DNA of 64,000 nt from an uncultured Acidobacteriia bacterium (GTDB lineage: Bacteria; Acidobacteriota; Terriglobia; Bryobacterales; Bryobacteraceae). The translations under genes were made by a program, and so were the position numbers. The stretch is taken from assembly GCA_903923395.1 (NCBI GenBank), contig CAIXXM010000071.1:1-64000 (forward strand), given 5' to 3'. The stretch's first letter is position 1. Every line of letters starts with the position of its first letter. The notes beneath the pieces were generated by a model, which did not search any database, was not told where the DNA came from, and saw only the letters and a list, made by a program, of their open reading frames with translations. Positions 1 through 64,000 of this stretch are shown piece after piece.

Positions 1-1165
1 AGCCGCGCGATTCAATTGCGGCCTTGAGGAAAGGTTGCGTGTTCAGGGGAGCATAACCGGTGGAACCCGGAATGCCTTCCGCCGAAAGTGCTTTCATGAA
101 CTTATCGCGCGGCAACCCGTTGAAGGCCTGCGGATTGTAGCGGAGCATGTAGAGGTGATACGCATTGTTGGTGGTGCCCGCATATTGCTTTGCAGGAGTA
201 ATGCCTGGGATCTGCTGCAACAAGGACGTCAGGTACTTCGCATTCTCCGCACGGGTCTTCGCCTGCGCTTCGAGACGTGACATCTGGCAGAGCAGCAAGG
301 CCGCCTGGAACTCCGTGAGGCGCATGTTGGTGCCGGACATCATGTAACTGAAGTTGGTGCCGATGAATTTCAAACCACTGCCGTTGTTGTGGAAGGCATA
401 GGCCTTTTCGCGCAGGTCTTCATCGTTGAACAGAATGGCCCCGCCTTCGCCCGAAGTAAGATTCTTGCTTGCCTGGAAGCTGAAGCAACCCGCGGAACCG
501 TAAGTCCCCACGCGCTTGCCTTTCCATTCGGCGAGATGCGACTGGCAGGCATCTTCAATGACGGGAATCTTATGCTTGGCTGCAATGGCGCCAATCGCAT
601 CGATGTCGCAGACATTGCCGCCCAGATGCACAGGGATCATCGCCCGGGTGTTGGCGTTGATGGACTTTTCGATCTTCGTGGCGTCCATCTGGAAGGTCTC
701 GATGTCCGTATCCACAAAGACCGGCAGCGCATGGTTGCGCAGCACCGAATTAATGGTGGCAATGAAGGTGTAAGGCGGCACCAGCACTTCATCGCCAGCC
801 TCCACGCCCAGCACGTTGAGTGAAATGAACAACGCGGAGGTACCGTTGCAGGTGGCCAGCGCCTGTTTGGCACCAGTCATTGTGGCGAAGGCTTCTTCGA
901 ACTTCTTGACATTCTGGCCATTGCCGCGGAACCAGTGGCCACTGCGCAGAACATCCAGCAGAGCCTTTTCTTCGCTCATATCGAACTTCGGCCAAGAATC
1001 AAACAAGGTCTTGCGAGCCTTCGGGCCTCCGAGCAATGCCGGTTGTGCCGTGGCGGCAGCAGCTTTCGCCGTGGCCGCTCCCTGGAATAACAATCCAGTC
1101 TTTAATGCGGCCCCTGCGGCAGGTGTTCCCGCGAGAAAACCGCGGCGGCTTAGTTTGTCAAACAT
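1..1165 (-). CDS. DegT/DnrJ/EryC1/StrS-type PLP aminotransferase with Tat signal, partial at window edge
   Basis: The reading frame starts at the ATG at 1165 and runs off the left edge, so the C-terminus is missing (388 codons visible). An AAGGAG ribosome site lies five bases before the ATG. The N-terminus begins MFDKLSRRGFLAG, a twin-arginine signal, followed by an Ala-rich stretch. The body has the family hallmarks: a GHW-RGNG segment, the PPYTF and VHLGG motifs, the EDACQSH segment, and FSFQASKNLTSGEGG with the likely PLP lysine at residue 234. The family normally aminates nucleotide-linked keto-sugars in the cytoplasm; export through Tat implies a folded, cofactor-loaded periplasmic enzyme with another substrate. 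It is divergent from the regulator at 1207, with 41 bp between starts. The family is certain; the substrate is unknown. Confidence 0.9.
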   Translation of the reverse strand, partial: MFDKLSRRGFLAGTPAAGAALKTGLLFQGAATAKAAAATAQPALLGGPKARKTLFDSWPKFDMSEEKALLDVLRSGHWFRGNGQNVKKFEEAFATMTGAKQALATCNGTSALFISLNVLGVEAGDEVLVPPYTFIATINSVLRNHALPVFVDTDIETFQMDATKIEKSINANTRAMIPVHLGGNVCDIDAIGAIAAKHKIPVIEDACQSHLAEWKGKRVGTYGSAGCFSFQASKNLTSGEGGAILFNDEDLREKAYAFHNNGSGLKFIGTNFSYMMSGTNMRLTEFQAALLLCQMSRLEAQAKTRAENAKYLTSLLQQIPGITPAKQYAGTTNNAYHLYMLRYNPQAFNGLPRDKFMKALSAEGIPGSTGYAPLNTQPFLKAAIESRG

Positions 1166-1206
1166 AGATACTCCTTGTAAACTCGGTTGCCGATGTAGGA
1201 TAAATC

Positions 1207-2337
1207 GTGGCCAAGCGTGCGAAAACAGACAACAACTCCTATGAGATTGAATCCGTTGCCCGCGCTTGTCAATTGCTGAATGCGTTCCGGCACAGTCAGG
1301 ACGTGATGCGTCTGCGCGATGTGGTGGAGCGCACCGGATTGAATACAGTCACGGCCTTCCGCATTCTCCGCACACTCGAACAGCATGGCTTTGTGGAACG
1401 CGTGGGCCGCTCCGGTTACCGCAGTTCCATACGTTCGGCGAAGACGGCCCGCTTCCGCTTTGGTTATGCATCGCAGGGTGAGGATTCTGCCTTTGCCCAG
1501 GAATGGTCGGAAAGTATCATTCAGGCCGCGCGCATGGAGAACGTGGAACTGCTGCTTTTTGACAACGGCTACGACCCCGCCAAAACGCTGCAAAATGCGG
1601 AACTGATGATCAAAGAAAAGGTCGACTTGGCCATTGAACACCAATTCAATGAGCAGATTGCCCCGATTCTTTCCGCCCGCTTTACGGAAGCCAAGATTCC
1701 GTTGATTGCGATGGGCGCGGCGCATGCCGGTGCCACTTACTTCGGCGGCAATAACTACCAGGCCGGCTTGATTGGCGGCCGCGCGCTGGGTGCCTGGGCG
1801 AAGAAGGAATGGAAAGGCCAGGCGGACCAGTTGCTGCTCGCAGGCATGCAGGGTGCGGGTCCGTTGTTGCGGTCGCGGATGACTGGCGTGGAATCGGGCG
1901 TGCGCGAAATTCTGCCGTCGGTGGGAAATGTCACGTACCTCGAAGGCAGCGGCCACTTCGGCGACACCATGGATCTGGTCCGCAAACATCTGCGACGCAC
2001 GCGCTACCGAAAGATTCTGCTGGGCGCGGTGAATGACCCCTGCGCGCTGGGTGCGCTGCGCGGCTTTGAAGAGGCTGGCTGGGATGAAGATTGCGCGGTG
2101 GTTGGGCAGGGTGGTGCCGTCGAGGCAAGGCATGAATTGCGCCGCCCCCGCACGCGATTGATCGGCACCGTTGCGTTCTTTCCGGAGAAGTACGGCGAAT
2201 CGATCATGCGCATCGCCATTGACCTTCTGGAGAACCGTCCGGTACCGCCTGCTGTGTTTACCAGACACCGTTTGCTGACTCCTCAAAATATCGACCACTA
2301 CTACCCGAATGACCTGCTGCTGGGCATCAAGTAGGAA
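1207..2337 (+). CDS. IclR-type HTH fused to a periplasmic-binding-protein-like ligand domain (transcriptional regulator)
   Basis: A 375-residue regulator starting at GTG 1207, with AGGA six bases upstream. Residues about 12-70 (SVARACQLLNAFRHS to RILRTLEQHGFVERVG) form an IclR-family winged helix. The remaining 300 residues do not look like the usual IclR GAF-like effector domain. They look like a sugar-binding fold of the LacI/RbsB type: alternating strands and helices, FGGNNYQAGLIGGRALG, and a C-terminal NRPVPPAVFTRHRLLTPQNIDHYYP like that of ribose-binding proteins and LacI regulators. No signal peptide is present, so it acts in the cytoplasm. Divergence from the Tat-sorted aminotransferase gene suggests it controls that gene and possibly the downstream ceramidase and oxidoreductase genes in response to a sugar-like ligand. 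The domain reading is by eye. Confidence 0.8.
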
Positions 2338-2496
2338 TTGTTGATCATAGGCGGCTTTTGGGCCGGGGGGGAAGAGCCATCACGGCAGCCCGGAATTCTT
2401 TCGCCTGCAGAAATACTTCCGAACTGTCGAATTGTTGGGTTTCCCGGCTCTTCCGGCCCTTTCCGGGGAATCAGGTGCCACCGGCGGACCTCCATT

Positions 2497-2515
2497 TCTT
2501 TCGGCAAGCGAAAGA
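2497..2515. promoter_or_regulatory. Perfect 7-bp hairpin in the leader before the ceramidase-like gene
   Basis: In the 217-base gap between the regulator and the ceramidase-like gene, TCTTTCG (2497-2503) pairs with CGAAAGA (2509-2515) around a GCAAG loop. No T-run follows on either strand, so it is not a standard terminator. It could be an mRNA leader structure or operator. I recognise nothing else in this gap. Confidence 0.35.
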
Positions 2516-2554
2516 TGAGCAGGCCGCAAAAATGCCTTGTACAATCACTGGTTT

Positions 2555-3877
2555 ATGTCTTTCCTGCGCCTTGCCGCCCTTAGTTTCTGCGCTCTCGCCC
2601 ACGCTTCCGCTGCCATGCAGGCTGGTGTGGCGTCGCTCGACATCACTCCGAAGGAACCCGTTTGGCTGGGTGGTTTCGCCGCACGGACCAAGCCTTCAGA
2701 AGGCGTCCGGCAGCGCATTTTTGCGAAGGCTCTGGCGCTAAAGGATGAGCGTGGCAATACGGCAGTCCTCATTACCGCCGATATTCTGGGCTTCAACCGC
2801 GAACTGATTCAGAGCGTGTCAGGGGAACTGCAGCGCCAGTTTCAACTTCCGCGCCATTCAATTTTGTTTAACTCCTCGCACACGCACTCCGCGCCGGTGA
2901 TTGGGAATGTTCTTGCACCTGCCTATCCGGTGACGGATTCGGACCGCGCTGTCATCGCGCGCTACAACAAGTGGCTCGAAACCGAACTGGCAGGCCTCGC
3001 CGCGCGTGCCATCGGCAGCATGCAGCCGGCGAACCTGTCGTTTGGCCAGGGGTTGGCGGGCGTGGCGGTCAACCGGCGCCGGACGGGCAACCCGGACTAT
3101 CCCAACGTGACGGATCCAGACCTTCCGGTACTGGCAGTTCGGAAAGCGAATGGCAACATACTCGCGATCGTCTTCGGCTACGCCTGCCACAACACTACGC
3201 TCGATGACAATCTCATCAGCGGCGACTGGGCTGGCTATGCGCAATCCGAAACCCAAGCGAAGTACCCCGGCGCGACAGCCATGTTTGTGCAGAACTGCGG
3301 AGCCGACGCCAATCCCCTGCCCCGCCACAGCGAGCAACTGGCGAAGATGTACGGAGCGATTATCGCGACCGCAGTGGGTGAAGTGGTGGCAGGAAAGATG
3401 GCTGCGGTGGATGGTGTAATCGCTACGGTTTTGCGGGAAGTGGAGATTCCCTTTGAGACTCCGCCAACGCGTGCCGAGTTTGAAGCCAGAACGAACAAGG
3501 GAATCGAGATGGAGCGCCGCCATGCACGGATGATGATCGAACAGATCGACCGCGGTACGCTGCCGAAATCCCACGCTTGGCAGGCACAGGCCTGGAAGAT
3601 TGGCAACAACTTCACACTGTTGGCGCTGGGCGGCGAGGTTGTGGCGGATTACGCGGTGCGCTTCAAGAAGCAATACGGTTTCCGAAATCTCTGGGTGGCT
3701 GGTTATTCCAATGAAGTGTTCGCCTACATCCCCTCGCTGCGTATCTGGCAGGAAGGTGGTTATGAAGGCGGCGGATCGATGGTGGCTTACGGCCTGCCTT
3801 CGCGCTTTCAGCCGACGGTGGAAGATATCGTAGTGAAGACGGTCGCGGATGTGATGCAAGCCCTCGGCGGACGATGA
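2555..3877 (+). CDS. Secreted neutral/alkaline non-lysosomal ceramidase-like protein
   Basis: A 440-residue protein from the ATG at 2555. A TTG six codons upstream is possible, but the ATG gives a clean Sec signal, MSFLRLAALSFCALAHASA. After cleavage the sequence reads AGVASLDITPKEPVWLGGF, then LFNSSHTHSAP with likely zinc-binding histidines, then YACHNTTL and GDWAGYA. These match the N-terminal catalytic domain of neutral ceramidases (amidohydrolase-like zinc hydrolases), but the classical C-terminal domain is absent, as in many soil-bacterial paralogues annotated only as ceramidase N-terminal domain proteins. True ceramide hydrolysis is therefore not assured. The stop overlaps the next start by four bases, so it is translationally coupled to the secreted oxidoreductase. 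Confidence 0.85.
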   Translation: MSFLRLAALSFCALAHASAAMQAGVASLDITPKEPVWLGGFAARTKPSEGVRQRIFAKALALKDERGNTAVLITADILGFNRELIQSVSGELQRQFQLPRHSILFNSSHTHSAPVIGNVLAPAYPVTDSDRAVIARYNKWLETELAGLAARAIGSMQPANLSFGQGLAGVAVNRRRTGNPDYPNVTDPDLPVLAVRKANGNILAIVFGYACHNTTLDDNLISGDWAGYAQSETQAKYPGATAMFVQNCGADANPLPRHSEQLAKMYGAIIATAVGEVVAGKMAAVDGVIATVLREVEIPFETPPTRAEFEARTNKGIEMERRHARMMIEQIDRGTLPKSHAWQAQAWKIGNNFTLLALGGEVVADYAVRFKKQYGFRNLWVAGYSNEVFAYIPSLRIWQEGGYEGGGSMVAYGLPSRFQPTVEDIVVKTVADVMQALGGR

Positions 3878-5232
3878 TGAACCTGAAAAATATTCTGACT
3901 ATGAGCACTCTTACTTTGGGTATGGCGGCGGCACAAAATCCCGCAAAACTCGTGGTGGTGGACCCTGGCCACTTTCATGCCACACTCCTGCAGAAGGAAA
4001 TGTATCCCGAACTTGATGCGCGTGTGAGCGTGTTTGCACCGCTGGGTCCGGAGCTTGCGGATTACGTCAACCGGATCTCTTTGTTCAATACCCGTGCGGA
4101 AAACCCGACGACATGGGGGCTCGACATACACACTTCGAATACACCGCTCGAAGATATGCTGGCGGCGAAGAGTGATGGTCCGCGCATTGCTGTATTTTCG
4201 GGGCGCAACCGGGAAAAGATCAACCGGATGCTGGCCTCGCTGCAGGCGGGCTTGCATGTACTGGCGGACAAGCCGTGGATCATTGACGCGAAGGATATGC
4301 CGAAGTTGGAACAGGCTCTGGATCTCGCGGAAAACCGGGGCCTGGCAGCCTATGACATCATGACCGAGCGGTATGAGGTAACCACGCAGGTGCAGCGTGC
4401 CCTGGTGAATCTGCCGGCGGTTTTTGGCACGCAAGTGCCCGGGGATTCTCAACACCCCGGTGTCTATGCCTACAGCGTGCACCACATCATGAAGAACGTG
4501 GCCGGCGTCCCCTTGCGGCGCCCCACCTGGTTCTTTGATGTGGAGGATTACGGGGAAGGTCTGGCCGATGTGGGCACCCATCCGGTGGATCTCATCCAAT
4601 GGACTCTGTTTCCGGATGCCATGCTGGATTACCACAAGGATGTACAGATGATCTCCGGGCGGCACGCGGCCGTCAAGATTACCAAAGAAGAATTTGGCAA
4701 AGTAACTGGCGCAGCGGACTTTCCGGCTTCGGTTGCCAGCCATGTTCACAACGGTGTTCTGGATTATTACTGCGACAACTACATCGAGTACAAGTTGAAG
4801 GGCATACATATCAAACTCGATGTGCTGTGGAAATGGGAAGCGGCCCCGGGAACGGGTGACGTCTATGAGGCTGCCTTTCAGGGCACCAAGTCGCGTATTG
4901 AAATGCGCCAGAATGCCGCGGGCAAGTTTGTACCGGAAGTCTTCGTGGTGCCTGCCAAGGGACACGAGATGGAGGTATTTGCGGCGCTTGATCAAGCGCT
5001 CGCGACATTGCAGACGCAGTGGCCGGGATTGCGGGCTGTGCGCAGCGGCGGTGAGGCCCACGTGGAGATTCCCGCGAAGTTCCGCGTGGGTCATGAAGAT
5101 CATTTCGCGCAGGTGGCGCGCCACTTCTTTCAGTATGTGAAGGACGCGAAGTCCATGCCTGCGTGGGAACGCGGCTATATGCTGGCCAAGTACTATGTGA
5201 GCACGATGGGCGTACAAATGGCCCGGAAGTAG
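3874..5232 (+). CDS. Secreted Gfo/Idh/MocA-like oxidoreductase (putative oxidoreductase C-terminal family)
   Basis: A 452-residue protein beginning at ATG 3874 (ATG 3877 is equally possible), overlapping the previous stop. A signal-like N-terminus ends near AAAQNPAK. The fold is that of Gfo/Idh/MocA dehydrogenases: a Rossmann half with LQAGLHVLADKPWI (the EKP-type motif as DKP) and a C-terminal alpha/beta half with VGTHPVDLIQWTLFP. The glycine-rich dinucleotide loop is replaced by VVVDPGHFHAT, so NAD(P) binding may be altered or absent. Together with the ceramidase-like protein and the Tat-sorted aminotransferase it suggests an extracytoplasmic carbohydrate or glycolipid route. The substrate is unknown. 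Confidence 0.82.
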   Translation: MMNLKNILTMSTLTLGMAAAQNPAKLVVVDPGHFHATLLQKEMYPELDARVSVFAPLGPELADYVNRISLFNTRAENPTTWGLDIHTSNTPLEDMLAAKSDGPRIAVFSGRNREKINRMLASLQAGLHVLADKPWIIDAKDMPKLEQALDLAENRGLAAYDIMTERYEVTTQVQRALVNLPAVFGTQVPGDSQHPGVYAYSVHHIMKNVAGVPLRRPTWFFDVEDYGEGLADVGTHPVDLIQWTLFPDAMLDYHKDVQMISGRHAAVKITKEEFGKVTGAADFPASVASHVHNGVLDYYCDNYIEYKLKGIHIKLDVLWKWEAAPGTGDVYEAAFQGTKSRIEMRQNAAGKFVPEVFVVPAKGHEMEVFAALDQALATLQTQWPGLRAVRSGGEAHVEIPAKFRVGHEDHFAQVARHFFQYVKDAKSMPAWERGYMLAKYYVSTMGVQMARK

Positions 5233-5242
5233 GAGCGGCCGA

Positions 5243-5866
5243 ATGTATACGCCGGAGATTTACAGGATAGAAGACCAGGAGGAAATCCGGGCAATGATCC
5301 GCGCCTGCGGGTTAGCCACTCTGGTGACTGTATCTTCACAGGGAATGATCGGCACGCCTGTACCCCTGTTCCTCGCCGCGGAGGAAGAGGAACAGGGCGT
5401 GCTCTACGGCCACATCGCGCGGGCTAATCCGCAATGGCAGGATTGTACAGAGCCTGAAGCGCTGGTGATCTTTTCCGGTGCCGATGCTTATGTTACTCCG
5501 GCGTGGTATCCGGCAAAGAATGAAACCGGCAGAGTGGTTCCCACTTGGAACTATCTCGCTGTGCATGCTTATGGACCGGTTGAGTTCTTTGAGGATCCGG
5601 CTCGACTGCTCGACGTTGTGTCACGGCTGACGGATTTCCATGAGGGCGGAAATCAGGTGCCGTGGAGTGTGAAGGATGCTCCGCAGGACTTCATTGCCGG
5701 CCAATTGCGGGCCATTGTGGGAGTGCGGATTCCCATCCATCGTCTGGATGCGAAGAAGAAAGTAAACCAGCGAAATACACCGGTGGACCGGGCAGGGGTT
5801 CGGACGGGCTTGCAGTCCCGCGGACTTCCCGGCGATCTCGAAATCGCCGGGAAGATACCGCACTAA
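5243..5866 (+). CDS. PaiB-like FMN-binding protein
   Basis: A 207-residue protein, ten bases after the oxidoreductase gene. It has the PaiB family pattern: an N-terminal MYTPEIYRIEDQEEI, a split-barrel flavin fold with GTPVPLFL, AYVTPAWYPAKNETGRVVPTWNYLAVHAYG, and a C-terminal DRAGVRTGL. PaiB proteins are called FMN-binding negative transcriptional regulators (originally of sporulation and protease genes in Bacillus); most members have no proven regulatory role and may be flavin reductase-like enzymes. The C-terminal KKKVNQRNTPVDRAG has drifted from the usual KVSQNR pattern. Co-direction with the two upstream genes suggests one transcript. It ends four bases before the stop of the convergent receptor gene. 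Confidence 0.85.
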   Translation: MYTPEIYRIEDQEEIRAMIRACGLATLVTVSSQGMIGTPVPLFLAAEEEEQGVLYGHIARANPQWQDCTEPEALVIFSGADAYVTPAWYPAKNETGRVVPTWNYLAVHAYGPVEFFEDPARLLDVVSRLTDFHEGGNQVPWSVKDAPQDFIAGQLRAIVGVRIPIHRLDAKKKVNQRNTPVDRAGVRTGLQSRGLPGDLEIAGKIPH

Positions 5867-5869
5867 GGG

Positions 5870-8800
5870 TTAAAAGTAAAACTTCAAACCGAACTGGATA
5901 TAACGCGGACTGCCGTTGTTATACAGTGTGCCGAAGTTCGTGCCGTAAGCAGAACGGAGTTGGTAGAGCTTATAACCCGTCAGCGTCCGGAGATCGAAGT
6001 TATTCGCATTGCTGGCCCAGAAATTCTGCGGCAGGGGGATGGTGAAGAAGTTCGCGGGCAAGGCACCCGCAGCGGTCTTCTGTGCATTCACCTGGCTGAT
6101 GATCTGGTTGTATTCCACGTAACCGGGGGTGCCGGCCGTGGCGCTGTAAGCAGGCTGTCCATTGGCCGCGGCCCAGGTGTTGTAAGCCGCCGTGGTTAGC
6201 GTTGCCGTGCTGGGAGCACCCATGAAGTCCGCACCGCCGCCAGCATTCGGATAGACGGCGAAAGTGGGATGGTTGAAGGCGTTCAGAGCATCCACGCGGA
6301 ACTGGACTCTGCGCTTCTCGCCGATCCGGAAGTTCTTCTGCACAGAAAGATCGGTATAGCGCTGCCAGGGTCCGCGGGCACCATCGAACGAACGCGGCGC
6401 ATTACCGAGAGCGCCGAGCGCTGGACGCATGAACGCCGCCGGGTTGAGATAGGGTTCGCAACCCGCGCCGATGGGGCAATTGATGTTGAAGTTCGGGTTG
6501 ATTAACGGCACACCGGGGTTGATATCGGGACGCGCGTTGTGGGTCGCATCACCCAACTGGTTCGTATCCGAGAGATACACAGCATACGGGAAGCCGCTGT
6601 TGACACGCACCAGACCAGAGAGTGTCCAGCCACCGACGATCCAATCCGCCGGCTTCCAGATGTTACTCAGGAACTTACGCCCGCGGCCGAAGGGAAGATC
6701 GTAGATAGTGGTCGAGTGAAATACATGGCGCTGGTCGTACAAGGAAACGGAACGGTCAAGCGCACGGGTACCGCCAAAGATCACCTGGCCGCCGACCTGT
6801 CCACCGCCGGGAGTAAGTACACCCTTGTCGGCACCTGCACTCGAAGCGTCATCAATCGATTTGCCATACGTATAATTCGCGGTAGTCATCAAACCGAACT
6901 TGGAGCGCTGTACCAGAGTGATGTAACCGGCGTGGCGGATGCTGTTGCCCGCCGCGTCATACCACTGGTAAAGGCTGGAGAAACCAGCATAAGGACTGCC
7001 GAGGCTGCCCTGTTGCACCGTCAACACCTTCCCGGTCAGCGGATTGATCCGGCCCAGAGGATCATTGATTGTGGCCGTGGTGCTGATGTTCTGCGCGTTC
7101 TGGGCTGAGAGCAAACTGGAACTCTTCGGGTTGATATCTTCCTGGCCCATGAAGAGATGGATTCCCATGTTGCCGCTGTAAGCCGCTTCCACCGTGGTGG
7201 TGGAACTGGCCTGCCAGGAAAGCGTGAAGTTCCAGTTATTGACATAGGGCGTGTGATAGTTCTGCGAGACCGCGTAAGCACCTGTGGAGGCTTGGTAGTA
7301 AAGACTGTTCAGCGCCACCAGGCCATTGGAGGGCGCACCGGCAGTGCCGAAGATCTGCTGGGCAGGTGTTGCGGACGTGAGCACCGGCGGATTCTCGCCG
7401 AGGCGCATCACATACTGCGGATTTGCCGTTGCCGAAGGAGTCGTGGTGGCAAAGGTGGAGGTGGCACCGAAGTCAGGTTGCGGTAATTGCGAGAAGCCGC
7501 TGATGGGAGCATGAGAGATGCCGTACCCGCCACGCACAACAACGTGGTACTTTTCGAGGAACCTGGGCTGCCAGGCGAAGCCGAAGCGCGGCTCAAAGTC
7601 CTTGTACTGCGGTGGCGTGAGATAGGGGGAGTTATCACCGCGGCCGGCAAATGCAAACGTCGGCACATTGATGGACTTCAGCACCGTGCCATCCTGCAGC
7701 GTCAACGGAGATGCAAGACTGATGGTCTGCGTCAGGCCCGTGCGGAACACACCCTGGTTGTTGTACTTTTCCGTGCGCGGCATGGAGAGGTTCCAGCGCA
7801 CGCCGAGATTGATAGTGAGATTCGGGCGAACCTTCCAGTCATTCTGCACAAACAGGTCGCCTGACCAGTAGCGGTAATAGTAAGGCACCGCGACATTGCG
7901 CATGGTGACATTGCCATTTGCCACACCGAGCATGTAACTGGCCCAGGGGCTGCCGCCAGTGCCGGAGGAAGTACCGTTCGAGTCCGTCTGGACATTCGAG
8001 AAGGCGTAAATGCCACCGAACGCACCATAGAGCGGCAGTACATTCTGCAGTGACTTCGAAATATCACCGCCGAAGCGGATGTTCAGATTGCCTTTGACCT
8101 TGGAGACGATTTCCGTGATCGCATAACGCTCTTCCCGATCCTGCAAATTGCCGGAACCGGCGCCGCCGAAGCCTGTTGCCGTGCTGCCGCCACCGCCCAG
8201 ACTGGAGCCGGGAAAGAGGCCGCTGAAGGTGGGAAGTCCACCATTGGTAATGCTGGGCAGTCCAAAGGCCGTGTTGAGGTTCTCACCACCGGCGGGCGCC
8301 CACTTGGGGTCGACCGAGTTATCAAACTGGCCGCGGGTGTAGTTCAGGCGGAGGTCATTCACCAGGGTGGGCGAAACAATCCAGGTTTCGGAAATCATGG
8401 CCTGCTTGGCGTAACTGTACTGTGAGCCGTTATTAGTGGGGCTGACCGGCGTGCCCTGGATCTTCACAATCGGCGTGGTGGTGTAGCGGCCGTAAATCCG
8501 GTTGTTGTCATTGATCACGTGGTCAATGCGGAGGTTATAGCGAGTTTCATCCTGTGAGAGCAGGCGTGGTGAGTAGATGTTGGAAATCGTGTTGTTGCTG
8601 TTCAGGTAGTAAGCACCGGCGGTGGCGATATACGGCAGAGACTTCAACGCGGTGGCGTCCAGCATGCTCTGCGGAATCTTGTTGCCGGGGAACGGCGCGT
8701 AGGTTGCGCCGGAGGCCAGAGTTGCGGTCTGGAACTGGTTGCCGACCACGTTGTAGTTGTTGTAGATCACGCTGTCGCCAGGGGTGAGAGCGGAAGCAGG

Positions 8801-9880
8801 TGCGATGCCCTTGAACTGATCCACCACGGATTGGGGCAACCAGCCGCTGGCAGTGTTGACCAGGCCGCTGAAATCACCGTTGCGCATCCCGTCCGTGGGC
8901 ATCAACCCGTATTGGTCCAGGTGATCACGCCGGTAAAAGGGTTCAATGGCACCGAACCAGAAGGTGCGGTTCTTGCCGTTGTAGACCTTTGGAATCCATA
9001 CCGGACCACCGGCCGCGAGCGAGAACTGGTTGTATTTCAAGGTAGGCTTGGAGCGGTTCGCGGTGGCCAAGGTAAAGGGGGCCGCTGCGAAATCAGGATT
9101 GCGGTTGTACCAAAGAGCCGTGCCGGTGAAGCGGTTGGTACCGGATTTCGTGGTTGCGTTGATGACGCCACCGCCTGTGGAGCCGTATTCCGCCGAGAAG
9201 GCTGAGGTCTGCACCGTGAATTCCTGCACCGTTTCGGGCGTGAAGCTCACCATGGTACGGGCGAGGCTGATGCCTGTATTATTCGCACCGTCGGCCAGCA
9301 TGAGAGTGCTGAGCGGGCGTCCGCCACCCACAGAAAGGTTGCAGCCCGGGCAAGTCACAACGCCGACGATCGCCGGGTTTTCCGTACCGGCATCACCGCT
9401 GACGTTGGGGAGGGTGAGAGCCAGGTCGAGAACGCTGCGGTTAGAAAGCGGTACATCCTGAATTTCGCGTTCCGTGATGGTGGAACTCGCCGTGCCGTTT
9501 TCCGTATTCACCAGAACGGCGTCGGCCTTTACGGTGATCTCAGAGGCGATGCTGCCGGTTTCCAGTTTGATGTCGATGGAAGCGATGGACGCGGTGTCTA
9601 CCTTAATACGATCCACCAGGGTCTTGCGGAAGCCCTTGGCTTCGATGGTCATGCTATATTCCACCGGTTCGAGGGTGGTGAAGTTGTAGGCACCGGAGGC
9701 TGAACTGGTGGTCCGCGATTCTAAACCGGTTCCCAGGTTCTTCAAAACCACGGTCGCGCCGGGGACAACGCCGCCGCTGGAATCGAAAACTGTGCCGGTG
9801 ATACCACCGCGGTTGGTTTGGGCTGACAAGGACGCAGCTAAAATCAAGAGAGGGAGAGCGAATCGGAACGAACGGGTCAA
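5870..9880 (-). CDS. Oar-like TonB-dependent receptor with carboxypeptidase-regulatory-like domain
   Basis: A 1336-residue outer-membrane protein. It starts with TTG at 9880, supported by a GGAGG site at 9887-9891. A signal peptide (MTRSFRFALPLLILAASLSA) is followed by a CarboxypepD_reg-like Ig domain (GGITGTVFDSSGGVVPGATVVLKN), a plug domain (about residues 110-250, with SGGGVINATTKSGTNRFTG) and a long beta-barrel ending in IQFGLKFYF, whose final Phe is typical for BAM insertion. This is the large family expanded in Acidobacteria, related to Myxococcus Oar, and assumed to take up oligosaccharides or peptides. No partner substrate-binding lipoprotein is nearby. It is convergent with the PaiB-like gene. 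Confidence 0.93.
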   Translation of the reverse strand: MTRSFRFALPLLILAASLSAQTNRGGITGTVFDSSGGVVPGATVVLKNLGTGLESRTTSSASGAYNFTTLEPVEYSMTIEAKGFRKTLVDRIKVDTASIASIDIKLETGSIASEITVKADAVLVNTENGTASSTITEREIQDVPLSNRSVLDLALTLPNVSGDAGTENPAIVGVVTCPGCNLSVGGGRPLSTLMLADGANNTGISLARTMVSFTPETVQEFTVQTSAFSAEYGSTGGGVINATTKSGTNRFTGTALWYNRNPDFAAAPFTLATANRSKPTLKYNQFSLAAGGPVWIPKVYNGKNRTFWFGAIEPFYRRDHLDQYGLMPTDGMRNGDFSGLVNTASGWLPQSVVDQFKGIAPASALTPGDSVIYNNYNVVGNQFQTATLASGATYAPFPGNKIPQSMLDATALKSLPYIATAGAYYLNSNNTISNIYSPRLLSQDETRYNLRIDHVINDNNRIYGRYTTTPIVKIQGTPVSPTNNGSQYSYAKQAMISETWIVSPTLVNDLRLNYTRGQFDNSVDPKWAPAGGENLNTAFGLPSITNGGLPTFSGLFPGSSLGGGGSTATGFGGAGSGNLQDREERYAITEIVSKVKGNLNIRFGGDISKSLQNVLPLYGAFGGIYAFSNVQTDSNGTSSGTGGSPWASYMLGVANGNVTMRNVAVPYYYRYWSGDLFVQNDWKVRPNLTINLGVRWNLSMPRTEKYNNQGVFRTGLTQTISLASPLTLQDGTVLKSINVPTFAFAGRGDNSPYLTPPQYKDFEPRFGFAWQPRFLEKYHVVVRGGYGISHAPISGFSQLPQPDFGATSTFATTTPSATANPQYVMRLGENPPVLTSATPAQQIFGTAGAPSNGLVALNSLYYQASTGAYAVSQNYHTPYVNNWNFTLSWQASSTTTVEAAYSGNMGIHLFMGQEDINPKSSSLLSAQNAQNISTTATINDPLGRINPLTGKVLTVQQGSLGSPYAGFSSLYQWYDAAGNSIRHAGYITLVQRSKFGLMTTANYTYGKSIDDASSAGADKGVLTPGGGQVGGQVIFGGTRALDRSVSLYDQRHVFHSTTIYDLPFGRGRKFLSNIWKPADWIVGGWTLSGLVRVNSGFPYAVYLSDTNQLGDATHNARPDINPGVPLINPNFNINCPIGAGCEPYLNPAAFMRPALGALGNAPRSFDGARGPWQRYTDLSVQKNFRIGEKRRVQFRVDALNAFNHPTFAVYPNAGGGADFMGAPSTATLTTAAYNTWAAANGQPAYSATAGTPGYVEYNQIISQVNAQKTAAGALPANFFTIPLPQNFWASNANNFDLRTLTGYKLYQLRSAYGTNFGTLYNNGSPRYIQFGLKFYF

Positions 9881-10021
9881 ACGGAACCTCCAGCCTGCGC
9901 GGGCTGCAAAGTGATGATCATATGAAAGATATCCACAGCCCCCCCGGAAGTCAAGCCATCGCTGGGGTTCACGGTCCTAATGGGACAAAATCGCCCCCAC
10001 AGCGACAAAACCAAATGTCTT

Positions 10022-10054
10022 CTTTACACTTTTCCGTACTAGAACCTTTACACT
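10022..10054. repeat. Direct repeat CTTTACACT, two copies 24 bp apart, in a gene-poor gap
   Basis: CTTTACACT occurs at 10022-10030 and again at 10046-10054. The repeats lie in the roughly 300-base interval 9881-10177 between the divergently read receptor gene and the coiled-coil protein gene. No gene or RNA is recognisable there. The repeats could be a regulator site for either neighbour. TTTACA within each copy could also serve as a poor -35 element. Confidence 0.4.
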
Positions 10055-10177
10055 AGGAATAAGACGCAAATCTGTCTAGGCTGCTGATGCTGACTACAAA
10101 GAATGAGCCAATGGCGGAACGAAAGCCAAACCGGGGAGTTTGGGCGCGAACGCATGCCTGGGAGGATACTATTATCC

Positions 10178-10840
10178 ATGCGTCGTAACCGCCCGGGAGT
10201 TCCGGCACGCCGACCAAATCCGTTGCGGGAACTGATCGCGGAAAAACAGCGCGCATCTGAACTCACGTCCTCGCGTTTTCGGGTCGAAAGACTGCAACAA
10301 GACCTGCCTGCCATGATTTCTGAGCAGGTGGGCGCTCACATGGAGCGTCTGGAATCGAAGCTCGTTGAAGAGTTCAAGGAACTCGGTCAAAGGGCCGTCG
10401 AGCAGAGTGCGGCAGCGATCACCGAACAATTGGCTGAACGGATTGAAACCCTGGAGCAGATCTCCGCGATTCAGTCGAAGACGCTGGTCAACCTGAAGAA
10501 CACCACCAAGGTTGCGGAACAAAAGGTCAGCCGTGCGGTCAACAGCATTGAGCGGACGCTGGCGGACAACGTTCCCGGCGGTTTTGCTCTGGAACCGCCA
10601 CCGCAAGGCACACCGGCGATGCCCTCACGGATTCAATTCGTGCAGGATGTTGTCAAAGCCGATACCAGAGAACTGCAGGAGATCGACGGGGAGGATGTCC
10701 GGTACGTCTTCTGCCCGAACTGTACGTCGACCAAAGTCCGGCGGGCTTACCGGCACGGCCTTTGGGAAGAGTTCCTGCGGCTTTTCTTCATCGCGCCTTT
10801 CCGCTGCCGGGCCTGCCGCCACAAATTCTACCGCTTTTAG
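10178..10840 (+). CDS. Coiled-coil protein with C-terminal zinc ribbon, unknown function
   Basis: A 220-residue protein if translated from ATG 10178, which has GGAGG at 10161-10165; an in-frame ATG at 10103 would add 25 residues but lacks a good ribosome site. Residues about 20-145 are charged, heptad-like and predicted coiled coil (runs of EQVGAHMERLESKLVEEF and EQLAERIETLEQISA). The C-terminus carries FCPNC and RCRAC cysteine pairs separated by about 30 residues, with LRLFFIAPFRCRACRHKFYRF at the very end. This zinc-ribbon tail is common on small uncharacterised acidobacterial proteins. No signal or clear membrane segment. It ends 23 bases before the S9 peptidase gene. Function unknown. Confidence 0.75.
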   Translation: MRRNRPGVPARRPNPLRELIAEKQRASELTSSRFRVERLQQDLPAMISEQVGAHMERLESKLVEEFKELGQRAVEQSAAAITEQLAERIETLEQISAIQSKTLVNLKNTTKVAEQKVSRAVNSIERTLADNVPGGFALEPPPQGTPAMPSRIQFVQDVVKADTRELQEIDGEDVRYVFCPNCTSTKVRRAYRHGLWEEFLRLFFIAPFRCRACRHKFYRF

Positions 10841-10852
10841 TGGCGGTGCCGA

Positions 10853-10858
10853 TATAAT
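10853..10858 (+). promoter_or_regulatory. Consensus -10 box (TATAAT) five bases before the S9 peptidase start
   Basis: A perfect TATAAT sits at 10853-10858 and the ATG of the peptidase is at 10864. Transcription from this box would begin at or next to the A of the ATG, giving a leaderless mRNA. No Shine-Dalgarno sequence is visible before this start and no convincing -35 box is found 16-18 bp upstream. Confidence 0.55.
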
Positions 10859-10863
10859 CGGCC

Positions 10864-12843
10864 ATGCGGTTTTTCGCCTTTGCCTTTCTTTCCGCCTGCA
10901 GTCTTGCAGGACAAGTCCCGACGCTCGACCAGTCACTGAACGCGAAGTCGCCCGGTACGGCGGTGATTGCGCCGGATGGCAACTTCGTCGCCTACACGGC
11001 ACAACAACCGAACTGGGAAAGCAATTCGTTCGAATCACAGATCTGGGTGGCGATTCCCTCCTCCGGTGAGAGCTATGCATTGACGGCGGGGAAAAAGGGG
11101 TCCAGTGATCCGCAGTGGTCGCCCGACTCGAAACAATTGGCGTTTCTCTCGGCGAGGGATGGCAAACCCCAGATCTATTTGATCTCTCCACGCGGCGGAG
11201 AAGCGAAGCAGTTGACGGCGGGCGACTACGGCATTCAAGCTTTCCGCTGGTCACCGGATGGCAAGGTCATTGCTTTCACCGCCACGCCACCGGAACCCAA
11301 AGGAAAGAAGGACCGGAAGGAATCGCTGGGTGAGTTTGAAATCGTCAACAACGATTACCAAATGGTTCATCTGTTCACGGTGAAAGTGCCGCTGGATGTT
11401 CCGGCTGATACCAAGGCCCTGCCCAAGGCCATGCAAATCACAGACGGAGACAAGTTCTCTGTCACGACGTTCCGCTGGTCACCGGACAGTTCGCAAATCG
11501 CCTTCGCCGCGCCCAAAGATCCGGACCTGAGTTCCGGTCTGAGCTCTGAGCTTTATGTGGTCCGGCTGGCGGATAAGTTCCTGCGAAAAGTCACGAACGG
11601 CGGCGGGCCGCATACGAATCCTGTTTGGTCGCCCGATGGGGAAAAACTGGCCTTCGTTTCGGCGAACGGGAGACCCTATTCGTTTTATCAGAACGAGAAC
11701 ATCACGGTGATGCCGGCAGCGGGGGGCAAGACCACGGTGCTGGCGCAGAACTTCGATGAAAATCCGCAGTTGCTCGAATGGAACACGGCGGGCATCTGGT
11801 TCGGAGCAGCGCAGAAGACTTCACGTGGCCTTTTCCGCCTGGACCCCGCCGCCGACCGCTGGGTACCTGTAACCATCCCCGGCGGATTGGGTGCTGCGGG
11901 GGTCAGTTTTACAGCGGACCACAAGACCATGGCGTTCCTTGGTGGAGCGGCCAACCAGTTCGCGGAATTCTATGTCACCCCGGTCGAGAACCCGGCACCG
12001 AAGAAGCTCAGTGACTTCAGTTCTCAATGGAAGGAGTTCAAGCTGGCGACGCGCGAGGTGATCTCCTGGAAATCCAAGGACGGGACAACCATTGAGGGCA
12101 TCCTCATCAAACCGGCTGATTATAAGCAGGGCAAGAAGTATCCGCTGCTTGTGGTGATTCATGGCGGACCGACCGGCGTGGATACCCCGGCGCTGGCCGG
12201 TGACCGCTACTATCCGGTGGAACAATTCGCGGCCAAGGGGGCTGTGATTCTGAAGCCGAACTACCGCGGCTCTGCGGGATACGGCGAGAAGTTCCGCGCC
12301 TTGAACGTCAGGAATCTCGGCCTGGGGGATTATGAGGACGTCATTTCCGGTGTGGATGCGCTGATCGCGCAGGGCATCGCCGACCCCGATAAGCTTGCAT
12401 CCATGGGTTGGAGCCAGGGTGGCTACATCTCCGCGTTTCTGACCACTTACACTACACGCTTCAAAGCTATTTCTGTGGGTGCCGGAATTTCAGACTGGAT
12501 GACTTACTACGTCAACACAGACATTCATCCGTTCACCCGCCAGTATCTGCATGCCACGCCCTGGGAAGACCCTGAGATTTACAAGAAGACCTCACCCATT
12601 ACTTACATCAACAATGCCAAGACACCTACGTTGATTCAGCATGGGGAACTCGATAAGCGTGTGCCCATTCCGAATGGTTATGAACTTTATCAGGGCCTCA
12701 AAGACCGGAATGTCCCGGCGAAAATGATCGTGTATAAGGGCTTCGGGCACGGTATTACCAAGCCGAAAGAGCAGAAGGCCGTACTGCTGCATAATTACGA
12801 GTGGTTCAGCAAGTGGATCTGGGGAGAAGAACCGCAGAACTGA
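10864..12843 (+). CDS. Secreted S9 family (prolyl oligopeptidase / acylaminoacyl) peptidase
   Basis: A 659-residue serine peptidase with a Sec signal (MRFFAFAFLSACSLAGQ). Residues about 25-390 form a TolB/WD40-like beta-propeller with repeated WSPDSKQLAF, RWSPDGKVIAF and VWSPDGEKLAF blades. Residues about 400-655 form the alpha/beta-hydrolase catalytic domain, with HGGPTGV (oxyanion region), the nucleophile elbow GWSQGG (Ser517), Asp597 in GELDKR and His629 in GFGHGI. The length and triad match dipeptidyl aminopeptidase/acylaminoacyl peptidases that degrade oligopeptides in the periplasm. All catalytic residues are present. Confidence 0.95.
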   Translation: MRFFAFAFLSACSLAGQVPTLDQSLNAKSPGTAVIAPDGNFVAYTAQQPNWESNSFESQIWVAIPSSGESYALTAGKKGSSDPQWSPDSKQLAFLSARDGKPQIYLISPRGGEAKQLTAGDYGIQAFRWSPDGKVIAFTATPPEPKGKKDRKESLGEFEIVNNDYQMVHLFTVKVPLDVPADTKALPKAMQITDGDKFSVTTFRWSPDSSQIAFAAPKDPDLSSGLSSELYVVRLADKFLRKVTNGGGPHTNPVWSPDGEKLAFVSANGRPYSFYQNENITVMPAAGGKTTVLAQNFDENPQLLEWNTAGIWFGAAQKTSRGLFRLDPAADRWVPVTIPGGLGAAGVSFTADHKTMAFLGGAANQFAEFYVTPVENPAPKKLSDFSSQWKEFKLATREVISWKSKDGTTIEGILIKPADYKQGKKYPLLVVIHGGPTGVDTPALAGDRYYPVEQFAAKGAVILKPNYRGSAGYGEKFRALNVRNLGLGDYEDVISGVDALIAQGIADPDKLASMGWSQGGYISAFLTTYTTRFKAISVGAGISDWMTYYVNTDIHPFTRQYLHATPWEDPEIYKKTSPITYINNAKTPTLIQHGELDKRVPIPNGYELYQGLKDRNVPAKMIVYKGFGHGITKPKEQKAVLLHNYEWFSKWIWGEEPQN

Positions 12844-12898
12844 GTTGCCCCGGATGGAGTAACAAAGATACACTGTCCAAACGGAAAGGATTCCCGCA

Positions 12899-13699
12899 AT
12901 GGAATGGCATTACGCAAACAATGGGCAGAAATTCGGCCCCGTGACCGAAGAGCAACTGCTGCATCTGGCCCAGGGCGGAGTCATTCAGCCCGACACCCTG
13001 GTCTGGCACGCAGGGATGACCGATTGGAAGCCGTTCCGGGATGCGGTGCCCCAGGCTCCACCGCCGGTTCCAGCGGACCCCTACGCGCCCAAGCGGTTCT
13101 GCACCTCATGTGGCCGCCAGTATGCCATTAGTGAACTGGCTATGTTCGGCGACTCAGCAATTTGCGCCGAGTGCAAGCCGGCGTGGGCACAGAGATTGCG
13201 CCAGGGCATGAGTTCCACCGCGCCCATGGAATACCGGTACGCGGGATTCTGGATTCGCTTTCTCGCCATCATTCTGGATGGGATGTTAACGACTTTTGTC
13301 TTCGGCCTGCTCTTCATGTTGTTCTTTGGCTCTTCGGTGATCGAGGTCTTCCGGCAGGCGGCACAGGCGGGCCGGTCGGGGACCGATCCTTTTTCCTTAA
13401 TGGGGCCGATGATGGGCCTCAGCGGGAGCAGCAGACTTCTTTCCACATTGCTCGGCATTGCCTATCAGGCGTATTTCCTCTCTCAATTTGGAGCGACGCC
13501 GGGCAAGATGGCGCTGGGCTTGAAAGTGATCAAAACCGATGGCGGCCCGGTCTCCATCGGCGTAGCGATTGGCCGCTATTTTGCCACTCTGCTTAGCGGG
13601 TTGATCCTTTGCATCGGTTATATGATGGCAGGCTGGGATGACAAAAAGCGTGCCCTGCATGACCGCATCTGCAATACGCTCGTGATTCGCACCCGGTAA
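12899..13699 (+). CDS. GYF_2 - zinc finger - RDD membrane protein, first gene of the MoxR/DUF58 run
   Basis: A 266-residue protein from ATG 12899 with an AAAGGA site upstream. Residues 1-48 (MEWHYANNGQKFGPVTEEQLL to WHAGMTDWKPFRD) are a GYF_2 domain, a small peptide-binding module. A two-pair cysteine segment follows (FCTSCGRQYAI and ICAECK, about 63-95). The C-terminal half is an RDD domain with three or more membrane helices, starting YAGFWIRFLAIILDGML and ending DKKRALHDRICNTLV. It opens the co-directional run that continues to 21804, 18 bases before the next gene. RDD proteins are linked to membrane transport or stress; the precise role is unknown. Confidence 0.85.
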   Translation: MEWHYANNGQKFGPVTEEQLLHLAQGGVIQPDTLVWHAGMTDWKPFRDAVPQAPPPVPADPYAPKRFCTSCGRQYAISELAMFGDSAICAECKPAWAQRLRQGMSSTAPMEYRYAGFWIRFLAIILDGMLTTFVFGLLFMLFFGSSVIEVFRQAAQAGRSGTDPFSLMGPMMGLSGSSRLLSTLLGIAYQAYFLSQFGATPGKMALGLKVIKTDGGPVSIGVAIGRYFATLLSGLILCIGYMMAGWDDKKRALHDRICNTLVIRTR

Positions 13700-13717
13700 G
13701 GGCCAGTCACACTCATC

Positions 13718-14317
13718 ATGGCTCCCACTGTCTCCCTCACATGCCCGGAGTGCGGCTTCGAGCTAAGTCATGTTTTCCTGGAGACACCGGATTTTCAAGG
13801 CTGTAAGGTCTGCGGCACGGAGCTTTCGGTCCGGGCATTCCCGGCTTGCTTCCAGGCACCGGAGACAATTCAGCCTGCAGATCTCTTCCGTGGCGAGGAA
13901 GAGACCAGTTGCTTCCACCATGCAGACAAGAAGGCCGTCGACGCCTGTTCGCGCTGCGGCAAGTTTCTTTGCGCTTTGTGCTCCGTGGAAATTGGGACAG
14001 AATTGCTCTGTCCGGAATGTCTGATCGCCGGGGAAACCAAGGGGGCGGACCAAAGCCTGGAGCGCGAACGCACGCTCTATGACTCCATCGCTTTCGCTGT
14101 TGCCGTGATAACCGGCATTACAATCTCGCTCAGCATCTTAGGAGCACCTGCCGCGTTGTATCTGGTGTTTCGATATTGGAAGCGGCCAAGTAGTATTGTC
14201 CGGCGCTGGCAGTGGCGTAAGTATGCAGCCTTGATCATTGCCCTTTCTGAAGTGGGCTTCTGGATCTTTATCTTCTTGAGTATGTTCCAACAGGGACGGC
14301 GGGGGACAACACTTTGA
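13718..14317 (+). CDS. Membrane protein with zinc ribbon and B-box-like zinc finger
   Basis: A 199-residue protein. The first 35 residues hold a CPECG...CKVCG zinc ribbon. Residues about 65-110 resemble a B-box zinc finger: CFHHADKKAVDACSRCGKFLCALCSVEI followed by CPEC. Two hydrophobic segments follow (about 127-150 and 168-190). The cysteine-rich half is probably cytosolic and the protein membrane-anchored. Its stop overlaps the TTG start of the next gene. Similar B-box/membrane proteins recur in Acidobacteria beside RDD proteins, but no function is established. Confidence 0.75.
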   Translation: MAPTVSLTCPECGFELSHVFLETPDFQGCKVCGTELSVRAFPACFQAPETIQPADLFRGEEETSCFHHADKKAVDACSRCGKFLCALCSVEIGTELLCPECLIAGETKGADQSLERERTLYDSIAFAVAVITGITISLSILGAPAALYLVFRYWKRPSSIVRRWQWRKYAALIIALSEVGFWIFIFLSMFQQGRRGTTL

Positions 14318-14778
14318 ACAGTGTCCGTTACAAGCGCCTGCCGGGACGCATCATGGGTTTTGTAGCTACACCGTCCGCCTGGCTGGCCGGCGACCATATC
14401 CTGATCATTGGCGGCAGCAGGTTCAATGAAACTTATCAGAGGGTCTATCTCAAAGACATCCGGGCTTTGATTCTCCGCAAGAAGACCCGGTTTATCTTTC
14501 AGTGGCCCTATCTGTTTCTGATACCAGCACTGGTCACACTCCTTTCCTCCGTTCTGGCAACCCGGCAGTCGGCTGGTGTCGTCGCCTTCGGGTTGTTGCT
14601 GCTGGTGATCGGGATCGGCTTTGCCACGGCGCAATTCGGATGTGTGCTGTATTTGAACACTGCAGTCGGAAATGTGATGGTGCGCTCTGTTGCATCCCGG
14701 ATCACAGCACGCCGTTTCATTGCCGCGGTGACACCAGTGATTGAATCGGCACAGACCCGCCCCCCGGAAACAACATGA
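14314..14778 (+). CDS. Small membrane protein, unknown function
   Basis: A 154-residue protein starting at TTG 14314, which overlaps the preceding TGA by four bases. The N-terminal 60 residues are soluble and PH-like in feel (KRLPGRIMGFVATPSAWLAGDHILIIGG, then YQRVYLKDIRALILRKKT), followed by two hydrophobic helices (about 65-83 and 88-112) and a short polar tail. I do not recognise a family. Translational coupling on both sides places it in the MoxR/DUF58 operon. A bacterial-PH-like domain is only a guess. Confidence 0.65.
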   Translation: MNSVRYKRLPGRIMGFVATPSAWLAGDHILIIGGSRFNETYQRVYLKDIRALILRKKTRFIFQWPYLFLIPALVTLLSSVLATRQSAGVVAFGLLLLVIGIGFATAQFGCVLYLNTAVGNVMVRSVASRITARRFIAAVTPVIESAQTRPPETT

Positions 14779-15083
14779 TTTCCGCCCGGTGCCTGAATCA
14801 TTCCGAACGCTTCGCCGCTGCCAGGTGTCTTAGCTGCGGCAGTTCCTATTGTCGGGAATGTGTTACGGAACACCAGGGCCGTATGACGTGTGCAGCCTGC
14901 ATGAAGAGGCTGCCGGCAACAAAGGTATCTACAGGAAACTGGCGGAAGCAACTCACCGCACCACTGCTGGCAATTGTGGCACTGTTTGGCTGTTGGATCT
15001 TTTTCTTTACCGCAGGCTGGATCCTGGAGGAAGCCACTGCCCCGCCCCGCGCCGCAGCACCAGTGAAATCGGTGGTCAAATGA
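14775..15083 (+). CDS. Small B-box zinc finger protein with one membrane helix
   Basis: A 102-residue protein, its ATG overlapping the previous stop. Residues 5-40 have the B-box spacing CLNHSERFAAARCLSCGSSYCRECV and then MTCAACMKRL. One strong hydrophobic helix follows (about 60-82, LLAIVALFGCWIFFFTAGW). It is the second B-box/membrane protein in this run, probably a paralogue of the one at 13718. It may bind a protein partner in the MoxR complex, but that is inference. Confidence 0.72.
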   Translation: MISARCLNHSERFAAARCLSCGSSYCRECVTEHQGRMTCAACMKRLPATKVSTGNWRKQLTAPLLAIVALFGCWIFFFTAGWILEEATAPPRAAAPVKSVVK

Positions 15084-16618
15084 AACAGCGGTCAGGGCTA
15101 GACCTTCTCGAAAAGGCGCTCGGGGTTCTGCGTGAAGCGCCGGCCAGGGCATGGACCGTCTATCTCGCCGGCAGCGTGCCGTTCTTCGCAGCTCTGATTT
15201 ACTTCATACGTTCTTTCACAGGGGTATTGGAAGTTCCCAACCTTACCTGGACCTCATTTGTCATTGCGATTCTGTTCGGCTGGCGGCAGTGGACGCGCAG
15301 CTTATTTGGGCGAATGCTGACGGAAGAGATCCGGGGCCGGAAAGTACCGGGAAGGCCGATCAACGCTGCATCCAGAACCTGGTTTGCAGGGATGCTGAAG
15401 TTACTGCTGCTCTGGTTGCCAGTGCCCTATCTCACCGCACTTTTCCGCAATTACCAGGCATGCGCCTGGGAGGAAGACAAACCCTTCCAGGAAGCGGCGA
15501 AGTTAGTCTCCAGGGGCGGAGATGCCATAACCGGGACCCTGATACTGGCGGGAATGTGCTTCGTCATCTGGGTGAACGTCCTCACCGGAATGATATTGCT
15601 GCCGACACTTTATCAACTCTTCACCGGAGAAGATATCGTGACAAACACCGCCGCGCTGCTCAACAAGACGGTGCTTCTTAGTTCTCTGGCAGTTGCCTGG
15701 TGCCTGTGCGATGCCCTGTTTGAAGCATTCTATGCGGTCAGGCGGTTTTATGGCGAAGCAGAAACCTCTGGAGCAGATATCCGGCGCGGCTGGCGGAAGG
15801 CAGTCACGCAGGCTCTGGTAATTGTTGGTCTTGCACTTACCGTCTATGCCCCTTTGCAAGCACAACAGAACACTCCCGAAGCAAGACAGAAAGCACTCAA
15901 CAAAGCGATTGATGAGGTTCTGCAGCAAAGACCTTACCAGTGGAGAAAGCCACTGCCTCCTGATCTGCGCCAGGAATCACTGGTGGAGCGATGGATTGGG
16001 AAGTTACGTGCAGATCTCACGGCATTCGTCAAGAAGATCATGCGGCCCATCCGCCGCTGGTGGAATGCCTTTTGGCGCTGGCTGCTGCACCGCGGCGACA
16101 CTCTTGATCCCACCGGACCAAAGGCCCCTGTGGATGCCCTGCGAACTGCTGTGGTTGCCATCACCGTTCTTCTGGCTGGCATGCTCATTGGCCTGCTCTT
16201 GCGTACCCGCGCCAAGAGAGCAATGAGCTTGCTGGCGAACGGTGGCTCTTCGCCTCCGCCTGTAGATCTGAACGACCCGTCGACCATCGCGACAGATCTA
16301 CCTGAAGAGCAGTGGATCGCTCTCGCCCGCGACTATCTGCAGAAGGGTGATACACGGCTTGCCATGCGTGCCTGGTTCCTCGGTTCACTGGCCTTTCTAA
16401 ACGGCCGCCAACTGATCACAATCAGCCGCTATAAGTCGAACCTGGATTACCGCCGGGAACTCTCGCGCCGAGCCCGCGCCATCGCCGGACTCACCAGCGA
16501 ATTTACTGCCAGCGTCAAAACTTTCGAAGCTGGCTGGTATGGCTTGTACCCGATTGAACCTGCCGATGTGGAGCGTTTCACCGCAGGCTTTGAACGGATG
16601 CGGGAGTTGTGCAAATGA
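15080..16618 (+). CDS. DUF4129 domain membrane protein
   Basis: A 512-residue protein from the ATG at 15080, chosen because it overlaps the upstream stop (ATGA) like its neighbours; the frame is open further upstream but reads through the previous gene. Several membrane helices occupy the N-terminal 270 residues. A basic periplasmic or cytosolic linker and another helix near residues 350-370 follow. The last 120 residues match DUF4129: EEQWIALARDYLQKGDTRLAMRAWFLGSLAFL and GRQLITISRYKSNLDYRREL. DUF4129 proteins usually sit beside DUF4350, MoxR and DUF58 genes, as here. Biochemical role unknown. Confidence 0.85.
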   Translation: MKQRSGLDLLEKALGVLREAPARAWTVYLAGSVPFFAALIYFIRSFTGVLEVPNLTWTSFVIAILFGWRQWTRSLFGRMLTEEIRGRKVPGRPINAASRTWFAGMLKLLLLWLPVPYLTALFRNYQACAWEEDKPFQEAAKLVSRGGDAITGTLILAGMCFVIWVNVLTGMILLPTLYQLFTGEDIVTNTAALLNKTVLLSSLAVAWCLCDALFEAFYAVRRFYGEAETSGADIRRGWRKAVTQALVIVGLALTVYAPLQAQQNTPEARQKALNKAIDEVLQQRPYQWRKPLPPDLRQESLVERWIGKLRADLTAFVKKIMRPIRRWWNAFWRWLLHRGDTLDPTGPKAPVDALRTAVVAITVLLAGMLIGLLLRTRAKRAMSLLANGGSSPPPVDLNDPSTIATDLPEEQWIALARDYLQKGDTRLAMRAWFLGSLAFLNGRQLITISRYKSNLDYRRELSRRARAIAGLTSEFTASVKTFEAGWYGLYPIEPADVERFTAGFERMRELCK

Positions 16619-17631
16619 AACGCCTGGGTCCCGCACTGCTGTTACTGGCCGCCGTCATTTGCTTTGCCATTTCGATGGCGGAGCAGCTCTCGTCCGGTGA
16701 GGTGTATGACGAGGGGTCCACGCTCAGAACGGACGCTGCTGGCACTTCGGCATTCTATGAGGCGCTTGCAAAGACCAGATCGAAGGTGGAACGGAATTAC
16801 AGTCCGCTGCAATCGATCCACGCGGTCTCGGCAACTATCTTCGTGATCGAAGTGCCTCCCGGCCGGTGGAATGACAAAGAGCTGCCAAACACGCTTAGCG
16901 CGCTCGCCGAAGTAGGCAACCGTGTTGTCGTCGCCGTGAAGAGTGGCGATGATAAGCCGCTCGAAATCAAAGGCTGGCATGTGAAGATTGCCGACGATGC
17001 GCGCGACTCGGAGGAGGAATCGTTCCTCTGGCCGGTGCACTTCGAATCCTGCCCGGAGTGGACCGTTATTCGCAGCGATGACGACCACCCCGTAGTTATC
17101 GAACGACGTTTTGGCAAAGGGACCATCGCCCTGGTTGGGGCCACGGAACCATTCACGAATCGGGACTTACTCGACAGCCGTGACACGCCGCTGCTCGATT
17201 GGGCGGCGGGAACAAATCCCTATATTCTTTTCGATGAAACTCATCTCGGGAGTAACTCCGGCGGGACGATGATGGGGATGATGCGCAAGCTGCATCTGCA
17301 GGGAGTTATCTTCTGCCTGCTGCTTGCGGCTGGACTCTTCTTCTGGCGTGCCTCGGTTCCCTTCCCTCCGGTACCCGAACCCGCTGCAACGAAGGGCCTG
17401 CGGATACTCTCGGGTACTGCATCGCAGGAAGCCCTCCGGAACCTTCTGGAACGCAGAATTCCGCCGTTGCGTTTGGTCGCAGCTTGCGTGCAGGAATGGA
17501 CGCGGGACCACGGGCGTCGTGCCGGACCCGAAATAATCCAAGAGATTGAGAACACGGTGGGGACAACCACGCAGCCAATAGAAACATGGGAGAAAATCCG
17601 CGCCATCACCCGCGGGGCTAACAGACTATGA
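16615..17631 (+). CDS. DUF4350 domain membrane-anchored protein
   Basis: A 338-residue protein, ATGA-coupled to DUF4129. It starts with a signal-anchor (MKRLGPALLLLAAVICFAIS), followed by the family's opening GEVYDEGSTLRTDAAGTSAFYEAL, a Rossmann-like extracytoplasmic domain, and a second helix around residues 225-245 (GVIFCLLLAAGLFFW). A cytosolic tail contains a helical segment with ERRIPPLRLVAACVQEW. DUF4350 is thought to act with MoxR-DUF58 in envelope assembly, but this is not proven. Confidence 0.83.
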   Translation: MKRLGPALLLLAAVICFAISMAEQLSSGEVYDEGSTLRTDAAGTSAFYEALAKTRSKVERNYSPLQSIHAVSATIFVIEVPPGRWNDKELPNTLSALAEVGNRVVVAVKSGDDKPLEIKGWHVKIADDARDSEEESFLWPVHFESCPEWTVIRSDDDHPVVIERRFGKGTIALVGATEPFTNRDLLDSRDTPLLDWAAGTNPYILFDETHLGSNSGGTMMGMMRKLHLQGVIFCLLLAAGLFFWRASVPFPPVPEPAATKGLRILSGTASQEALRNLLERRIPPLRLVAACVQEWTRDHGRRAGPEIIQEIENTVGTTTQPIETWEKIRAITRGANRL

Positions 17632-18593
17632 CGCCGAACTTCGAAGAACTGCAAGCACTGCTGGAACGGATCCGGCAGGAGATCCACAAGGTTGTGATTG
17701 GACAAGACGCGGTGATTGATCAGGCGCTGATCGTGGTCCTGGCCGGGCAGCATGCATTGATCGAAGGCGTGCCCGGCCTGGCGAAAACGCTGCTGGCGAG
17801 AACAATCGCACGCATCCTCGGCTGTCCCTTCGCACGCATCCAATTCACACCGGATCTGATGCCCGCCGATATTACAGGCACCAACGTGTTCAATTTACAG
17901 TCCAATGAGTTTACGCTCGTCCGGGGGCCAATCTTCACCACCTTTCTGCTGGCTGATGAAATTAACCGCGCTCCCGCAAAGACACAATCCGCCTTGTTGC
18001 AAGCCATGCAGGAGCGGGAAGTTACGATTGACCGGACGACTTATCCACTGTCCAACGCTTTCACCGTGTTTGCGACACAGAACCCGATTGAAAGCGAGGG
18101 CACTTATCCGCTGCCCGAAGCCCAGAAAGACCGCTTTATGATGAAGATCAACATGGGCTGGCCAGAACGGGAACATGAGTTGCAGCTCCTGGAACGCATG
18201 CTGGCAAACGACGCGCCGGAAGCTACCCTGGCCCGCGGTGAAGCAACGGCACTTTTGAGCGAGGAACAAATGCCGGCGTTGCGCGCAGCGCTGTCTGGAA
18301 TTCTGATCCGTCCGGAGATTACCGGTTACATCCTCGATCTGGTTCGGGAAACGCGTAACTCTGATAACATCCTCTCCGGCGCCGGTCCCAGAGCAGCACA
18401 GTCACTGTTGTTGGCAAGCCGTGGACAGGCGGCATTGGATGGGCGTGATTTCGTCACGCCGGATGACGTCCGGGCAATGGCTGCTCCGGTGCTGGAACAC
18501 CGTCTGGTATTGCGTCCGGAAGCAGAAATCGAGGGAATGACCGCATCGGAAGCAGTGACCGCGTTGCTCAAGGCAGTTCCCGTACCCAGATGA
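17628..18593 (+). CDS. MoxR family AAA+ ATPase
   Basis: A 321-residue AAA+ ATPase. Walker A is GVPGLAKT (residues about 47-54), Walker B is FLLADEINRAP (about 106-115), and sensor and arginine-finger segments follow (FATQNPIESEGTYPLPEAQKDRF). The C-terminal lid has DDVRAMAAPVLEHRLVL. MoxR ATPases act as chaperones that insert cofactors or activate VWA/DUF58 partner proteins. The directly following DUF58 gene is the canonical partner. Overlap of four bases on both sides indicates stoichiometric co-translation. Confidence 0.95.
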   Translation: MTPNFEELQALLERIRQEIHKVVIGQDAVIDQALIVVLAGQHALIEGVPGLAKTLLARTIARILGCPFARIQFTPDLMPADITGTNVFNLQSNEFTLVRGPIFTTFLLADEINRAPAKTQSALLQAMQEREVTIDRTTYPLSNAFTVFATQNPIESEGTYPLPEAQKDRFMMKINMGWPEREHELQLLERMLANDAPEATLARGEATALLSEEQMPALRAALSGILIRPEITGYILDLVRETRNSDNILSGAGPRAAQSLLLASRGQAALDGRDFVTPDDVRAMAAPVLEHRLVLRPEAEIEGMTASEAVTALLKAVPVPR

Positions 18594-19906
18594 TTGTCCC
18601 CCGCAACAGAGCAATCCTCGGAACGGCACTGCTGGGTGGCGGCCTGGCCCTCGCCGCAGCGATTTGGCCTGCGTTCACGCCGTTCGCCTGGGCTCTGGCC
18701 GCAGTCATTGCAGGGATTGCCGTCACTGACGCCTGGTTGGCTAAGAAGAGGATCCATCACTTCCGGATTACCGCACCAACTCTGTTGCGGGTGATTCGGG
18801 GCCGTGGCTTCGGCATTCCAGTTACCGTGGAAAACCATGGAACGGCAATGCCCCGTGAGCTATCCGCAGCCCTGCATTTGCCTTCGCTCCTTACAATGCC
18901 CGTAACGCAGGCAGAGCAGTTTCTAGCTGGACCGAATTCGAAGATCACATCAGAGCAGGATGTGCTTTGCCACCGGCGTGGAGAGTACAAGATACAAGCC
19001 GCTACGTTACAACTCCGGTCAGAGCTTGGATTGTGGGATGCGCACCACCAGGTGGCGTTGGACACGACCGTCAAAGTGTATCCAGATCTCTTCGCGGACC
19101 CAGCCGCCGCGGAGTTTCTCGACCGCCGAGACGCTGGGTCCAAAGTGCGCCGTTTCGATGGCAAAGGGCGCGAATTCGAAAAGCTGCGGGAATACCTGCC
19201 GGGCGATTCGTTCGATGAGATCGATTGGAAGGCCACAGCCCGCCGGGGCAAACCGGTCGTACGGGTCTTCCGGGTGGAACAAACACAGGAGATCTATGTT
19301 GCGCTGGATGCTTCGCGGCTCAGCGGGCGGTTGGCGGGAGATGAAGTTACTCTGGAACGCTATGTCAATGCCGCGCTGGTGATGGCGCTGGCGGCGGAAT
19401 CCCAGGGAGACAAGTTCGGCTTGATTTCTTTCTCTGACCAGATCCATGGTTTTGTCAGTGCAACGCGGGGCAAGAGTCATTTCAAGGTGTGCCGGGAGTT
19501 GATCTATCAATTGCAACCGCGCGCCGTAGAACCAGATTTCGCGGAGTTTTTCGCTTTCTTGCAAAACCGTGTGCCGAGGCGAGCGCTGGTGATCGTGCTG
19601 ACATCCCTCGATGACCCATTGGCGGCGGAAACCTTCGCGCGACATGTGGCCGGAGCAGCGAAAAGACATCTGGTGATCGCCGCAATGCCGCAACCCGAAG
19701 GAGCAAAACCGCTTTTTCAGGAGGAAGTGCAGGATATCGCCGCCATGTATGAAAGTCTCGGCGGCCACCTGCGGTGGCGGACCCTGGCAGGCGTGCGTGC
19801 GAACTGCAGGAGGAAAGGCGTCAATCTGCACTTTCTCGACCCAGACAAACTTACTGGACAACTCGCAGGTATCTATCTCGATGTAAAGCGGAGGCAACAA
19901 CTATGA
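18590..19906 (+). CDS. DUF58 (VWA-like) protein, partner of MoxR
   Basis: A 438-residue protein with two N-terminal membrane helices (about 8-45), an extracytoplasmic beta-rich section and then the DUF58 signature (FDGKGREFEKLREYLPGDSFDEIDWK, followed by ATARRGKPVVRVF). The C-terminal VWA-like fold begins EIYVALDASRLSG, a degenerate MIDAS with D-A-S instead of DxSxS followed by Thr. It is thought to be the substrate or adaptor of the MoxR ATPase encoded just upstream. Confidence 0.9.
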   Translation: MIVPRNRAILGTALLGGGLALAAAIWPAFTPFAWALAAVIAGIAVTDAWLAKKRIHHFRITAPTLLRVIRGRGFGIPVTVENHGTAMPRELSAALHLPSLLTMPVTQAEQFLAGPNSKITSEQDVLCHRRGEYKIQAATLQLRSELGLWDAHHQVALDTTVKVYPDLFADPAAAEFLDRRDAGSKVRRFDGKGREFEKLREYLPGDSFDEIDWKATARRGKPVVRVFRVEQTQEIYVALDASRLSGRLAGDEVTLERYVNAALVMALAAESQGDKFGLISFSDQIHGFVSATRGKSHFKVCRELIYQLQPRAVEPDFAEFFAFLQNRVPRRALVIVLTSLDDPLAAETFARHVAGAAKRHLVIAAMPQPEGAKPLFQEEVQDIAAMYESLGGHLRWRTLAGVRANCRRKGVNLHFLDPDKLTGQLAGIYLDVKRRQQL

Positions 19907-20922
19907 TTCTTGACGCTGACCGCTTTCTCGAAAACGAACGTCCTATCTGGGATGAACTGGCTGCACAACTGGAAAGGCTGGAGAACAATCCCACCGGTGC
20001 GTCCACTGTAGCGGAATTGGAACGTTTTCATTACCTGTATCAGCGGACTGCATCCGGTCTGGCGCGATTGCAGGCAAATTCCGGTGACTCCGCGGCCATG
20101 CGCCATGTGGAAATGCTGGTGGCGCGGGCGTATGCGGAAATTCATCAGCGCGCGACTCGTCCAGGCCATTGGCGCCGCACTTTGCGGGCCGCATGGCAGT
20201 GGCTCAGCGCGGGTTTTCCGCAGACCTTCCGGAGACAGTCAGCAGCGTTTGGACTTTCGCTGGCCCTCACCATCGCCGGATGCGGTTTCGGAGCTACGGT
20301 GCTGGTCACTGTACCCGATTCCAAAGCTACTTTGCTGCCGTTTTCGCATTTGCAGGATAAACCGTCAGTGCGGGTCTCAAAAGAAGAAGCGGAACAGAAG
20401 AACAAGCCGGACCGGATGCGAGGCAAGAAGACGACATTCGCCGCTGAACTCATGACGCATAACATAAAGGTCGCCATACTCACCATGGCCATGGGTGCCA
20501 CTTGGGGACTGGGCGTAGTGACTCTGCTTTTCTACAACGGAGTGATCCTGGGAGCCGTCCTGTGTGACTACATTCGTGACGGCCAGTTAGTCTTCGCTCT
20601 CGCCTGGCTCATGCCCCATGGAGTGATTGAAATCCCCGCGATCCTGGTAGGCGGACAGGCAGGCTTTGTGCTCGCAGGGGCATTAGTGGGCTGGAATAAC
20701 AGGGAGTCACGGCGCAGAAGACTGGCAGCAGTGAGAAATGACTTAGCGTCACTGGCTGGCGGCATGGCTGTGATGCTGGTCTGGGCCGGCATTGTAGAGA
20801 GCTTTCTCTCGCAATACCACCAGCCAGTGCTCCCCTACCCCGTGAAAATTGCGATGGGCTGCGTGGAACTCGGCCTGCTCTGTGCCTGGCTGGGAAGGGG
20901 AGGCAAACGTGGCGGTGCTTGA
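19903..20922 (+). CDS. SpoIIM-like (stage II sporulation protein M) membrane protein
   Basis: A 339-residue protein from the ATG at 19903, overlapping the DUF58 stop. After a soluble helical N-terminus of about 110 residues come several membrane helices (LSLALTIAGCGFGATVLV; LTMAMGATWGLGVVTLLFYNG, then VILGAVLCDYI; ALAWLMPHGVIEIPAILVGG), matching the SpoIIM family. The PHGVIEIPA motif is well preserved. In Bacillus SpoIIM joins SpoIID/SpoIIP in engulfment. Here no sporulation genes are present; the MoxR/DUF58/RDD context is the common non-sporulating setting, with an unknown envelope function. Confidence 0.9.
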   Translation: MILDADRFLENERPIWDELAAQLERLENNPTGASTVAELERFHYLYQRTASGLARLQANSGDSAAMRHVEMLVARAYAEIHQRATRPGHWRRTLRAAWQWLSAGFPQTFRRQSAAFGLSLALTIAGCGFGATVLVTVPDSKATLLPFSHLQDKPSVRVSKEEAEQKNKPDRMRGKKTTFAAELMTHNIKVAILTMAMGATWGLGVVTLLFYNGVILGAVLCDYIRDGQLVFALAWLMPHGVIEIPAILVGGQAGFVLAGALVGWNNRESRRRRLAAVRNDLASLAGGMAVMLVWAGIVESFLSQYHQPVLPYPVKIAMGCVELGLLCAWLGRGGKRGGA

Positions 20923-21682
20923 AACGAACCAGCTCGAGATCGAGACTGGAGATGGCATTACCTTCTCCCTGCAACTAGCCGGTCCTGTAAGCCGGTTCCT
21001 CGCACTGATGGTCGACTGGTCCATCGTCACCACGGTTGTGATTCTCCTCAGCCAGGCCATTGCATACTTTCCCTTCATCGCAGACGACTGGAAGGAAGCC
21101 TCCATGGCCATCGCCTACTTCCTGTTGCAGATCGGCTACGGGGTGTTGTTTGAATGGCGGTCGGGCGGGCAGACCATAGGGAAGAAAGTCGTTGGGCTGC
21201 GGGTGGCGGATGTTAGCGGACTGCGCCTTTCCTGCTCACAGATCATGATCCGGAATCTGCTGCGGACAGTAGATAGTCTCCCGGTCTTCTATCTTCTCGG
21301 AGGAATGGTGATGATATTGAACCGGCGGATGCAGAGGCTGGGAGATATCGCCGCGGGCACGATTGTCGTCCGCGTGGCAACAGAACCGTTGCCGTACCTG
21401 CCGCCGGGCGGAGGAACACGGGTCAATTCGCTCAAACCATACCGCGCGCTGGCAGCGAGACTTCGCCAGAAGGCGAATCCGGAAGCAGCACGCTACCTGC
21501 TGGATGCGCTGCGTCGAAGGGACGCACTCGAACCGGCGGCACGTCTTGCCATCTTTGCGGAAATGGCGGCGGAATACCGGTCTCTGGTGGAATTCCCGGA
21601 AGAAGCAACGCTCCCTTTGACCGATGAGCAGTATCTTTGGAATGTGGCGGAAATCCTCTTCCAAAGACCGGGCAGCAAATGA
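20909..21682 (+). CDS. RDD family membrane protein
   Basis: A 257-residue protein. I choose GTG 20909 because a GGGGAGG site precedes it and it overlaps the SpoIIM stop by 14 bases; GTG 20915 is also possible. The RDD domain covers residues about 20-150: GPVSRFLALMVDWSIVTTVVILL, then WRSGGQTIGKKVVGLRVADV and RMQRLGDIAAGTIVV. The C-terminal 100 residues are soluble and helical. It is the second RDD protein of the run (the first is at 12899), so the operon is bracketed by RDD genes. Confidence 0.88.
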   Translation: MAVLETNQLEIETGDGITFSLQLAGPVSRFLALMVDWSIVTTVVILLSQAIAYFPFIADDWKEASMAIAYFLLQIGYGVLFEWRSGGQTIGKKVVGLRVADVSGLRLSCSQIMIRNLLRTVDSLPVFYLLGGMVMILNRRMQRLGDIAAGTIVVRVATEPLPYLPPGGGTRVNSLKPYRALAARLRQKANPEAARYLLDALRRRDALEPAARLAIFAEMAAEYRSLVEFPEEATLPLTDEQYLWNVAEILFQRPGSK

Positions 21683-21804
21683 CCTGCCCCCGCTGCAGAG
21701 TCAAGATGAAGGAACTGAAAGGCCATATCTATCATGGCAACAGAAAGTGGAAGTGCGCGGGCTGCGGGAAAGTGAAAATGCAAAAGCCCAGGCCCTTGAA
21801 GTAA
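21679..21804 (+). CDS. 41-residue zinc-ribbon protein at the operon end
   Basis: A very small gene whose ATG overlaps the RDD stop (ATGA). It has two cysteine pairs, CPRC near residue 3 and CAGC near residue 26, with HIYHGNRKWKC between, i.e. a minimal zinc ribbon. The rest is Lys-rich. Its coupling to the upstream gene and the terminator hairpin that begins in its last codons argue that it is real and not chance. Confidence 0.65.
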   Translation: MTCPRCRVKMKELKGHIYHGNRKWKCAGCGKVKMQKPRPLK

Positions 21805-21819
21805 GGACCCGGGCTTTCT
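21783..21819 (+). terminator. Rho-independent terminator of the MoxR/DUF58 operon
   Basis: AAAGCCCAGGCCC (21783-21795) pairs with GGACCCGGGCTTT (21805-21817) with two mismatches, followed by CTTTC. The stem begins inside the last codons of the 41-residue gene. It lies between two convergent genes and may stop transcription in both directions, since A/T-rich tracts flank both arms. Confidence 0.75.
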
Positions 21820-21835
21820 TTCGTTACAGGACGGC

Positions 21836-24800
21836 TCAGAAGTAAAGCTTCAGCGCCAGTTGCAAGTTGCGGGGTGAGTTAATCTGGCTGCCCGACCCCG
21901 TCAGGACGCCAAACTGTGCGCTCTGTAACTGCGTGTTGCCGGTGCCAAAGCGTACACGATTGAAGACGTTGAAAGCCTCCGCGCGGAATTCCAGCTTCGT
22001 CTTCTCCCAGATCGGGAAGGTGCGGGTGATCGACATGTTCTCATTGAGATTCGGGAACAAGCGGACCTTCGGGTTATAGCGTGTATCATTCCCGATGCTG
22101 TTGTAAGCCGTGCCCGTTCCCTGCAGCGGAAATGGACCCGTGCCATACGGGACAAAGAAGTTATCCACGGAGGGATCAAAGCTGCCGTTCTTCCAACTGG
22201 AAGGCTGCCAGCCCGTGTATGACGTGACATAGGGAGCGACGCGTCCGCCCGCACTGTTGGCATAGATCGGCAGAGTGTAGCTGCTGGTGATATTCACCGG
22301 TGTACCGCTGGCGTAAAGGTTGATGGAAGAAATTCGCCAGTTACCAATGATTTGGCCGAGAAGGCTCTTGGAGAGATATTTCTGTCCTTTGCCAAATGGA
22401 AGGTCATAGGTTGCTGCGAATTTGAAGTCATGCGTGACGTCGAAGGCACCAATCGACTTTTCAAGGCCGCGGTTGAATTGATCTGCCGCGTAGCCGCCGC
22501 CCCATGCAGTGTCGGAGTCCGTCAGGATCTTGGAGAATACGTAAGAAGCATTAAACGACAAGCCCTGCGAGTAGCGCTTCGAAAACTTGAATATCGCGGC
22601 ATGGTAGGTCGAGTGACCGCTGTGGTCACCCTGCCCGGCATAGGTGTCGATATAGGTGTACTGCGGGAAGGGCCGCAGTGCCTGGGCCACCGTGGCACGC
22701 GAACCCCACAGCGCGTTGAACGTCGGGAACGGCGCGAAGACTCCAGCCGCATTCGCCGTGGCGGAGCCAACCAGGCTGTTCAACACGGTGATGCTCTGCG
22801 CTACGGTTCCCCACTTCGTCAAATAACTCGGATTGATGGTGTTGTACTGCAGCAGTTGTGTTTGCAGGTGTGTCCCCATCACGCCGCTGTAGCCAATTTC
22901 CGCCACCATCGACCCGCCGATCTGGCGCTGCACGGAAAGGTTGAAGTTGTCATAAGCGGGCAGCTTGGTTGTTTCATTACCCTGGAACCAGGCCACGCTG
23001 GTGCCATTGGAAACCGAGGGATTGATGAAAGGAGGTGCCGTCCAGGCGGGCATGCCGTTATCGAGTGTGTAAGTCGGCGTAATGCCGCTGGAGGAGTTGC
23101 TGAAGGTCTGGGTCAGCGTGTAACCGGAGTTATGAGTGGATCCGCTCACGGATACAAGTGAGCCATAGGACCGCGCATACGCGCCGCGGATAACGGTCTT
23201 CTGATCCTGCGAGTACGCGAAGCCAAGATGCGGACCGAAGCCCCACGGCCACAGATTCGCCAAGCGGCGCGAACCGACGCAACCGGAGCAACTGCCGGAG
23301 AACAAAACCGCGCCGGGAATATTGTTCGCGGAAGGATTGGGAGTCGTTGGAGAGAAGTCCGTCCAACGGTCACCCAGACCCGTGGGAGGAAGGTTGCCAT
23401 CCCAGCGGAGACCAATATTCAGAACCAGCTTCTTGTTGACACGCCAGTCATCCTGGAAGTAGCCGCCGAAGTAATAGAATTGCTGGCCGATGAAACGCAC
23501 CGTGTCGATCTGACCGGAATCTGCCTGACCGAGCAGGAATGATGCGAAGGCATTCCCGCCGGCATTGGGGTTGGAACCACCCGGGACACCGGTCTCCTGA
23601 TAACTGAAGCCAACGCACCCGGCTTCGCACTGACGGCCAAAGCCGTTGTAGTGATTCAACTGGTACATGCCACCAAACTTGAAGGAATGATTGCCCTTGA
23701 TCCAGGTGAAATCATCGTTGTAAGAATAAACCGTGTTTTCCGAACCATTGTCCGCCTGACCACCCCAGGTGCTGTAGTTATTGCCCGTGCCGCCAGAGAA
23801 CAGGTTGACCAGGTTCTCATCACAGTTGGGAACGTTCGGAAGACAGAACTTACTCTTCCAGCTACCCAGATATTCCTGCGGTGGTTTGTGATCCTGGGTC
23901 CAGTTATTGCCGCCCGCATAGAAGTGATTCAGCTTCGTGGGGCTGAAGGTCCAATCCCAGCTGAAACGGACCACATCAGAAGCCTGCACCAAATCGTTAT
24001 AGTTGGTATACAGGCCCGGCAGTGTTGCAGGACCGTCCGGACCAGGCGTCTGGTGTTCACGGTCATGCGCATAGTAGCCCGAGATCCGGTGCTTGTCGTT
24101 GAAAAGATGGTCGCCCTTGATACTGGTCTTGTTGACAGGATAGATCTGTGTACCGTTCGTCACCAGATAGTTGTTCGAAATGTAAGCAGCGGTTCCCGGA
24201 GCAGCACCATTGTTTGGCGCGAGCGGTGATCCGCCGCCCTGAAAGACACTGAGTGCCTTGACCGCCGCGGGGCTCCACAAACTCTTGGGAACCAGGTTGC
24301 TGGCGAAGGGCTGACGTGTCACCGAACCATCGGCATTGGTGACCTGCGACAAGGGATTGTAGATGGGAATCTGCGCGCCCGCCGAAGTGACCCATTTCGA
24401 AAAGTCACCGCTATACATTTCCGGCGTGGGGACGGTAAACGCGGTGCCGGATGCGCCGGAGCGGTTGCGGAAGCCTTCGTAGGAGAAGAAGAAGAACGTC
24501 TTGTTCTTGCCGCGGTAGATCTTGGGAATCCAAACCGGGCCCCCGATTACTGCCCCAAAGTCATTTTGCTTGTAAATCGAATTGGGAATGCCGGAGCGGT
24601 TGTTGAAGAAGTTATTCGCATCAAAGTCGTTATTGCGAAGAAACTCATAGGCTGACCCGTGGAAGGCATTCGTGCCGGACTTCGAAACGAATGTCATGTT
24701 GCCGCCGCCCGCATGCCCATACTCCGCTTTGAAGCCGTTGGTGTCCACTGTGAACTGGTCAATCGCCTCAATGGAAGGCGCGTTCGACGCCACCCAACTC

Positions 24801-25426
24801 TTTGAAAGAGCGCGGCTGGTATTGGTGGAAACACCATCGAGTGAAGTGCCATAAGAGGCTGCCTGTCCGCCACCAAGGCTGAAGCCGTTGTCACCACCCA
24901 GGTTCTTCGCATCCGGGATCAGCGCCGCGAGATCGAAAGGGGTTCGAACGGTGCCGCCGACCACCAGAGGAAGATCATTTACCAGTTTGTTCTGGAGTGT
25001 GACACTGTTTTTCGCATCTTCCGCCTGCAATTGGACCGCGGATGCCGTGATCTCAATCGCCTGGGCGGCTGACCCGACTTCGAGAACAGCATCCGCGCGG
25101 ACCGTCTGGGTCGCGTCCAGGTTGATCCCGTTCGTGATCGCGGGACGGAAGCCATCCTTCTCTACCTTCACACTGTAAGCACCGGGGGATAGGCTGGGTA
25201 CGCTGTATTCGCCCTGCCCATTGGAAACGGCCGCGATGGACACGTTGGTGGAAGCATTCCGAATCGTGATCTTCGCGCCAGGAACCACGGCACCGGAAGA
25301 ATCACTCACAGTCCCTGTAATGGTTCCGCGCTCAGATTGCGCGTACAAAAACATATGCAGGGCAAGGAAGGTAAATGCGCTGAGAAACAACTTCCGGATG
25401 ACGGTTCCGGAGGGGAAAACAAACAT
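21836..25426 (-). CDS. Oar-like TonB-dependent receptor with carboxypeptidase-regulatory-like domain
   Basis: A 1196-residue outer-membrane receptor from ATG 25426, with GGAGA about nine bases upstream. The N-terminus is signal-like (VIRKLFLSAFTFLALHMFLYAQ), then an Ig-like domain (GTITGTVSDSSGAVVPGAKITIRN), a plug with HAGGGNMTFVSKSGTNAFHG, and a barrel ending in LQLALKLYF. It is a distant paralogue of the receptor at 5870-9880. The nearest candidate pathway genes are the Tat-sorted enolase-superfamily protein upstream and the MoxR operon convergent to it. The substrate cannot be told. Confidence 0.93.
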   Translation of the reverse strand: MFVFPSGTVIRKLFLSAFTFLALHMFLYAQSERGTITGTVSDSSGAVVPGAKITIRNASTNVSIAAVSNGQGEYSVPSLSPGAYSVKVEKDGFRPAITNGINLDATQTVRADAVLEVGSAAQAIEITASAVQLQAEDAKNSVTLQNKLVNDLPLVVGGTVRTPFDLAALIPDAKNLGGDNGFSLGGGQAASYGTSLDGVSTNTSRALSKSWVASNAPSIEAIDQFTVDTNGFKAEYGHAGGGNMTFVSKSGTNAFHGSAYEFLRNNDFDANNFFNNRSGIPNSIYKQNDFGAVIGGPVWIPKIYRGKNKTFFFFSYEGFRNRSGASGTAFTVPTPEMYSGDFSKWVTSAGAQIPIYNPLSQVTNADGSVTRQPFASNLVPKSLWSPAAVKALSVFQGGGSPLAPNNGAAPGTAAYISNNYLVTNGTQIYPVNKTSIKGDHLFNDKHRISGYYAHDREHQTPGPDGPATLPGLYTNYNDLVQASDVVRFSWDWTFSPTKLNHFYAGGNNWTQDHKPPQEYLGSWKSKFCLPNVPNCDENLVNLFSGGTGNNYSTWGGQADNGSENTVYSYNDDFTWIKGNHSFKFGGMYQLNHYNGFGRQCEAGCVGFSYQETGVPGGSNPNAGGNAFASFLLGQADSGQIDTVRFIGQQFYYFGGYFQDDWRVNKKLVLNIGLRWDGNLPPTGLGDRWTDFSPTTPNPSANNIPGAVLFSGSCSGCVGSRRLANLWPWGFGPHLGFAYSQDQKTVIRGAYARSYGSLVSVSGSTHNSGYTLTQTFSNSSSGITPTYTLDNGMPAWTAPPFINPSVSNGTSVAWFQGNETTKLPAYDNFNLSVQRQIGGSMVAEIGYSGVMGTHLQTQLLQYNTINPSYLTKWGTVAQSITVLNSLVGSATANAAGVFAPFPTFNALWGSRATVAQALRPFPQYTYIDTYAGQGDHSGHSTYHAAIFKFSKRYSQGLSFNASYVFSKILTDSDTAWGGGYAADQFNRGLEKSIGAFDVTHDFKFAATYDLPFGKGQKYLSKSLLGQIIGNWRISSINLYASGTPVNITSSYTLPIYANSAGGRVAPYVTSYTGWQPSSWKNGSFDPSVDNFFVPYGTGPFPLQGTGTAYNSIGNDTRYNPKVRLFPNLNENMSITRTFPIWEKTKLEFRAEAFNVFNRVRFGTGNTQLQSAQFGVLTGSGSQINSPRNLQLALKLYF

Positions 25427-25534
25427 TGAGATTTTCTCCGTTACGGGCTGGACAGGAGCCCTGATTTTCTTGCTGACCGGGACTCTATCACTTCAAATCC
25501 CTGAACGCAATCCCCAGCCCGCAACTTTGTTCGA

Positions 25535-25548
25535 CCATCGAATGATGG
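25535..25548. promoter_or_regulatory. Inverted repeat CCATC-GAAT-GATGG, possible operator
   Basis: CCATC (25535-25539) and GATGG (25544-25548) form a perfect dyad around GAAT. It lies in the 128-base gap between the end of the enolase-superfamily gene and the receptor start, upstream of the receptor on its strand. It could be a regulator half-site pair. The stem is short, so chance is possible. Confidence 0.3.
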
Positions 25549-25554
25549 ACCAAT

Positions 25555-26910
25555 CTATTGTTTGATGATCTGTCCGTCTTTCCGCCTCAACTCACCCCAG
25601 CCCCCGTTTAACGGGCCTCTGGGGCTCTTCGGGTCATTGGTAAACGGGAATTTTGCCGCAGCTTTTTCGTTTACTTCGATTCCCCAGCCAGGCTTGGTGG
25701 AAGGCCAGATATAGCCGTCTTCGAGCACCGGACAACCATCAAAAACCTCGCGGACATTCGCATTAAATGGTGTATATTCCTGTACGCCGAAGTTGTAGCT
25801 GACCACATCCAGTGTGACGTTGGCCATGTGTCCGACGGGCGAAACATCCCCCGGTCCATGCCATGCCGTCTTCACGCCGAACTGCTCCCCGAGAATCGCA
25901 ATCTTGCGGCACGGCGTGAACCCTCCGGCCTGCGAGACGTGGACCCGGATGTATTCGATGAGGCGCTCGGAAATCAGAGGTATCCATTCATGCGGACTGT
26001 TGAAGAGTTCACCCATCGCAAGTGGAGTGCTGCATTGCTGCTTGATCTGCCGGAAGTAAGCGATGTCTTCCGGCGAAAGCGCATCTTCCAGGAACAGCAG
26101 ATGGAACTTCTCCGCCTCTTTGGCAAACATCACAGCCTGATTCGGAGCGACGCGCTCATGCACGTCGTGCAGCAGGTTGACCTCTTCACCCAGTTGGGTG
26201 CGGCATGCGTCAAATAGCTTCAAGGCCCGGCGGATATAGGGCAGAGGCTCGAATACGGAACCGCTGTGGAGACCCGTCACTTGCGGTACGGCGGCAGCAC
26301 CGGCACCCGCACCGTAGCCCTCGTAGCCAGGCGTTGAAACTTGCACGCGCACATTGCGGAAGCCTTGCGCCATGTACATTTTCGCCTGCTCAATGCATTG
26401 CTGAATTTCACCACCCGACGCGTGCGTGTAGGCATCGGCGGCCTCCCGGCATTTCCCGCCGACAAGATCGTAGACGGGCATTTTTGCCATGCGGCCTTTG
26501 ATGTCCCAAAGGGCTTGGTCGACGCCGCTGATGGCGTTATTCAACACAGGGCCATTCTTCCAGTAAGAACTGTCATAGCAGAGTTGCCAGGTGTCCTCAA
26601 TGCGGTCAACCGGATGATTGAGCAGCAGGGGCTTCAGATACTTTTCGACAGCGGGCTTCACCAGATCCGCACGCTGCGTGAAGGTCGCGCAACCATAGCC
26701 GTACAGTCCGTCCTGATCCGTCAGAATCTTGACGACCGTGAGCCGTACGCCGGCCGGAGCCGTTTCAATCACCTGAATGTCTTTGATCTTCGGCGCCGGC
26801 AAACCGCGCACCGCTCTTTCGACGATCTGCTGCGCATTCTGCTCCCGCGCGGTAAGGATTCCGCCCAACCCGGCGGCTGTGAGTGATTTTAGAAGGCTTC
26901 GGCGATTCAT
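25555..26910 (-). CDS. Tat-sorted mandelate racemase/muconate lactonizing enzyme family protein (ManD/RspA-like)
   Basis: A 451-residue protein from ATG 26910; the frame is open further upstream, but this ATG opens the twin-arginine signal MNRRSLLKSLTAAGLGG. The enolase-superfamily capping and barrel domains follow. Metal ligands and acid/base residues are visible: Asp249 and His251 in LLHDVHER, Glu275 in LFLEDALSP, Glu301 in MGELFNS, His351 in AWHGPGDVSPVGH. The C-terminal NFGVQEYTPFNANVREVF and GIEVNEKAAAKFPF match the D-mannonate dehydratase/starvation-sensing RspA subgroup. Export suggests action on a sugar acid in the periplasm. The specific substrate is not certain because this subgroup is promiscuous. 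Confidence 0.88.
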   Translation of the reverse strand: MNRRSLLKSLTAAGLGGILTAREQNAQQIVERAVRGLPAPKIKDIQVIETAPAGVRLTVVKILTDQDGLYGYGCATFTQRADLVKPAVEKYLKPLLLNHPVDRIEDTWQLCYDSSYWKNGPVLNNAISGVDQALWDIKGRMAKMPVYDLVGGKCREAADAYTHASGGEIQQCIEQAKMYMAQGFRNVRVQVSTPGYEGYGAGAGAAAVPQVTGLHSGSVFEPLPYIRRALKLFDACRTQLGEEVNLLHDVHERVAPNQAVMFAKEAEKFHLLFLEDALSPEDIAYFRQIKQQCSTPLAMGELFNSPHEWIPLISERLIEYIRVHVSQAGGFTPCRKIAILGEQFGVKTAWHGPGDVSPVGHMANVTLDVVSYNFGVQEYTPFNANVREVFDGCPVLEDGYIWPSTKPGWGIEVNEKAAAKFPFTNDPKSPRGPLNGGWGELRRKDGQIIKQ

Positions 26911-26951
26911 GACGACGCTCAGTATATAGCGGTCAACGGTAGAATGGGGAC

Positions 26952-28613
26952 TTGGCAAGCTGGCCACAACCGAAACTCTTCGAATGTCTTGCCCGCTATA
27001 ACCGCGCCGATTTCCTGGCTGACTTCATTGCAGGCTTCACAGTAGGCCTCGTCGCGCTGCCTCTTGCGATGGCTTTCGGTATCTCCTCTGGAGTGACGCC
27101 GCAAGCGGGAATCTATACGGCGATCCTCGGCGGCTTCCTCACGTCGCTGCTCGGTGGATCGAAGATACAGATCAGCGGGCCGACAGGTGCTTTCGTCGTG
27201 ATCGTGGCGGGGATCATACAGAAACACGGGATCTCCGGCCTCCACATCGTCACCATGATGGCCGGCGTGATTCTGCTGGTTCTCGGTCTCACAGGGTTGG
27301 GTACCGCGGTGAAATTCATTCCCCGCCCCATCGTGATCGGCTTCACGAACGGTATCGCGGTCTTGATCGCATCCACACAAATCAAAGATTTCTTCGGTTT
27401 GACCATGGCTTCGGTGCCGGGCGAATTCATCCAGAAGACACAGGCCTACGTACGGGACTTCCATACCGTCGCACTGCCCGCACTGGCGCTCGCGGGCATC
27501 TCGCTGGCGGTCATTCTTGTTACTCCGAAGGTGAGCCGCAGAGTGCCGGGGTCGATTCTGGCGCTGCTGGGATCGACTGCCGCAGTGTACTTTCTGCACC
27601 TGCCGGTCGAGACGATTGGCAGCAAGTTCGGGGGCATTCCCAGTGGCTTGCCGGCGTTTGAGGTTCCCGCGTTCCGGCCGGATCTGATTCTGCCATTACT
27701 GCCCTCGGCATTGACGGTCGCTATCCTCGCCGCGCTGGAAAGCCTGCTATCCGCTGTGGTGGGAGACAGCATGACCGGTGACCGTCATAACTCCAATGCA
27801 GAACTGCTGGCACAGGGAATAGCAAATATCGCTGTACCCATGGTGGGAGGCACGCCGGTTACCGGGGCCATCGCACGCACCGCCACCAACTTCCGCAGCG
27901 GCGCGCGCACGCCGGTGTCGGGCTTGATCCATGCACTGACGCTGCTCGCGGTTATTCTGCTGTTCGCGCCTCTCGCGAAGTATGTGCCCCTGGCCACGTT
28001 GGCTGCGGTGTTGATGGTTGTCGCCTACAACATGGGCGAGTGGAAAGAGATTCCCGTCATTCTGCGGCTTTCGGCGGCCGATATCTCGGTCTGGCTGATT
28101 ACTTTCCTGCTGACCGTTGTCGCGGATCTGACTCTCGCCGTTGAGACTGGAATGGCGCTCGCCGCACTGCTTTATATCTACCGCATCTCACAAACCACAA
28201 CGGTGGAAACGGTAACTGCGGATTACATAGAAAAGGGCCGTCCCCACATTCTTCAGGATAAGGATGTGCCGGAATATATCTCGATCCTGCGAATCCACGG
28301 GCCGTTTCTCTTCGGCACCACGGATAAGCTGGATGAAGAGACTGCGGATTTGACGAAGTTCCACGATATAGTCTGCCTGCGCTTGCGGAACATGACAGCA
28401 ATCGACGCGACCGGTCTGCACGCGATTACCCGCTTTTCCGGGCGGTTGCGCCAGGCGGGCAAGACGCTGCTGCTATGCGGCGCGCGAAATCAGCCGGGAT
28501 ATTTCATTCAGCATTCTGATCTGCCCGGGCACATTGGCGAGGAGAATATCCTGCCGCATGTTTCGGCAGCCATCCACCGCGCTGAAGAAATCCACGCCAA
28601 ACAATCCCTATGA
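26952..28613 (+). CDS. SulP family inorganic anion transporter with STAS domain
   Basis: A 553-residue inner-membrane transporter starting at TTG 26952, divergent from the enolase-superfamily gene. The N-terminal 420 residues have about 12 hydrophobic segments and SulP hallmarks: DFIAGFTVGLVALPLAMAFG, ISGPTGAFVVIV and FTNGIAVLIASTQ. Residues about 440-550 form a STAS domain with LRLRNMTAIDATGLHAI, where the conserved Asp-Ala-Thr-Gly replaces the phosphorylatable Ser motif. Substrates in the family are sulfate, bicarbonate or other anions and cannot be told here. It starts a coupled three-gene run with the SDR and FtcD genes. Confidence 0.93.
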   Translation: MASWPQPKLFECLARYNRADFLADFIAGFTVGLVALPLAMAFGISSGVTPQAGIYTAILGGFLTSLLGGSKIQISGPTGAFVVIVAGIIQKHGISGLHIVTMMAGVILLVLGLTGLGTAVKFIPRPIVIGFTNGIAVLIASTQIKDFFGLTMASVPGEFIQKTQAYVRDFHTVALPALALAGISLAVILVTPKVSRRVPGSILALLGSTAAVYFLHLPVETIGSKFGGIPSGLPAFEVPAFRPDLILPLLPSALTVAILAALESLLSAVVGDSMTGDRHNSNAELLAQGIANIAVPMVGGTPVTGAIARTATNFRSGARTPVSGLIHALTLLAVILLFAPLAKYVPLATLAAVLMVVAYNMGEWKEIPVILRLSAADISVWLITFLLTVVADLTLAVETGMALAALLYIYRISQTTTVETVTADYIEKGRPHILQDKDVPEYISILRIHGPFLFGTTDKLDEETADLTKFHDIVCLRLRNMTAIDATGLHAITRFSGRLRQAGKTLLLCGARNQPGYFIQHSDLPGHIGEENILPHVSAAIHRAEEIHAKQSL

Positions 28614-29389
28614 CACAGAGTCCCCGTACTGCTTTGATCACAGGCGCTTCGAGTGGCTTCGGCCAGGTCTATGCCCGCAAGCTGGCCGCACTGGGAACAA
28701 AACTCATCCTCACCGCACGCCGCGAAGAACCGATGCAGGCTTTGGCGGCGGAACTCAAAGTGCCAGTGCGGATCCTCGCCGCTGATTTGGCTACGGATCA
28801 CGGGATCGCAGCAGTTGCACATGTGATCCGGGAGACTGACACGCTGGATCTGCTGATCAACAACGCCGGGTTCGGGACCAAGAAGCGCTTCTGGGAAGCC
28901 GACTATTCGCAGCAGGAAGCAATGCACCGTGTCCACATCATGGCAACGTTGCAACTCACACGCGCTGCGCTCGAAGGTATGGTGGCCAGGAAGCGCGGGG
29001 CAGTTATCAATGTCTCCTCCGTTGCAGGCTTCATCCAGAGTCAGGGTTCCATCAGTTATTGCGCGACCAAGACATGGATGAATTCCTTCACGGAGGGCTT
29101 GGCCATGGAACTGCACGGGGCTGGCTCGCCGGTGCAGGTGCAGGCTCTTTGTCCGGGCTATACGCACACCGGCTTTCATGCCGCAGCGGGCGTGGATAAG
29201 TCACTCATCCCGGGTTGGATGTGGCTCGATGCGGAGTATGTTGTGGAGAAATCGCTCCAGGGTCTCCAGAATAACCAAGTCTTCGTCATCCCGGACTGGA
29301 AATACAAGGCAGCGGCAGCATTGATGCGGCACCTGCCACTCAGTATCCGGCGACGGCTGGGACGGCCAGGCGGAGACCGGCGCACATGA
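28610..29389 (+). CDS. Short-chain dehydrogenase/reductase
   Basis: A 259-residue classical SDR. The NAD(P)-binding motif is TGASSGFG (residues 11-18), then NNAG near 83, a catalytic Ser in NVSSVAG, and YCATK near 146-150. ARREEP after the second strand suggests NADP preference, in a subgroup annotated as SDR family NAD(P)-dependent or DltE-like. Its ATG overlaps the SulP stop and its stop overlaps the FtcD start. The substrate is unknown. Confidence 0.92.
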   Translation: MTQSPRTALITGASSGFGQVYARKLAALGTKLILTARREEPMQALAAELKVPVRILAADLATDHGIAAVAHVIRETDTLDLLINNAGFGTKKRFWEADYSQQEAMHRVHIMATLQLTRAALEGMVARKRGAVINVSSVAGFIQSQGSISYCATKTWMNSFTEGLAMELHGAGSPVQVQALCPGYTHTGFHAAAGVDKSLIPGWMWLDAEYVVEKSLQGLQNNQVFVIPDWKYKAAAALMRHLPLSIRRRLGRPGGDRRT

Positions 29390-30270
29390 TTGTGGAGTGT
29401 GTTCCCAATTTCTCGGAAGGCCGGGACACCAAGGTTCTGGATGTGATCTCGCAGGCCATTGAGGCGTATGTTCCGCTACTGCACCGGTCTTCTGACACCG
29501 ACCACAACCGCACTGTCTTTACGTTCGCGGGAGAGCCCTGGCCATTGCAGGATGCGGCGATCTCAGCGATCGCGGCAGCGCAGGAGCGGCTTGACTTGCG
29601 CCGGCATACGGGCGTCCATCCACGCTACGGTGTGGCTGACGTTGTGCCGTTCGTGCCTGTGTCTGGGATCACAATGGCGGAGACGGCTTATCTCGCGCGG
29701 AACTTTGGCAAGAGAATCTGGCGGGAGTTAGGCATCCCCGTGTATCTCTACGAGGCCGCCGCACAGGAGTTTCGCGGCTTGGAGTATCTGCGGAAGAATA
29801 TTCCTCTGGGACTCGAACCCGACTATGGTTCCGGACAACATCCGACAGCGGGCGTGATCTGCCTGGGGGCGCGCAAATTCCTCATCGCATGGAATATCAA
29901 CCTGCACAGCAAGTCCCTCGAAGCTGCGAAACAAATCGCAAAAGAAATTCGCCAATCGAATGGTGGACTGCCTGGCGTCAAGGCCCTGGGAATTGCCCTG
30001 GAAAGCCGCGGGCAGGTACAGGTTTCCATCAATCTTGTGGACTTTGAGGCTTCCCCGTTGCATGTGGTTTATCAGGCAGTGGAGAGCCGTTGCCGCGAAC
30101 GTGGCATTGCTATCGCGGGCAGCGAGTTGATTGGGCTGATTCCACAGGCGGCAGTGGATCTAAGTGCCGGGTTTGACCTGCGCTGGGAGAACTTCTCAGC
30201 AGAATCAATTCTCGAAAACAGGCTTACTGCACGACTAACGAACCCCGGTACATCCGCATCCCGCAGCTGA
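29386..30270 (+). CDS. ftcD: Glutamate formimidoyltransferase (monofunctional FtcD N-terminal type)
   Basis: A 294-residue protein beginning MIVECVPNFSEGRD, the diagnostic start of formiminotransferases. It includes TDHNRTVFTFAGEP and the active-site HTGVHPR (His78) with DVVPFVP after it. The cyclodeaminase domain of the bifunctional enzyme is absent, which is normal for bacterial stand-alone forms. It transfers the formimino group of N-formimino-glutamate (from histidine breakdown) to tetrahydrofolate. No other hut genes are in the window. Its last 47 bases overlap the end of the convergent YHYH gene. Confidence 0.93.
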   Translation: MIVECVPNFSEGRDTKVLDVISQAIEAYVPLLHRSSDTDHNRTVFTFAGEPWPLQDAAISAIAAAQERLDLRRHTGVHPRYGVADVVPFVPVSGITMAETAYLARNFGKRIWRELGIPVYLYEAAAQEFRGLEYLRKNIPLGLEPDYGSGQHPTAGVICLGARKFLIAWNINLHSKSLEAAKQIAKEIRQSNGGLPGVKALGIALESRGQVQVSINLVDFEASPLHVVYQAVESRCRERGIAIAGSELIGLIPQAAVDLSAGFDLRWENFSAESILENRLTARLTNPGTSASRS

Positions 30271-32161
30271 AGGTGAGTTCCCTGGGTGCGGAAGCGGGCA
30301 ATTCCACAATGGTGGTCTGTCCGGGAGGCAGTTCCTTACTGATCCCCAAATCCGGAAAGACCACTGTCCCGGCACAATTCGCGGCATCATTGCGTTCAAA
30401 GGCGAGTCGAACAGGCTTGCCGGACGGCACCGTAATCCGCGCCGGTTCATAGCCATTTCGACTGACAGAAATGTGTATCGCATCACTTACTGCGGGCTTC
30501 GAAGCACGGGGAGTGCCGGGCAGGACATCCAATTCGAATGGCACCGTGATCACCTGGTTGTCGCGCTTGAATTGTATCCAAAGTTTGTAGTGTCCCGGTT
30601 CTGCGAAGCCCGTGATGGCATCCACGCTCGACGGGCTTGGCCCTGCCACTGCGTGTACATGCTGAAAGGGATCCTGATTGGCCGCGTTTTTGAGGTTGGT
30701 GTCCTCTATGGGATGCACATGAATGAATTCGGTGTGGGATTTTGAGACGACCATGATGTGCGCCCAGGCCCCGAGATAAGGCTGCAGGTCGCTGACCGCC
30801 CTGCCTGTTTTCGCATCCGTGACGGAGAAGTGAAATGGCAAGTCCACGCCAGTTTGTAGGCGGCTCGGCGGAGTCATCGTGACATGGATGGTTTCGGTCT
30901 GCGGCGGGGTTCTGATGGCAGCGGTCCCCTTCACGTCGACGGCGAAGCGCACAATCCGCTGTGCTTCACCAGGAGGAGTTATATCTGAATAGAGCCAGAA
31001 CTTACCGGCATGCGGAAAGGTATGCTCCACGGCGAAAGTATCATCCGGCTGGAGTTCCGGATGAATATGGGCGAAATCACCCAGGTCATTGGATACAACG
31101 GCGAGGTGGACCGGCTTTTCATGCACTCTTTCGGGAAACCGCACGGCGCGGCCTGTCTTGTCAAGGATCTGAAAAGAAAGTGTTGCAGGCTTGCCTGCCT
31201 CTAAGTAGACGGGCAAGGACAAGGCAAGATTCTCTTCCGTCCGCTTCGTCATTTCTACCGCATCTGGTAACAGGCGGTCGGCATGTGCTGCGTTCATCAG
31301 TTCCGCGGTAGTAATTTGGCCCGCATAAGTGGGACCAACGAGATAGGGATAAAGCAGCCGGTTGGTTGCATCTGTACTTAGAAAGTACGCATAAGTGCCG
31401 TTTGGATACTCCGGCGTATTCGCCCAGCGTCCATTGTGTTCGTCGAGGTCGCCGGAATTCTGGATATATTCGTAATCTTCCACAAAGGTTCCGGGTGGGA
31501 ACTGCCCTGTAAGTGCGGGGCCTTCCTGGGCCGGAGTTAGAACCGTGCCGTCAGGCAGCGTATCCCGTCTTTGGATCTTGCGCAGTTGATAACTGGACCG
31601 GAAGCGGCGGATGGCTCCCTGCGGGGAAAATCCATATGGCCCGTAAATTGGAAAGCCATCGAGTGCATAACCGATGAGCGGCGAATGGCGCTGCGGAGCA
31701 TTGAGCAGAGATTGCAACAAGGGAGGTACAGGCGCAACACGCAAGGAAGCGGCCGCGGCATCGAGGTGCCAAAGATTCTGATCGCCATATGATGTGTATG
31801 AAGTGAAGCTGTACAGCGGAACCCCATTGACAAATGCACCCACTACGCCAACCGGTGCTTTCACACCCGCAGTCGCAAGTTTGGGAGTCAGCGGAAAGCG
31901 GTAGACAAATTTGCGCAGACCATCCAGGGGTTCAATCGCATTCACCTCCAGTGGACCAAGAGATTGCAGAGCGATGCCGGCCGATTCCACATAGGCATAC
32001 CGATCATCCCAATGGACCGCATGAACGTCCGGCAAAACCCGCCGCAGTTCCGCAGACGCCCCGGCCCCCTGTGCGTTGACGCGCCAGACGCGGACGACGG
32101 GATTGACGTCGGCCGCACAGAGCGTCAGCGCACAGAACAGAGTAAGGGGCAGGAGTCGCAT
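30224..32161 (-). CDS. Secreted YHYH-like protein with C-terminal cupredoxin-like domain
   Basis: A 645-residue protein with signal MRLLPLTLFCALTLCAA. Residues about 95-275 are a YHYH-type domain (SPLIGYALDGFPIYGPYGF; FVEDYEYIQNSGDLDEHNGRW; TPEYPNGTYAYF). The name-giving YHYH tetrapeptide is replaced by NLWHLDA. The middle (about 300-545) resembles two metal-handling beta domains rich in His (HLAVVSNDLGDFAHIHPEL; HIMVVSKSHTEFIHVHP). The last 95 residues are cupredoxin-like, with possible copper ligands in NCAGTVVF and FSCGMRMYRG. It begins two bases after the next upstream gene's stop, so it is co-transcribed. The metal, presumably copper, is inferred. Confidence 0.8.
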   Translation of the reverse strand: MRLLPLTLFCALTLCAADVNPVVRVWRVNAQGAGASAELRRVLPDVHAVHWDDRYAYVESAGIALQSLGPLEVNAIEPLDGLRKFVYRFPLTPKLATAGVKAPVGVVGAFVNGVPLYSFTSYTSYGDQNLWHLDAAAASLRVAPVPPLLQSLLNAPQRHSPLIGYALDGFPIYGPYGFSPQGAIRRFRSSYQLRKIQRRDTLPDGTVLTPAQEGPALTGQFPPGTFVEDYEYIQNSGDLDEHNGRWANTPEYPNGTYAYFLSTDATNRLLYPYLVGPTYAGQITTAELMNAAHADRLLPDAVEMTKRTEENLALSLPVYLEAGKPATLSFQILDKTGRAVRFPERVHEKPVHLAVVSNDLGDFAHIHPELQPDDTFAVEHTFPHAGKFWLYSDITPPGEAQRIVRFAVDVKGTAAIRTPPQTETIHVTMTPPSRLQTGVDLPFHFSVTDAKTGRAVSDLQPYLGAWAHIMVVSKSHTEFIHVHPIEDTNLKNAANQDPFQHVHAVAGPSPSSVDAITGFAEPGHYKLWIQFKRDNQVITVPFELDVLPGTPRASKPAVSDAIHISVSRNGYEPARITVPSGKPVRLAFERNDAANCAGTVVFPDLGISKELPPGQTTIVELPASAPRELTFSCGMRMYRGSLVVQ

Positions 32162-32163
32162 GG

Positions 32164-34128
32164 CTATTGAAGGATCAAATTCACCGGGTTGGATTTCTCA
32201 CCGTTCGCTGTGACCACCACATTCACCTGGCCCGCGCCGGTAAGAGAAGCCGGGATCAGAATGTTGTATTGGTCCAGTCCGCTGTAAGTGCCCTGCGGGC
32301 CGGCGTAAGCCACATTGGCCGCCACGCCGCCGATGGTCGCGGTGGCGGCTGTCGCATTACCCAAACCGCTGCCGTACAAAGTGAGATAGACAGTATCCCC
32401 AGCCAGCACGACAGGCTTTGGAACAACCGCACTGCCATTGACTGTATAGATCTGCTCCGTGGTAACCACGCCATTATGGACACGGGTAATCGCACCCGCG
32501 GCCAGAGCATTCGGGTTGAGCATAAATAGATTTGGATAAGCGGGTTGGATGTTGATATGACCGGTGATCGTCTGCTGGCTGTTGACGATGGTCACCGTAG
32601 CGCCGCCCGATGCCAAACCTTTCGGAATATAGAAATTGATCTGCGTGGGTGACGCATAGGACAGCGTGGCGGTCGCTGTGGTGCCAGCGGAATCCTTGAC
32701 CGTGATGGCGGTGATGTCCGCAAGCGTCGCTGGCCAGTTGGCCGAGCTTGCCGTAGCCGTTGAGGAAGCAAGCACCGCATAGAAGAGCGGCGTCGCCGTT
32801 ACCAGAGAACCGGGGGCGGTCGGACCCTGCTCGAAAGAAGCGGATGAGGAGATGACCGCATCGGGTGCCGGGCTGTTCCCTGCCTGGCCATCGACGCCGG
32901 TGCTGGTGATATACGAAGCGCCATCAATGAAGTTGAAGACGGCAACGCCATTCACCCAGAGCCCTTGCGGTCCGCCACCGGTACCCTTGCGGGTTGTCGC
33001 GGTTGCGGCTGCGGGTGCCCGGGGCAGTTGCAGAGTCGTCGAGGAACCCGTGGGGAAGTTTGTGAAGACACCACCCGTCATGTCCGTGGAAAACCAAGGT
33101 CCCATTTGGTAACTCGCCAGGCCGTTGGCAGTCACGTAAACCGTGGAGTCTGAGTAGCGGATGCGCTGCGTATCGGCCAGGACAGGCGTGGTGTTAGTCC
33201 CGGAGGTACGGGCCCCGATGGTATTTGCACCAGTCCAGGTGGTGGATGGGCCGGCCGCGGGATCAAAACCAGAGGACACCATTGCATAAGTGGTCGAATA
33301 CTTCGTCGCCCAGGAGTTTAGTGGTGGCAGAGCCGGTGCCCCCTGGCTGAAGGTCCCGGCATTGAAGTAATCCGTGGTGGATGCATTCACGTTTGAAGAG
33401 AAGCCGCTGCCGGTGACACCATAAAACTCGCCCGCCAGTATGAAGGGGAAAGCCGGCGCGCCAGTGTCATCAATCGTGACGTAATAGGCGTAAGTGCCGT
33501 TCGGATATTCCGGCGTGACCGTGAATCGGCCATTGTATTGATCAAGATCACCAACGCCGGTGACCCACTCGTAGTCTTCGTTGTATCTTCCCAGTGGATA
33601 AGGAGCACTGACATCCGGCCCGTACTGCGAGGCACTGAGGTTCTGCGAAATACCGTTGTGATTCGGCAGAGACCAATCCGGCAGTGAGTGGCGCTGTGTA
33701 ATCGCCCGCAGACGGAATCCGGACTTGATCCGCTTGATGGGGGAGCCAGCGTTTGCTGGGTCTGTGTAGCCATAGGGGCCGTAGATGGGATAGCCGTCAA
33801 TTGCCCAGCCGAGAATCGGCGAATGGTGCCAGTTACTCTGCGCTTCCTGATATACAGAACCATTGCGCGAGGTGCGCAGGGTGATCACGTTATCGTTCAA
33901 CTGGGCGCGGAGACACAGGGGATTTGCATGGTAATGATAGTTCCCGTTGCCCGGCTGATGCCCCACGCAGGAATCGAAGGTGAGCGCTTCACCATAGAAG
34001 GCGCTGCGGCGCCAGATGCCATCGCCCGCGCTGCCGCCACCGGGTCCACCGCCGGGTCCGCCACCAGGTGGCTGTGCAAGCAATACGCCTGCCGTCAGTA
34101 GAAGAAGTGAAACCAGATTCCTGTGCAT
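32164..34128 (-). CDS. Secreted YHYH protein with Solibacter-type C-terminal domain
   Basis: A 654-residue protein from the ATG at 34128, preceded by GCAGGGAATT; an in-frame ATG at 34167 would put 13 residues before the signal peptide and is disfavoured. A Sec signal (MHRNLVSLLLLTAGVLLA) is followed by a Gly-Pro-rich linker and a YHYH domain (GNGNYHYHANPLCLR; SPILGWAIDGYPIYGPYG; TPEYPNGTYAYY). The last 215 residues read like TIGR03437: QGPTAPGSLVTATP, SYASPTQINFYIP, AAGAITRVHNG, VYLTLYGSGLG, GLDQYNILIP. Function is unknown; binding of an exported partner or metal is a guess. It is a close paralogue of the next gene upstream. Confidence 0.87.
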   Translation of the reverse strand: MHRNLVSLLLLTAGVLLAQPPGGGPGGGPGGGSAGDGIWRRSAFYGEALTFDSCVGHQPGNGNYHYHANPLCLRAQLNDNVITLRTSRNGSVYQEAQSNWHHSPILGWAIDGYPIYGPYGYTDPANAGSPIKRIKSGFRLRAITQRHSLPDWSLPNHNGISQNLSASQYGPDVSAPYPLGRYNEDYEWVTGVGDLDQYNGRFTVTPEYPNGTYAYYVTIDDTGAPAFPFILAGEFYGVTGSGFSSNVNASTTDYFNAGTFSQGAPALPPLNSWATKYSTTYAMVSSGFDPAAGPSTTWTGANTIGARTSGTNTTPVLADTQRIRYSDSTVYVTANGLASYQMGPWFSTDMTGGVFTNFPTGSSTTLQLPRAPAAATATTRKGTGGGPQGLWVNGVAVFNFIDGASYITSTGVDGQAGNSPAPDAVISSSASFEQGPTAPGSLVTATPLFYAVLASSTATASSANWPATLADITAITVKDSAGTTATATLSYASPTQINFYIPKGLASGGATVTIVNSQQTITGHINIQPAYPNLFMLNPNALAAGAITRVHNGVVTTEQIYTVNGSAVVPKPVVLAGDTVYLTLYGSGLGNATAATATIGGVAANVAYAGPQGTYSGLDQYNILIPASLTGAGQVNVVVTANGEKSNPVNLILQ

Positions 34129-34170
34129 AATTCCCTGCTCCCAGTTCAACAGAAAGATGGAGCGCATGGT

Positions 34171-34187
34171 GTAAAAGCCGGGTAAAC
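34171..34187. promoter_or_regulatory. GTAAA-N6-GTAAA element upstream of a YHYH gene (CpxR-box-like)
   Basis: GTAAAAGCCGGGTAAAC lies 43 bp before the YHYH start at 34128. Its two GTAAA half-sites are 11 bp apart, one DNA turn. A near-identical element precedes the paralogue at 36183 at similar distance. The established E. coli CpxR box is GTAAA-N5-GTAAA, and a CpxR-like regulator is encoded at 47676-48362. Regulation by it is inference. Confidence 0.45.
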
Positions 34188-34212
34188 TTTCGCTCCGCGC
34201 GCCCCGGTTTGA

Positions 34213-36183
34213 CTACTGGATCGTAATGTAGACGGGGTTCGACTTCTCACCGCCAGCCGTCACAACCACTGCCACATTTCCCGCACCCGTGAGGGATGAC
34301 GGGATCTGGATATTGTATTGATCCAGTCCGCTGTAAGTACCCTGTGGACCGGCATAAGTGACATTCGCCGCCGTTCCGCCGATCGTTGCCGTAGCACTTG
34401 TGGCAGTACCCAGACCGCTCCCGTAGACCGTGAGGTAGACCGTGTCGCCGTTCAAGGATACCGGTGCCGCCACCACACTGCTGCCTGAGGTTTGATAGAT
34501 CTGCTCCGTAGTGGTAACACCGTTGTGGACGCGCGTGATGGCACCGGCCGCAAGGGCACCGGAGTTCAACAGGAACAGATTCGGATACGTCTTCGCAATG
34601 TTGAGCGAACTCGTGATGGTCTGGCTGCTGTTGGTGAGCGTCATCGTGGCGACACCGGAAGCGAGGCCCGTGGGCATACGGAAGTTCACCTGTGTGGGCG
34701 AAGCGTAATAGATGGTCGCCGTTCCTGTGGTACCCGCGGAATCCGTCACCTTGATGGACGTGATGTCTGCTAGTGAGCTAGGCCATGTGGTGGATGTGGC
34801 CGTCGCGGTGGAAGAAGCCAGCACAGCGAACCAGAGTGGTGATGCTGTCACGAGTGAACCGGGAGCAATGGGCCCTTGCTCATAAGAGGCAGACGAGTAG
34901 AGTGCCGCTACATAGTCCGGTTTGTTGCCAGCAGAGGAATCGGCTCCCGAACTGTTCGTATAGGAAGCACCATCCAGGAAGTTATAGACCGTCACGCCAT
35001 TCACCCACAACCCTTGCGGCCCCATGCCGGTGGACGTTCTGGAGCTTGCCGCAGCAGGGGAGCGCGGCAGTTGCAGAGTGCTGGAAGACGAACTGGGGAA
35101 GTTGGAGAAGATACCCGCGGTTTCATCGGCGGCAAACCAGGGCCCCATTTGTCCGCCGGCCAGGCCGTTGCCCGTGATGTAGACGGTGGAGGATGTATAG
35201 CGAATCCTCTGTATATCGGCCAGTGCGGGGGAAGTATTCGAACCGGACGTTGTCACGCCGATGGAGTTGGTGCCAGGCCACGTGGTGACGAGTCCGGCGG
35301 CGGGGTCGAAGCCTGAGACGATGGTCGCGTTTGTGGTGGAGTATTTCGTTGACCAGGAAGTCAGCGCAGGAATCGCAGGAGCACCGGTGGAGAAGCTTCC
35401 TGCATTGAAGTAGTCCGTGGTGGTCGCGGTCACACTGGTGGTGAAGCCACTGCCCACGGTGCCATAGAACTCGCCCGCAATGATGAACGGAAAGGCCGGA
35501 GTGCCAGTGTCATCGATGGTCGCGTAGTAGGCATAGGTGCCGTTGGGATATTCAGGAGTCACCGTGAACCGGCCGTTGTACTGATCCAGATCACCCACGC
35601 CGCTGACCCATTCGTAGTCCTCAACGTAACGGCCGAGCGGGAACGTGCTGCTCACATCCGGCCCGTACTGGCTGGAGGTCAGGGTCTGGGAAACGCCGGA
35701 GTGATTCGGCAGCGCCCAATCGGGCAGGCTGTGACGCTGGGTGATGGAACGCAAACGGAAGCCGCTCTTGATGCGCTTCAGCGCGGAACCGGAATTCGTT
35801 GGATCGGAATAGCCATAGGGTCCGTAGATGGGATAGCCGTCGGTGGCCCAGCCGAGTATCGGTGAATGATGCCAGTTTGCCGAAGCCTCCTGATACACAG
35901 AGCCATTGCGGGAAGTGCGCAAGGTGACCACATTGTCATTCAACTGGGCACGCAGGCACAGTGGATTCGCATGGTAGTGATACTGTCCAGTGCCGGGCTG
36001 GTGACCCACACAGGAATCAAAGGTGAGCAGTTCGCCGTAGTACGCGTTGCGCCGCCAGATGCCGTCACCGGAACTTCCGCCCGCACCACCACCACCGCCA
36101 GGACCTCCGCCCGGGGGCTGTGCCAGGGCGATAGCTGCCGTTGCTGCAAATACTGCGATCAGTAACAAAGTTGTCCTATTCAT
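34213..36183 (-). CDS. Secreted YHYH protein with Solibacter-type C-terminal domain (paralogue)
   Basis: A 656-residue protein from ATG 36183 with signal MNRTTLLLIAVFAATAAIALA. Domain order is as in the protein at 32164: a Gly-rich linker, a YHYH domain (GTGQYHYHANPLCLR), a variable middle and the TIGR03437-like C-terminus ending GLDQYNIQIPSSLTGAG. By eye most positions are identical to the neighbour, while the DNA has diverged at many third positions, so this is an old tandem duplication kept under protein-level selection. An 85-base spacer separates the two genes and contains its own promoter-like element, so the copies can be expressed separately. Confidence 0.88.
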   Translation of the reverse strand: MNRTTLLLIAVFAATAAIALAQPPGGGPGGGGGAGGSSGDGIWRRNAYYGELLTFDSCVGHQPGTGQYHYHANPLCLRAQLNDNVVTLRTSRNGSVYQEASANWHHSPILGWATDGYPIYGPYGYSDPTNSGSALKRIKSGFRLRSITQRHSLPDWALPNHSGVSQTLTSSQYGPDVSSTFPLGRYVEDYEWVSGVGDLDQYNGRFTVTPEYPNGTYAYYATIDDTGTPAFPFIIAGEFYGTVGSGFTTSVTATTTDYFNAGSFSTGAPAIPALTSWSTKYSTTNATIVSGFDPAAGLVTTWPGTNSIGVTTSGSNTSPALADIQRIRYTSSTVYITGNGLAGGQMGPWFAADETAGIFSNFPSSSSSTLQLPRSPAAASSRTSTGMGPQGLWVNGVTVYNFLDGASYTNSSGADSSAGNKPDYVAALYSSASYEQGPIAPGSLVTASPLWFAVLASSTATATSTTWPSSLADITSIKVTDSAGTTGTATIYYASPTQVNFRMPTGLASGVATMTLTNSSQTITSSLNIAKTYPNLFLLNSGALAAGAITRVHNGVTTTEQIYQTSGSSVVAAPVSLNGDTVYLTVYGSGLGTATSATATIGGTAANVTYAGPQGTYSGLDQYNIQIPSSLTGAGNVAVVVTAGGEKSNPVYITIQ

Positions 36184-36232
36184 GGGGATTCCGTCCTCTA
36201 TTCCAGTCCATCAGAATTCGTGGAAATCGCGG

Positions 36233-36249
36233 GTAAAAGCCCCGTAAAC
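36233..36249. promoter_or_regulatory. GTAAA-N6-GTAAA element upstream of the second YHYH gene
   Basis: GTAAAAGCCCCGTAAAC differs from the copy at 34171-34187 only in two central bases. A second conserved block, CCAGTYCAWCAGAA, lies exactly 30 bp to its left in both places (34141 and 36203), between element and start codon. The spacer between the blocks has diverged. A third GTAAA is at 36275. The interval to lipA holds nothing else I recognise. Confidence 0.45.
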
Positions 36250-36304
36250 AAAGGAGCCTGATTGCAAAGAGCAGGTAAAGAATTGCCACGCTAAGATAAA
36301 GACA

Positions 36305-37189
36305 GTGCTCGTCTCCATAGATTCCCCCGCCCCCGCGCGACCCAAATGGCTGCGCGCTCCGGCTCCGGTTGGGCAGAATTACCAGAACCTTAAAACGCTC
36401 ATCACGGATCTGAAGCTCCACACTGTCTGCGAATCCGCGGCATGTCCGAATATCGGCGAGTGCTGGAACCACCGCACTGCGACGTTCATGATTCTGGGCA
36501 ACGTCTGCACGCGCCGGTGTGGATTTTGCGCGGTCCAGAAGGGTGGCCCGCTACCGGTTGATTACGATGAACCGCGCCGGGTTGCGGAAGCCGTGGCTGC
36601 GATGGGACTGCGCTACGCCGTGGTGACCAGCGTGAACCGTGATGACCGCAAGGATGGCGGCGCGGAACTCTTCGCCTTGACGATTGAAGCCATCCGTGAA
36701 AAGATCCCGGGTTGCAAAGTGGAAGTGCTGGTGCCGGATTTCCAGGGTTCGCGCCCTGCCATGAAGATGGTGATGGATACCCGCCCGGATGTGCTAAATC
36801 ACAACACCGAGACTGTGCCGCGTCTTTACCGGCAGGTCCGGCTGGGCGCGCGTTATGATCGCTCGCTGGATATGTTGCAGTACGCCAAGGAACTCGGTGG
36901 CAAGGCGACTCCCGTGAAATCAGGCCTGATGCTGGGCCTGGGTGAATTGAAAGAAGAAGTCTTGCAGGTGATGCAGGATCTGCAGAGCCACGGCGTGGAT
37001 ATTCTCACGCTCGGCCAGTATCTGCGGCCATCCCCAAAGCACCTGCCGATTGTGCGCTACGTTACACCGGACGAGTTCGCGGAACTAAAAGAGGCGGGAA
37101 TGCGGATGGGTTTTGCGCACGTAGAGGCCGGACCAATGGTAAGAAGTTCTTATCATGCAGATGATTCTCACCTTGCGGCCACTTGTTGA
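36305..37189 (+). CDS. lipA: Lipoyl synthase
   Basis: A 294-residue radical SAM enzyme starting at GTG 36305. Auxiliary-cluster cysteines Cys42, Cys47 and Cys53 lie in VCESAACPNIGEC. The radical-SAM CxxxCxxC is Cys68, Cys72 and Cys75 in VCTRRCGFC. The C-terminal RSSYHA carries the conserved serine that ligates the auxiliary cluster. It inserts two sulfurs into octanoyl groups on E2 and H proteins in the cytoplasm. lipB is not adjacent. There is no ribosome site before the start, but a TAAGAT hexamer at 36292-36297 sits seven bases upstream, which suits a leaderless message. Confidence 0.97.
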   Translation: MLVSIDSPAPARPKWLRAPAPVGQNYQNLKTLITDLKLHTVCESAACPNIGECWNHRTATFMILGNVCTRRCGFCAVQKGGPLPVDYDEPRRVAEAVAAMGLRYAVVTSVNRDDRKDGGAELFALTIEAIREKIPGCKVEVLVPDFQGSRPAMKMVMDTRPDVLNHNTETVPRLYRQVRLGARYDRSLDMLQYAKELGGKATPVKSGLMLGLGELKEEVLQVMQDLQSHGVDILTLGQYLRPSPKHLPIVRYVTPDEFAELKEAGMRMGFAHVEAGPMVRSSYHADDSHLAATC

Positions 37190-37213
37190 AGTATCTTAAT
37201 GAGTTACAGTACG

Positions 37214-37231
37214 CGGTAACGAGAGTTATCG
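37214..37231. promoter_or_regulatory. Inverted repeat before the VWFA gene
   Basis: CGGTAAC (37214-37220) and GTTATCG (37225-37231) form a dyad with one mismatch around GAGA. A TATACT hexamer follows at 37233-37238, about 30 bases before the GTG start of the VWFA gene. It may be an operator overlapping that gene's promoter. Confidence 0.35.
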
Positions 37232-37268
37232 TATACTCCCGTGTTTGCCTGTAACAGGAGGTCTCATC

Positions 37269-38924
37269 GTGCAACTGACCCGCACCGCCAAGTTCGCCAG
37301 CCTTTCGGCCGTTACACTCGCCGCGTTGCTCGCGCAATCTCCGGCACCCCAGAAGGATCCGGCCGATTCCGGCCTGCTGATTAAATCCACCACGCGCCTG
37401 ATTCAGGTGAACGTGGTGGTACATGACCACAAAGGTCAACCCGTAAAAGATTTGAAGAAAGAAGACTTCAAGGTCTTCGACAATGGCAAACCGCAGAAGA
37501 TTTCTGTCTTCTCCATGGACTCCAGTTCGGTGCTGCCGCAGGCCAAGCCACTGCCGCAGAATGTATTCACCAATAAACTGGCAGCCAAGGGAGGCGTGCC
37601 CACCAGCACCACGGTGATTCTGCTGGATGCGAAGAATACACAGTACAAGGACCAAGCTTGGAGCCGCCGGCAAGTGGTAAAGTATCTCGCCACGCTGAAG
37701 CCGGAGGACCGGATTGCGATCTATTCGCTGGGCCGCGGCCTGACGGTGCTGCATGACTTCACCACGGATTCATCTTCTCTGCTCGCCAAGCTCGACAAGT
37801 TCAAGGGCGCAAACCTGCCCGAAACAGCGGCCAGCGAAGGGACTTCGTTTGACTTCGACCCCTCTGTGCTCGATTTCAGCCAATGGATGGGCAATCAAGG
37901 CTCCACGGGCGCGGAAGCCGACTTCTTCATGCAGGACCGCGTAATCGGCACCCTGCGCGCGATTCAGTTCATCGCCAACCACATGGCGGAGTTGCCGGGC
38001 CGCAAGAATTTGATCTGGGTTTCCGGCGGTTTCCCGCTTTCGATTGGCTTTGAAAGCGTGCAGGCGATGCATGATCCTTCGCGAACTCAGCGCCAGTTCG
38101 GGCCGGAACTCGATGAAACCATTCGTGCGCTGAACAACGCCAATGTTGCGATTTATCCGGTGGATTCCCGCGGTCTCGTGGTGGACAGCCGCTTCTCCGC
38201 AGAACACCAAAAGGTCGACTTGAAGCCCTCTCTCTCCATGGGTCCCACGGTGGAGAACCAAATGACCATGAGCGAACTCGCCAACCGCACCGGTGGACAT
38301 GCCTACATGAACACCAATGACCTCACCAAGGCGATTCATGATGCGGTGGCGGATTCTGCTGTCAGCTACACCATCGGTTACTACCCGGAAAATGAGAAGT
38401 TCGACGGGAAGTTCCACAAGCTCGATATCAAGACGCCGGAATACCACGGCATGAACCTGCGCTACCGCAAGGGCTACTTCGACCAGGCCGAATCCCCGCA
38501 GGATGAGAACCGCCGCCACATTGAGCTTCGCGATGCGGTCTACAGCCCGCTCGACAGTTCCGCGGTCGGCATTATCGTGCAGTTCGACAAGACGGACCCC
38601 AAGCATCCCGGCGATTTGAATCTCTACATGCGGGTGGACCCCACTGCGATCGGCATCACCCCTGTGGCGGACCGTTCCAATGCCGTGGTGGACGTGATCT
38701 TCAACCTGCGGGATGGCAAGGGCCACCAGTACAAGAGCGAAAGCGACACCATCTCGCTCAGCCTGAAGCCGGACAGCTACAAGAAGCTAATGCAGACCGG
38801 CATGATTTACCACCGCTTTGTGCCGCGTGTGCAGGGTGCGACAGAACTCCGCGTAGTTGTCCGCGATGCTTCTTCGGGGGCAACCGGTTCTGTCACGGTT
38901 CCGTTGAGAGATGTGAAGCTGTAG
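37269..38924 (+). CDS. VWFA-related acidobacterial domain protein (TIGR03436-like), secreted
   Basis: A 551-residue protein from GTG 37269, chosen for the strong AGGAGGT at 37256-37262; a TTG eight codons upstream lacks such a site. The signal region is QLTRTAKFASLSAVTLAALLAQ. The family's opening is present (IQVNVVVHDHKGQPVKDLKKEDF, then DNGKPQKISVF). A von Willebrand A fold follows: VILLDAKNTQYKD in the MIDAS position, but with D-A-K instead of DxSxS, so metal binding is doubtful. The C-terminal third is beta-rich. This family is expanded in Acidobacteria and has no known function. It ends in a strong terminator. Confidence 0.88.
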   Translation: MQLTRTAKFASLSAVTLAALLAQSPAPQKDPADSGLLIKSTTRLIQVNVVVHDHKGQPVKDLKKEDFKVFDNGKPQKISVFSMDSSSVLPQAKPLPQNVFTNKLAAKGGVPTSTTVILLDAKNTQYKDQAWSRRQVVKYLATLKPEDRIAIYSLGRGLTVLHDFTTDSSSLLAKLDKFKGANLPETAASEGTSFDFDPSVLDFSQWMGNQGSTGAEADFFMQDRVIGTLRAIQFIANHMAELPGRKNLIWVSGGFPLSIGFESVQAMHDPSRTQRQFGPELDETIRALNNANVAIYPVDSRGLVVDSRFSAEHQKVDLKPSLSMGPTVENQMTMSELANRTGGHAYMNTNDLTKAIHDAVADSAVSYTIGYYPENEKFDGKFHKLDIKTPEYHGMNLRYRKGYFDQAESPQDENRRHIELRDAVYSPLDSSAVGIIVQFDKTDPKHPGDLNLYMRVDPTAIGITPVADRSNAVVDVIFNLRDGKGHQYKSESDTISLSLKPDSYKKLMQTGMIYHRFVPRVQGATELRVVVRDASSGATGSVTVPLRDVKL

Positions 38925-38936
38925 TTCACCGCGTTC

Positions 38937-40517
38937 TCATTGCGTACAGGCAACACCGGCGGGCGCCCCAGTGGGGGCGCCCATTTTTATTGCGTCCGAC
39001 GGGAGCTTCTGAAACGTCAGATGCTGCACCATCGGTGGCTGCGTCGGGGCCATCGTGAAGAAAACCCCAACTGTCCCATTCGTGCAACTCAAGTTGAATT
39101 GCCCGCGCAGCCAGTTCTCTGCCCTGACCGGGCCGGCCAGACGGCAATCCCCCACCTCGGTCTTTAGCTTCTGGATCTCGGCGCTGCGGTCTTTGCCCGG
39201 CATGTCGAGAAGCAGGTTCATGGAGCCGATGGCCTTCGCTGCGTTGTCGTCCCACTTCTGCCACAGGTTGAAAATGCTTTTCTGCATGCTGGATTGTAAC
39301 GGCGTCGGCGGCAGTTCGCGCTTCTGCAGTCCGCCGGTGGCCAGCAGTGCGTCCCAGGCCTGGTTCAGTGCTGCCGCGGGGCCGGAATACGTGAGAGTCG
39401 CCATGGCAAACATGCCGACGCCGTAATCCGGCAGCCAGATCATGTACGAACCGAAGCCGGGCAGTCCACCGCCGTGGGCCGCGATGTGCTCAAAGCGGCA
39501 ATCACTGGAAACGCGGAGGCCAAAGCCATAGCCGGATTCTTGCGCTTTCAAGACGCCCTTGGAGTAGGAGGCAGTGAGATTCGCGGGAGTCCACAGGTGG
39601 GCCATTTCGCGAACAGAGGCACGGTTGACGGGCCCGGCGTCGGCATCATCGCGCGGAGGCCAGGCAGCGAGATGAAAGGCCAGGTAACGGCCCATATCGT
39701 TTGCCGTTGTGAGCAATCCACCCATCGCACCGAAAACGCCGTGCGGTAATGGCGGTTCTTCGCCGTAGGTTCCATCGGGCTTGAGACGGTAGCCAACGGC
39801 GCGGCGGGAGGCTTCCACAGATGAGAATTCGTAAGTGGTGTGATCCATCCCCAGTTTGGAAAGAATCTCTTTCCGCATGTAGGTTTCATAGTCCACGCTG
39901 GAGGCTTTGGTCACGATGCGGCCCAACAGCCCAAAAGCGTAGTTGGAATACTCATAGCGTGTTCCCGGAGCGGTGGAGAATGGAATTCCCTTCCGCAGCC
40001 ACTGGTCGAGCATGGCATCCGTCGCGCTTAGCTGTTGGTCACCCCAGGGGTTATCTTCCGGAAACCCAGCGCTGTGGCTCATCAACTGGCGTATCCGCAA
40101 GGGTGGTGTATCCCGTGTTGGCAATTCCATGCGGGAGAACTCCGGAATCCATTTCGAAACCGGGTCTTCGAGAGAAAGCTTGCCCTGGTCGCGGAGCTTC
40201 AAGATCGCCAATGCAGTAAAGCTCTTGGTCATGGAGGCGATTCGGAAGGCGGTATCCACCGTCACCGGGGCATTTGTGGAGCGGTCACGGACTCCGAACG
40301 TCCCGGTATGTTCCAGTTTGCCATCGATCACGACACCCCAGACCATGCCGGGGATCTTGTTATCGGTGGCGTAAGTTCTGAGGAGCCGGTCCACCTCCGG
40401 CATCGCGGATTTGAGCTTCTCCAGCCGTTGCGGGTCAGTAAAGCGCGGCGCGGGGTAACTCTCCGCGGCGGGTAAAGCCCGCGTGAAGAGGAGCGCAGAG
40501 ATCAGGGCAAGACGCAT
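38937..40517 (-). CDS. Secreted serine hydrolase of the class C beta-lactamase fold
   Basis: A 526-residue protein with signal MRLALISALLFTRALPAA. The SxxK motif is Ser95-Met-Thr-Lys98, the YxN motif Tyr190-Ser-Asn192, and the third motif His-Gly-Gly in AAHGGGLPGFG. The fold is shared by AmpC, DD-peptidases and esterases; without a KTG box and with a long C-terminal beta domain (about 400-526) it is more likely an esterase or D-amino-acid peptidase than a beta-lactamase. The last codons are encoded on the opposite side of the VWFA terminator hairpin and give a repetitive GAPTGAPAG tail. Confidence 0.9.
   Translation of the reverse strand: MRLALISALLFTRALPAAESYPAPRFTDPQRLEKLKSAMPEVDRLLRTYATDNKIPGMVWGVVIDGKLEHTGTFGVRDRSTNAPVTVDTAFRIASMTKSFTALAILKLRDQGKLSLEDPVSKWIPEFSRMELPTRDTPPLRIRQLMSHSAGFPEDNPWGDQQLSATDAMLDQWLRKGIPFSTAPGTRYEYSNYAFGLLGRIVTKASSVDYETYMRKEILSKLGMDHTTYEFSSVEASRRAVGYRLKPDGTYGEEPPLPHGVFGAMGGLLTTANDMGRYLAFHLAAWPPRDDADAGPVNRASVREMAHLWTPANLTASYSKGVLKAQESGYGFGLRVSSDCRFEHIAAHGGGLPGFGSYMIWLPDYGVGMFAMATLTYSGPAAALNQAWDALLATGGLQKRELPPTPLQSSMQKSIFNLWQKWDDNAAKAIGSMNLLLDMPGKDRSAEIQKLKTEVGDCRLAGPVRAENWLRGQFNLSCTNGTVGVFFTMAPTQPPMVQHLTFQKLPSDAIKMGAPTGAPAGVACTQ
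38961..38988 (+). terminator. Strong rho-independent terminator for the VWFA gene
   Basis: GGGCGCCCC (38961-38969) pairs perfectly with GGGGCGCCC (38974-38982) around AGTG, followed by ATTTTTAT. The polarity of the T-run shows that it serves the plus-strand gene. It lies inside the last coding stretch of the convergent serine hydrolase. Confidence 0.9.
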
Positions 40518-40534
40518 ACCGGACAGTATGCCAT

Positions 40535-41572
40535 CTATAAGTTGCGCTTCAAGAAAGAGACGATCTGATACCCGACCGCGAACTTGAACGGGGCTTCTCC
40601 CAGCGTGTAATGGCCGCAGGGCATCACGACTACTTTTGTGGCCAGACCCTTGGCCTGTACCTTATCAATCAACTGGCGGGAGAGTTCAGGCGGGAAGGTT
40701 GTGTCGTAGGTGCCGTAGAGGAAGAAGGACTTCTTCTTCATCGCCGCGAAGGGCTCCATATACTCCACCGGATTGAGACAACGCCAGACGAGGCGGAGAC
40801 GGTCCAGATCCACTTGACCCTCCATGCCAGCGCGGATATGCCGCGTGGAAAGCCCCTGCCAGACCACATCCGCGAAGTAAGAGGAGCAGTGGTTGAAGAC
40901 ATTGCACTTGATGCGGGGGTCGTGGGCACTGGCGAGGAATGAATAACAGGAGCCGAGGCTTGTGCCGACGATCCCGAGATCCTCAAAGCCACGCTGCTGC
41001 AGCCAGTCGAAGCAGGAACGGACGTCGATCACGGCCTGCCTGGTGGCGTCAATCGTGCGGGCAACGTTGGAGGAGACGGCATAGTCGGCGCGGGTCAGTT
41101 CCGGCGGCATGCGGTCATCGTGATAGGGCAGGCTTAAACGCAGGCAGCTGATGCCGAGTTCGGCGATGGCCTGACAGAGCGCAACATGCTGGCCGGGGCT
41201 GGAATTCCAGTGCGGCAACAATACGACGGCCTTCTTGCCCCGCTCCCAGCGCGGCTTGGCCGGAAACCAGCGCCCGTGCACCGTGTTATTGGCGTCTGAG
41301 GGTGTTCTTACCGGCGAGGTGAACTTCAGCCAGGAGCCATCAAAACGAAAATCGTGTGGAACCCGGTAATCAAAGAAGGCTTTGCTGTTCGCAATTACCT
41401 TCCGGTTCAAATCCCGCAGCCGGAGTTCCGCGTCTTCGAGTGGAGAATCTACCGGCCAGTCTTTCGTCCAATCCAGGCCCCAATCAAAAGGGCGCACGAC
41501 GCGATCCGTGGAGCGGGTAGCCAAATCCATCTCCCACGAATCCATCTTGCGCCCGTACCAATGTTTAACCAT
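40535..41572 (-). CDS. Alpha/beta hydrolase, dienelactone-hydrolase-like
   Basis: A 345-residue protein with no signal peptide. A polar N-terminus of about 110 residues precedes the hydrolase fold: KAVVLLPHWNSSPG, the nucleophile elbow GTSLGS, an acid residue in GTYDTTFPPE and a His in PCGHYT. The lid region (FADVVWQGLSTRHI) and N-terminal extension resemble uncharacterised abhydrolase-18-like proteins, in which the catalytic triad is kept. It follows the serine hydrolase gene's start by 18 bases on the same strand. The substrate is unknown. Confidence 0.82.
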   Translation of the reverse strand: MVKHWYGRKMDSWEMDLATRSTDRVVRPFDWGLDWTKDWPVDSPLEDAELRLRDLNRKVIANSKAFFDYRVPHDFRFDGSWLKFTSPVRTPSDANNTVHGRWFPAKPRWERGKKAVVLLPHWNSSPGQHVALCQAIAELGISCLRLSLPYHDDRMPPELTRADYAVSSNVARTIDATRQAVIDVRSCFDWLQQRGFEDLGIVGTSLGSCYSFLASAHDPRIKCNVFNHCSSYFADVVWQGLSTRHIRAGMEGQVDLDRLRLVWRCLNPVEYMEPFAAMKKKSFFLYGTYDTTFPPELSRQLIDKVQAKGLATKVVVMPCGHYTLGEAPFKFAVGYQIVSFLKRNL

Positions 41573-41632
41573 CCTTCACCAAGCTAACAAAGCCGCCTGT
41601 CTGGATGGTTTCGCAAAGATGACAATTGCGGA

Positions 41633-42382
41633 TTACAGGCCGCCAAGTCCGCCATCCACCAGCAGTTCCGCACCAGTGACGTAAGATGATGCCGGGGTTG
41701 CGAAAAACAGAACCGCTGTCGCAATTTCTTCCGGACGGCCAAAGCGCTTGAGTGCAACGGAGGAAGCCATCTGCTCTTCAAAGCCCTTCTGCTGGTCAGA
41801 ATCCATGCCGAGTTTGTTGTAAATCGGAGTGGCGACCGGGCCGGGGCTGACTGTGTTCACACGGATACCCTTCGGTGCCAGTTCCGCGGCGAGCGTGCGT
41901 CCGAAATTCCGAACCGCAGCCTTGGTGGCGGAGTAGACCGAAGTCATGCCGAAGCCTTTGCTGGCAACAACGGAGGCGTTCAGGATCACCGAACCACCTT
42001 CCGGAATCAGCGGCAGCGCGCTCTGCACGGTGAAGAAAAGACCCTTCACGTTGATATTGAAGGTTTCGTCGAAGCCTTCCGGCGTAACGTATTCAAACGG
42101 AAGGAATTTTGCGACACCCGCATTGGCGAAGAGCACATCCACGCGGCCATATTTCTCTTTGATCTGGGCGAAGAGGGCCTTGGTGTCTTCGATGCTCGAA
42201 GTGTCCGACTTCACAACGTCGGCATCCGGGCCAAGAAATTCTTTTGCCTCCGCAAGGGTCTTCTCAGTGCGGCCCGTCACGATGACTTTGGCACCTTCTT
42301 CGATAAACAATTTCGCGGTGGCGAGGCCAATGCCCGTGGTGCCGCCGGTAATCACTGCAACTTTCTGATTGAGCTGTTTCAT
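41633..42382 (-). CDS. SDR family oxidoreductase
   Basis: A 249-residue classical SDR: TGGTTGIG cofactor loop (residues 13-20), FANAG near 90, a Ser on the strand ending LNASVVAS, the YSATKAA catalytic segment, and the PGPVATP turn. The C-terminal TGAELLVDGG is the usual FabG-like ending. It lies 22 bases downstream of a TetR gene on the same strand, a frequent regulator-enzyme pair where the TetR protein senses the enzyme's substrate or an electrophile. Confidence 0.93.
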   Translation of the reverse strand: MKQLNQKVAVITGGTTGIGLATAKLFIEEGAKVIVTGRTEKTLAEAKEFLGPDADVVKSDTSSIEDTKALFAQIKEKYGRVDVLFANAGVAKFLPFEYVTPEGFDETFNINVKGLFFTVQSALPLIPEGGSVILNASVVASKGFGMTSVYSATKAAVRNFGRTLAAELAPKGIRVNTVSPGPVATPIYNKLGMDSDQQKGFEEQMASSVALKRFGRPEEIATAVLFFATPASSYVTGAELLVDGGLGGL

Positions 42383-42404
42383 GGAGGATATTGCCTTTCA
42401 CGCA

Positions 42405-42992
42405 CTACTGATGCGATTGAAGAACAAACGTTCCAGAATTCTTTAGCGCATCCAAAGTGCCTTCGACGACACCCTCGGCAACATCCTTGCCAGCCCGGGC
42501 CCGGGCCAGTACTCGCATCCCCAGAACAGCGCTTACGACCATGCGCGCCATGGGCAGGACGGGCCTCGCAGCCACCTCTCCGCGCTCCTGGCCCCGGCGG
42601 AGAGCGGCAGCCACTGCGGCTTCCATGCCTTGCACGGCCTCAGACATCATCTGGGCAATTGCCGGATCATTCTCAGCCATCTCCATACCCGCATTGATCA
42701 TGTAGCAACCGCGGCAGTTGCCGGAAGCATCGCAGGCAACCCGGCGAAGAAGGTCCTCGATACCCGCGAGGCCGGCTTCGCTGTCCAGGAGGAACTGGCG
42801 TTCGAAGTAGCGCTTGAGAGTGGCAACGAAGAGATCATGCTTGTTGCCAAAGGTGGCGTAGAGGCTGGCGCGCTGGACACCCGTGTGCTGGACCAGTGCT
42901 TCCACGGACGTGCCTTCATAGCCGCGGTCCCAGAAGAGTTCGAGCGCGCGGTCAAGCACGGTGTCTTCGGCGAATTCTCTCGGTCTGGCCAA
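42405..42992 (-). CDS. TetR/AcrR family transcriptional regulator
   Basis: A 195-residue regulator starting at TTG 42992, with GAGGA about six bases upstream. The N-terminal HTH is typical: LDRALELFWDRGYEGTSVEALVQ, then SLYATFGNKHDLF. The C-terminal half has a cysteine cluster (CDASGNCRGCYMINAG), a feature of the TetR subgroup with a GC-[LM]-[LI]-N-A motif. It is two bases after the DUF2461 gene and just before the SDR, so the three probably form one transcript and the regulator likely controls itself and the SDR. Confidence 0.92.
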   Translation of the reverse strand: MARPREFAEDTVLDRALELFWDRGYEGTSVEALVQHTGVQRASLYATFGNKHDLFVATLKRYFERQFLLDSEAGLAGIEDLLRRVACDASGNCRGCYMINAGMEMAENDPAIAQMMSEAVQGMEAAVAAALRRGQERGEVAARPVLPMARMVVSAVLGMRVLARARAGKDVAEGVVEGTLDALKNSGTFVLQSHQ

Positions 42993-42994
42993 CT

Positions 42995-43711
42995 TCAGTC
43001 CTCGAAAAAGCGTTTCTCTGCGATCCGCTTCATGCCGGACACCGGAACATTGAGGTACTCGATGAACGGCGCAATGGCTTCAAAGCGTGATTTCAGTTCA
43101 GTGTAAAGCTTGGGTGTGGTCGCGATGGAGGCGTCCAGTGTGGAGAACAGGAGGAATTGTTTGCGTTTGAGAAGTTCGACCTCAGGATGAGCGGGGTCGA
43201 AGCCCTTGGGAACGCGAGTGGCTGATTCGCCTGACATTTCGCCGAACAAACTTTTGATCGCAGGCCGGGCCAGGATCTTCCTCAATGCAACAGCATTCTC
43301 CGCTGCGTATTCGCGGATGGCCCGAAGCGTATCTGGTTCCGACATGTAGATCCCGCCGCCCACAAGGATTCCATCAGGTCCGATCTGCAGGTACATGGCG
43401 GCGCCTGTGTCCTTGCCGAGCGATTGTTTCCAAAACAGCGCAGAGGCGTGCGTCTTGTAGGGAGTCTTATCTTTCGAGAAGCGGGTGTCGCGATAGATGC
43501 GGTAGAGGCTCTTGGCGGGGTCGGTCACGTAATCCGGCGCGGCTTTCGCGAGGACGGCGTTGAGTTCACCGATGAGTTCCAGCAGTGGTGCTTTAACTTT
43601 CGTCTCGAAGATGGTCTTGCGCGGCGCGAACCACTCGCGGTCATTGTTGGCGGCGAGGTCGCTGAGAAACTGCAGTCCTTCTGGTGGTATTCCGGGAAAG
43701 CTCTTTGCCAT
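42995..43711 (-). CDS. DUF2461 / TIGR02453 family protein
   Basis: A 238-residue protein from ATG 43711 (an upstream in-frame start would overlap murB). The family signature is clear: GLQFLSDLAANNDREWFAPRKTIFE, then SLYRIYRDTRFSKDKTPYKTHASALFW, and GPDGILVGGGIYM. The function is unknown; members are cytosolic and widespread in bacteria and fungi. It diverges from murB with 16 bases between starts and heads the TetR-SDR run. Confidence 0.9.
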   Translation of the reverse strand: MAKSFPGIPPEGLQFLSDLAANNDREWFAPRKTIFETKVKAPLLELIGELNAVLAKAAPDYVTDPAKSLYRIYRDTRFSKDKTPYKTHASALFWKQSLGKDTGAAMYLQIGPDGILVGGGIYMSEPDTLRAIREYAAENAVALRKILARPAIKSLFGEMSGESATRVPKGFDPAHPEVELLKRKQFLLFSTLDASIATTPKLYTELKSRFEAIAPFIEYLNVPVSGMKRIAEKRFFED

Positions 43712-43714
43712 TTC

Positions 43715-43720
43715 TATAAT
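43715..43720 (+). promoter_or_regulatory. Consensus -10 box (TATAAT) seven bases before murB
   Basis: TATAAT at 43715-43720 is followed by seven bases and the murB ATG at 43728, so initiation would fall on or next to the start codon. No ribosome-binding sequence is present upstream of this ATG. The box lies within the 5-prime region of the divergent DUF2461 gene. Confidence 0.5.
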
Positions 43721-43727
43721 TAGACCA

Positions 43728-44702
43728 ATGGACCCTGCCTCTGGGCGCACTATTCAAGACCTGTCCGATATTCCGGGCCTGCACATCCAAACCAACGTTC
43801 CACTTTCCGGCCACACCCGCTTTGGGATTGGCGGCGCGGCTGATCTGTTTGTGGAAACGAAGCTCGAAGCGGCGTTTCTTTCAGCGCTGCGGGTCATCCG
43901 CCATAGTGGAATCCCCTGCGTGATCGTGGGCGCAGGTTCGAACCTCATTGTGAGTGACGCGGGCTATCGCGGCGTGGTTCTGAAATTCTCGGGCGGCACG
44001 ATGGAAGAGTTGCCGGGGAGCAAGGTGCATGTACAGGCCGGTGCGGTGTTGCAATCGCTGGTGGATTTTACGACAGCACACGGGCTGCAGGGTATGGAAA
44101 CGATGACGGGAATCCCTGGCTTCACGGGTGCAGCCATCTATGGCAATGCGGGTGCCTACGGACATTCCATGCATGAGATTGTGGATTCGGTCCGGTTCTT
44201 CGATGGCAATGCGGTGCGGAAAATCACGAACAGCGAAGTGGAGTTCCGCTACCGGGAAAGCATCTTCAAACGCCACAAGGACTGGATTATCCTCTCGGCT
44301 GTGCTGCAATTGCGACCCGGCGATGCGGCTGCACTGCAGGCGACCTCCGCCAGGATCCTGGATATACGGAACCAGAAGTACCCGCCGTCTATGAAATGCG
44401 CGGGAAGTATTTTCAAGAATTACCTGTTCCAGCAACTGCCAGCCGATGTGCAAGCCCAGGTGCCGGGCAACGTGATCATTGAAGGGAAAGTACCGTCGGC
44501 GTGGTTTCTGGATCAAGTAGGTGCCAGAGGAACGCGACTGGGCGATATACATGTCGCGGATTATCACGCCAATCTCATCTACAATGCAGGCAGCGGGAGT
44601 GCGGCGGATCTGACTGCCGTAATTCGTGACTTAAAGTCACGCGTCACAGGGCGCTGGGGCATCCCGTTAGAGGAGGAAGTGCAGTACGTCGGTTTCGATT
44701 AG
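43728..44702 (+). CDS. murB: UDP-N-acetylenolpyruvoylglucosamine reductase
   Basis: A 324-residue FAD enzyme from ATG 43728 (the frame is open upstream, but that part overlaps the divergent gene). The FAD-binding motif is VIVGAGSNLIVSDAG. TGIPGFTGAAIYGNAGAYG and FRYRESIFK follow, then CAGSIFKN with the proton-donor serine, and the C-terminal LEEEVQYVG glutamate. It reduces enolpyruvyl-UDP-GlcNAc to UDP-MurNAc in the cytoplasm. GSIFKN with a YRES segment and no inserted Tyr loop places it near type II MurB. It is outside any mur/dcw cluster. Confidence 0.95.
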   Translation: MDPASGRTIQDLSDIPGLHIQTNVPLSGHTRFGIGGAADLFVETKLEAAFLSALRVIRHSGIPCVIVGAGSNLIVSDAGYRGVVLKFSGGTMEELPGSKVHVQAGAVLQSLVDFTTAHGLQGMETMTGIPGFTGAAIYGNAGAYGHSMHEIVDSVRFFDGNAVRKITNSEVEFRYRESIFKRHKDWIILSAVLQLRPGDAAALQATSARILDIRNQKYPPSMKCAGSIFKNYLFQQLPADVQAQVPGNVIIEGKVPSAWFLDQVGARGTRLGDIHVADYHANLIYNAGSGSAADLTAVIRDLKSRVTGRWGIPLEEEVQYVGFD

Positions 44703-44724
44703 TATTCTCGCCGCAGTTCTCGCC

Positions 44725-45915
44725 TTGGCCAGCTGGGCGGACTCCCTGCCGCAAGCAGTGCGCGACGGCGATCTGGAACTCGCGGCCAGGTTGCTTGCGG
44801 GTGGAGCAAACCCAAACGCACGGGACACTCTGGGCGCGACGCCGCTGCATGATGCGGTCTGGCTTGAACGGCAGGATCTAGTCAAACTGCTGCTGGAGTA
44901 CAAGGCCGACCCCAATGCGAGACACAACGAAGCAGGTTCCACGCCACTGCACTATGCCATCATCCGGCGGAATGCGGAAATCGCCCGGTTGCTGATTGCG
45001 CGCGGGGCTGATATCCGGGCTACATATAACGGAGGCACTACGCCTTTGTTGCTCGCGGCATCACAGGGGTCGGCGGAAATCGCGGGCCTGTTGCTGGATG
45101 CCGGGGCGGACTTGCGCACCAGGGATAACGCGGGCATGTCGGCACTGGACGAAGCGGCCTGGCGCGGATACACACCGGTTGTGGAACTACTGCTCAGCAA
45201 GGGTGCCAACATCAATCAACCCGTACCGGATTCCGGCATGACCCCGCTGAATTCGGCGGCATCGGGAGGCAACGCGGAGACAGTATCGTTGCTACTTGCC
45301 AAAGGGGCCAACCCAAAGCTTGCGGATGCCACTGGTGCCACACCGCTTGATAATGCGACCCGGCAGCATCATACGGCAGTCATGCGCTTGCTGCTGGCGC
45401 ATACTGCGCCCGAAAAGGGAACCGAGACCAATCTGCTTTCTGCCGCCGTGATCAAGGGGCAGTTGGATGTGGTGGAACTGCTGCTGCAGCGCGGGGCCGA
45501 TGTGAATACCAAGGGGGCCAATGGCTCAACACCGCTGCACGATGCAGCGCTGAAGGGACGTACGGATATCGCCCGGCTTCTGGTTGCCAAGGGTGCGAAT
45601 GTGAACGCCCGGAATAACGACGGCTCCACGCCCTTACACGACGCCGCACTCAGTGGGCACGCGGCTACGGCCGAGTACCTGATTGCCAAGGGTGCGGAGA
45701 TCAATGCTCAGGAAGTCGAGGGCGCAACGCCACTCTACAACGCGGCAGCCCTGGGGCAGGTGGATCTCGTCGAACTGCTGGTCGAAAAAGGGGCGGACCC
45801 GGATATCCCCAACAAGCTCAAGAAGACTCCGCTGATCACGGCGCGCGAGAATGGTTTTGACGAAATCGTCCGCTACCTTTCCAAACATGACCGACAGAAA
45901 AACCACGATTTTTGA
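44725..45915 (+). CDS. Ankyrin repeat protein, start uncertain
   Basis: About 11 ankyrin repeats cover nearly the whole protein (units such as GSTPLHDAALKGRTDIARLLVAKGANVNARN). I list TTG 44725 as first codon (396 residues). However, the same frame upstream to 44671 encodes a convincing signal peptide (SISILAAVLALASWA), and a perfect AGGAGG sits at 44671-44676 inside the end of murB. In that stretch there is no ATG, GTG or TTG in frame, only ATT or ACG codons. Start choice is therefore unresolved. The protein is probably periplasmic if the upstream peptide is used, and serves protein-protein binding. The thioesterase gene overlaps its end by 29 bases. Confidence 0.85.
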   Translation: MASWADSLPQAVRDGDLELAARLLAGGANPNARDTLGATPLHDAVWLERQDLVKLLLEYKADPNARHNEAGSTPLHYAIIRRNAEIARLLIARGADIRATYNGGTTPLLLAASQGSAEIAGLLLDAGADLRTRDNAGMSALDEAAWRGYTPVVELLLSKGANINQPVPDSGMTPLNSAASGGNAETVSLLLAKGANPKLADATGATPLDNATRQHHTAVMRLLLAHTAPEKGTETNLLSAAVIKGQLDVVELLLQRGADVNTKGANGSTPLHDAALKGRTDIARLLVAKGANVNARNNDGSTPLHDAALSGHAATAEYLIAKGAEINAQEVEGATPLYNAAALGQVDLVELLVEKGADPDIPNKLKKTPLITARENGFDEIVRYLSKHDRQKNHDF

Positions 45916-46321
45916 GCGCTGGAAGGCCGGATCCGTAACTGGAGTCGCAAAACTGCTGGGCTTTGAACTGACCGTATTCGAACCGGAATACGCAGTGATT
46001 TGTTTCGAGGCAAAGGCGGATCACCATAATCCACTGGGAACACTGCACGGAGGAGTGCTCTGCGATCTTGCCGATGCCGCGATGGGAACAGCCTGGGCAA
46101 GCGGCGTGAAGGTGGACGAATCGTTCACGACCGTCGAATTGAAGATCAATTATTTCCGCCCGGTTTACAGCGGAAAACTGACGGCAGAAGCCAGGGTATT
46201 GCGTCGCGGAAAAACGGTGGGCTATATCGAGTGCGACGTTTTTGATGCCGACAGGAAGCTGGTGTGCCGTGCTGCCTCCACGTGCATGACACTGCGGGGA
46301 GAACAGGCAGCGGGCCGTTAG
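45887..46321 (+). CDS. PaaI-like hotdog-fold thioesterase
   Basis: A 144-residue protein from ATG 45887. The hotdog core shows HNPLGTLHGGVLCDLADAAMGTA, with the HGG motif and an acidic residue for catalysis, and VELKINYFRPV on the central strand. Family members hydrolyse aromatic or medium-chain acyl-CoA esters in the cytosol. The start lies within the end of the ankyrin gene, and the stop overlaps the convergent histidine kinase stop by four bases. Confidence 0.9.
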   Translation: MTDRKTTIFERWKAGSVTGVAKLLGFELTVFEPEYAVICFEAKADHHNPLGTLHGGVLCDLADAAMGTAWASGVKVDESFTTVELKINYFRPVYSGKLTAEARVLRRGKTVGYIECDVFDADRKLVCRAASTCMTLRGEQAAGR

Positions 46322-47679
46322 TGCGCGACCTTTTCCGAGTGCGGCTGGTAGCGCGGCGCGACGGTTCCAGGGATATCTATCATCACCAGCAGGCCGGGAT
46401 TTGCGTTTACTGCGCGCACGTTTCCATGGTGCAACTCAACGGCACGGCGGGCGATCGCCAAACCGAGACCAACGCCGCCGCTCGAACGGCCGCGGTCGGT
46501 TTCCACACGGTAGAACGGATCGAAAATAGCATCCAGAGAATCTGCTGGCACGCCGGGGCCGAAGTCGCGTACGGAAAGATGGGCGATGCCGCTGACGCAC
46601 GACAGTTCGATATCAATCAGGCCACCATCCGGCGAATAACGTATCGCGTTCCGGATCACGTTTTCCGCGGCGCGGCGCAAAAGTTCGGGGCTGCCGCTCG
46701 ATTCGACTTGCTCCAACTGCAAGTGAAGGGAAACAGAGCGGCGGTCTGCTTCGATATGAACGTCTTCGATGATAGATCGGAGCAATTCATCCAGGCGGAT
46801 GGGTTCTGCCGCCAACCCTGACGGGTCGCCTTCGGCCCGTGTGACCTGAATCAACTCTCCCACCAGGGTGTTCAGACGGTCTGCTTCCTTTTCGATGCGG
46901 TTCAGTGCGGTTCCCGTATCTCCACCGCCGCGTGCGAGTTCCACGGCTACACCAAGACGGGCCAGAGGGGAACGCAATTCATGCGAGATGTCCTGCAGCA
47001 GACGGCGCTGGACCTTCAACAGATTCTCAATACGCTCCGCCATTTGATCGGAAGTGCGCGCCAACTGCCCGAGTTCGTCCCCGCGCTTCGAATTGACGCG
47101 CGCCGAGAAATCACCATGGCCAAAACGTTCAATCGTCTTTTGCATGTTCCGGAGGGGCGCGGTCAGGTGGCGGGCGAAGGCGTAACAGAGGACGGCGATC
47201 ACACCCAGCATCCACCACATTTGCGGGGGCACGTCATACCAGCGCGCCTGGGGCTGGGGGCGGTTTGGGAGAATGACGAGAAACCAGTACTTGCCGTCTC
47301 TCGCTTTGGATAAGATCACAGGACTGCGGCGGCCACGCGGGGTGGAGAACGGCATGCCCACATACACGGGACGCGGCTGGGGCTTCAAATTGATGCTGTA
47401 GTCTTTGCCCGTGAGCACATCGTGCCCCGCGGCATCCACCAGCACGCCGGTACCGCCATCCACTTGCTGAAACTGGTAGAGAAACTCTTCGAGGCCCGCT
47501 TTGCCCTTCTGTTCCCACGCCTGACGGGCAACATACAGCTGGTAGCTCAGCATCCGGTTGTCCCAGGGCTGCTGCTGGCGGGTCCCGAACATCACGTTCG
47601 ATACAGCGAGCGCGACACCAAAGGTCACTACCATGGTGAAGAGAAACCAGAGAAGGATTTTGGTGAACAGGCTCTTCAT
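46318..47679 (-). CDS. CpxA-like sensor histidine kinase
   Basis: A 453-residue membrane kinase. Helices at about 8-28 and 154-170 flank a periplasmic sensor of about 125 residues. A HAMP domain follows (RHLTAPLRNMQKTIERFGHGDFSARV), then the phospho-acceptor box DISHELRSPL (His233), the N box NVIRNAIRYSP, the G1 box DFGPGVP and the G2 GVGLGLAIA. The two membrane segments and box sequences fit the CpxA/EnvZ class. Coupled by a four-base overlap to the response regulator upstream, it should respond to an envelope signal. Confidence 0.94.
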   Translation of the reverse strand: MKSLFTKILLWFLFTMVVTFGVALAVSNVMFGTRQQQPWDNRMLSYQLYVARQAWEQKGKAGLEEFLYQFQQVDGGTGVLVDAAGHDVLTGKDYSINLKPQPRPVYVGMPFSTPRGRRSPVILSKARDGKYWFLVILPNRPQPQARWYDVPPQMWWMLGVIAVLCYAFARHLTAPLRNMQKTIERFGHGDFSARVNSKRGDELGQLARTSDQMAERIENLLKVQRRLLQDISHELRSPLARLGVAVELARGGGDTGTALNRIEKEADRLNTLVGELIQVTRAEGDPSGLAAEPIRLDELLRSIIEDVHIEADRRSVSLHLQLEQVESSGSPELLRRAAENVIRNAIRYSPDGGLIDIELSCVSGIAHLSVRDFGPGVPADSLDAIFDPFYRVETDRGRSSGGVGLGLAIARRAVELHHGNVRAVNANPGLLVMIDIPGTVAPRYQPHSEKVAH

Positions 47680-48362
47680 GCGGCAATTCCCTCATCTGGA
47701 GTACGGACGAACTGATAGCCCACCCCGCGGACCGTCTTGATCAACGGCTTATCCTGCTCCAGTTTCTTGCGGAGGTGGCTGATGTGCATATCCACACTGC
47801 GGTCGAAAGGCGTTGCCTTGCGGCCATAGAGTTCCTCCATGAGTTCGTCACGGGAAACAACGCGGCCTGCGGCGCGCATCAAGACTTCGAGGATGTCGAA
47901 TTCGAAGGTGGTTACTTCCACGGGGGTCGAACCGACGTAGACCTCTCGCGAGCCAGGGTCAATGAGGATACCGTTGACTTCGAGCTTGCCGGCGGTGTCC
48001 CGCGGCTCCAAACGGCGTAGGATCGCGCGGATGCGGGCAATGAGTTCGCGCGTATTAAAGGGCTTGGGGAGATAGTCGTCCGCACCAAGTTCGAGCCCGA
48101 CGATGCGGTCTTCGTCTTCGCCTCTCGCTGTCAGCATCAGCACGGGCAACTTGGATTCCCGGCGCACGCGCTTCAGGATTTCAAAACCGTCGAGACCGGG
48201 GAGCATGACGTCCAGAACGAGCATGTCGAAGCTGCCGGTGAGGGCAGCGGCAAGTCCGCGGCGGCCGTCGTTGTAACACTCGACCCGGAATCCCTCTCGG
48301 GCAAGAAGTTCCGTCAGCAGACTGGAGAGCTCGTCGTCGTCATCCACAATGAGGATGCGCAC
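47676..48362 (-). CDS. OmpR/CpxR-like response regulator
   Basis: A 228-residue regulator starting at GTG 48362. Receiver domain: acidic pair Asp8/Asp9, phospho-acceptor Asp51 in LVLDVMLPG, Thr in MLTARGED and Lys in YLPKPF. The C-terminal winged helix (about 130-222) has EFDILEVLMRAAGRVVSRDELM and VDMHISHLRKKLE. It forms a two-component pair with the kinase at 46318. TAAAGT six bases before the start and no ribosome site suggest a leaderless message. Possible targets in this window carry GTAAA repeats (see 34171 and 36233). Confidence 0.95.
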   Translation of the reverse strand: MRILIVDDDDELSSLLTELLAREGFRVECYNDGRRGLAAALTGSFDMLVLDVMLPGLDGFEILKRVRRESKLPVLMLTARGEDEDRIVGLELGADDYLPKPFNTRELIARIRAILRRLEPRDTAGKLEVNGILIDPGSREVYVGSTPVEVTTFEFDILEVLMRAAGRVVSRDELMEELYGRKATPFDRSVDMHISHLRKKLEQDKPLIKTVRGVGYQFVRTPDEGIAA

Positions 48363-48413
48363 GACTCGACTTTAACATTACCCGAGCAGGTTGGCAGTAA
48401 AGCTTTGTAAGTC

Positions 48414-49613
48414 CTATGGTTGCGGTGAATGATCATGTGCGGAGGGGCGGGCAGCGAGTGCTGTCTGATAGCCGTCGTAGACCTTTTCGAAGACTGCATC
48501 CCAGCTTTCACCGCGAGCCTGTTCGAGTGCCGCAACTGCCATGGAGTGCCGCAAGGGAGCCTCGTTCAACAGCCTCGCCGTACGTGCAATGAAATCGCCG
48601 TCACTGGCTGCGACGAAGCCGCTCACGCCATCATTGACGATAAACTTCGGGCCGCCGCCATTCGTGACAACGGCAGGGACGCCTGACGCGAACGCTTCGA
48701 GCACCACGTTGCCGAAAGTATCCGTGCGGGAAGGAAAAACGAAAACATCCATGTTGGCGTAAGCTTCGGCCAGTTGCTCACCTCTGAGAATGCCGGGAAT
48801 TTCGGCGTGGGCCAGATTCTGCTCCAGCCACGTCCGCTCACTGCCGTCGCCAACAATTAGAAACTGGAACTGCGGCACACCGGCGGCGAGGAGACCAGTT
48901 TCCAGGTCTTTGAGAAAACGAACGTTCTTTTCAGGAGTGATCCTGCCGACGTAACCCAGGCGCAGAATGCCATCATTTTTCGTGCGCCGGGAAGGCCGGA
49001 ACAGCGCCGTGTCGATCCCCCGCTTCATCAGGAACACAGGCTTTCCCGTTCGCTCTTCGAGCATTCTCACAAGTTCGCCGTTGGGAGCATAGAGTACATT
49101 GCCAAGCCCATAGAACGCCAGCACCATGTTGAGCAGTTGAGACTCGCTGAACTGGATCAGGTTCTTGCGCAGTTCGGCCGGCATCCAGGCGAGGGTTCGG
49201 TCCAGGCGCATCGCACCGAACTCATGGAGATTGGTGTGCCAGGAGATTGCCAGAGGCACCTGCGTGCGTTTGGCGAGATAAACCCCAATTTCGCTGACGT
49301 CCCCCGGGCTTACCACGTGGATGATATCCGGGCGGAACTTCAACAGTTCCTCCTCCACAATGCCGACCAAGCGCCAAAGAACAGGGTCATGTTGCAGGCC
49401 CTTATCGAGGTCAAAGGCCAATGGACCGCGCTTCAGTTCCAGGTGGGTTACGGTGGATTCGTAACTGGTACGCGTCTCGGAGCCTCCGCGGACGCAAAGA
49501 AAAGGGAGGTTCGAGCGGAGAGCGAAATCCGTCAACTTACGACTGGTTAGCGCGACCCCGTTGATCTCGTGAAACGTATCCGTAAAGAACGCGACGCGCG
49601 GCTTGGATGGCAT
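48414..49613 (-). CDS. Glycosyltransferase family 4 protein
   Basis: A 399-residue GT-B glycosyltransferase from ATG 49613; an in-frame GTG at 49637 adds eight residues. The N-terminal domain begins RVAFFTDTFHEINGVALTSRKL; the C-terminal donor domain has GYVGRITPEKNV and FPSRTDTFGNVVLEAFASG, with the D-X7-E variant of the GT4 EX7E motif. Closest known groups are alpha-mannosyltransferases and SQD2-like sulfoquinovosyl or diacylglycerol glycosyltransferases. It is cytoplasmic or membrane-associated, on lipid or polysaccharide. Upstream of it on the same strand is the penicillin-binding protein gene. Confidence 0.9.
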   Translation of the reverse strand: MPSKPRVAFFTDTFHEINGVALTSRKLTDFALRSNLPFLCVRGGSETRTSYESTVTHLELKRGPLAFDLDKGLQHDPVLWRLVGIVEEELLKFRPDIIHVVSPGDVSEIGVYLAKRTQVPLAISWHTNLHEFGAMRLDRTLAWMPAELRKNLIQFSESQLLNMVLAFYGLGNVLYAPNGELVRMLEERTGKPVFLMKRGIDTALFRPSRRTKNDGILRLGYVGRITPEKNVRFLKDLETGLLAAGVPQFQFLIVGDGSERTWLEQNLAHAEIPGILRGEQLAEAYANMDVFVFPSRTDTFGNVVLEAFASGVPAVVTNGGGPKFIVNDGVSGFVAASDGDFIARTARLLNEAPLRHSMAVAALEQARGESWDAVFEKVYDGYQTALAARPSAHDHSPQP

Positions 49614-49671
49614 CCCAGTGGTTCCAGAGTAACCCACCTGAGCGCTTCTTGAAAATGCCGGGAGCGATTCT

Positions 49672-50931
49672 CTAGCGTTTGCAGCACATGGCAGCCGGAA
49701 GAATCGTAGCGGCGGTTACTGGCGTTGCGGTCTTGAAATAGTTTTCGGCCGAAAGCCGCCGGTACACGTCCCCTGCTACACCAGAGGCTGCGGGACCAAT
49801 CGAGGGGCGGCCACCCGTAAGCATCACTACGACGACGAGCTTCCGCTTCCCGCTTTCATTGAAGGAACCAAACCAGCCCAGCCGCGTTTTGCCCTCGGAA
49901 CAAGTACCGGTCTTACCCAGAATCGTATCCTCCTGTTTCGCACGTTTCGCAGTGCCATATTCGACGGCCCCCTGCATCCCCGGCTTCACTTCTGGAATGA
50001 TCGACTTGATGTCCAGATGGCGTTTGACCTGCGGTTGGAACTGTTGGATCTCCTCCTGGGTCTTCGGATACTGCAGCCAAAAGAGGGTGCCTCCGTTCGC
50101 GACTGCACTCATCATGGCGGCCAATTGCAGAGGCGTCTGGGAAATCTCTTCGCCGAAGCTGGTGAGCATACCAACACCGCCGTTCTTCGGTGGTGCGGCA
50201 GGAAAGCGCCCCGGATGCTCGCCTTCGATGTTCAGGCCAGCCTTTTCGCCATAACCGAAGAGATGTGCGTAGTAGTTCACACGCTCATACCCAAGCTTGG
50301 TTCCAAGGTTGGCGAAGTAGTAGTTATTCGAGTGCGCCAGTGCCTCAGTCATATCCATGGTCTTGCGTCCATAGAGGCGGATCGGGCTGGTACGTTCCAC
50401 CACGCCTTCCCGCAGCGCGGCCAAGGCGACAGGAACCTTCACTGTTGAACACGGCTGGAAGCCATTTCCCAGGGCCAAGGGCTGGTTCACCATCGTAAGA
50501 ATCCGGCCCGTGGCAGGGTCGACCACGACGACTGAGCCATTGAGTGGCCCCAATGCTTCCACGGCGGCCTTACGGACGGTTGGGTCTTCCCCATCCGCCC
50601 GGTCCAGAGATGTGGATTCCTTGTAGGTTGGTTCGTTCCAGGTCTGCACCCAGACCTTCTTCTTCGGGGCAGCCTTAGCACCGGCCACGGTTGCCACTGC
50701 GGCGCTCCGAACCAGCGGTCTGGCGGTGGACGTCTTTTTGACGACCGCTTTTCTCGCCGGTACAGAAGCCTTCGAAACAACGGCCACAGCGGCTTTCTTC
50801 TTCGCTGTAACAACGCCAGTTTTCTTCTTTTTGTGGAGAGCCGGGGTATCGCCCGATGCTGCGGGAACGAGTACCGCCGCTAAGACAAGAACAAAAATAG
50901 AAAACGAAAGAGTATAACTATGACGATGCAT
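49672..50931 (-). CDS. Penicillin-binding transpeptidase-domain protein with Lys/Ala-rich linker
   Basis: A 419-residue protein from ATG 50931, which has AAGGA upstream; the frame is open further upstream but without a signal. A signal-anchor (SFSIFVLVLAAVLVPAA) is followed by a basic Ala/Lys/Val-rich linker (residues about 32-92) and then a transpeptidase domain. Motifs are Ser162-Thr-Val-Lys165 (SxxK), Ser201-Asn-Asn203 (SxN) and Lys340-Thr-Gly (KTG). No PBP dimerisation or glycosyltransferase domain is present, so it is roughly half the size of PBP2/FtsI. It could be a DD-transpeptidase or a beta-lactam sensor or hydrolase of the class D fold. The linker may hold it to the negatively charged cell wall. 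The 143-base gap 50932-51074 upstream shows no recognisable element. Confidence 0.85.
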   Translation of the reverse strand: MHRHSYTLSFSIFVLVLAAVLVPAASGDTPALHKKKKTGVVTAKKKAAVAVVSKASVPARKAVVKKTSTARPLVRSAAVATVAGAKAAPKKKVWVQTWNEPTYKESTSLDRADGEDPTVRKAAVEALGPLNGSVVVVDPATGRILTMVNQPLALGNGFQPCSTVKVPVALAALREGVVERTSPIRLYGRKTMDMTEALAHSNNYYFANLGTKLGYERVNYYAHLFGYGEKAGLNIEGEHPGRFPAAPPKNGGVGMLTSFGEEISQTPLQLAAMMSAVANGGTLFWLQYPKTQEEIQQFQPQVKRHLDIKSIIPEVKPGMQGAVEYGTAKRAKQEDTILGKTGTCSEGKTRLGWFGSFNESGKRKLVVVVMLTGGRPSIGPAASGVAGDVYRRLSAENYFKTATPVTAATILPAAMCCKR

Positions 50932-51074
50932 GAGTCCTTTTTCAGGGCGAAGAAGGGAGAGAGAGGACAGCAAAGTCCTGTAGCCAGAGCAACTTCCGGG
51001 GAGCAGCCGGATATCGTTATTGTCAGCCTTCTGCGGGCGCTGGTCAATAGAAAAGTTCAGCCCCGGTTTAAACT

Positions 51075-51824
51075 CTAGGCTGCGGTCCAGCCTCCGTCGA
51101 TAGAGACCACGGAACCATGAACAAAAGCAGCTTCGTCCGAAGACAGGTAGACGGCCATCCATGCAATTTCCTCCGGCTTCCCTAAACGTCCGACGGGCTG
51201 CCGCTGATTTAGTTCCGCCCGCACCTTGTCTTTCTCATGTTTATGATATTTTTCGAGATAGCCTTCCACAAAAGGCGTGTCCACGGTGCCTGGACAGATG
51301 CAGTTCACGCGGACTTCCGTGGGGTAGTCGACGGCGAGCTGGCGGGTCATGGCCACTACAGCCCCCTTCGTTGCGCAATAGGCAAAACGCTTCTTGACAC
51401 CGACCAACCCGGCGACTGAGCCGATGTTTACGATCGAGCCCTTCGATGCGCGGAGGTGGGGCATCGCGAACTTCGTCACCAGATAAAGCCCTCTGACATT
51501 CACGCGATAGATTCGGTCGAAATCGTCGGCCTCGGTTTCTTCCACTCCGCCGACCAGCCCGATACCTGCGTTGTTGATCAAGATATCGAGCCCGGGCAAC
51601 GCGGAAAGAGCGGTCTTTGCGGCCGCTTCATCGGTAATGTCAAAAATCAGCACGGACGAGCCGGGAAGTTGCGCCGAGAGGGCCTCGGCCTTGGAACGGT
51701 CGATGTCTACGATAATGACGTTGGCGCCTGACTTGGTGAGGGCGCGGGAGGTTTGTTCTCCAATACCACTGGCGCCGCCGGTGACGAGTGCCGTTTTGCC
51801 GTCGAGTCGGAAAGGTTGATTCAT
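51075..51824 (-). CDS. SDR family oxidoreductase
   Basis: A 249-residue classical SDR from ATG 51824. The frame is open far upstream, but this start gives the normal N-terminus MNQPFRLDGKTALVTGGASGIG. NNAG, a NIGS serine, the YCATKGA active site and the PGTVDTP turn follow. VDIDRSKA after the second strand favours NAD. The start is three bases from the divergent uracil-DNA glycosylase start, with no ribosome site. Confidence 0.93.
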   Translation of the reverse strand: MNQPFRLDGKTALVTGGASGIGEQTSRALTKSGANVIIVDIDRSKAEALSAQLPGSSVLIFDITDEAAAKTALSALPGLDILINNAGIGLVGGVEETEADDFDRIYRVNVRGLYLVTKFAMPHLRASKGSIVNIGSVAGLVGVKKRFAYCATKGAVVAMTRQLAVDYPTEVRVNCICPGTVDTPFVEGYLEKYHKHEKDKVRAELNQRQPVGRLGKPEEIAWMAVYLSSDEAAFVHGSVVSIDGGWTAA

Positions 51825-51827
51825 CGC

Positions 51828-52511
51828 GTGAATTGTAACAACACGGAATTGATAGAACTGCAGGACGAAATCGTTAACTGTGCGAAGTGCCCGCGATTGC
51901 GGCAGCATTGCAACGAAATCGCAAGGGTCAAACGCCGGGCCTATCTTGACTGGGACTACTGGGGAAAGCCGGTGCCGTCGTTTGGAGACCCAAACGCGGA
52001 AGTGCTCATCCTGGGCCTCGCACCCGGGGCGCATGGAGCGAACAGGACCGGACGTATGTTTACTGGCGACAAGTCCGGGGACTTTCTTTACCGTGCGATG
52101 TATCGGGCTGGCTTCGCCAATCAGGAGACCAGTAAGGACAGAGCCGATGGACTGCAATTGGTCAACGCGTGGATCACCGCCGCAGGACACTGTGCGCCGC
52201 CCGATAACAGGCCGGCAAACGAGGAACTCCTCAATTGCCGGCCGTATGTCTTGCGGGAGTTGGAACTGCTGTCACGGGTAAAGGTGGTTGTGGTGCTCGG
52301 CAAAATTGCCTTCGATACCTATCTGGCTGCGCGGAAATCAGCAGGCTGGAAGCCCGTGCCAGCATATTTCGCCCATGCAGCGGAATATGACTTCTCCCCG
52401 AAACTGCTCTGCAGCTATCACCCGAGCCAGCAGAACACGTCCACCGGCAGGTTGACCCAGGCCATGCTCGATCAAATTTTCCGTCGCGCCACGGAAATGA
52501 TTAGAGCTTGA
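51828..52511 (+). CDS. Uracil-DNA glycosylase, family 5 (UdgB-like)
   Basis: A 227-residue DNA-repair enzyme. GTG 51828 is the likely start, or TTG 51849; the open frame upstream overlaps the divergent SDR. Family motifs are VPSFGDPNAEVLILGLAPGAHG, then RTGRMFTGDKSG, and SYHPSQQNT. Four cysteines (NCAKC, a Cys in the following loop region and LLNCRPY) fit the [4Fe-4S] cluster of family 4/5 enzymes. Motif 1 has GLAPGAHGAN, the family 5 form without a polar catalytic residue. It removes uracil (and probably hypoxanthine) from DNA. Confidence 0.9.
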   Translation: MNCNNTELIELQDEIVNCAKCPRLRQHCNEIARVKRRAYLDWDYWGKPVPSFGDPNAEVLILGLAPGAHGANRTGRMFTGDKSGDFLYRAMYRAGFANQETSKDRADGLQLVNAWITAAGHCAPPDNRPANEELLNCRPYVLRELELLSRVKVVVVLGKIAFDTYLAARKSAGWKPVPAYFAHAAEYDFSPKLLCSYHPSQQNTSTGRLTQAMLDQIFRRATEMIRA

Positions 52512-53661
52512 CCAATTCCGTTTGCACTGGCCCCGTGGGCGCGGCAGACGTTCCATCCACGAACATGTTCAATTCAAGACGGATCCCGAAGGTTTCGTAA
52601 TACAGCCCCGGTTCGATGGAAAAGAGTGCTCCTGGCAAAATCTTCCGGTCATCATGGGTCTCCAGATTGTCCATGTTGGCACCGGTCCCGTGGGTCTCCG
52701 TTCCAATGGAATGGCCCGTACGGTGCACAAAGTAATCCCCTCGCCCGGACTTCCGAATGACATCGCGAACAGCATCATCCACTTCGAAACCGCGGATATC
52801 CTGGCCCTTCGAAATCGACGTTCTTACAATGTCGACGCCAGCATCACGTCCGGCCTTCACAACTTCGAAAGCGGCCTGAATCCCGTCCGGTGCAGTTCCG
52901 CAGAAACCAGTCCAAGTGACGTCGTAATAGATGGCATCGGGATCATCCAATTTCGCCCACGTATCAATCAGCACCAGATCACCTTCCCGAATCGGAACGT
53001 TGGTGGCAGGCTTTGGCGAATAATGAGGGTTGCCGGCATGTCCATTCACCGCGATGATGGGACCACTGTCGGTCACCAAGCCGAGTTCCGCAAAACGCGT
53101 GCGGAAGAAGGACTGCACCGTGAGTTCGTCGAGCCCGGCACCGCGTTGCGTGCGAATCAGATCGAAAGCTTCCTCCCGGATCTGGTCAACCCGGCGCCCT
53201 GCCTCTTTGTGGGTTTCAAATTGGGCTGGAGTCAGGCATGCCTCAAACTCTTGAATCAATTCGGCGGAACTCACGACCTCAGCCCCGAGCCGGCGCACCA
53301 GTTCCACTGTCCCGGCGTCCACCATGGCGACGTAAACAATGGCACACTCCGGGGAATACTGCATCGCCACCCGCTTGGCACCGCCGAGCAGCGCTGCCAA
53401 CTCCTGGTGTTGCTCCTGCCAGCTCGAATAGAGCGCTTTGCTGCCAGGCAGCGCATCGAGCATGGCAGGCTCAATGCGGTGCGCCAGTTTTCGCGGAGTT
53501 CCCACAGCAGGGATGAAATAGTACCAGCGGCGGGTCACATGCCGGTTGGACCGTAATCCCAGAACGCGGTAGGCAAGAGGGTCGCGGTCGTGGTGATCAA
53601 AAAAGAGCCAGCCGTCGAGTTGTTGACGCTGAAGTGCGTCTTGAATCCGTTCAAGATCCAT
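52501..53661 (-). CDS. M24 family metallopeptidase (Xaa-Pro aminopeptidase-like)
   Basis: A 386-residue protein. The N-terminal 150 residues form a creatinase-like domain. The pita-bread catalytic half holds the metal ligands: Asp in VLIDTWAK, Asp in YYDVTWTG, His in HRTGHSIG, Glu in SIEPGLY and Glu in IRLELNM. It cleaves an N-terminal residue before proline, or related di-peptides, in the cytosol. Its end overlaps the uracil-DNA glycosylase stop by 11 bases and its start overlaps the DUF167 gene. Confidence 0.93.
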   Translation of the reverse strand: MDLERIQDALQRQQLDGWLFFDHHDRDPLAYRVLGLRSNRHVTRRWYYFIPAVGTPRKLAHRIEPAMLDALPGSKALYSSWQEQHQELAALLGGAKRVAMQYSPECAIVYVAMVDAGTVELVRRLGAEVVSSAELIQEFEACLTPAQFETHKEAGRRVDQIREEAFDLIRTQRGAGLDELTVQSFFRTRFAELGLVTDSGPIIAVNGHAGNPHYSPKPATNVPIREGDLVLIDTWAKLDDPDAIYYDVTWTGFCGTAPDGIQAAFEVVKAGRDAGVDIVRTSISKGQDIRGFEVDDAVRDVIRKSGRGDYFVHRTGHSIGTETHGTGANMDNLETHDDRKILPGALFSIEPGLYYETFGIRLELNMFVDGTSAAPTGPVQTELVKL

Positions 53662-53926
53662 GCGTTTCGAGGATAGCGCGCTCCAGTGCCTCGGAGGAAA
53701 TACCGCTTATTTCCAATACTTTTATGGAGTTCGTTTGACCGGAAAGAAGCTGGATGTTTGTTTTCGGCACATCCAGAAAGTCAGCCAGGTAGCGGAGCAC
53801 CGCTTCGTTCGCCTTGCCTTCCACGGGCGGAGCCTGCACGCAGAGCTTCCATGCGTCCCCCAGCCTGCCCTGGAAGCCTGTGACCCTGGCTCCGGGTTTC
53901 ACCTTAAGCTTCAGTCTCGCAATCAC
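53651..53926 (-). CDS. DUF167 (YggU) family protein
   Basis: A 91-residue protein. I choose GTG 53926 because it overlaps the ABC gene's stop (GTGA) and has AGGGAG upstream; a GTG at 53947 is possible. It shows the family pattern LKLKVKPGARVTGF and LCVQAPPVEGKANEAVLRYLADFL. DUF167 proteins are small and cytosolic with unknown function and often sit beside YggT or proline-metabolism genes. It is coupled to the M24 peptidase gene. Confidence 0.9.
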   Translation of the reverse strand: MIARLKLKVKPGARVTGFQGRLGDAWKLCVQAPPVEGKANEAVLRYLADFLDVPKTNIQLLSGQTNSIKVLEISGISSEALERAILETHGS

Positions 53927-55134
53927 CGTGCCGGCTCCCTTTTCCACTCAATCCCGGCCCGGAGGTCCACAACTCCCGCCGCCTGCCGGGCAGAAACAAC
54001 CTCAAACGCGAGCGCATCATCAAGCCAGTCATGGCTGGAACCGTCCGAGTGTTGTGTGGCCACGGTCAAGGTGTACTGTTGCGGCGTCAGCCAGCAAGCA
54101 ATGCGGAAAACCAACTCCAGTGTCTCGCCCTTGGAAAATACCCCGAGACTCTTGCCCTCGATCGCAGTATTGGTGCCGTAGATCTCCATGCCGATGCGGT
54201 TGCGCAACAGTATGCCAACCATGGGCTCCACACCATCCAGGTGAAAGGCCACGCGGATTCGGACGGCAACCTGCTGGCCGCTCGTCACCACACCGATTTC
54301 CTCACCCGCTTCATTCAGCAGCGCGACATCCAGAATTTCGCTTGATCCATCACCATGGCGGTTACTGGCTTTCAGCCGCTCCGCCGGTGCCGACCGTTCG
54401 AATGCTTTCTGCCGCTCCAGCACCACGCCAATGTACTTATCGATCACATGCTTGGGTTCGCCCTCGGCCTCAATTCTGCCGTTGAGAAGAAAGATCGCCC
54501 GCTGCGAAAGCTGCTTCACCAGTCCAAGATCATGCGAAACAAAAAGTACTGTCGTTTTCTTCTCCCGCAGTTCCTCAAACTTCCGGATGCAGCGGTTCGC
54601 GAACACGGCATCCCCAACCGCGAGCGCTTCGTCGACGATGAGAATGTCCGGGTTGACGTGAATCGCGGTTGAGAAGGCAAGCCGTACATACATACCGCTC
54701 GAATATTCCTTCACCGGGCGGTGGATGAATTCCCCAATCTCCGCAAAGGCTTCGATTCTCGGGAGGTTTTCCTCCATCTCCCCGCGGCTCACACCCATGA
54801 TCTCGCCGTTGATCAAAACGTTTTCACGCCCCGAAAACTCAGGATTAAAGCCCGCCCCAAGCTCCAACAGGGCAGCGATGCGTCCCTTTGCTGTGATTCG
54901 CCCGGTCGTCGGCTGGAGAATCCCGCTGATTACCTGCAGGAGCGTGCTCTTCCCGCAGCCATTCGGGCCGACCAAACTTACGATCTCCCCCTGCTCCACG
55001 GAAAAACTGATATCCCGCAATGCCCAGAAATCACTGTGCAATGGCGCCGACTGCAGGGGATTCATCTCCCGGAGCCGGTCGAAGGGACTCTTGTATAAAC
55101 GGTAGAGCTTGGATACGTTCTGAACGAGCAGCAA
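53923..55134 (-). CDS. Wzt-like polysaccharide ABC transporter ATP-binding protein
   Basis: A 403-residue ATPase starting at TTG 55134. Walker A is GPNGCGKST (56-64), the signature is YSSGMYVRLAF (about 144-154) and Walker B is ILIVDEAL (164-171). The GENVLING-like SGRENVLINGEIMG and ALAVGDAVFANRC segments are typical of O-antigen/teichoic exporters. Residues about 250-400 are a Wzt C-terminal carbohydrate-binding beta domain (GEEIGVVTSGQQVAVRIRV to SHDWLDDALAFEV). Its Wzm permease is not in the window. It starts 16 bases after the phage tail-tip gene's stop on the same strand. Confidence 0.93.
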   Translation of the reverse strand: MLLVQNVSKLYRLYKSPFDRLREMNPLQSAPLHSDFWALRDISFSVEQGEIVSLVGPNGCGKSTLLQVISGILQPTTGRITAKGRIAALLELGAGFNPEFSGRENVLINGEIMGVSRGEMEENLPRIEAFAEIGEFIHRPVKEYSSGMYVRLAFSTAIHVNPDILIVDEALAVGDAVFANRCIRKFEELREKKTTVLFVSHDLGLVKQLSQRAIFLLNGRIEAEGEPKHVIDKYIGVVLERQKAFERSAPAERLKASNRHGDGSSEILDVALLNEAGEEIGVVTSGQQVAVRIRVAFHLDGVEPMVGILLRNRIGMEIYGTNTAIEGKSLGVFSKGETLELVFRIACWLTPQQYTLTVATQHSDGSSHDWLDDALAFEVVSARQAAGVVDLRAGIEWKREPAR

Positions 55135-55150
55135 ATAACCAGTTTAGTCT

Positions 55151-58100
55151 TTACAGCGATATGACTACCGTCAGATCGTTACCCGGCGTTCCGCTGCCGA
55201 CTCCAGTCACATCCAGGCTCAACCTGTCTCCGGCGCGAAGTGCCGCCAAACCAAACCCGCTTACCGTCGCCGAGGCCGTCGAACCGGCATTGATTTGCAG
55301 ACCGCAGTACGGCGCACCATTGCGATCGATCTGCAGATCGATACCAGTGCCATCAGCAGCACCGCGAACAATGGCGTAGATGCCTCCTGTCGTCCTGTCC
55401 CGATCAACCATGACATCAGGCGCGGCACCGGTCTGAATCGCCAAATAACCCGCAACCTGGAATCCGATCTGCCCGCCCGAAAGAGTCCGCAAACCTCCAT
55501 CCGTGAGCGAAGTGTACGGATTCACCGCAGTCGGCGAGTTACCAAACGCGTTTGTCACGTAGAGTTCAACGCTGGCGACCCTGGCATTTGGCAAAGAAAC
55601 CAGCTCATTCCAAGTCCCGGAAGCCGCGGAGCCAAAGAAATCGCGATCAAACAGGAATACAACATCCTGCAAGGAAAGCAGGTAGACCTTCGCAGCTGCG
55701 GAATGCCCGGCAGCGTTCGTACCTTGAACGCCGCGCTGCAATTGACAGATGCCGCCCGACCCCACCGAGGTGACGCCAATCACCTCCTGTTCAATCTGCA
55801 GCAGTTGCCCAGCCGCAGGCGAAGGGCTGATCACGGCAGAAGTTGTGGTTGCCGTAAGATCCGCCGCGATAGCCGCCGTAGTTCCATTCAGCTCATCGAA
55901 GAAATGGAACCGGAAACTACCGGAAGTGATGCCTCTGGTGTTCGCCAAACCGCTGAATGAAACCTGTGAAAGCTCCACGGCACCCGGTTGCCTGGGAGCG
56001 ACCGCAGCCCCAAAGAACGGCAAGCCCGGCACCCCGCTGTCCGCAGACAACAACCCGGAAGCCCCAAGGATCCATCGCGAAACCGGAGAAATATCGCGCG
56101 GTGCTTCCACACCCGCAACATCCGCTGCAAGAACCATCACCTGCACTCCATTCCCAATCCGCTCAGGCACGTCAAGGAAAACCGGACTCGTTAAGCCGCT
56201 GGCCCCGAACCGCCATCCGCCCTCACCCACCACGAATTTCGAAGAGCTCGTCGGAGCCACTCTCCAACTTCCTGCAAATTGAATGGTATCTGAGGTATTC
56301 GACGTAATCTGCAGTTCCTGCCCCGCTCCCGGCCCTGACGTAATCCGAAGAACTGCCCCCGCGAATTGATTCACCTGGAATGCAGAACCGGAATGCGTGA
56401 GACTTCCCGCGGAAACGCCAGTCACAGGCGTTTCTGGAAGCAGTTCCCACCGCCAGTAGAGATTCGCATGATCGAACGCCGCATCAGGTGACAAGACAGC
56501 CTGTGCGGCAATTCCCGTATCCGTATAAGAGGAGGAGGGTGCCACGCTCGAAGCAATCCTGAATAAAGCACGGGGATCTGTCCCCCGGTAGACGTGGAAT
56601 GCCGTGCTTCCGGCCGGCAGCGATATGCCACCGAGCGACACAGAGCTTTGGTCACCCGCGCCCGATGTTACAGCCTGCACCACAAACGATTTGGCACCTT
56701 CCAAACCACCCGAGTCCACCGCGCTAATCGCGTAATAGAAAGCGGTCCCGGCCGCCAAAGTCCCCCCCGAGGCCGAAACCACTGGCACAAATCCTAACAA
56801 CGGAGCAGCCAGTGTCCCCTTTTGACTGGAAGACGTCAAAAAAGATACGCCCAACTGGACCGTGGGAGAACCATCCGTCCCAGTCATTTCCTTCTCGGTA
56901 AATCCCAGTTGTAAAATTCCGCTTGAATCAGCAGTGACGCCCGCCAGCGGCGAGGGCAAACCAGTCCCCTGCCCCGGCTGCTTACCCAAAGCCCCCGCTA
57001 ACACATCCGTGCTGTCGGAATACCAGGCATCATCGTGAATCTGGGCGGTAATCACCGCAGTACGGAAACTCGCCCCCGGAGTTACTCTCGTTATCCGGAA
57101 CGGGACCCGGGTCAAGCCCTCCTTCTGGTAGGAGACAGTAATCAAATCACCCGGCAACAGGCCCAATGCCTTCACGCTGGTTTCAAACGAGATGTACCGG
57201 TTTCCCTCTATGCTTTTGTTCAAGGCCAGCAACAACACCCTCGCCGCCTGGCTGAATGTGGATACGCCCGCGGCATCATACTGCAGTGCAACCTCAGCTT
57301 TGCACAGATCCTGGTCATCACCGTCCGCCAGGGAAAGACTGTCCTGCTGATACTGATTGAAGCTGTCCTGGAATTCGATCGAAAGCCGGTTCGGAGAATC
57401 AGCCGCGGCCTTGCAGGACAAAACGACACTCGATGACCCATCCTTATTCCGGGCAATCGAGGCTTCATCAAACTCGTACGCCGGCCAGCCGCCGCTATAA
57501 GATGACAGCGCATTAGTTCCCGCAGGCTTCGCCGGTTGCTGCAATGCCATCGTATTTTCCACCCGGACTTCTATCAACCCCTGTCCGTTCTGCACAAGGT
57601 ACATCCGCGAGTTATTCCGGATACTCCGGATCACCTCCCCGGCACTCACTCTGGACTTCAGCGCAAAGTTGCATTGGAATCGTGGGATCTGTACGGTCCC
57701 GCCGGCAGGGTCTGTCACGGAGATCAGCTGGTCTGCGTAAACGGCCGCGCGCGCAAAGCTCCTTTTATCCAGTTCGTCCAAAGTCCAGCCACTGCGCATC
57801 AACACATCCAACAATACCCAGGCTGGATTACTGCTGAAGACCTCATTAACAAAGTTACCGCTGGTATCGAATGTGTATAACTTCAGGCCTTGCATCAGCA
57901 CCTGTATTTGCGGCAGACTATTGCCACTTGTCACGCGGTTCGGCACCACAACAGACAGATAAGCCATGCTCCCGTACGGATCACCCAGCGGGTTCCCGCT
58001 GCCATCCGCGAAATCCCCGTTCTGAACACCGTTTCTGGAGCCCCAATTCACAACGTTGTACCAGCCGGTGGACGTCATATTGACCCCAGCCTGACCAGCG

Positions 58101-59047
58101 GGAATCTCCACGCCAGCCACCACAACCTGCAGGATGGATTGAATTTCACCCATCCCCAGTAACACCTCCATACGCGTCAGATTTCCATCGTTCCGGGAAA
58201 ATACAACGTCCGGACTATGCCACTGCGTCCCATAAATCAGCGGCACACTGTCGTTGTACCTTGCCTGGTTGTCGATCACCGCAGATAACTGGTAGCCAGC
58301 CTGTCCATTGCCCCGCACAAGGATGCTTGCCGGTACATATTCCAGCCCCCCAAACCGCCCCGTGGACCTTCCAGACGAATCACTGTGAAACATGCCCCTC
58401 GCTTCACAATCGCTACGCGTATTTGCGCATGACGTGTACGGAACAGTGCCGTTCATGTTTCCCGTCCCACCCGTCTGATCAGCCGAATAGCCACAACGGT
58501 AGAGCGGCGAGTACCGCCCGCGCTCGGCCCCATCGATCGCAACGAGCCGCTGTGCCGGAGTCGCCGGGAAGCGCCATGGGCACATCCTCTGCACCCGGAC
58601 ATCAGGCAATACGGCCCGTTGCATCGACATACGATTCAAAGCACTCAACCGGACCGAATTTTCCCGGATCTGTTCTGGCGGATTGGCAACCCCTTGAAAG
58701 ATCAATACCGGATCTGAAGTAACAGCTGCACTCAACACATCGACAAACACCACGCGGATGGTGACGATCGCCCCCTTGAAGCCCGTACTTGCCTGCAGCT
58801 CCGAAACCACCGAATCCGCATTGGCCACCTCGAAACATACTTTCGGCACACCGCCAATTCCAGTATCCGAATCGAGCTGAGTATCAAACAGATTGTGTTT
58901 GATGATCCGGCCACTGTAAGTCGCGCCGTTCCATGCAATCGTCCTGCTGCTCCAATGCAGTGCCATCAAGTCTGACAACAACAGGTCGAACAGAAAGATG
59001 GGGGTGTCTCCCGCCGCTATTTCTTTAGTGGTGAATGGATTTTGCAT
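55151..59047 (-). CDS. Giant phage tail-tip protein: hub (gpL/DUF2163-like) fused to J-like region
   Basis: A 1298-residue protein, the last gene of the tail module. Residues 1-250 resemble a tail hub: DLLLSDLMALHWSSRTI, then SGRIIKHNLFDTQLDSD, and a cysteine set Cys156, Cys185, Cys207 and Cys214 ending in CEARGMF...GRFGGLEYVP, like the CxxRF-N-NFGGFP ending of hub proteins that hold an iron-sulfur cluster. Residues about 420-700 look like the J/megatron ring region (VLLDVLMRSGWTLDELDKRSFARAAVYADQLI). The rest has fibronectin-like repeats (FHVYRGTDPRAL) and a Gly/Thr-rich receptor-binding-like end. In lambda and gene-transfer agents these parts are separate genes. The assignment is by motif, not alignment. 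Confidence 0.75.
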   Translation of the reverse strand: MQNPFTTKEIAAGDTPIFLFDLLLSDLMALHWSSRTIAWNGATYSGRIIKHNLFDTQLDSDTGIGGVPKVCFEVANADSVVSELQASTGFKGAIVTIRVVFVDVLSAAVTSDPVLIFQGVANPPEQIRENSVRLSALNRMSMQRAVLPDVRVQRMCPWRFPATPAQRLVAIDGAERGRYSPLYRCGYSADQTGGTGNMNGTVPYTSCANTRSDCEARGMFHSDSSGRSTGRFGGLEYVPASILVRGNGQAGYQLSAVIDNQARYNDSVPLIYGTQWHSPDVVFSRNDGNLTRMEVLLGMGEIQSILQVVVAGVEIPAGQAGVNMTSTGWYNVVNWGSRNGVQNGDFADGSGNPLGDPYGSMAYLSVVVPNRVTSGNSLPQIQVLMQGLKLYTFDTSGNFVNEVFSSNPAWVLLDVLMRSGWTLDELDKRSFARAAVYADQLISVTDPAGGTVQIPRFQCNFALKSRVSAGEVIRSIRNNSRMYLVQNGQGLIEVRVENTMALQQPAKPAGTNALSSYSGGWPAYEFDEASIARNKDGSSSVVLSCKAAADSPNRLSIEFQDSFNQYQQDSLSLADGDDQDLCKAEVALQYDAAGVSTFSQAARVLLLALNKSIEGNRYISFETSVKALGLLPGDLITVSYQKEGLTRVPFRITRVTPGASFRTAVITAQIHDDAWYSDSTDVLAGALGKQPGQGTGLPSPLAGVTADSSGILQLGFTEKEMTGTDGSPTVQLGVSFLTSSSQKGTLAAPLLGFVPVVSASGGTLAAGTAFYYAISAVDSGGLEGAKSFVVQAVTSGAGDQSSVSLGGISLPAGSTAFHVYRGTDPRALFRIASSVAPSSSYTDTGIAAQAVLSPDAAFDHANLYWRWELLPETPVTGVSAGSLTHSGSAFQVNQFAGAVLRITSGPGAGQELQITSNTSDTIQFAGSWRVAPTSSSKFVVGEGGWRFGASGLTSPVFLDVPERIGNGVQVMVLAADVAGVEAPRDISPVSRWILGASGLLSADSGVPGLPFFGAAVAPRQPGAVELSQVSFSGLANTRGITSGSFRFHFFDELNGTTAAIAADLTATTTSAVISPSPAAGQLLQIEQEVIGVTSVGSGGICQLQRGVQGTNAAGHSAAAKVYLLSLQDVVFLFDRDFFGSAASGTWNELVSLPNARVASVELYVTNAFGNSPTAVNPYTSLTDGGLRTLSGGQIGFQVAGYLAIQTGAAPDVMVDRDRTTGGIYAIVRGAADGTGIDLQIDRNGAPYCGLQINAGSTASATVSGFGLAALRAGDRLSLDVTGVGSGTPGNDLTVVISL

Positions 59048-59057
59048 GAGTCTGCCG

Positions 59058-59834
59058 TCACAATCTCGAAATTAGTTTCACGTTGCAGGAAGACAGACCT
59101 GGCGCAGTCGCCACAATCTCCAACTCATCCTGGTCAAAGCTAGTGTTCAAATACACCCCGGCTGGCACAGTCGCCGCCATATACTTCCCGGGAAAGGGTT
59201 GTGTCTCGATCTGGAATCCCCACACCTCAATAGATGCTCCCGCCGGCACCTGAACCGCAAACGTGGAGGCCGCTGATGCCAGACTGCCCGTCCCGCTTAG
59301 CCAGACCCGCCGCCAGTTGGAATTGGCATTGACCGTCGTTGTCACCGAGTCCCGCCGGATCACAACAGCCGCGGAAGCCAACGACCTGACCCAAAAACTA
59401 AAGCAGCAACAGACTGCACCGGGAACCTGGATCGTCTGCTGCAGTTCTTGCATACCGGCAGAGCTGTTACTGACAAGCCATGCCGAAGTGCCGCCAACTG
59501 GATCAGCATTACTTCCCGTACGGGACATCGTTCCGGCACTCCACTCCGTCCGGCTCAGATCCTCGCTGCCCCCCGCCAGATTCACCAGTGGATCAGCGAA
59601 CCCGAACGTACCGTACTTTCCTCTCGCTGCCATAAAGAATGACTTCAGGTCAGAGACCTCAGAATCACTCAGCAGTTCGTAAGTCATTTGCCATCGAACG
59701 ACCCCGCCATGGGTGTCATCGAGATAGACCAGTTCCCCGCTCTCCAGCGCATTTTCGATCCGGCGCCACTTCCGGCGTCGGGTGAACGGCAGTTGCACAG
59801 AGGAGCCACTTCGCAATTGGGGATACCAGCTCAT
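59058..59834 (-). CDS. Phage distal-tail-like protein
   Basis: A 258-residue protein whose ATG overlaps the preceding stop. It begins with MSWYPQLRSGSSVQLPFTRRRKW and has MTYELLSDSEVSDLKSFF, then MAARGKYGTFGFADPL, the pattern of DUF2460-like distal tail proteins (an 'integrate over grid, FF-ARxG...GF-F-DP' segment). The C-terminal half is a beta-sandwich-like insert (SAWLVSNSSAGMQELQQTI, and IEVWGFQIE), perhaps carbohydrate-binding. It probably forms the distal ring between tube and hub. Confidence 0.65.
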   Translation of the reverse strand: MSWYPQLRSGSSVQLPFTRRRKWRRIENALESGELVYLDDTHGGVVRWQMTYELLSDSEVSDLKSFFMAARGKYGTFGFADPLVNLAGGSEDLSRTEWSAGTMSRTGSNADPVGGTSAWLVSNSSAGMQELQQTIQVPGAVCCCFSFWVRSLASAAVVIRRDSVTTTVNANSNWRRVWLSGTGSLASAASTFAVQVPAGASIEVWGFQIETQPFPGKYMAATVPAGVYLNTSFDQDELEIVATAPGLSSCNVKLISRL

Positions 59835-60175
59835 AACACCTCCGCAATCGCCAACACCGAGGTGCTTCGCAACCCAACATCCAACCCGGTCCTTGCCTCA
59901 CCCGCAACAACACACTTATTCGCTGTTTCGCCAGTTACCGGATCTGTGAACGAGAAGGGTTCCCCGTTCTGCGCTTCGAGGAACTGATGTATTGACTCCG
60001 CCTCTGCCGCATCCAGGCCCGCAAGCTCCAACTTCCAGCGTCGCAATGGAACAGAAGTCGAAAAGACCTGTCTCGTTCCATTCAGAAATACGACCTCCTG
60101 TGTCGCATAGGCGTTGCCGGACCCCAAAGGATACTGCGCCACCGCCCCGGTCTTTAGATATGGAAAAGCGGCCAT
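59831..60175 (-). CDS. Small tail protein, DUF2460-like fragment
   Basis: A 114-residue protein from ATG 60175 with GGAGAG upstream. It has the same theme as its neighbour: SVPLRRWKLELAGLDAAEAESIHQFL, then AQNGEPFSFTDPVTG. It may be a second distal-tail or minor tail component that arose by duplication of the domain in the 258-residue protein. It lies directly after the tape-measure-like gene. Confidence 0.65.
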   Translation of the reverse strand: MAAFPYLKTGAVAQYPLGSGNAYATQEVVFLNGTRQVFSTSVPLRRWKLELAGLDAAEAESIHQFLEAQNGEPFSFTDPVTGETANKCVVAGEARTGLDVGLRSTSVLAIAEVL

Positions 60176-60176
60176 G

Positions 60177-60872
60177 TCATCGCTCTCCCATGACACTGCT
60201 CAAAGGATGAAGATTCAACACCGCTTCTCTTACGGCATCCGCGATATCACTACTGCGGGCCATAATCGACTGGCTGTCCAGCGCCTGGATCTGTACGGTA
60301 ACCTGCGGCTGGTAAGTCAAGCCATTCGAAATGCCCGAAGCGCCACCGGTTCCTGCCGGATTTCCACTCGGCAGCGATGTGTTCCCAATGCTGGGCGCAA
60401 GACTATCGGACACCATACTCGAAGCGCCCGCGGACGCCACAGACACGGCACCATTCCGAATCGTGTCATTCAGTTGAATGGAGGGCGCCGGTGTGTACAA
60501 AGGCAGCGGTGGAGGTGTACTTGCCCCCCCTCCGAAGAGGTCTGAGATGCCACTGATCAGCGAAGGAATTCCAAGCAAGCTACCGCCGAATATCTTTTCT
60601 GCCAGCCCCCCCAGCGAGGAAAGAACACCACCACTGCTGCCCTGATTCGAAGTGCCGGTCTTCTCTATCGCTTGCGTATTGGCCTGAATCAGATTCGCTT
60701 GTGCCTGATATGCCTGCCGTAACTGGGCAATCTCCTGGGCGGCCTGTGAGAGCGCGCCCGAAAAGGAAGCACCGTCACCAGTGGATGCCACACTAATCGC
60801 CGGCGCCGATGGCACACCCTTCTGTTTCGGCTGGATCGCACGAAAAGTCTCTTCAATCATGTGATGCCGCAT
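60177..60872 (-). CDS. Short tape-measure-like tail protein
   Basis: A 231-residue protein from ATG 60872 (GGAGA upstream; ATG 60860 is possible). It occupies the tape-measure position. Residues about 40-70 are helical (QEIAQLRQAYQAQANLIQA), followed by a Gly-rich hydrophobic segment (LGGLAEKIFGGSLLG then IPSLISGISDLFGGG). The C-terminal VTVQIQALDSQSIMARSSDI with AVREAVLNLHP matches the end of several phage tail-length proteins. At about 1.5 angstroms per residue it would set a tail of only about 35 nm. It overlaps the chaperone T-frame by 20 bases. Confidence 0.6.
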   Translation of the reverse strand: MRHHMIEETFRAIQPKQKGVPSAPAISVASTGDGASFSGALSQAAQEIAQLRQAYQAQANLIQANTQAIEKTGTSNQGSSGGVLSSLGGLAEKIFGGSLLGIPSLISGISDLFGGGASTPPPLPLYTPAPSIQLNDTIRNGAVSVASAGASSMVSDSLAPSIGNTSLPSGNPAGTGGASGISNGLTYQPQVTVQIQALDSQSIMARSSDIADAVREAVLNLHPLSSVMGER

Positions 60873-61203
60873 CTTTTGTCTCCCCTTCCAATTCACCCTG
60901 CAAAATCACGAACGCCTCCGCTGTCCGCGCTTCCAAGTCCCTTACTTCCCCGAAGCCAAGCCGGTTGCGCACCAGAAACTCCTCCACCCATCCGGTGCTT
61001 TCTGCCGTAATCAGAGACTTCGGACATTCCTCCGCAGCCACCTGCTTCCGCAGCCACACCACCCGGCGTACTCCCCGCTCCGACTCCTTAAGAAAACCGC
61101 AGCGCCGTGACACCTCAAGCCCCTGCCGCCTGCATTCCCCGCAATCCCACCCGGCACGGCTTGCCGCCGGGGAGGCCGCAAGATAGTGGAACGCGGTAAT
61201 CAG
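60853..61203 (-). CDS. T-frame of the tail assembly chaperone, reached by -1 frameshift (GT product)
   Basis: Open -1 frame of 116 codons immediately following the slippery heptamer at 61203-61209; it has no own good start, only a GTG at 61113. Read from the shift it begins LITAFHYLAASPAASRAGWDCGECRRQGLEVSRRC, with a Cys set (CGEC, RRC) that could bind a metal, then a helical tail (STGWVEEFLVRNRLGFGEVRD). The frameshift would give a G-T fusion of about 239 residues. In dsDNA tailed phages G and GT work together as chaperones that bring tube and tape measure together before assembly. Confidence 0.75.
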   Translation of the reverse strand: MITAFHYLAASPAASRAGWDCGECRRQGLEVSRRCGFLKESERGVRRVVWLRKQVAAEECPKSLITAESTGWVEEFLVRNRLGFGEVRDLEARTAEAFVILQGELEGETKDAASHD

Positions 61204-61571
61204 TTTTTTCTTTCTTGCTCACTTAGTCCGCACTCGGCCCGCACATACTCCAGTGCTTCGTGCACTAACTCCTCCGGACCCATGTCAAGAAACGTTCGGC
61301 ACTCCGCGGGTGTCCCGTCAATGACCAGGCCCTCCACCGCTTCCAGTCCCCATTCCAGATAGATGCGGTCGATCTGACCTGCAAGCAGACTGGCCTCCAT
61401 GACGTTCTTCTCATCACGTCCAGCCTCAAAGTATTCCAGGCGCGCAGCCAAATCCCGGATGCGGCCCATCAACTCCATACGCCGCCCGAAGCTGATCCTC
61501 CGGACGACGTAAGTGACACCAGCAGAGACCAGTGACTCCTTGCGCTTGACACTTTCCCATTGCATAACCAT
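61200..61571 (-). CDS. Tail assembly chaperone, G frame
   Basis: A 123-residue protein just after the major tail gene (its ATG at 61571 abuts the stop). It is all-helical and acidic at the end: MVMQWESVKRKESLVSAGV, then RMELMGRIRDLAARLEYFEAGRDEKNV, and IYLEWGLEAVEGLVIDGTPAECRTFLD. The last codons are GAA AGA AAA AAC TGA; the AAAAAAC heptamer is in the correct zero-frame phase. Position between major tail and tape measure is diagnostic for the G protein. Its small size and lack of recognisable homology are typical of this rapidly evolving chaperone. Confidence 0.78.
   Translation of the reverse strand: MVMQWESVKRKESLVSAGVTYVVRRISFGRRMELMGRIRDLAARLEYFEAGRDEKNVMEASLLAGQIDRIYLEWGLEAVEGLVIDGTPAECRTFLDMGPEELVHEALEYVRAECGLSEQERKN
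61203..61209 (-). other. Slippery heptamer A AAA AAC for -1 programmed frameshift
   Basis: On the minus strand the zero-frame codons AGA AAA AAC TGA contain A AAA AAC, the X XXY YYZ form, directly before the stop of the chaperone gene. The -1 frame beyond is open for 116 codons. A GC-rich hairpin (CCCGGC at 61171-61166 with GCCGGG at 61155-61150) lies about 32 bases downstream, further than the usual 5-9, so its role is uncertain. Confidence 0.8.
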
Positions 61572-62744
61572 CTACCCAAAGGCGACAACGATTTCGTCGT
61601 CCGCCGTACCCTGCGCCCGGATGTCCCGGAATTTCCACTTGAGCCGCTTGTCACTGTCATCAAACTCCGGAACTTCAGGAACAAGACTCTTCAAATAGAT
61701 GCCTGTCAATTGGCCGGCGCTTTGCCCCAACTGAATCATCAGGCTCACCGGAACATGCTGCCGGGCCGCCTGGTAGAGTGCCGCCGTTGCGGAATCATCC
61801 TGTCCAAACAGTTCGAGCGCCACGCTCACCTCCCGCAAACCCGGCGAGATCGCCCTGGGGAGCACATACCCAAACTCCTGTCCCCGCATTTCCAGATGAT
61901 TATTGACCTGAATGGAAGCATCAGAGACCGTCAGGAATTGTGACGGCACCGCGCCGATCCACACCTGGCCAAGATTCCCGGGCACGATCGAATAACTGTA
62001 ATTCGCACCGCCCGCAGGCTCTGCCGGGAAAGTCGGCACATTCCCTTCCCCGCTTTGGAACGACGCGCTGTCAATCACATCCTGCGCCACGCCCTTGAAA
62101 TCAAACTGGTGATAATCACCGTTGATCTGGATCTTGAACTGATCCACCGCCGCCCCCGCAAACACCCTCTGTACAGCCGTAGACGGACTCCAGTAGTCAA
62201 AGATACTCACACTCGGCAATTCGAGCGATGGCGTATAAGTAGCGGTGCTCCCGATTTGCGCCCCCGTCGCCGGTGCCGAGCTGAACGGAACATTCAACAG
62301 AATGGTCTTGTTATCAGCAACCGCCGCAACAAACCGGATCTCATTCCCAAACGTAACCGCCTGACCCGGGTTCAACCCGTGCGGTGAAGTGAACTTCACA
62401 TTCGACGCCGTGCACCCCGCATCCGCAGTTCCCCCAGCCCACAAGTTACCTGGAGCACCAAGAGCAGCCTCCACCAATGGCCCGTGCGCAGGTAGAGTGG
62501 TCATATCCGCCCAATCCCGCAGATAAGTGGTCATCTCAAAGCTGGTTTGCTTTCTCACACCAGCCGGACTCCCCTGCCATGTGCGGCTCCCGGACTTGTC
62601 CTTCCGCGCCGTCTTTTCCTTCTGTTGACGGGCAGTCAGCTTGACAGCTGGTACTCGATTCGCCGCCGCAACCGTCGGTATCTGTCCGTAGACACTTTCT
62701 TTCGCGCAATACCAGCGGTTCGCGCTTGATGATATGTATGCCAT
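61572..62744 (-). CDS. Major tail tube protein
   Basis: A 390-residue protein in the tube position of the module. N-terminus MAYISSSANRWYCAKESVYGQ; the core has VDQFKIQINGDYHQFDFKGVAQDV, and an Ig-like or beta-rich tube fold is suggested by alternating strands. The C-terminus EFDDSDKRLKWKFRDIRAQG is basic. The length exceeds that of lambda V (about 250), leaving room for a decorating domain (about 110-180, SNVKFTSPHGLNPGQAVTFG). There is no direct family match, but position and composition fit. Confidence 0.65.
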   Translation of the reverse strand: MAYISSSANRWYCAKESVYGQIPTVAAANRVPAVKLTARQQKEKTARKDKSGSRTWQGSPAGVRKQTSFEMTTYLRDWADMTTLPAHGPLVEAALGAPGNLWAGGTADAGCTASNVKFTSPHGLNPGQAVTFGNEIRFVAAVADNKTILLNVPFSSAPATGAQIGSTATYTPSLELPSVSIFDYWSPSTAVQRVFAGAAVDQFKIQINGDYHQFDFKGVAQDVIDSASFQSGEGNVPTFPAEPAGGANYSYSIVPGNLGQVWIGAVPSQFLTVSDASIQVNNHLEMRGQEFGYVLPRAISPGLREVSVALELFGQDDSATAALYQAARQHVPVSLMIQLGQSAGQLTGIYLKSLVPEVPEFDDSDKRLKWKFRDIRAQGTADDEIVVAFG

Positions 62745-62747
62745 CGC

Positions 62748-63242
62748 CTACTTGCTGACCTCCACGTCAAATTTGACTTTCGCCCTTTGCAGGAAATTCT
62801 TGCCGCCCTTCGTCGCGGCTTCGTAACTTACTTCGTATCCACCCGTGTAAAATGCCCCGTCGCCCCAGTCACCCCGGTGGTCATCCAAGAGAGCACAGAC
62901 CGCGTCAACATAAACCTGCAACTCGGTTTCAATGTTGTCCAGCCGGTCAAGCGAATATCGAATCTCAACCACCATGGACGCTGTTCCTGAAAACTGCCGG
63001 AATTTCTCCCGCAGCTTGTTCCCGAGCTTGTCGCAGTAGACCAGGGCAGCCGGGTACTTTGCCAACCCGCTCTTGTCACTGGTTTCCACACCCACGTTCT
63101 GCTGTGTGATCTGCCGGATTGGCACCAACGGTGCCCCTCCCGCGGCAGCACGTATGGCAGCTGCCCGAACCGTCATGCCATCGCCCGGAGCACTCATGAG
63201 ACCGGCCACGGCCGCCGTCAACATCCCACTGATTCCCGCCAT
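62748..63242 (-). CDS. Tail terminator-like (gpU-like) protein
   Basis: A 164-residue protein three bases before the tube gene. Residues 60-164 (YPAALVYCDKLGNKL, then MVVEIRYSLDRLDNIETELQVYVDAVCALLDDH, and FYTGGYEVSYEAATKGGKNFLQRAKVKFDVEV) have the alpha/beta arrangement of small phage proteins that cap the tube (strand-helix-strand around a 'Y-A-V-x-L-L' helix). Its position between neck and tube genes is the main support. Confidence 0.55.
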   Translation of the reverse strand: MAGISGMLTAAVAGLMSAPGDGMTVRAAAIRAAAGGAPLVPIRQITQQNVGVETSDKSGLAKYPAALVYCDKLGNKLREKFRQFSGTASMVVEIRYSLDRLDNIETELQVYVDAVCALLDDHRGDWGDGAFYTGGYEVSYEAATKGGKNFLQRAKVKFDVEVSK

Positions 63243-63245
63243 GAC

Positions 63246-63995
63246 TTAACCTCGCAGTGATGTCCGGATTAACGGAATCACGAAATCTGAATTCTGCCCC
63301 GCACTCAGCAATTGCCCCGATGTCACCGCCCCCGGCACAAAGGACCACATATCACCGGCACCCAGCGGTTCCGGATTCTGAAGATACATTCCATCGAGCG
63401 ACGTACCCGCATAAACATTCCAGTTACCACCCGGATAATCCGCCCCGGGAACAACCGTCATGACATTGCCATCGCTGACCGTAAGGGACGCAGCCGGCGA
63501 AGCCTGGCCTTCCAGACCCTGTATATTCAACCAGGAGACCGAGGCATAGTAAGTTCCACCCGGTTGCGGCCCGGCAGCGCTGCCTAACACCGGCAATCCG
63601 GCCTGCGGCACAGGTAACTGGGCGATTGCCAGTCCGGTATCCACAAAGCGCTCCCGTGCCTCCGTCGTGAGTTGCGCGTAGGCCTGCCATTTCGCTTGAT
63701 ATCTATCGACGAGATGACTGAAGTACGCATCCCGGTAAAACAGTGTCAACGCGAGCATTTGCTGCCACCGCCGCAAAGCCGGAGTAACAACCACCTGCTG
63801 CATCTTCAAAACCGGTTGCCAGACCGGCGCACCGTAGTAGCGTCGCCTGTCCAGCCATATCTGCAATTCCGGAGTCATCTCCTCCACGGCAAGTTGTATC
63901 TTCTTCGCAACATCGATACCCTCAGTCAGAGCAGTATCCAGCAATCCGGAATCATGGGCCGTCAGGTCATCCACCGTGCACGCCGGCCCATCCAT
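63246..63995 (-). CDS. Phage neck/tail-associated protein with C-terminal FN3-like domain, start uncertain
   Basis: A 249-residue protein if translated from ATG 63995; only five bases precede it in the window and the frame may continue to the right. The N-terminal half is helical (AVEEMTPELQIWLDRRRYY, then ALRRWQQMLALTLFYRDAYF). The C-terminal half has GGTYYASVSWLNIQGLEGQAS and GNWNVYAGTSLDGM, resembling the FN3-like segment of the tail-tip protein at 55151. No family recognised; the place suits a head-tail connector or neck component. Confidence 0.55.
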   Translation of the reverse strand: MDGPACTVDDLTAHDSGLLDTALTEGIDVAKKIQLAVEEMTPELQIWLDRRRYYGAPVWQPVLKMQQVVVTPALRRWQQMLALTLFYRDAYFSHLVDRYQAKWQAYAQLTTEARERFVDTGLAIAQLPVPQAGLPVLGSAAGPQPGGTYYASVSWLNIQGLEGQASPAASLTVSDGNVMTVVPGADYPGGNWNVYAGTSLDGMYLQNPEPLGAGDMWSFVPGAVTSGQLLSAGQNSDFVIPLIRTSLRG

Positions 63996-64000
63996 GAACA

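Follow-up and report, generated by a model that had tools for sequence, protein, structure and literature searches.

A tail-chaperone-type gene with a very probable -1 frameshift, kept in a mainly vertically inherited and most likely gene-transfer-agent-like cluster of Bryobacterales

The locus and its neighbouring genes

The window, that is, the whole stretch of 64,000 nucleotides of Bryobacterales (Acidobacteriota) DNA that was analysed, carries a series of phage-type tail genes on its minus strand (Table 1). Between the genes for the tail tube and a short tape measure lies a gene, G, whose ATG at 61571 abuts the TAG of the tube gene (TAGATG) and whose last codons, AGA AAA AAC TGA (TGA at 61202-61200), include the in-phase heptamer A AAA AAC immediately before the stop. 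The -1 frame, T, remains open for 116 codons past the heptamer to a stop at 60855-60853 and encloses the 86-aa ORF that begins with GTG 61113; a shift at the heptamer would join the two frames into a product of 123 + 116 = 239 aa. The sequence-only reading had put forward the heptamer, the open -1 frame with its internal GTG frame, the length of the joined product and the order tube, this gene, tape measure, and our analysis bears this out, with the tube identified by Pfam and the tape measure by its position and a weak PHROG match. Its coordinates were also correct, the minus strand having been left unstated. The likely start of the tape measure is ATG 60872, behind GGAAGGGGAG, so that its gene overlaps the end and stop of T.

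Table 1. Features of the locus in window coordinates.
Feature	Coordinates	Strand	Basis or remark
Neck/connector-like protein, 253 aa	63246..64000 (contig end of gene 64007)	minus	Head closure Hc3, E 0.0011, with 250 of the 253 aa as query
164-aa protein at the tail-terminator position	62748..63242	minus	Position and synteny; no confident family match in Pfam or PHROGs
Tail tube protein, 390 aa	61572..62744	minus	Pfam Phage_tube_2, E 1.6e-14; PHROG 290
G frame, probable tail chaperone, 123 aa, zero frame	61200..61571 (stop included)	minus	ORF reading
Candidate slippery heptamer A_AAA_AAC	61203..61209	minus	Phase X_XXY_YYZ, directly 5' of the zero-frame TGA
T frame (-1), 116 codons past the heptamer plus stop, four invariant Cys	60853..61206	minus
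Stem-loop, 5' arm	61187..61197	minus	Begins 5 nt past the heptamer
Stem-loop, 3' arm	61138..61149	minus	Alignment
Short tape measure	60177..60872 (ORF open from GTG 60896)	minus	Position and weak PHROG match, E 0.0035
Minor tail protein, weakly Phage_min_tail / DUF2460-like	59831..60196	minus	Below the Pfam cut-off; PHROG 14, E 0.00063
Minor/distal tail protein, DUF2460-like	59058..59834	minus	E 7.7e-5, below the Pfam cut-off
Tail hub / host-specificity protein, 1298 aa	55151..59047	minus	Phage-tail_3; PHROG central tail fiber J

Capsid, scaffold, portal and terminase genes lie on the same contig past the window end, and Pfam and PHROGs matches together outline a head-tail cluster of terminase, portal, scaffold, P22-type capsid (Pfam P22_CoatProtein), neck, tube, G/GT, tape measure, two DUF2460-like genes and hub. 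This cluster extends over ~14 kb, from 55151 to 68987 in window coordinates, with its last ~5 kb outside the window. Within the cluster and three scanned neighbours, no gene for an integrase, for replication or for lysis could be recognised, several cluster genes being without a family match. After the hub, the window's genus and several other genera, though not all, carry a Wzt-like ABC transporter gene.

Large loci from relatives show the identical gene order over as much of the cluster as each contains. In loci >9 kb, the order of tube, G, T and then the tape measure or the DUF2460-like genes holds, and the tape-measure query found no match in three loci of this size (L035, L076 and the second element L067). 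The span from terminase to hub is 13.4-14.1 kb in 16 of the 21 loci with both genes; the remaining spans are 16.9 kb (L051), 14.6 kb (L063) and three shorter ones (partial matches or contig end). The ORFs at the tape-measure position, examined in 25 loci, have a median length of 217 aa (range 43-601) and measure 185-255 aa in 21 of them, the outliers having 43 (L076), 146, 153 and 601 aa (L051).

The profile search of both frames that the sequence-only reading had called for led to no named chaperone family: G, T and their alignments gave no usable match in Pfam, PHROG or PDB sequence searches, and a single one of 49 G members matched a tail-chaperone PHROG, at E 0.089. According to the available part of PMC5009743, tail-chaperone ORFs of this sort share little sequence. 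When the predicted structure of G was compared by Foldseek with the viral models of BFVD, the sole match at E <0.001 was an uncharacterised Caudovirales phage protein. Among the best 50 of 250 fold neighbours, 11 bear the name of a tail assembly or tape-measure chaperone, at E values of 0.09-1.1; the modelled fold is thus suggestive of a chaperone without reaching significance. The fold search with T returned no match in PDB or BFVD. The position and the two-frame organisation, on the other hand, fit a tail chaperone well, and it is mainly because of this place between tube and tape measure, and because of the two frames, that we regard G as a probable tail chaperone.

Conservation of the probable slip site, the -1 frame and a downstream stem

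Taken from the window alone, the open -1 frame is modest to weak evidence, as 700 of 20,000 Markov sequences of equal composition contained a 116-codon opening by chance. AAAAAAC occurs once in the 64 kb, where shuffles give an expectation of 7.35 copies. The slip signal rises above chance because the heptamer and the junction are conserved in relatives. We could read 171 junctions, of which 164 have AAAAAAC, 4 AAAAAAT, 2 GGGGGAA and 1 GAGAAAC. The first set provided 57 of 58 genomes (G037 was left out, its contig being cut), with AAAAAAC in phase in 56 and GAGAAAC in one (G035). From the second set, 114 of 118 loci were read, with AAAAAAC in 108, AAAAAAT in 4 (G206 and three genomes of genus g72) and GGGGGAA in 2, both of them second, phage-like elements. 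The loci left out here were G222 (masked), G240 and G050b (contig ends) and G188, in which the G match ends early and T was not found; should G188 be a true miss, the tally would be 164 + 4 of 172. The junctions cover 167 of the 194 G-positive family genomes, the other 27 being outside the count. A heptamer and T frame unconserved in homologous modules, together with the lack of an extended peptide in proteomics, had been named in the sequence-only reading as the finding that would speak against frameshifting, and on the sequence side the observed pattern is clearly the reverse.

Viral contigs give a similar picture. Among 105 IMG/VR loci, 74 have G and 65 are readable, 61 of these with AAAAAAC, although some may repeat the genomes. 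The other four junctions are A_AAA_AAA, read by eye, in L296 and L297, AAACAAC in L294, and GAGAAAC in L313, whose contig equals that of G035 in length and is probably the same one. In both G035 and L294, the two frames are kept without a good heptamer.

Counted over all 171 junctions without selection, the base 5' of the zero-frame AAA is A in 168. Within these 168 A-type sites, where the final A of the preceding codon is part of the selection by heptamer, the codon closed by that A stands for Arg at 154 sites and for T, E, I, K, A or L at the other 14. In the rest of G, A is the last base of 290 of 1943 Arg codons, and Lys is written AAA in 118 of 536 cases. At 137 of the A-type sites the heptamer is immediately followed by the zero-frame stop; at 23 the stop comes one codon later and at 8 it comes 22-65 codons later. 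The position of the stop and the amino acid before the slip site vary while the heptamer stays, which indicates that the feature being kept is a nucleotide signal and not a protein end. Downstream, the -1 frame of these sites closes after 101-141 codons, save in G056, where it runs off the contig, and in G189, whose heptamer is present and counted and whose -1 frame closes at 60 codons with T continuing in another frame, probably through one indel. A Shine-Dalgarno-like GAGG precedes the heptamer in 59 of the 168; zero-frame Glu codons could account for it, and we do not claim an upstream Shine-Dalgarno stimulator.

Sequence comparison and structure prediction together indicate that the -1 frame encodes a real conserved protein domain. 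Across 55 T sequences, A5, C22, C25, R34, C36, W51, C61 and P62 are invariant, as are K1 and L2, both of which overlap the heptamer. Variability in this frame is highest at codon position 3 (0.58 versus 0.42 and 0.38), and the median dN/dS is 0.49, compared with 1.03 and 1.29 in the other two frames; these values come from 185 of 1540 possible pairs (dS 0.05-1.2) and are rough because divergence is high. The AlphaFold2 models have a pLDDT of 91 for T and 89.5 for G.

The alignment further revealed a ten-pair stem past the heptamer (A3 columns 13-17 with 56-60 and 19-23 with 49-53) with a loop of 25 nt, at a 5-nt spacing that is usual for stimulators of ribosomal frameshifting. The stem was derived and counted on the same set, 140 distinct equal-length sequences of the 168, and its central pair is present in the own best fold of 119 of the 140. 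Compared with shuffles, which do not correct for the relatedness of the sequences, its cells are more often paired (97.6% versus 94.7%, and 37-54% when the stem is slid), more often changed on both sides (31 cells versus 6.5, with 0 of 500 shuffles as high) and more strongly covarying (score 0.181 versus 0.133, and <=0.083 when slid). Two measures were unremarkable, namely pairs with a double change (3, reached by 91 of 500 shuffles) and further pair types (12, reached by 61 of 500), and the stem slid by +1 has 38 double-change cells, more than the 31 of the stem itself.

Because the stem lies in coding sequence, it was also tested against codon nulls. The 168 sequences form 9.70 of the 10 pairs on average, versus 9.63 (sd 0.015, max 9.67) when synonymous codons of the 3' arm are swapped between sequences and 8.77 (sd 0.04) for codons sampled at the frequencies of the T gene, and duplex energies agree with this result. 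The encoded protein thus accounts for most of the pairing, and a consistent excess remains. The window can form 9 of the 10 consensus pairs; because of a longer GC-rich loop, however, the best fold of its own 100-nt RNA contains other pairs and is no more stable than those of shuffles (z +0.69). In unaligned folding of 60-nt segments at the 168 junctions, the mean z was about -1.0 at +5 and +20 nt past the heptamer and near 0 further downstream, but also -0.8 at -60, and for this reason the stem is claimed from the alignment. It is probable that the stem stimulates the slip.

Distribution and inheritance of the cluster

A match to the G protein was found in 58 of 101 genomes around the window's own, that genome included. 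With a G profile built from 49 sequences, 194 of 237 genomes of the family (Bryobacterales, Acidobacteriota) were positive, the window's own again included, corresponding to 121 of 148 high-quality genomes and 68 of 76 genera. The profile matched once in 184 of the positive genomes and two or three times in 10. A sample of the class (399 genomes) contained 86 genomes with a G match, just 3 of them outside the family, and the search of 101 genomes added a fourth such carrier, G061. In 18 of 21 high-quality family genomes without G that were examined, the capsid gene was not found either, which points to loss of the cluster as a unit.

A tblastn search of 50,697 phage records with G gave no match at E 0.1, the tube had none in isolate phages at E 0.001, and the single tblastn match of T in isolate phages was at chance level (E 0.7). 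For the capsid, 68 phage records contain distant relatives, every one <60% identical. Among IMG/VR contigs, the best 80 of at least 595 capsid relatives are all on contigs of <=18.5 kb, and the longest G-bearing contig has 19.7 kb, although such contigs may be fragments. The usual genome of a long-tailed phage is longer than 18.5-19.7 kb. Accordingly, some of the soil contigs of ~4-20 kb that are labelled 'viral' in IMG/VR may be copies of this chromosomal element.

Within the family, the cluster is largely inherited vertically. A tree of the element (tube + G + T) and an RpoB tree of the same 45 genomes (RpoB reading frame picked by phmmer) have 22 of 42 splits in common, whereas label shuffles gave a mean of 0.2 and a maximum of 2. 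For the well-supported splits, 16 of 21 in the element tree recur in the RpoB tree and 15 of 21 in the reverse direction, with a minority disagreeing. Consistent with this, the Mantel r was 0.78 for all genomes, 0.79 within the family and 0.59 among its other genera, the largest values in 2000 permutations being 0.45, 0.35 and 0.47, respectively.

Gene transfer agents (GTAs) are phage-derived and vertically inherited elements that cannot package themselves whole, as described in the accessible parts of PMC9662315 and PMC10883770. Here, a phage-like head-tail cluster lies in a host chromosome and is transmitted vertically with its host, as seen from the tree congruence and its presence in 194 of 237 genomes. 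The cluster is most likely the structural locus of a GTA-like element; the module resembles part of such an element rather than of an ordinary prophage, a point that the sequence-only reading had missed. Putative prophages, one each, are reported for Bryobacter aggregatus and 'Candidatus Solibacter usitatus' in the available text of PMC5900883. Among the matches listed from the open-access literature, in the portions available, on GTAs in Acidobacteriota or Bryobacter and on tail chaperones or frameshifting in GTAs, none described this element. We see about an even chance that the cluster represents an undescribed GTA lineage of Acidobacteriota (Bryobacterales), with a P22-type coat and inherited with the host, in which the G/GT slip is maintained as a host trait. 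On this reading, the GTA lineage would span the family and a few outlying lineages, and the bacterium would maintain both the heptamer and the stem-loop. If it is true, a tape measure as short as this would demand a G:GT ratio below that of long-tailed phages, and thus a more efficient slip.

Probable frameshifting, its alternatives and known systems

We are highly confident that G and T constitute a G/GT tail-assembly-chaperone gene with a -1 slip, located in a mainly vertically kept and most likely GTA-like cluster. The frameshift itself, of a kind already known, is very probably real. The G/GT-type shift suggested by the sequence-only reading gains support from the two-frame organisation, the position between tube and tape measure, the in-phase heptamer near the end of G, the overlapping and conserved -1 frame without a conserved start, the selection specific to that frame, and the stem-loop. 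A_AAA_AAC is among the consensus heptamers of prokaryotic frameshift genes in the available text of PMC3711429. Counting against a slip, this heptamer is far less slippery in E. coli than A_AAA_AAG (PMC5009743, available part). According to the mechanism we propose, most ribosomes would end at the TGA and release G (123 aa), while some would slip back by one base on A_AAA_AAC and continue to GT (239 aa), probably aided by the stem-loop 5 nt downstream. By analogy with lambda, G may then coat the short tape measure and the T domain may recruit the tube protein, which would result in a short non-contractile tail.

A product of this kind might also arise if RNA polymerase added or dropped an A on the A-run and the altered mRNA were read. 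The A-run is, after all, the conserved feature, and it reaches 7 in three and 10 in two of the 168 A-type sites. However, its length is exactly 6 in the other 163, with C or T following the run and the phase kept; moreover, the stem-loop has the spacing usual for ribosomal frameshifting, and the two second, phage-like copies have GGGGGAA in place of the run. Together, these observations make transcriptional slippage very unlikely. A further possibility is that T is an independent gene with its own start, inside T (for example, GTG 61113) or within G, which would dispense with frameshifting. Some start codon (ATG/GTG/TTG) is indeed found in all 168 T frames, 98 of them have another before the heptamer, where the -1 frame is open within G, and the window has its 86-aa GTG ORF. 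Yet 70 of the 168 have none upstream. Within T, the median position of the first start is codon 33; in 8 of the 168 it comes no later than codon 5, and in 16 a Shine-Dalgarno-like word stands ahead of it, so that an own start cannot be the general rule. The conserved part of T begins at the slip site, with a block after the heptamer that precedes most internal starts, and an internal start would therefore miss it. Given that neither start site explains the upkeep of the heptamer, we regard an independently started T as extremely improbable.

Adjoining open frames could also be left by chance or by decay in a degraded prophage, since the DNA is GC-rich and random sequences stay open at the rate reported above. 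The heptamer, the T frame and the junction are conserved across the family, however, selection is specific to the -1 frame, and the joint absence of G and capsid in 18 of 21 genomes points to loss as a unit, all of which leaves this explanation next to no credit. The upkeep of slip site and T domain makes it probable that the tail is still built, and the cluster is therefore unlikely to be a dead prophage.

A G/GT slip is a textbook device, and the possibility of following its signal through 171 junctions of a mainly vertically inherited element amounts to a natural experiment. The junctions separate what is kept (heptamer, stem and T domain) from what is free (the amino acid before the slip and the place of the zero-frame stop). 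If particles carry host DNA, they would amount to a system for gene transfer in a soil-bacterial family that is widespread. The upkeep of the frameshift in a widely shared, mainly vertical, GTA-like cluster of Bryobacterales is a more interesting result than the frameshift itself.

The element invites comparison with RcGTA (Rhodobacter capsulatus, Rhodogtaviriformidae), which likewise has a head-tail cluster, probably similar in size and gene order to the one described here. RcGTA also shares the short tape measure, of 113+83+20 residues by description in the available text of PMC7296036, and mainly vertical inheritance (PMC10883770, accessible part). In contrast, RcGTA has a separate 'tail chaperone 2' gene, g10.5, in the available text of PMC11409702, unlike the two-frame gene here, and the word frameshift is absent from PMC11409702 and PMC7296036. 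The P22-type coat gene is another difference from RcGTA. Closer at hand are the second phage-like elements of G000 (L067) and G017 (L068), whose G is homologous and whose -1 frames fit the T profile (E 4.5e-9 and 6e-9) and share its Cys pattern; the L067 capsid protein shows 81% identity. They differ from the main cluster in their GGGGGAA slip site, and L067 has a 999-aa ORF at the tape-measure position instead of a short one. In the SEA-PHAGES frameshift data, as given in the available text of PMC10885494, the 'fivetwo' motif is represented by a single sequence, GGGGGAA.

The heptamer A_AAA_AAC is also that reported for the g-t genes of HCTV-2, a haloarchaeal virus (PMC5009743, available part). 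The same source gives a ratio of 30:1 for the G and GT made by lambda. As in lambda-type G/GT genes, the sequence here places an in-phase heptamer and an overlapping -1 T between tube and tape measure, with two products predicted from one start. The present gene is set apart from phage G/GT by its want of a usable Pfam or PHROG match, by the four invariant Cys in T, by A_AAA_AAC in combination with a conserved stem-loop, and by its place in a mainly vertically inherited chromosomal cluster.

A second relative and multiple G matches within single genomes

A phage-like second relative (L067) was found on another contig of the window's genome (G000:C156). Its capsid protein is 81% identical to that of the window's element, its tape-measure position holds a 999-aa ORF, and its slip site, which lies upstream of a T-like -1 frame, reads GGGGGAA. 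More than one match to G, the zero-frame tail chaperone, was observed in G050 (L061 and L214), G254 (L196 and L213) and G236 (L139 and L147). Some of these matches are diverged or lie at contig ends, and a second element, contamination or fragmentation are possible explanations.

Variation in the tape-measure region and heptamer

In L051, the interval from T to the DUF2460-like gene spans ~4 kb, compared with the usual ~0.6 kb, and contains a 601-aa ORF; either the locus carries an insertion or its tape measure is longer. The only ORF found in the tape-measure region of L076 (G048) encodes 43 aa, although the locus has intact G and T frames and an intact heptamer. At the heptamer position L018 has GAGAAAC and L294 has AAACAAC, with both frames conserved at each locus; either a real change or an assembly error may lie behind these sequences.

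Coordinates of the variant features
Locus (genome)	Feature	Position
L051 (G068)	Enlarged interval	about 4790-9000
L018 (G035)	Junction reading GAGAAAC	1840-1863

Capsid relatives in IMG/VR

Relatives of the capsid protein are encoded in at least 595 IMG/VR stretches, the best 80 of which (L266-L345) lie on contigs of ~4-18.5 kb. The chromosomal element of the window may be the source of some soil 'viral' contigs in IMG/VR.
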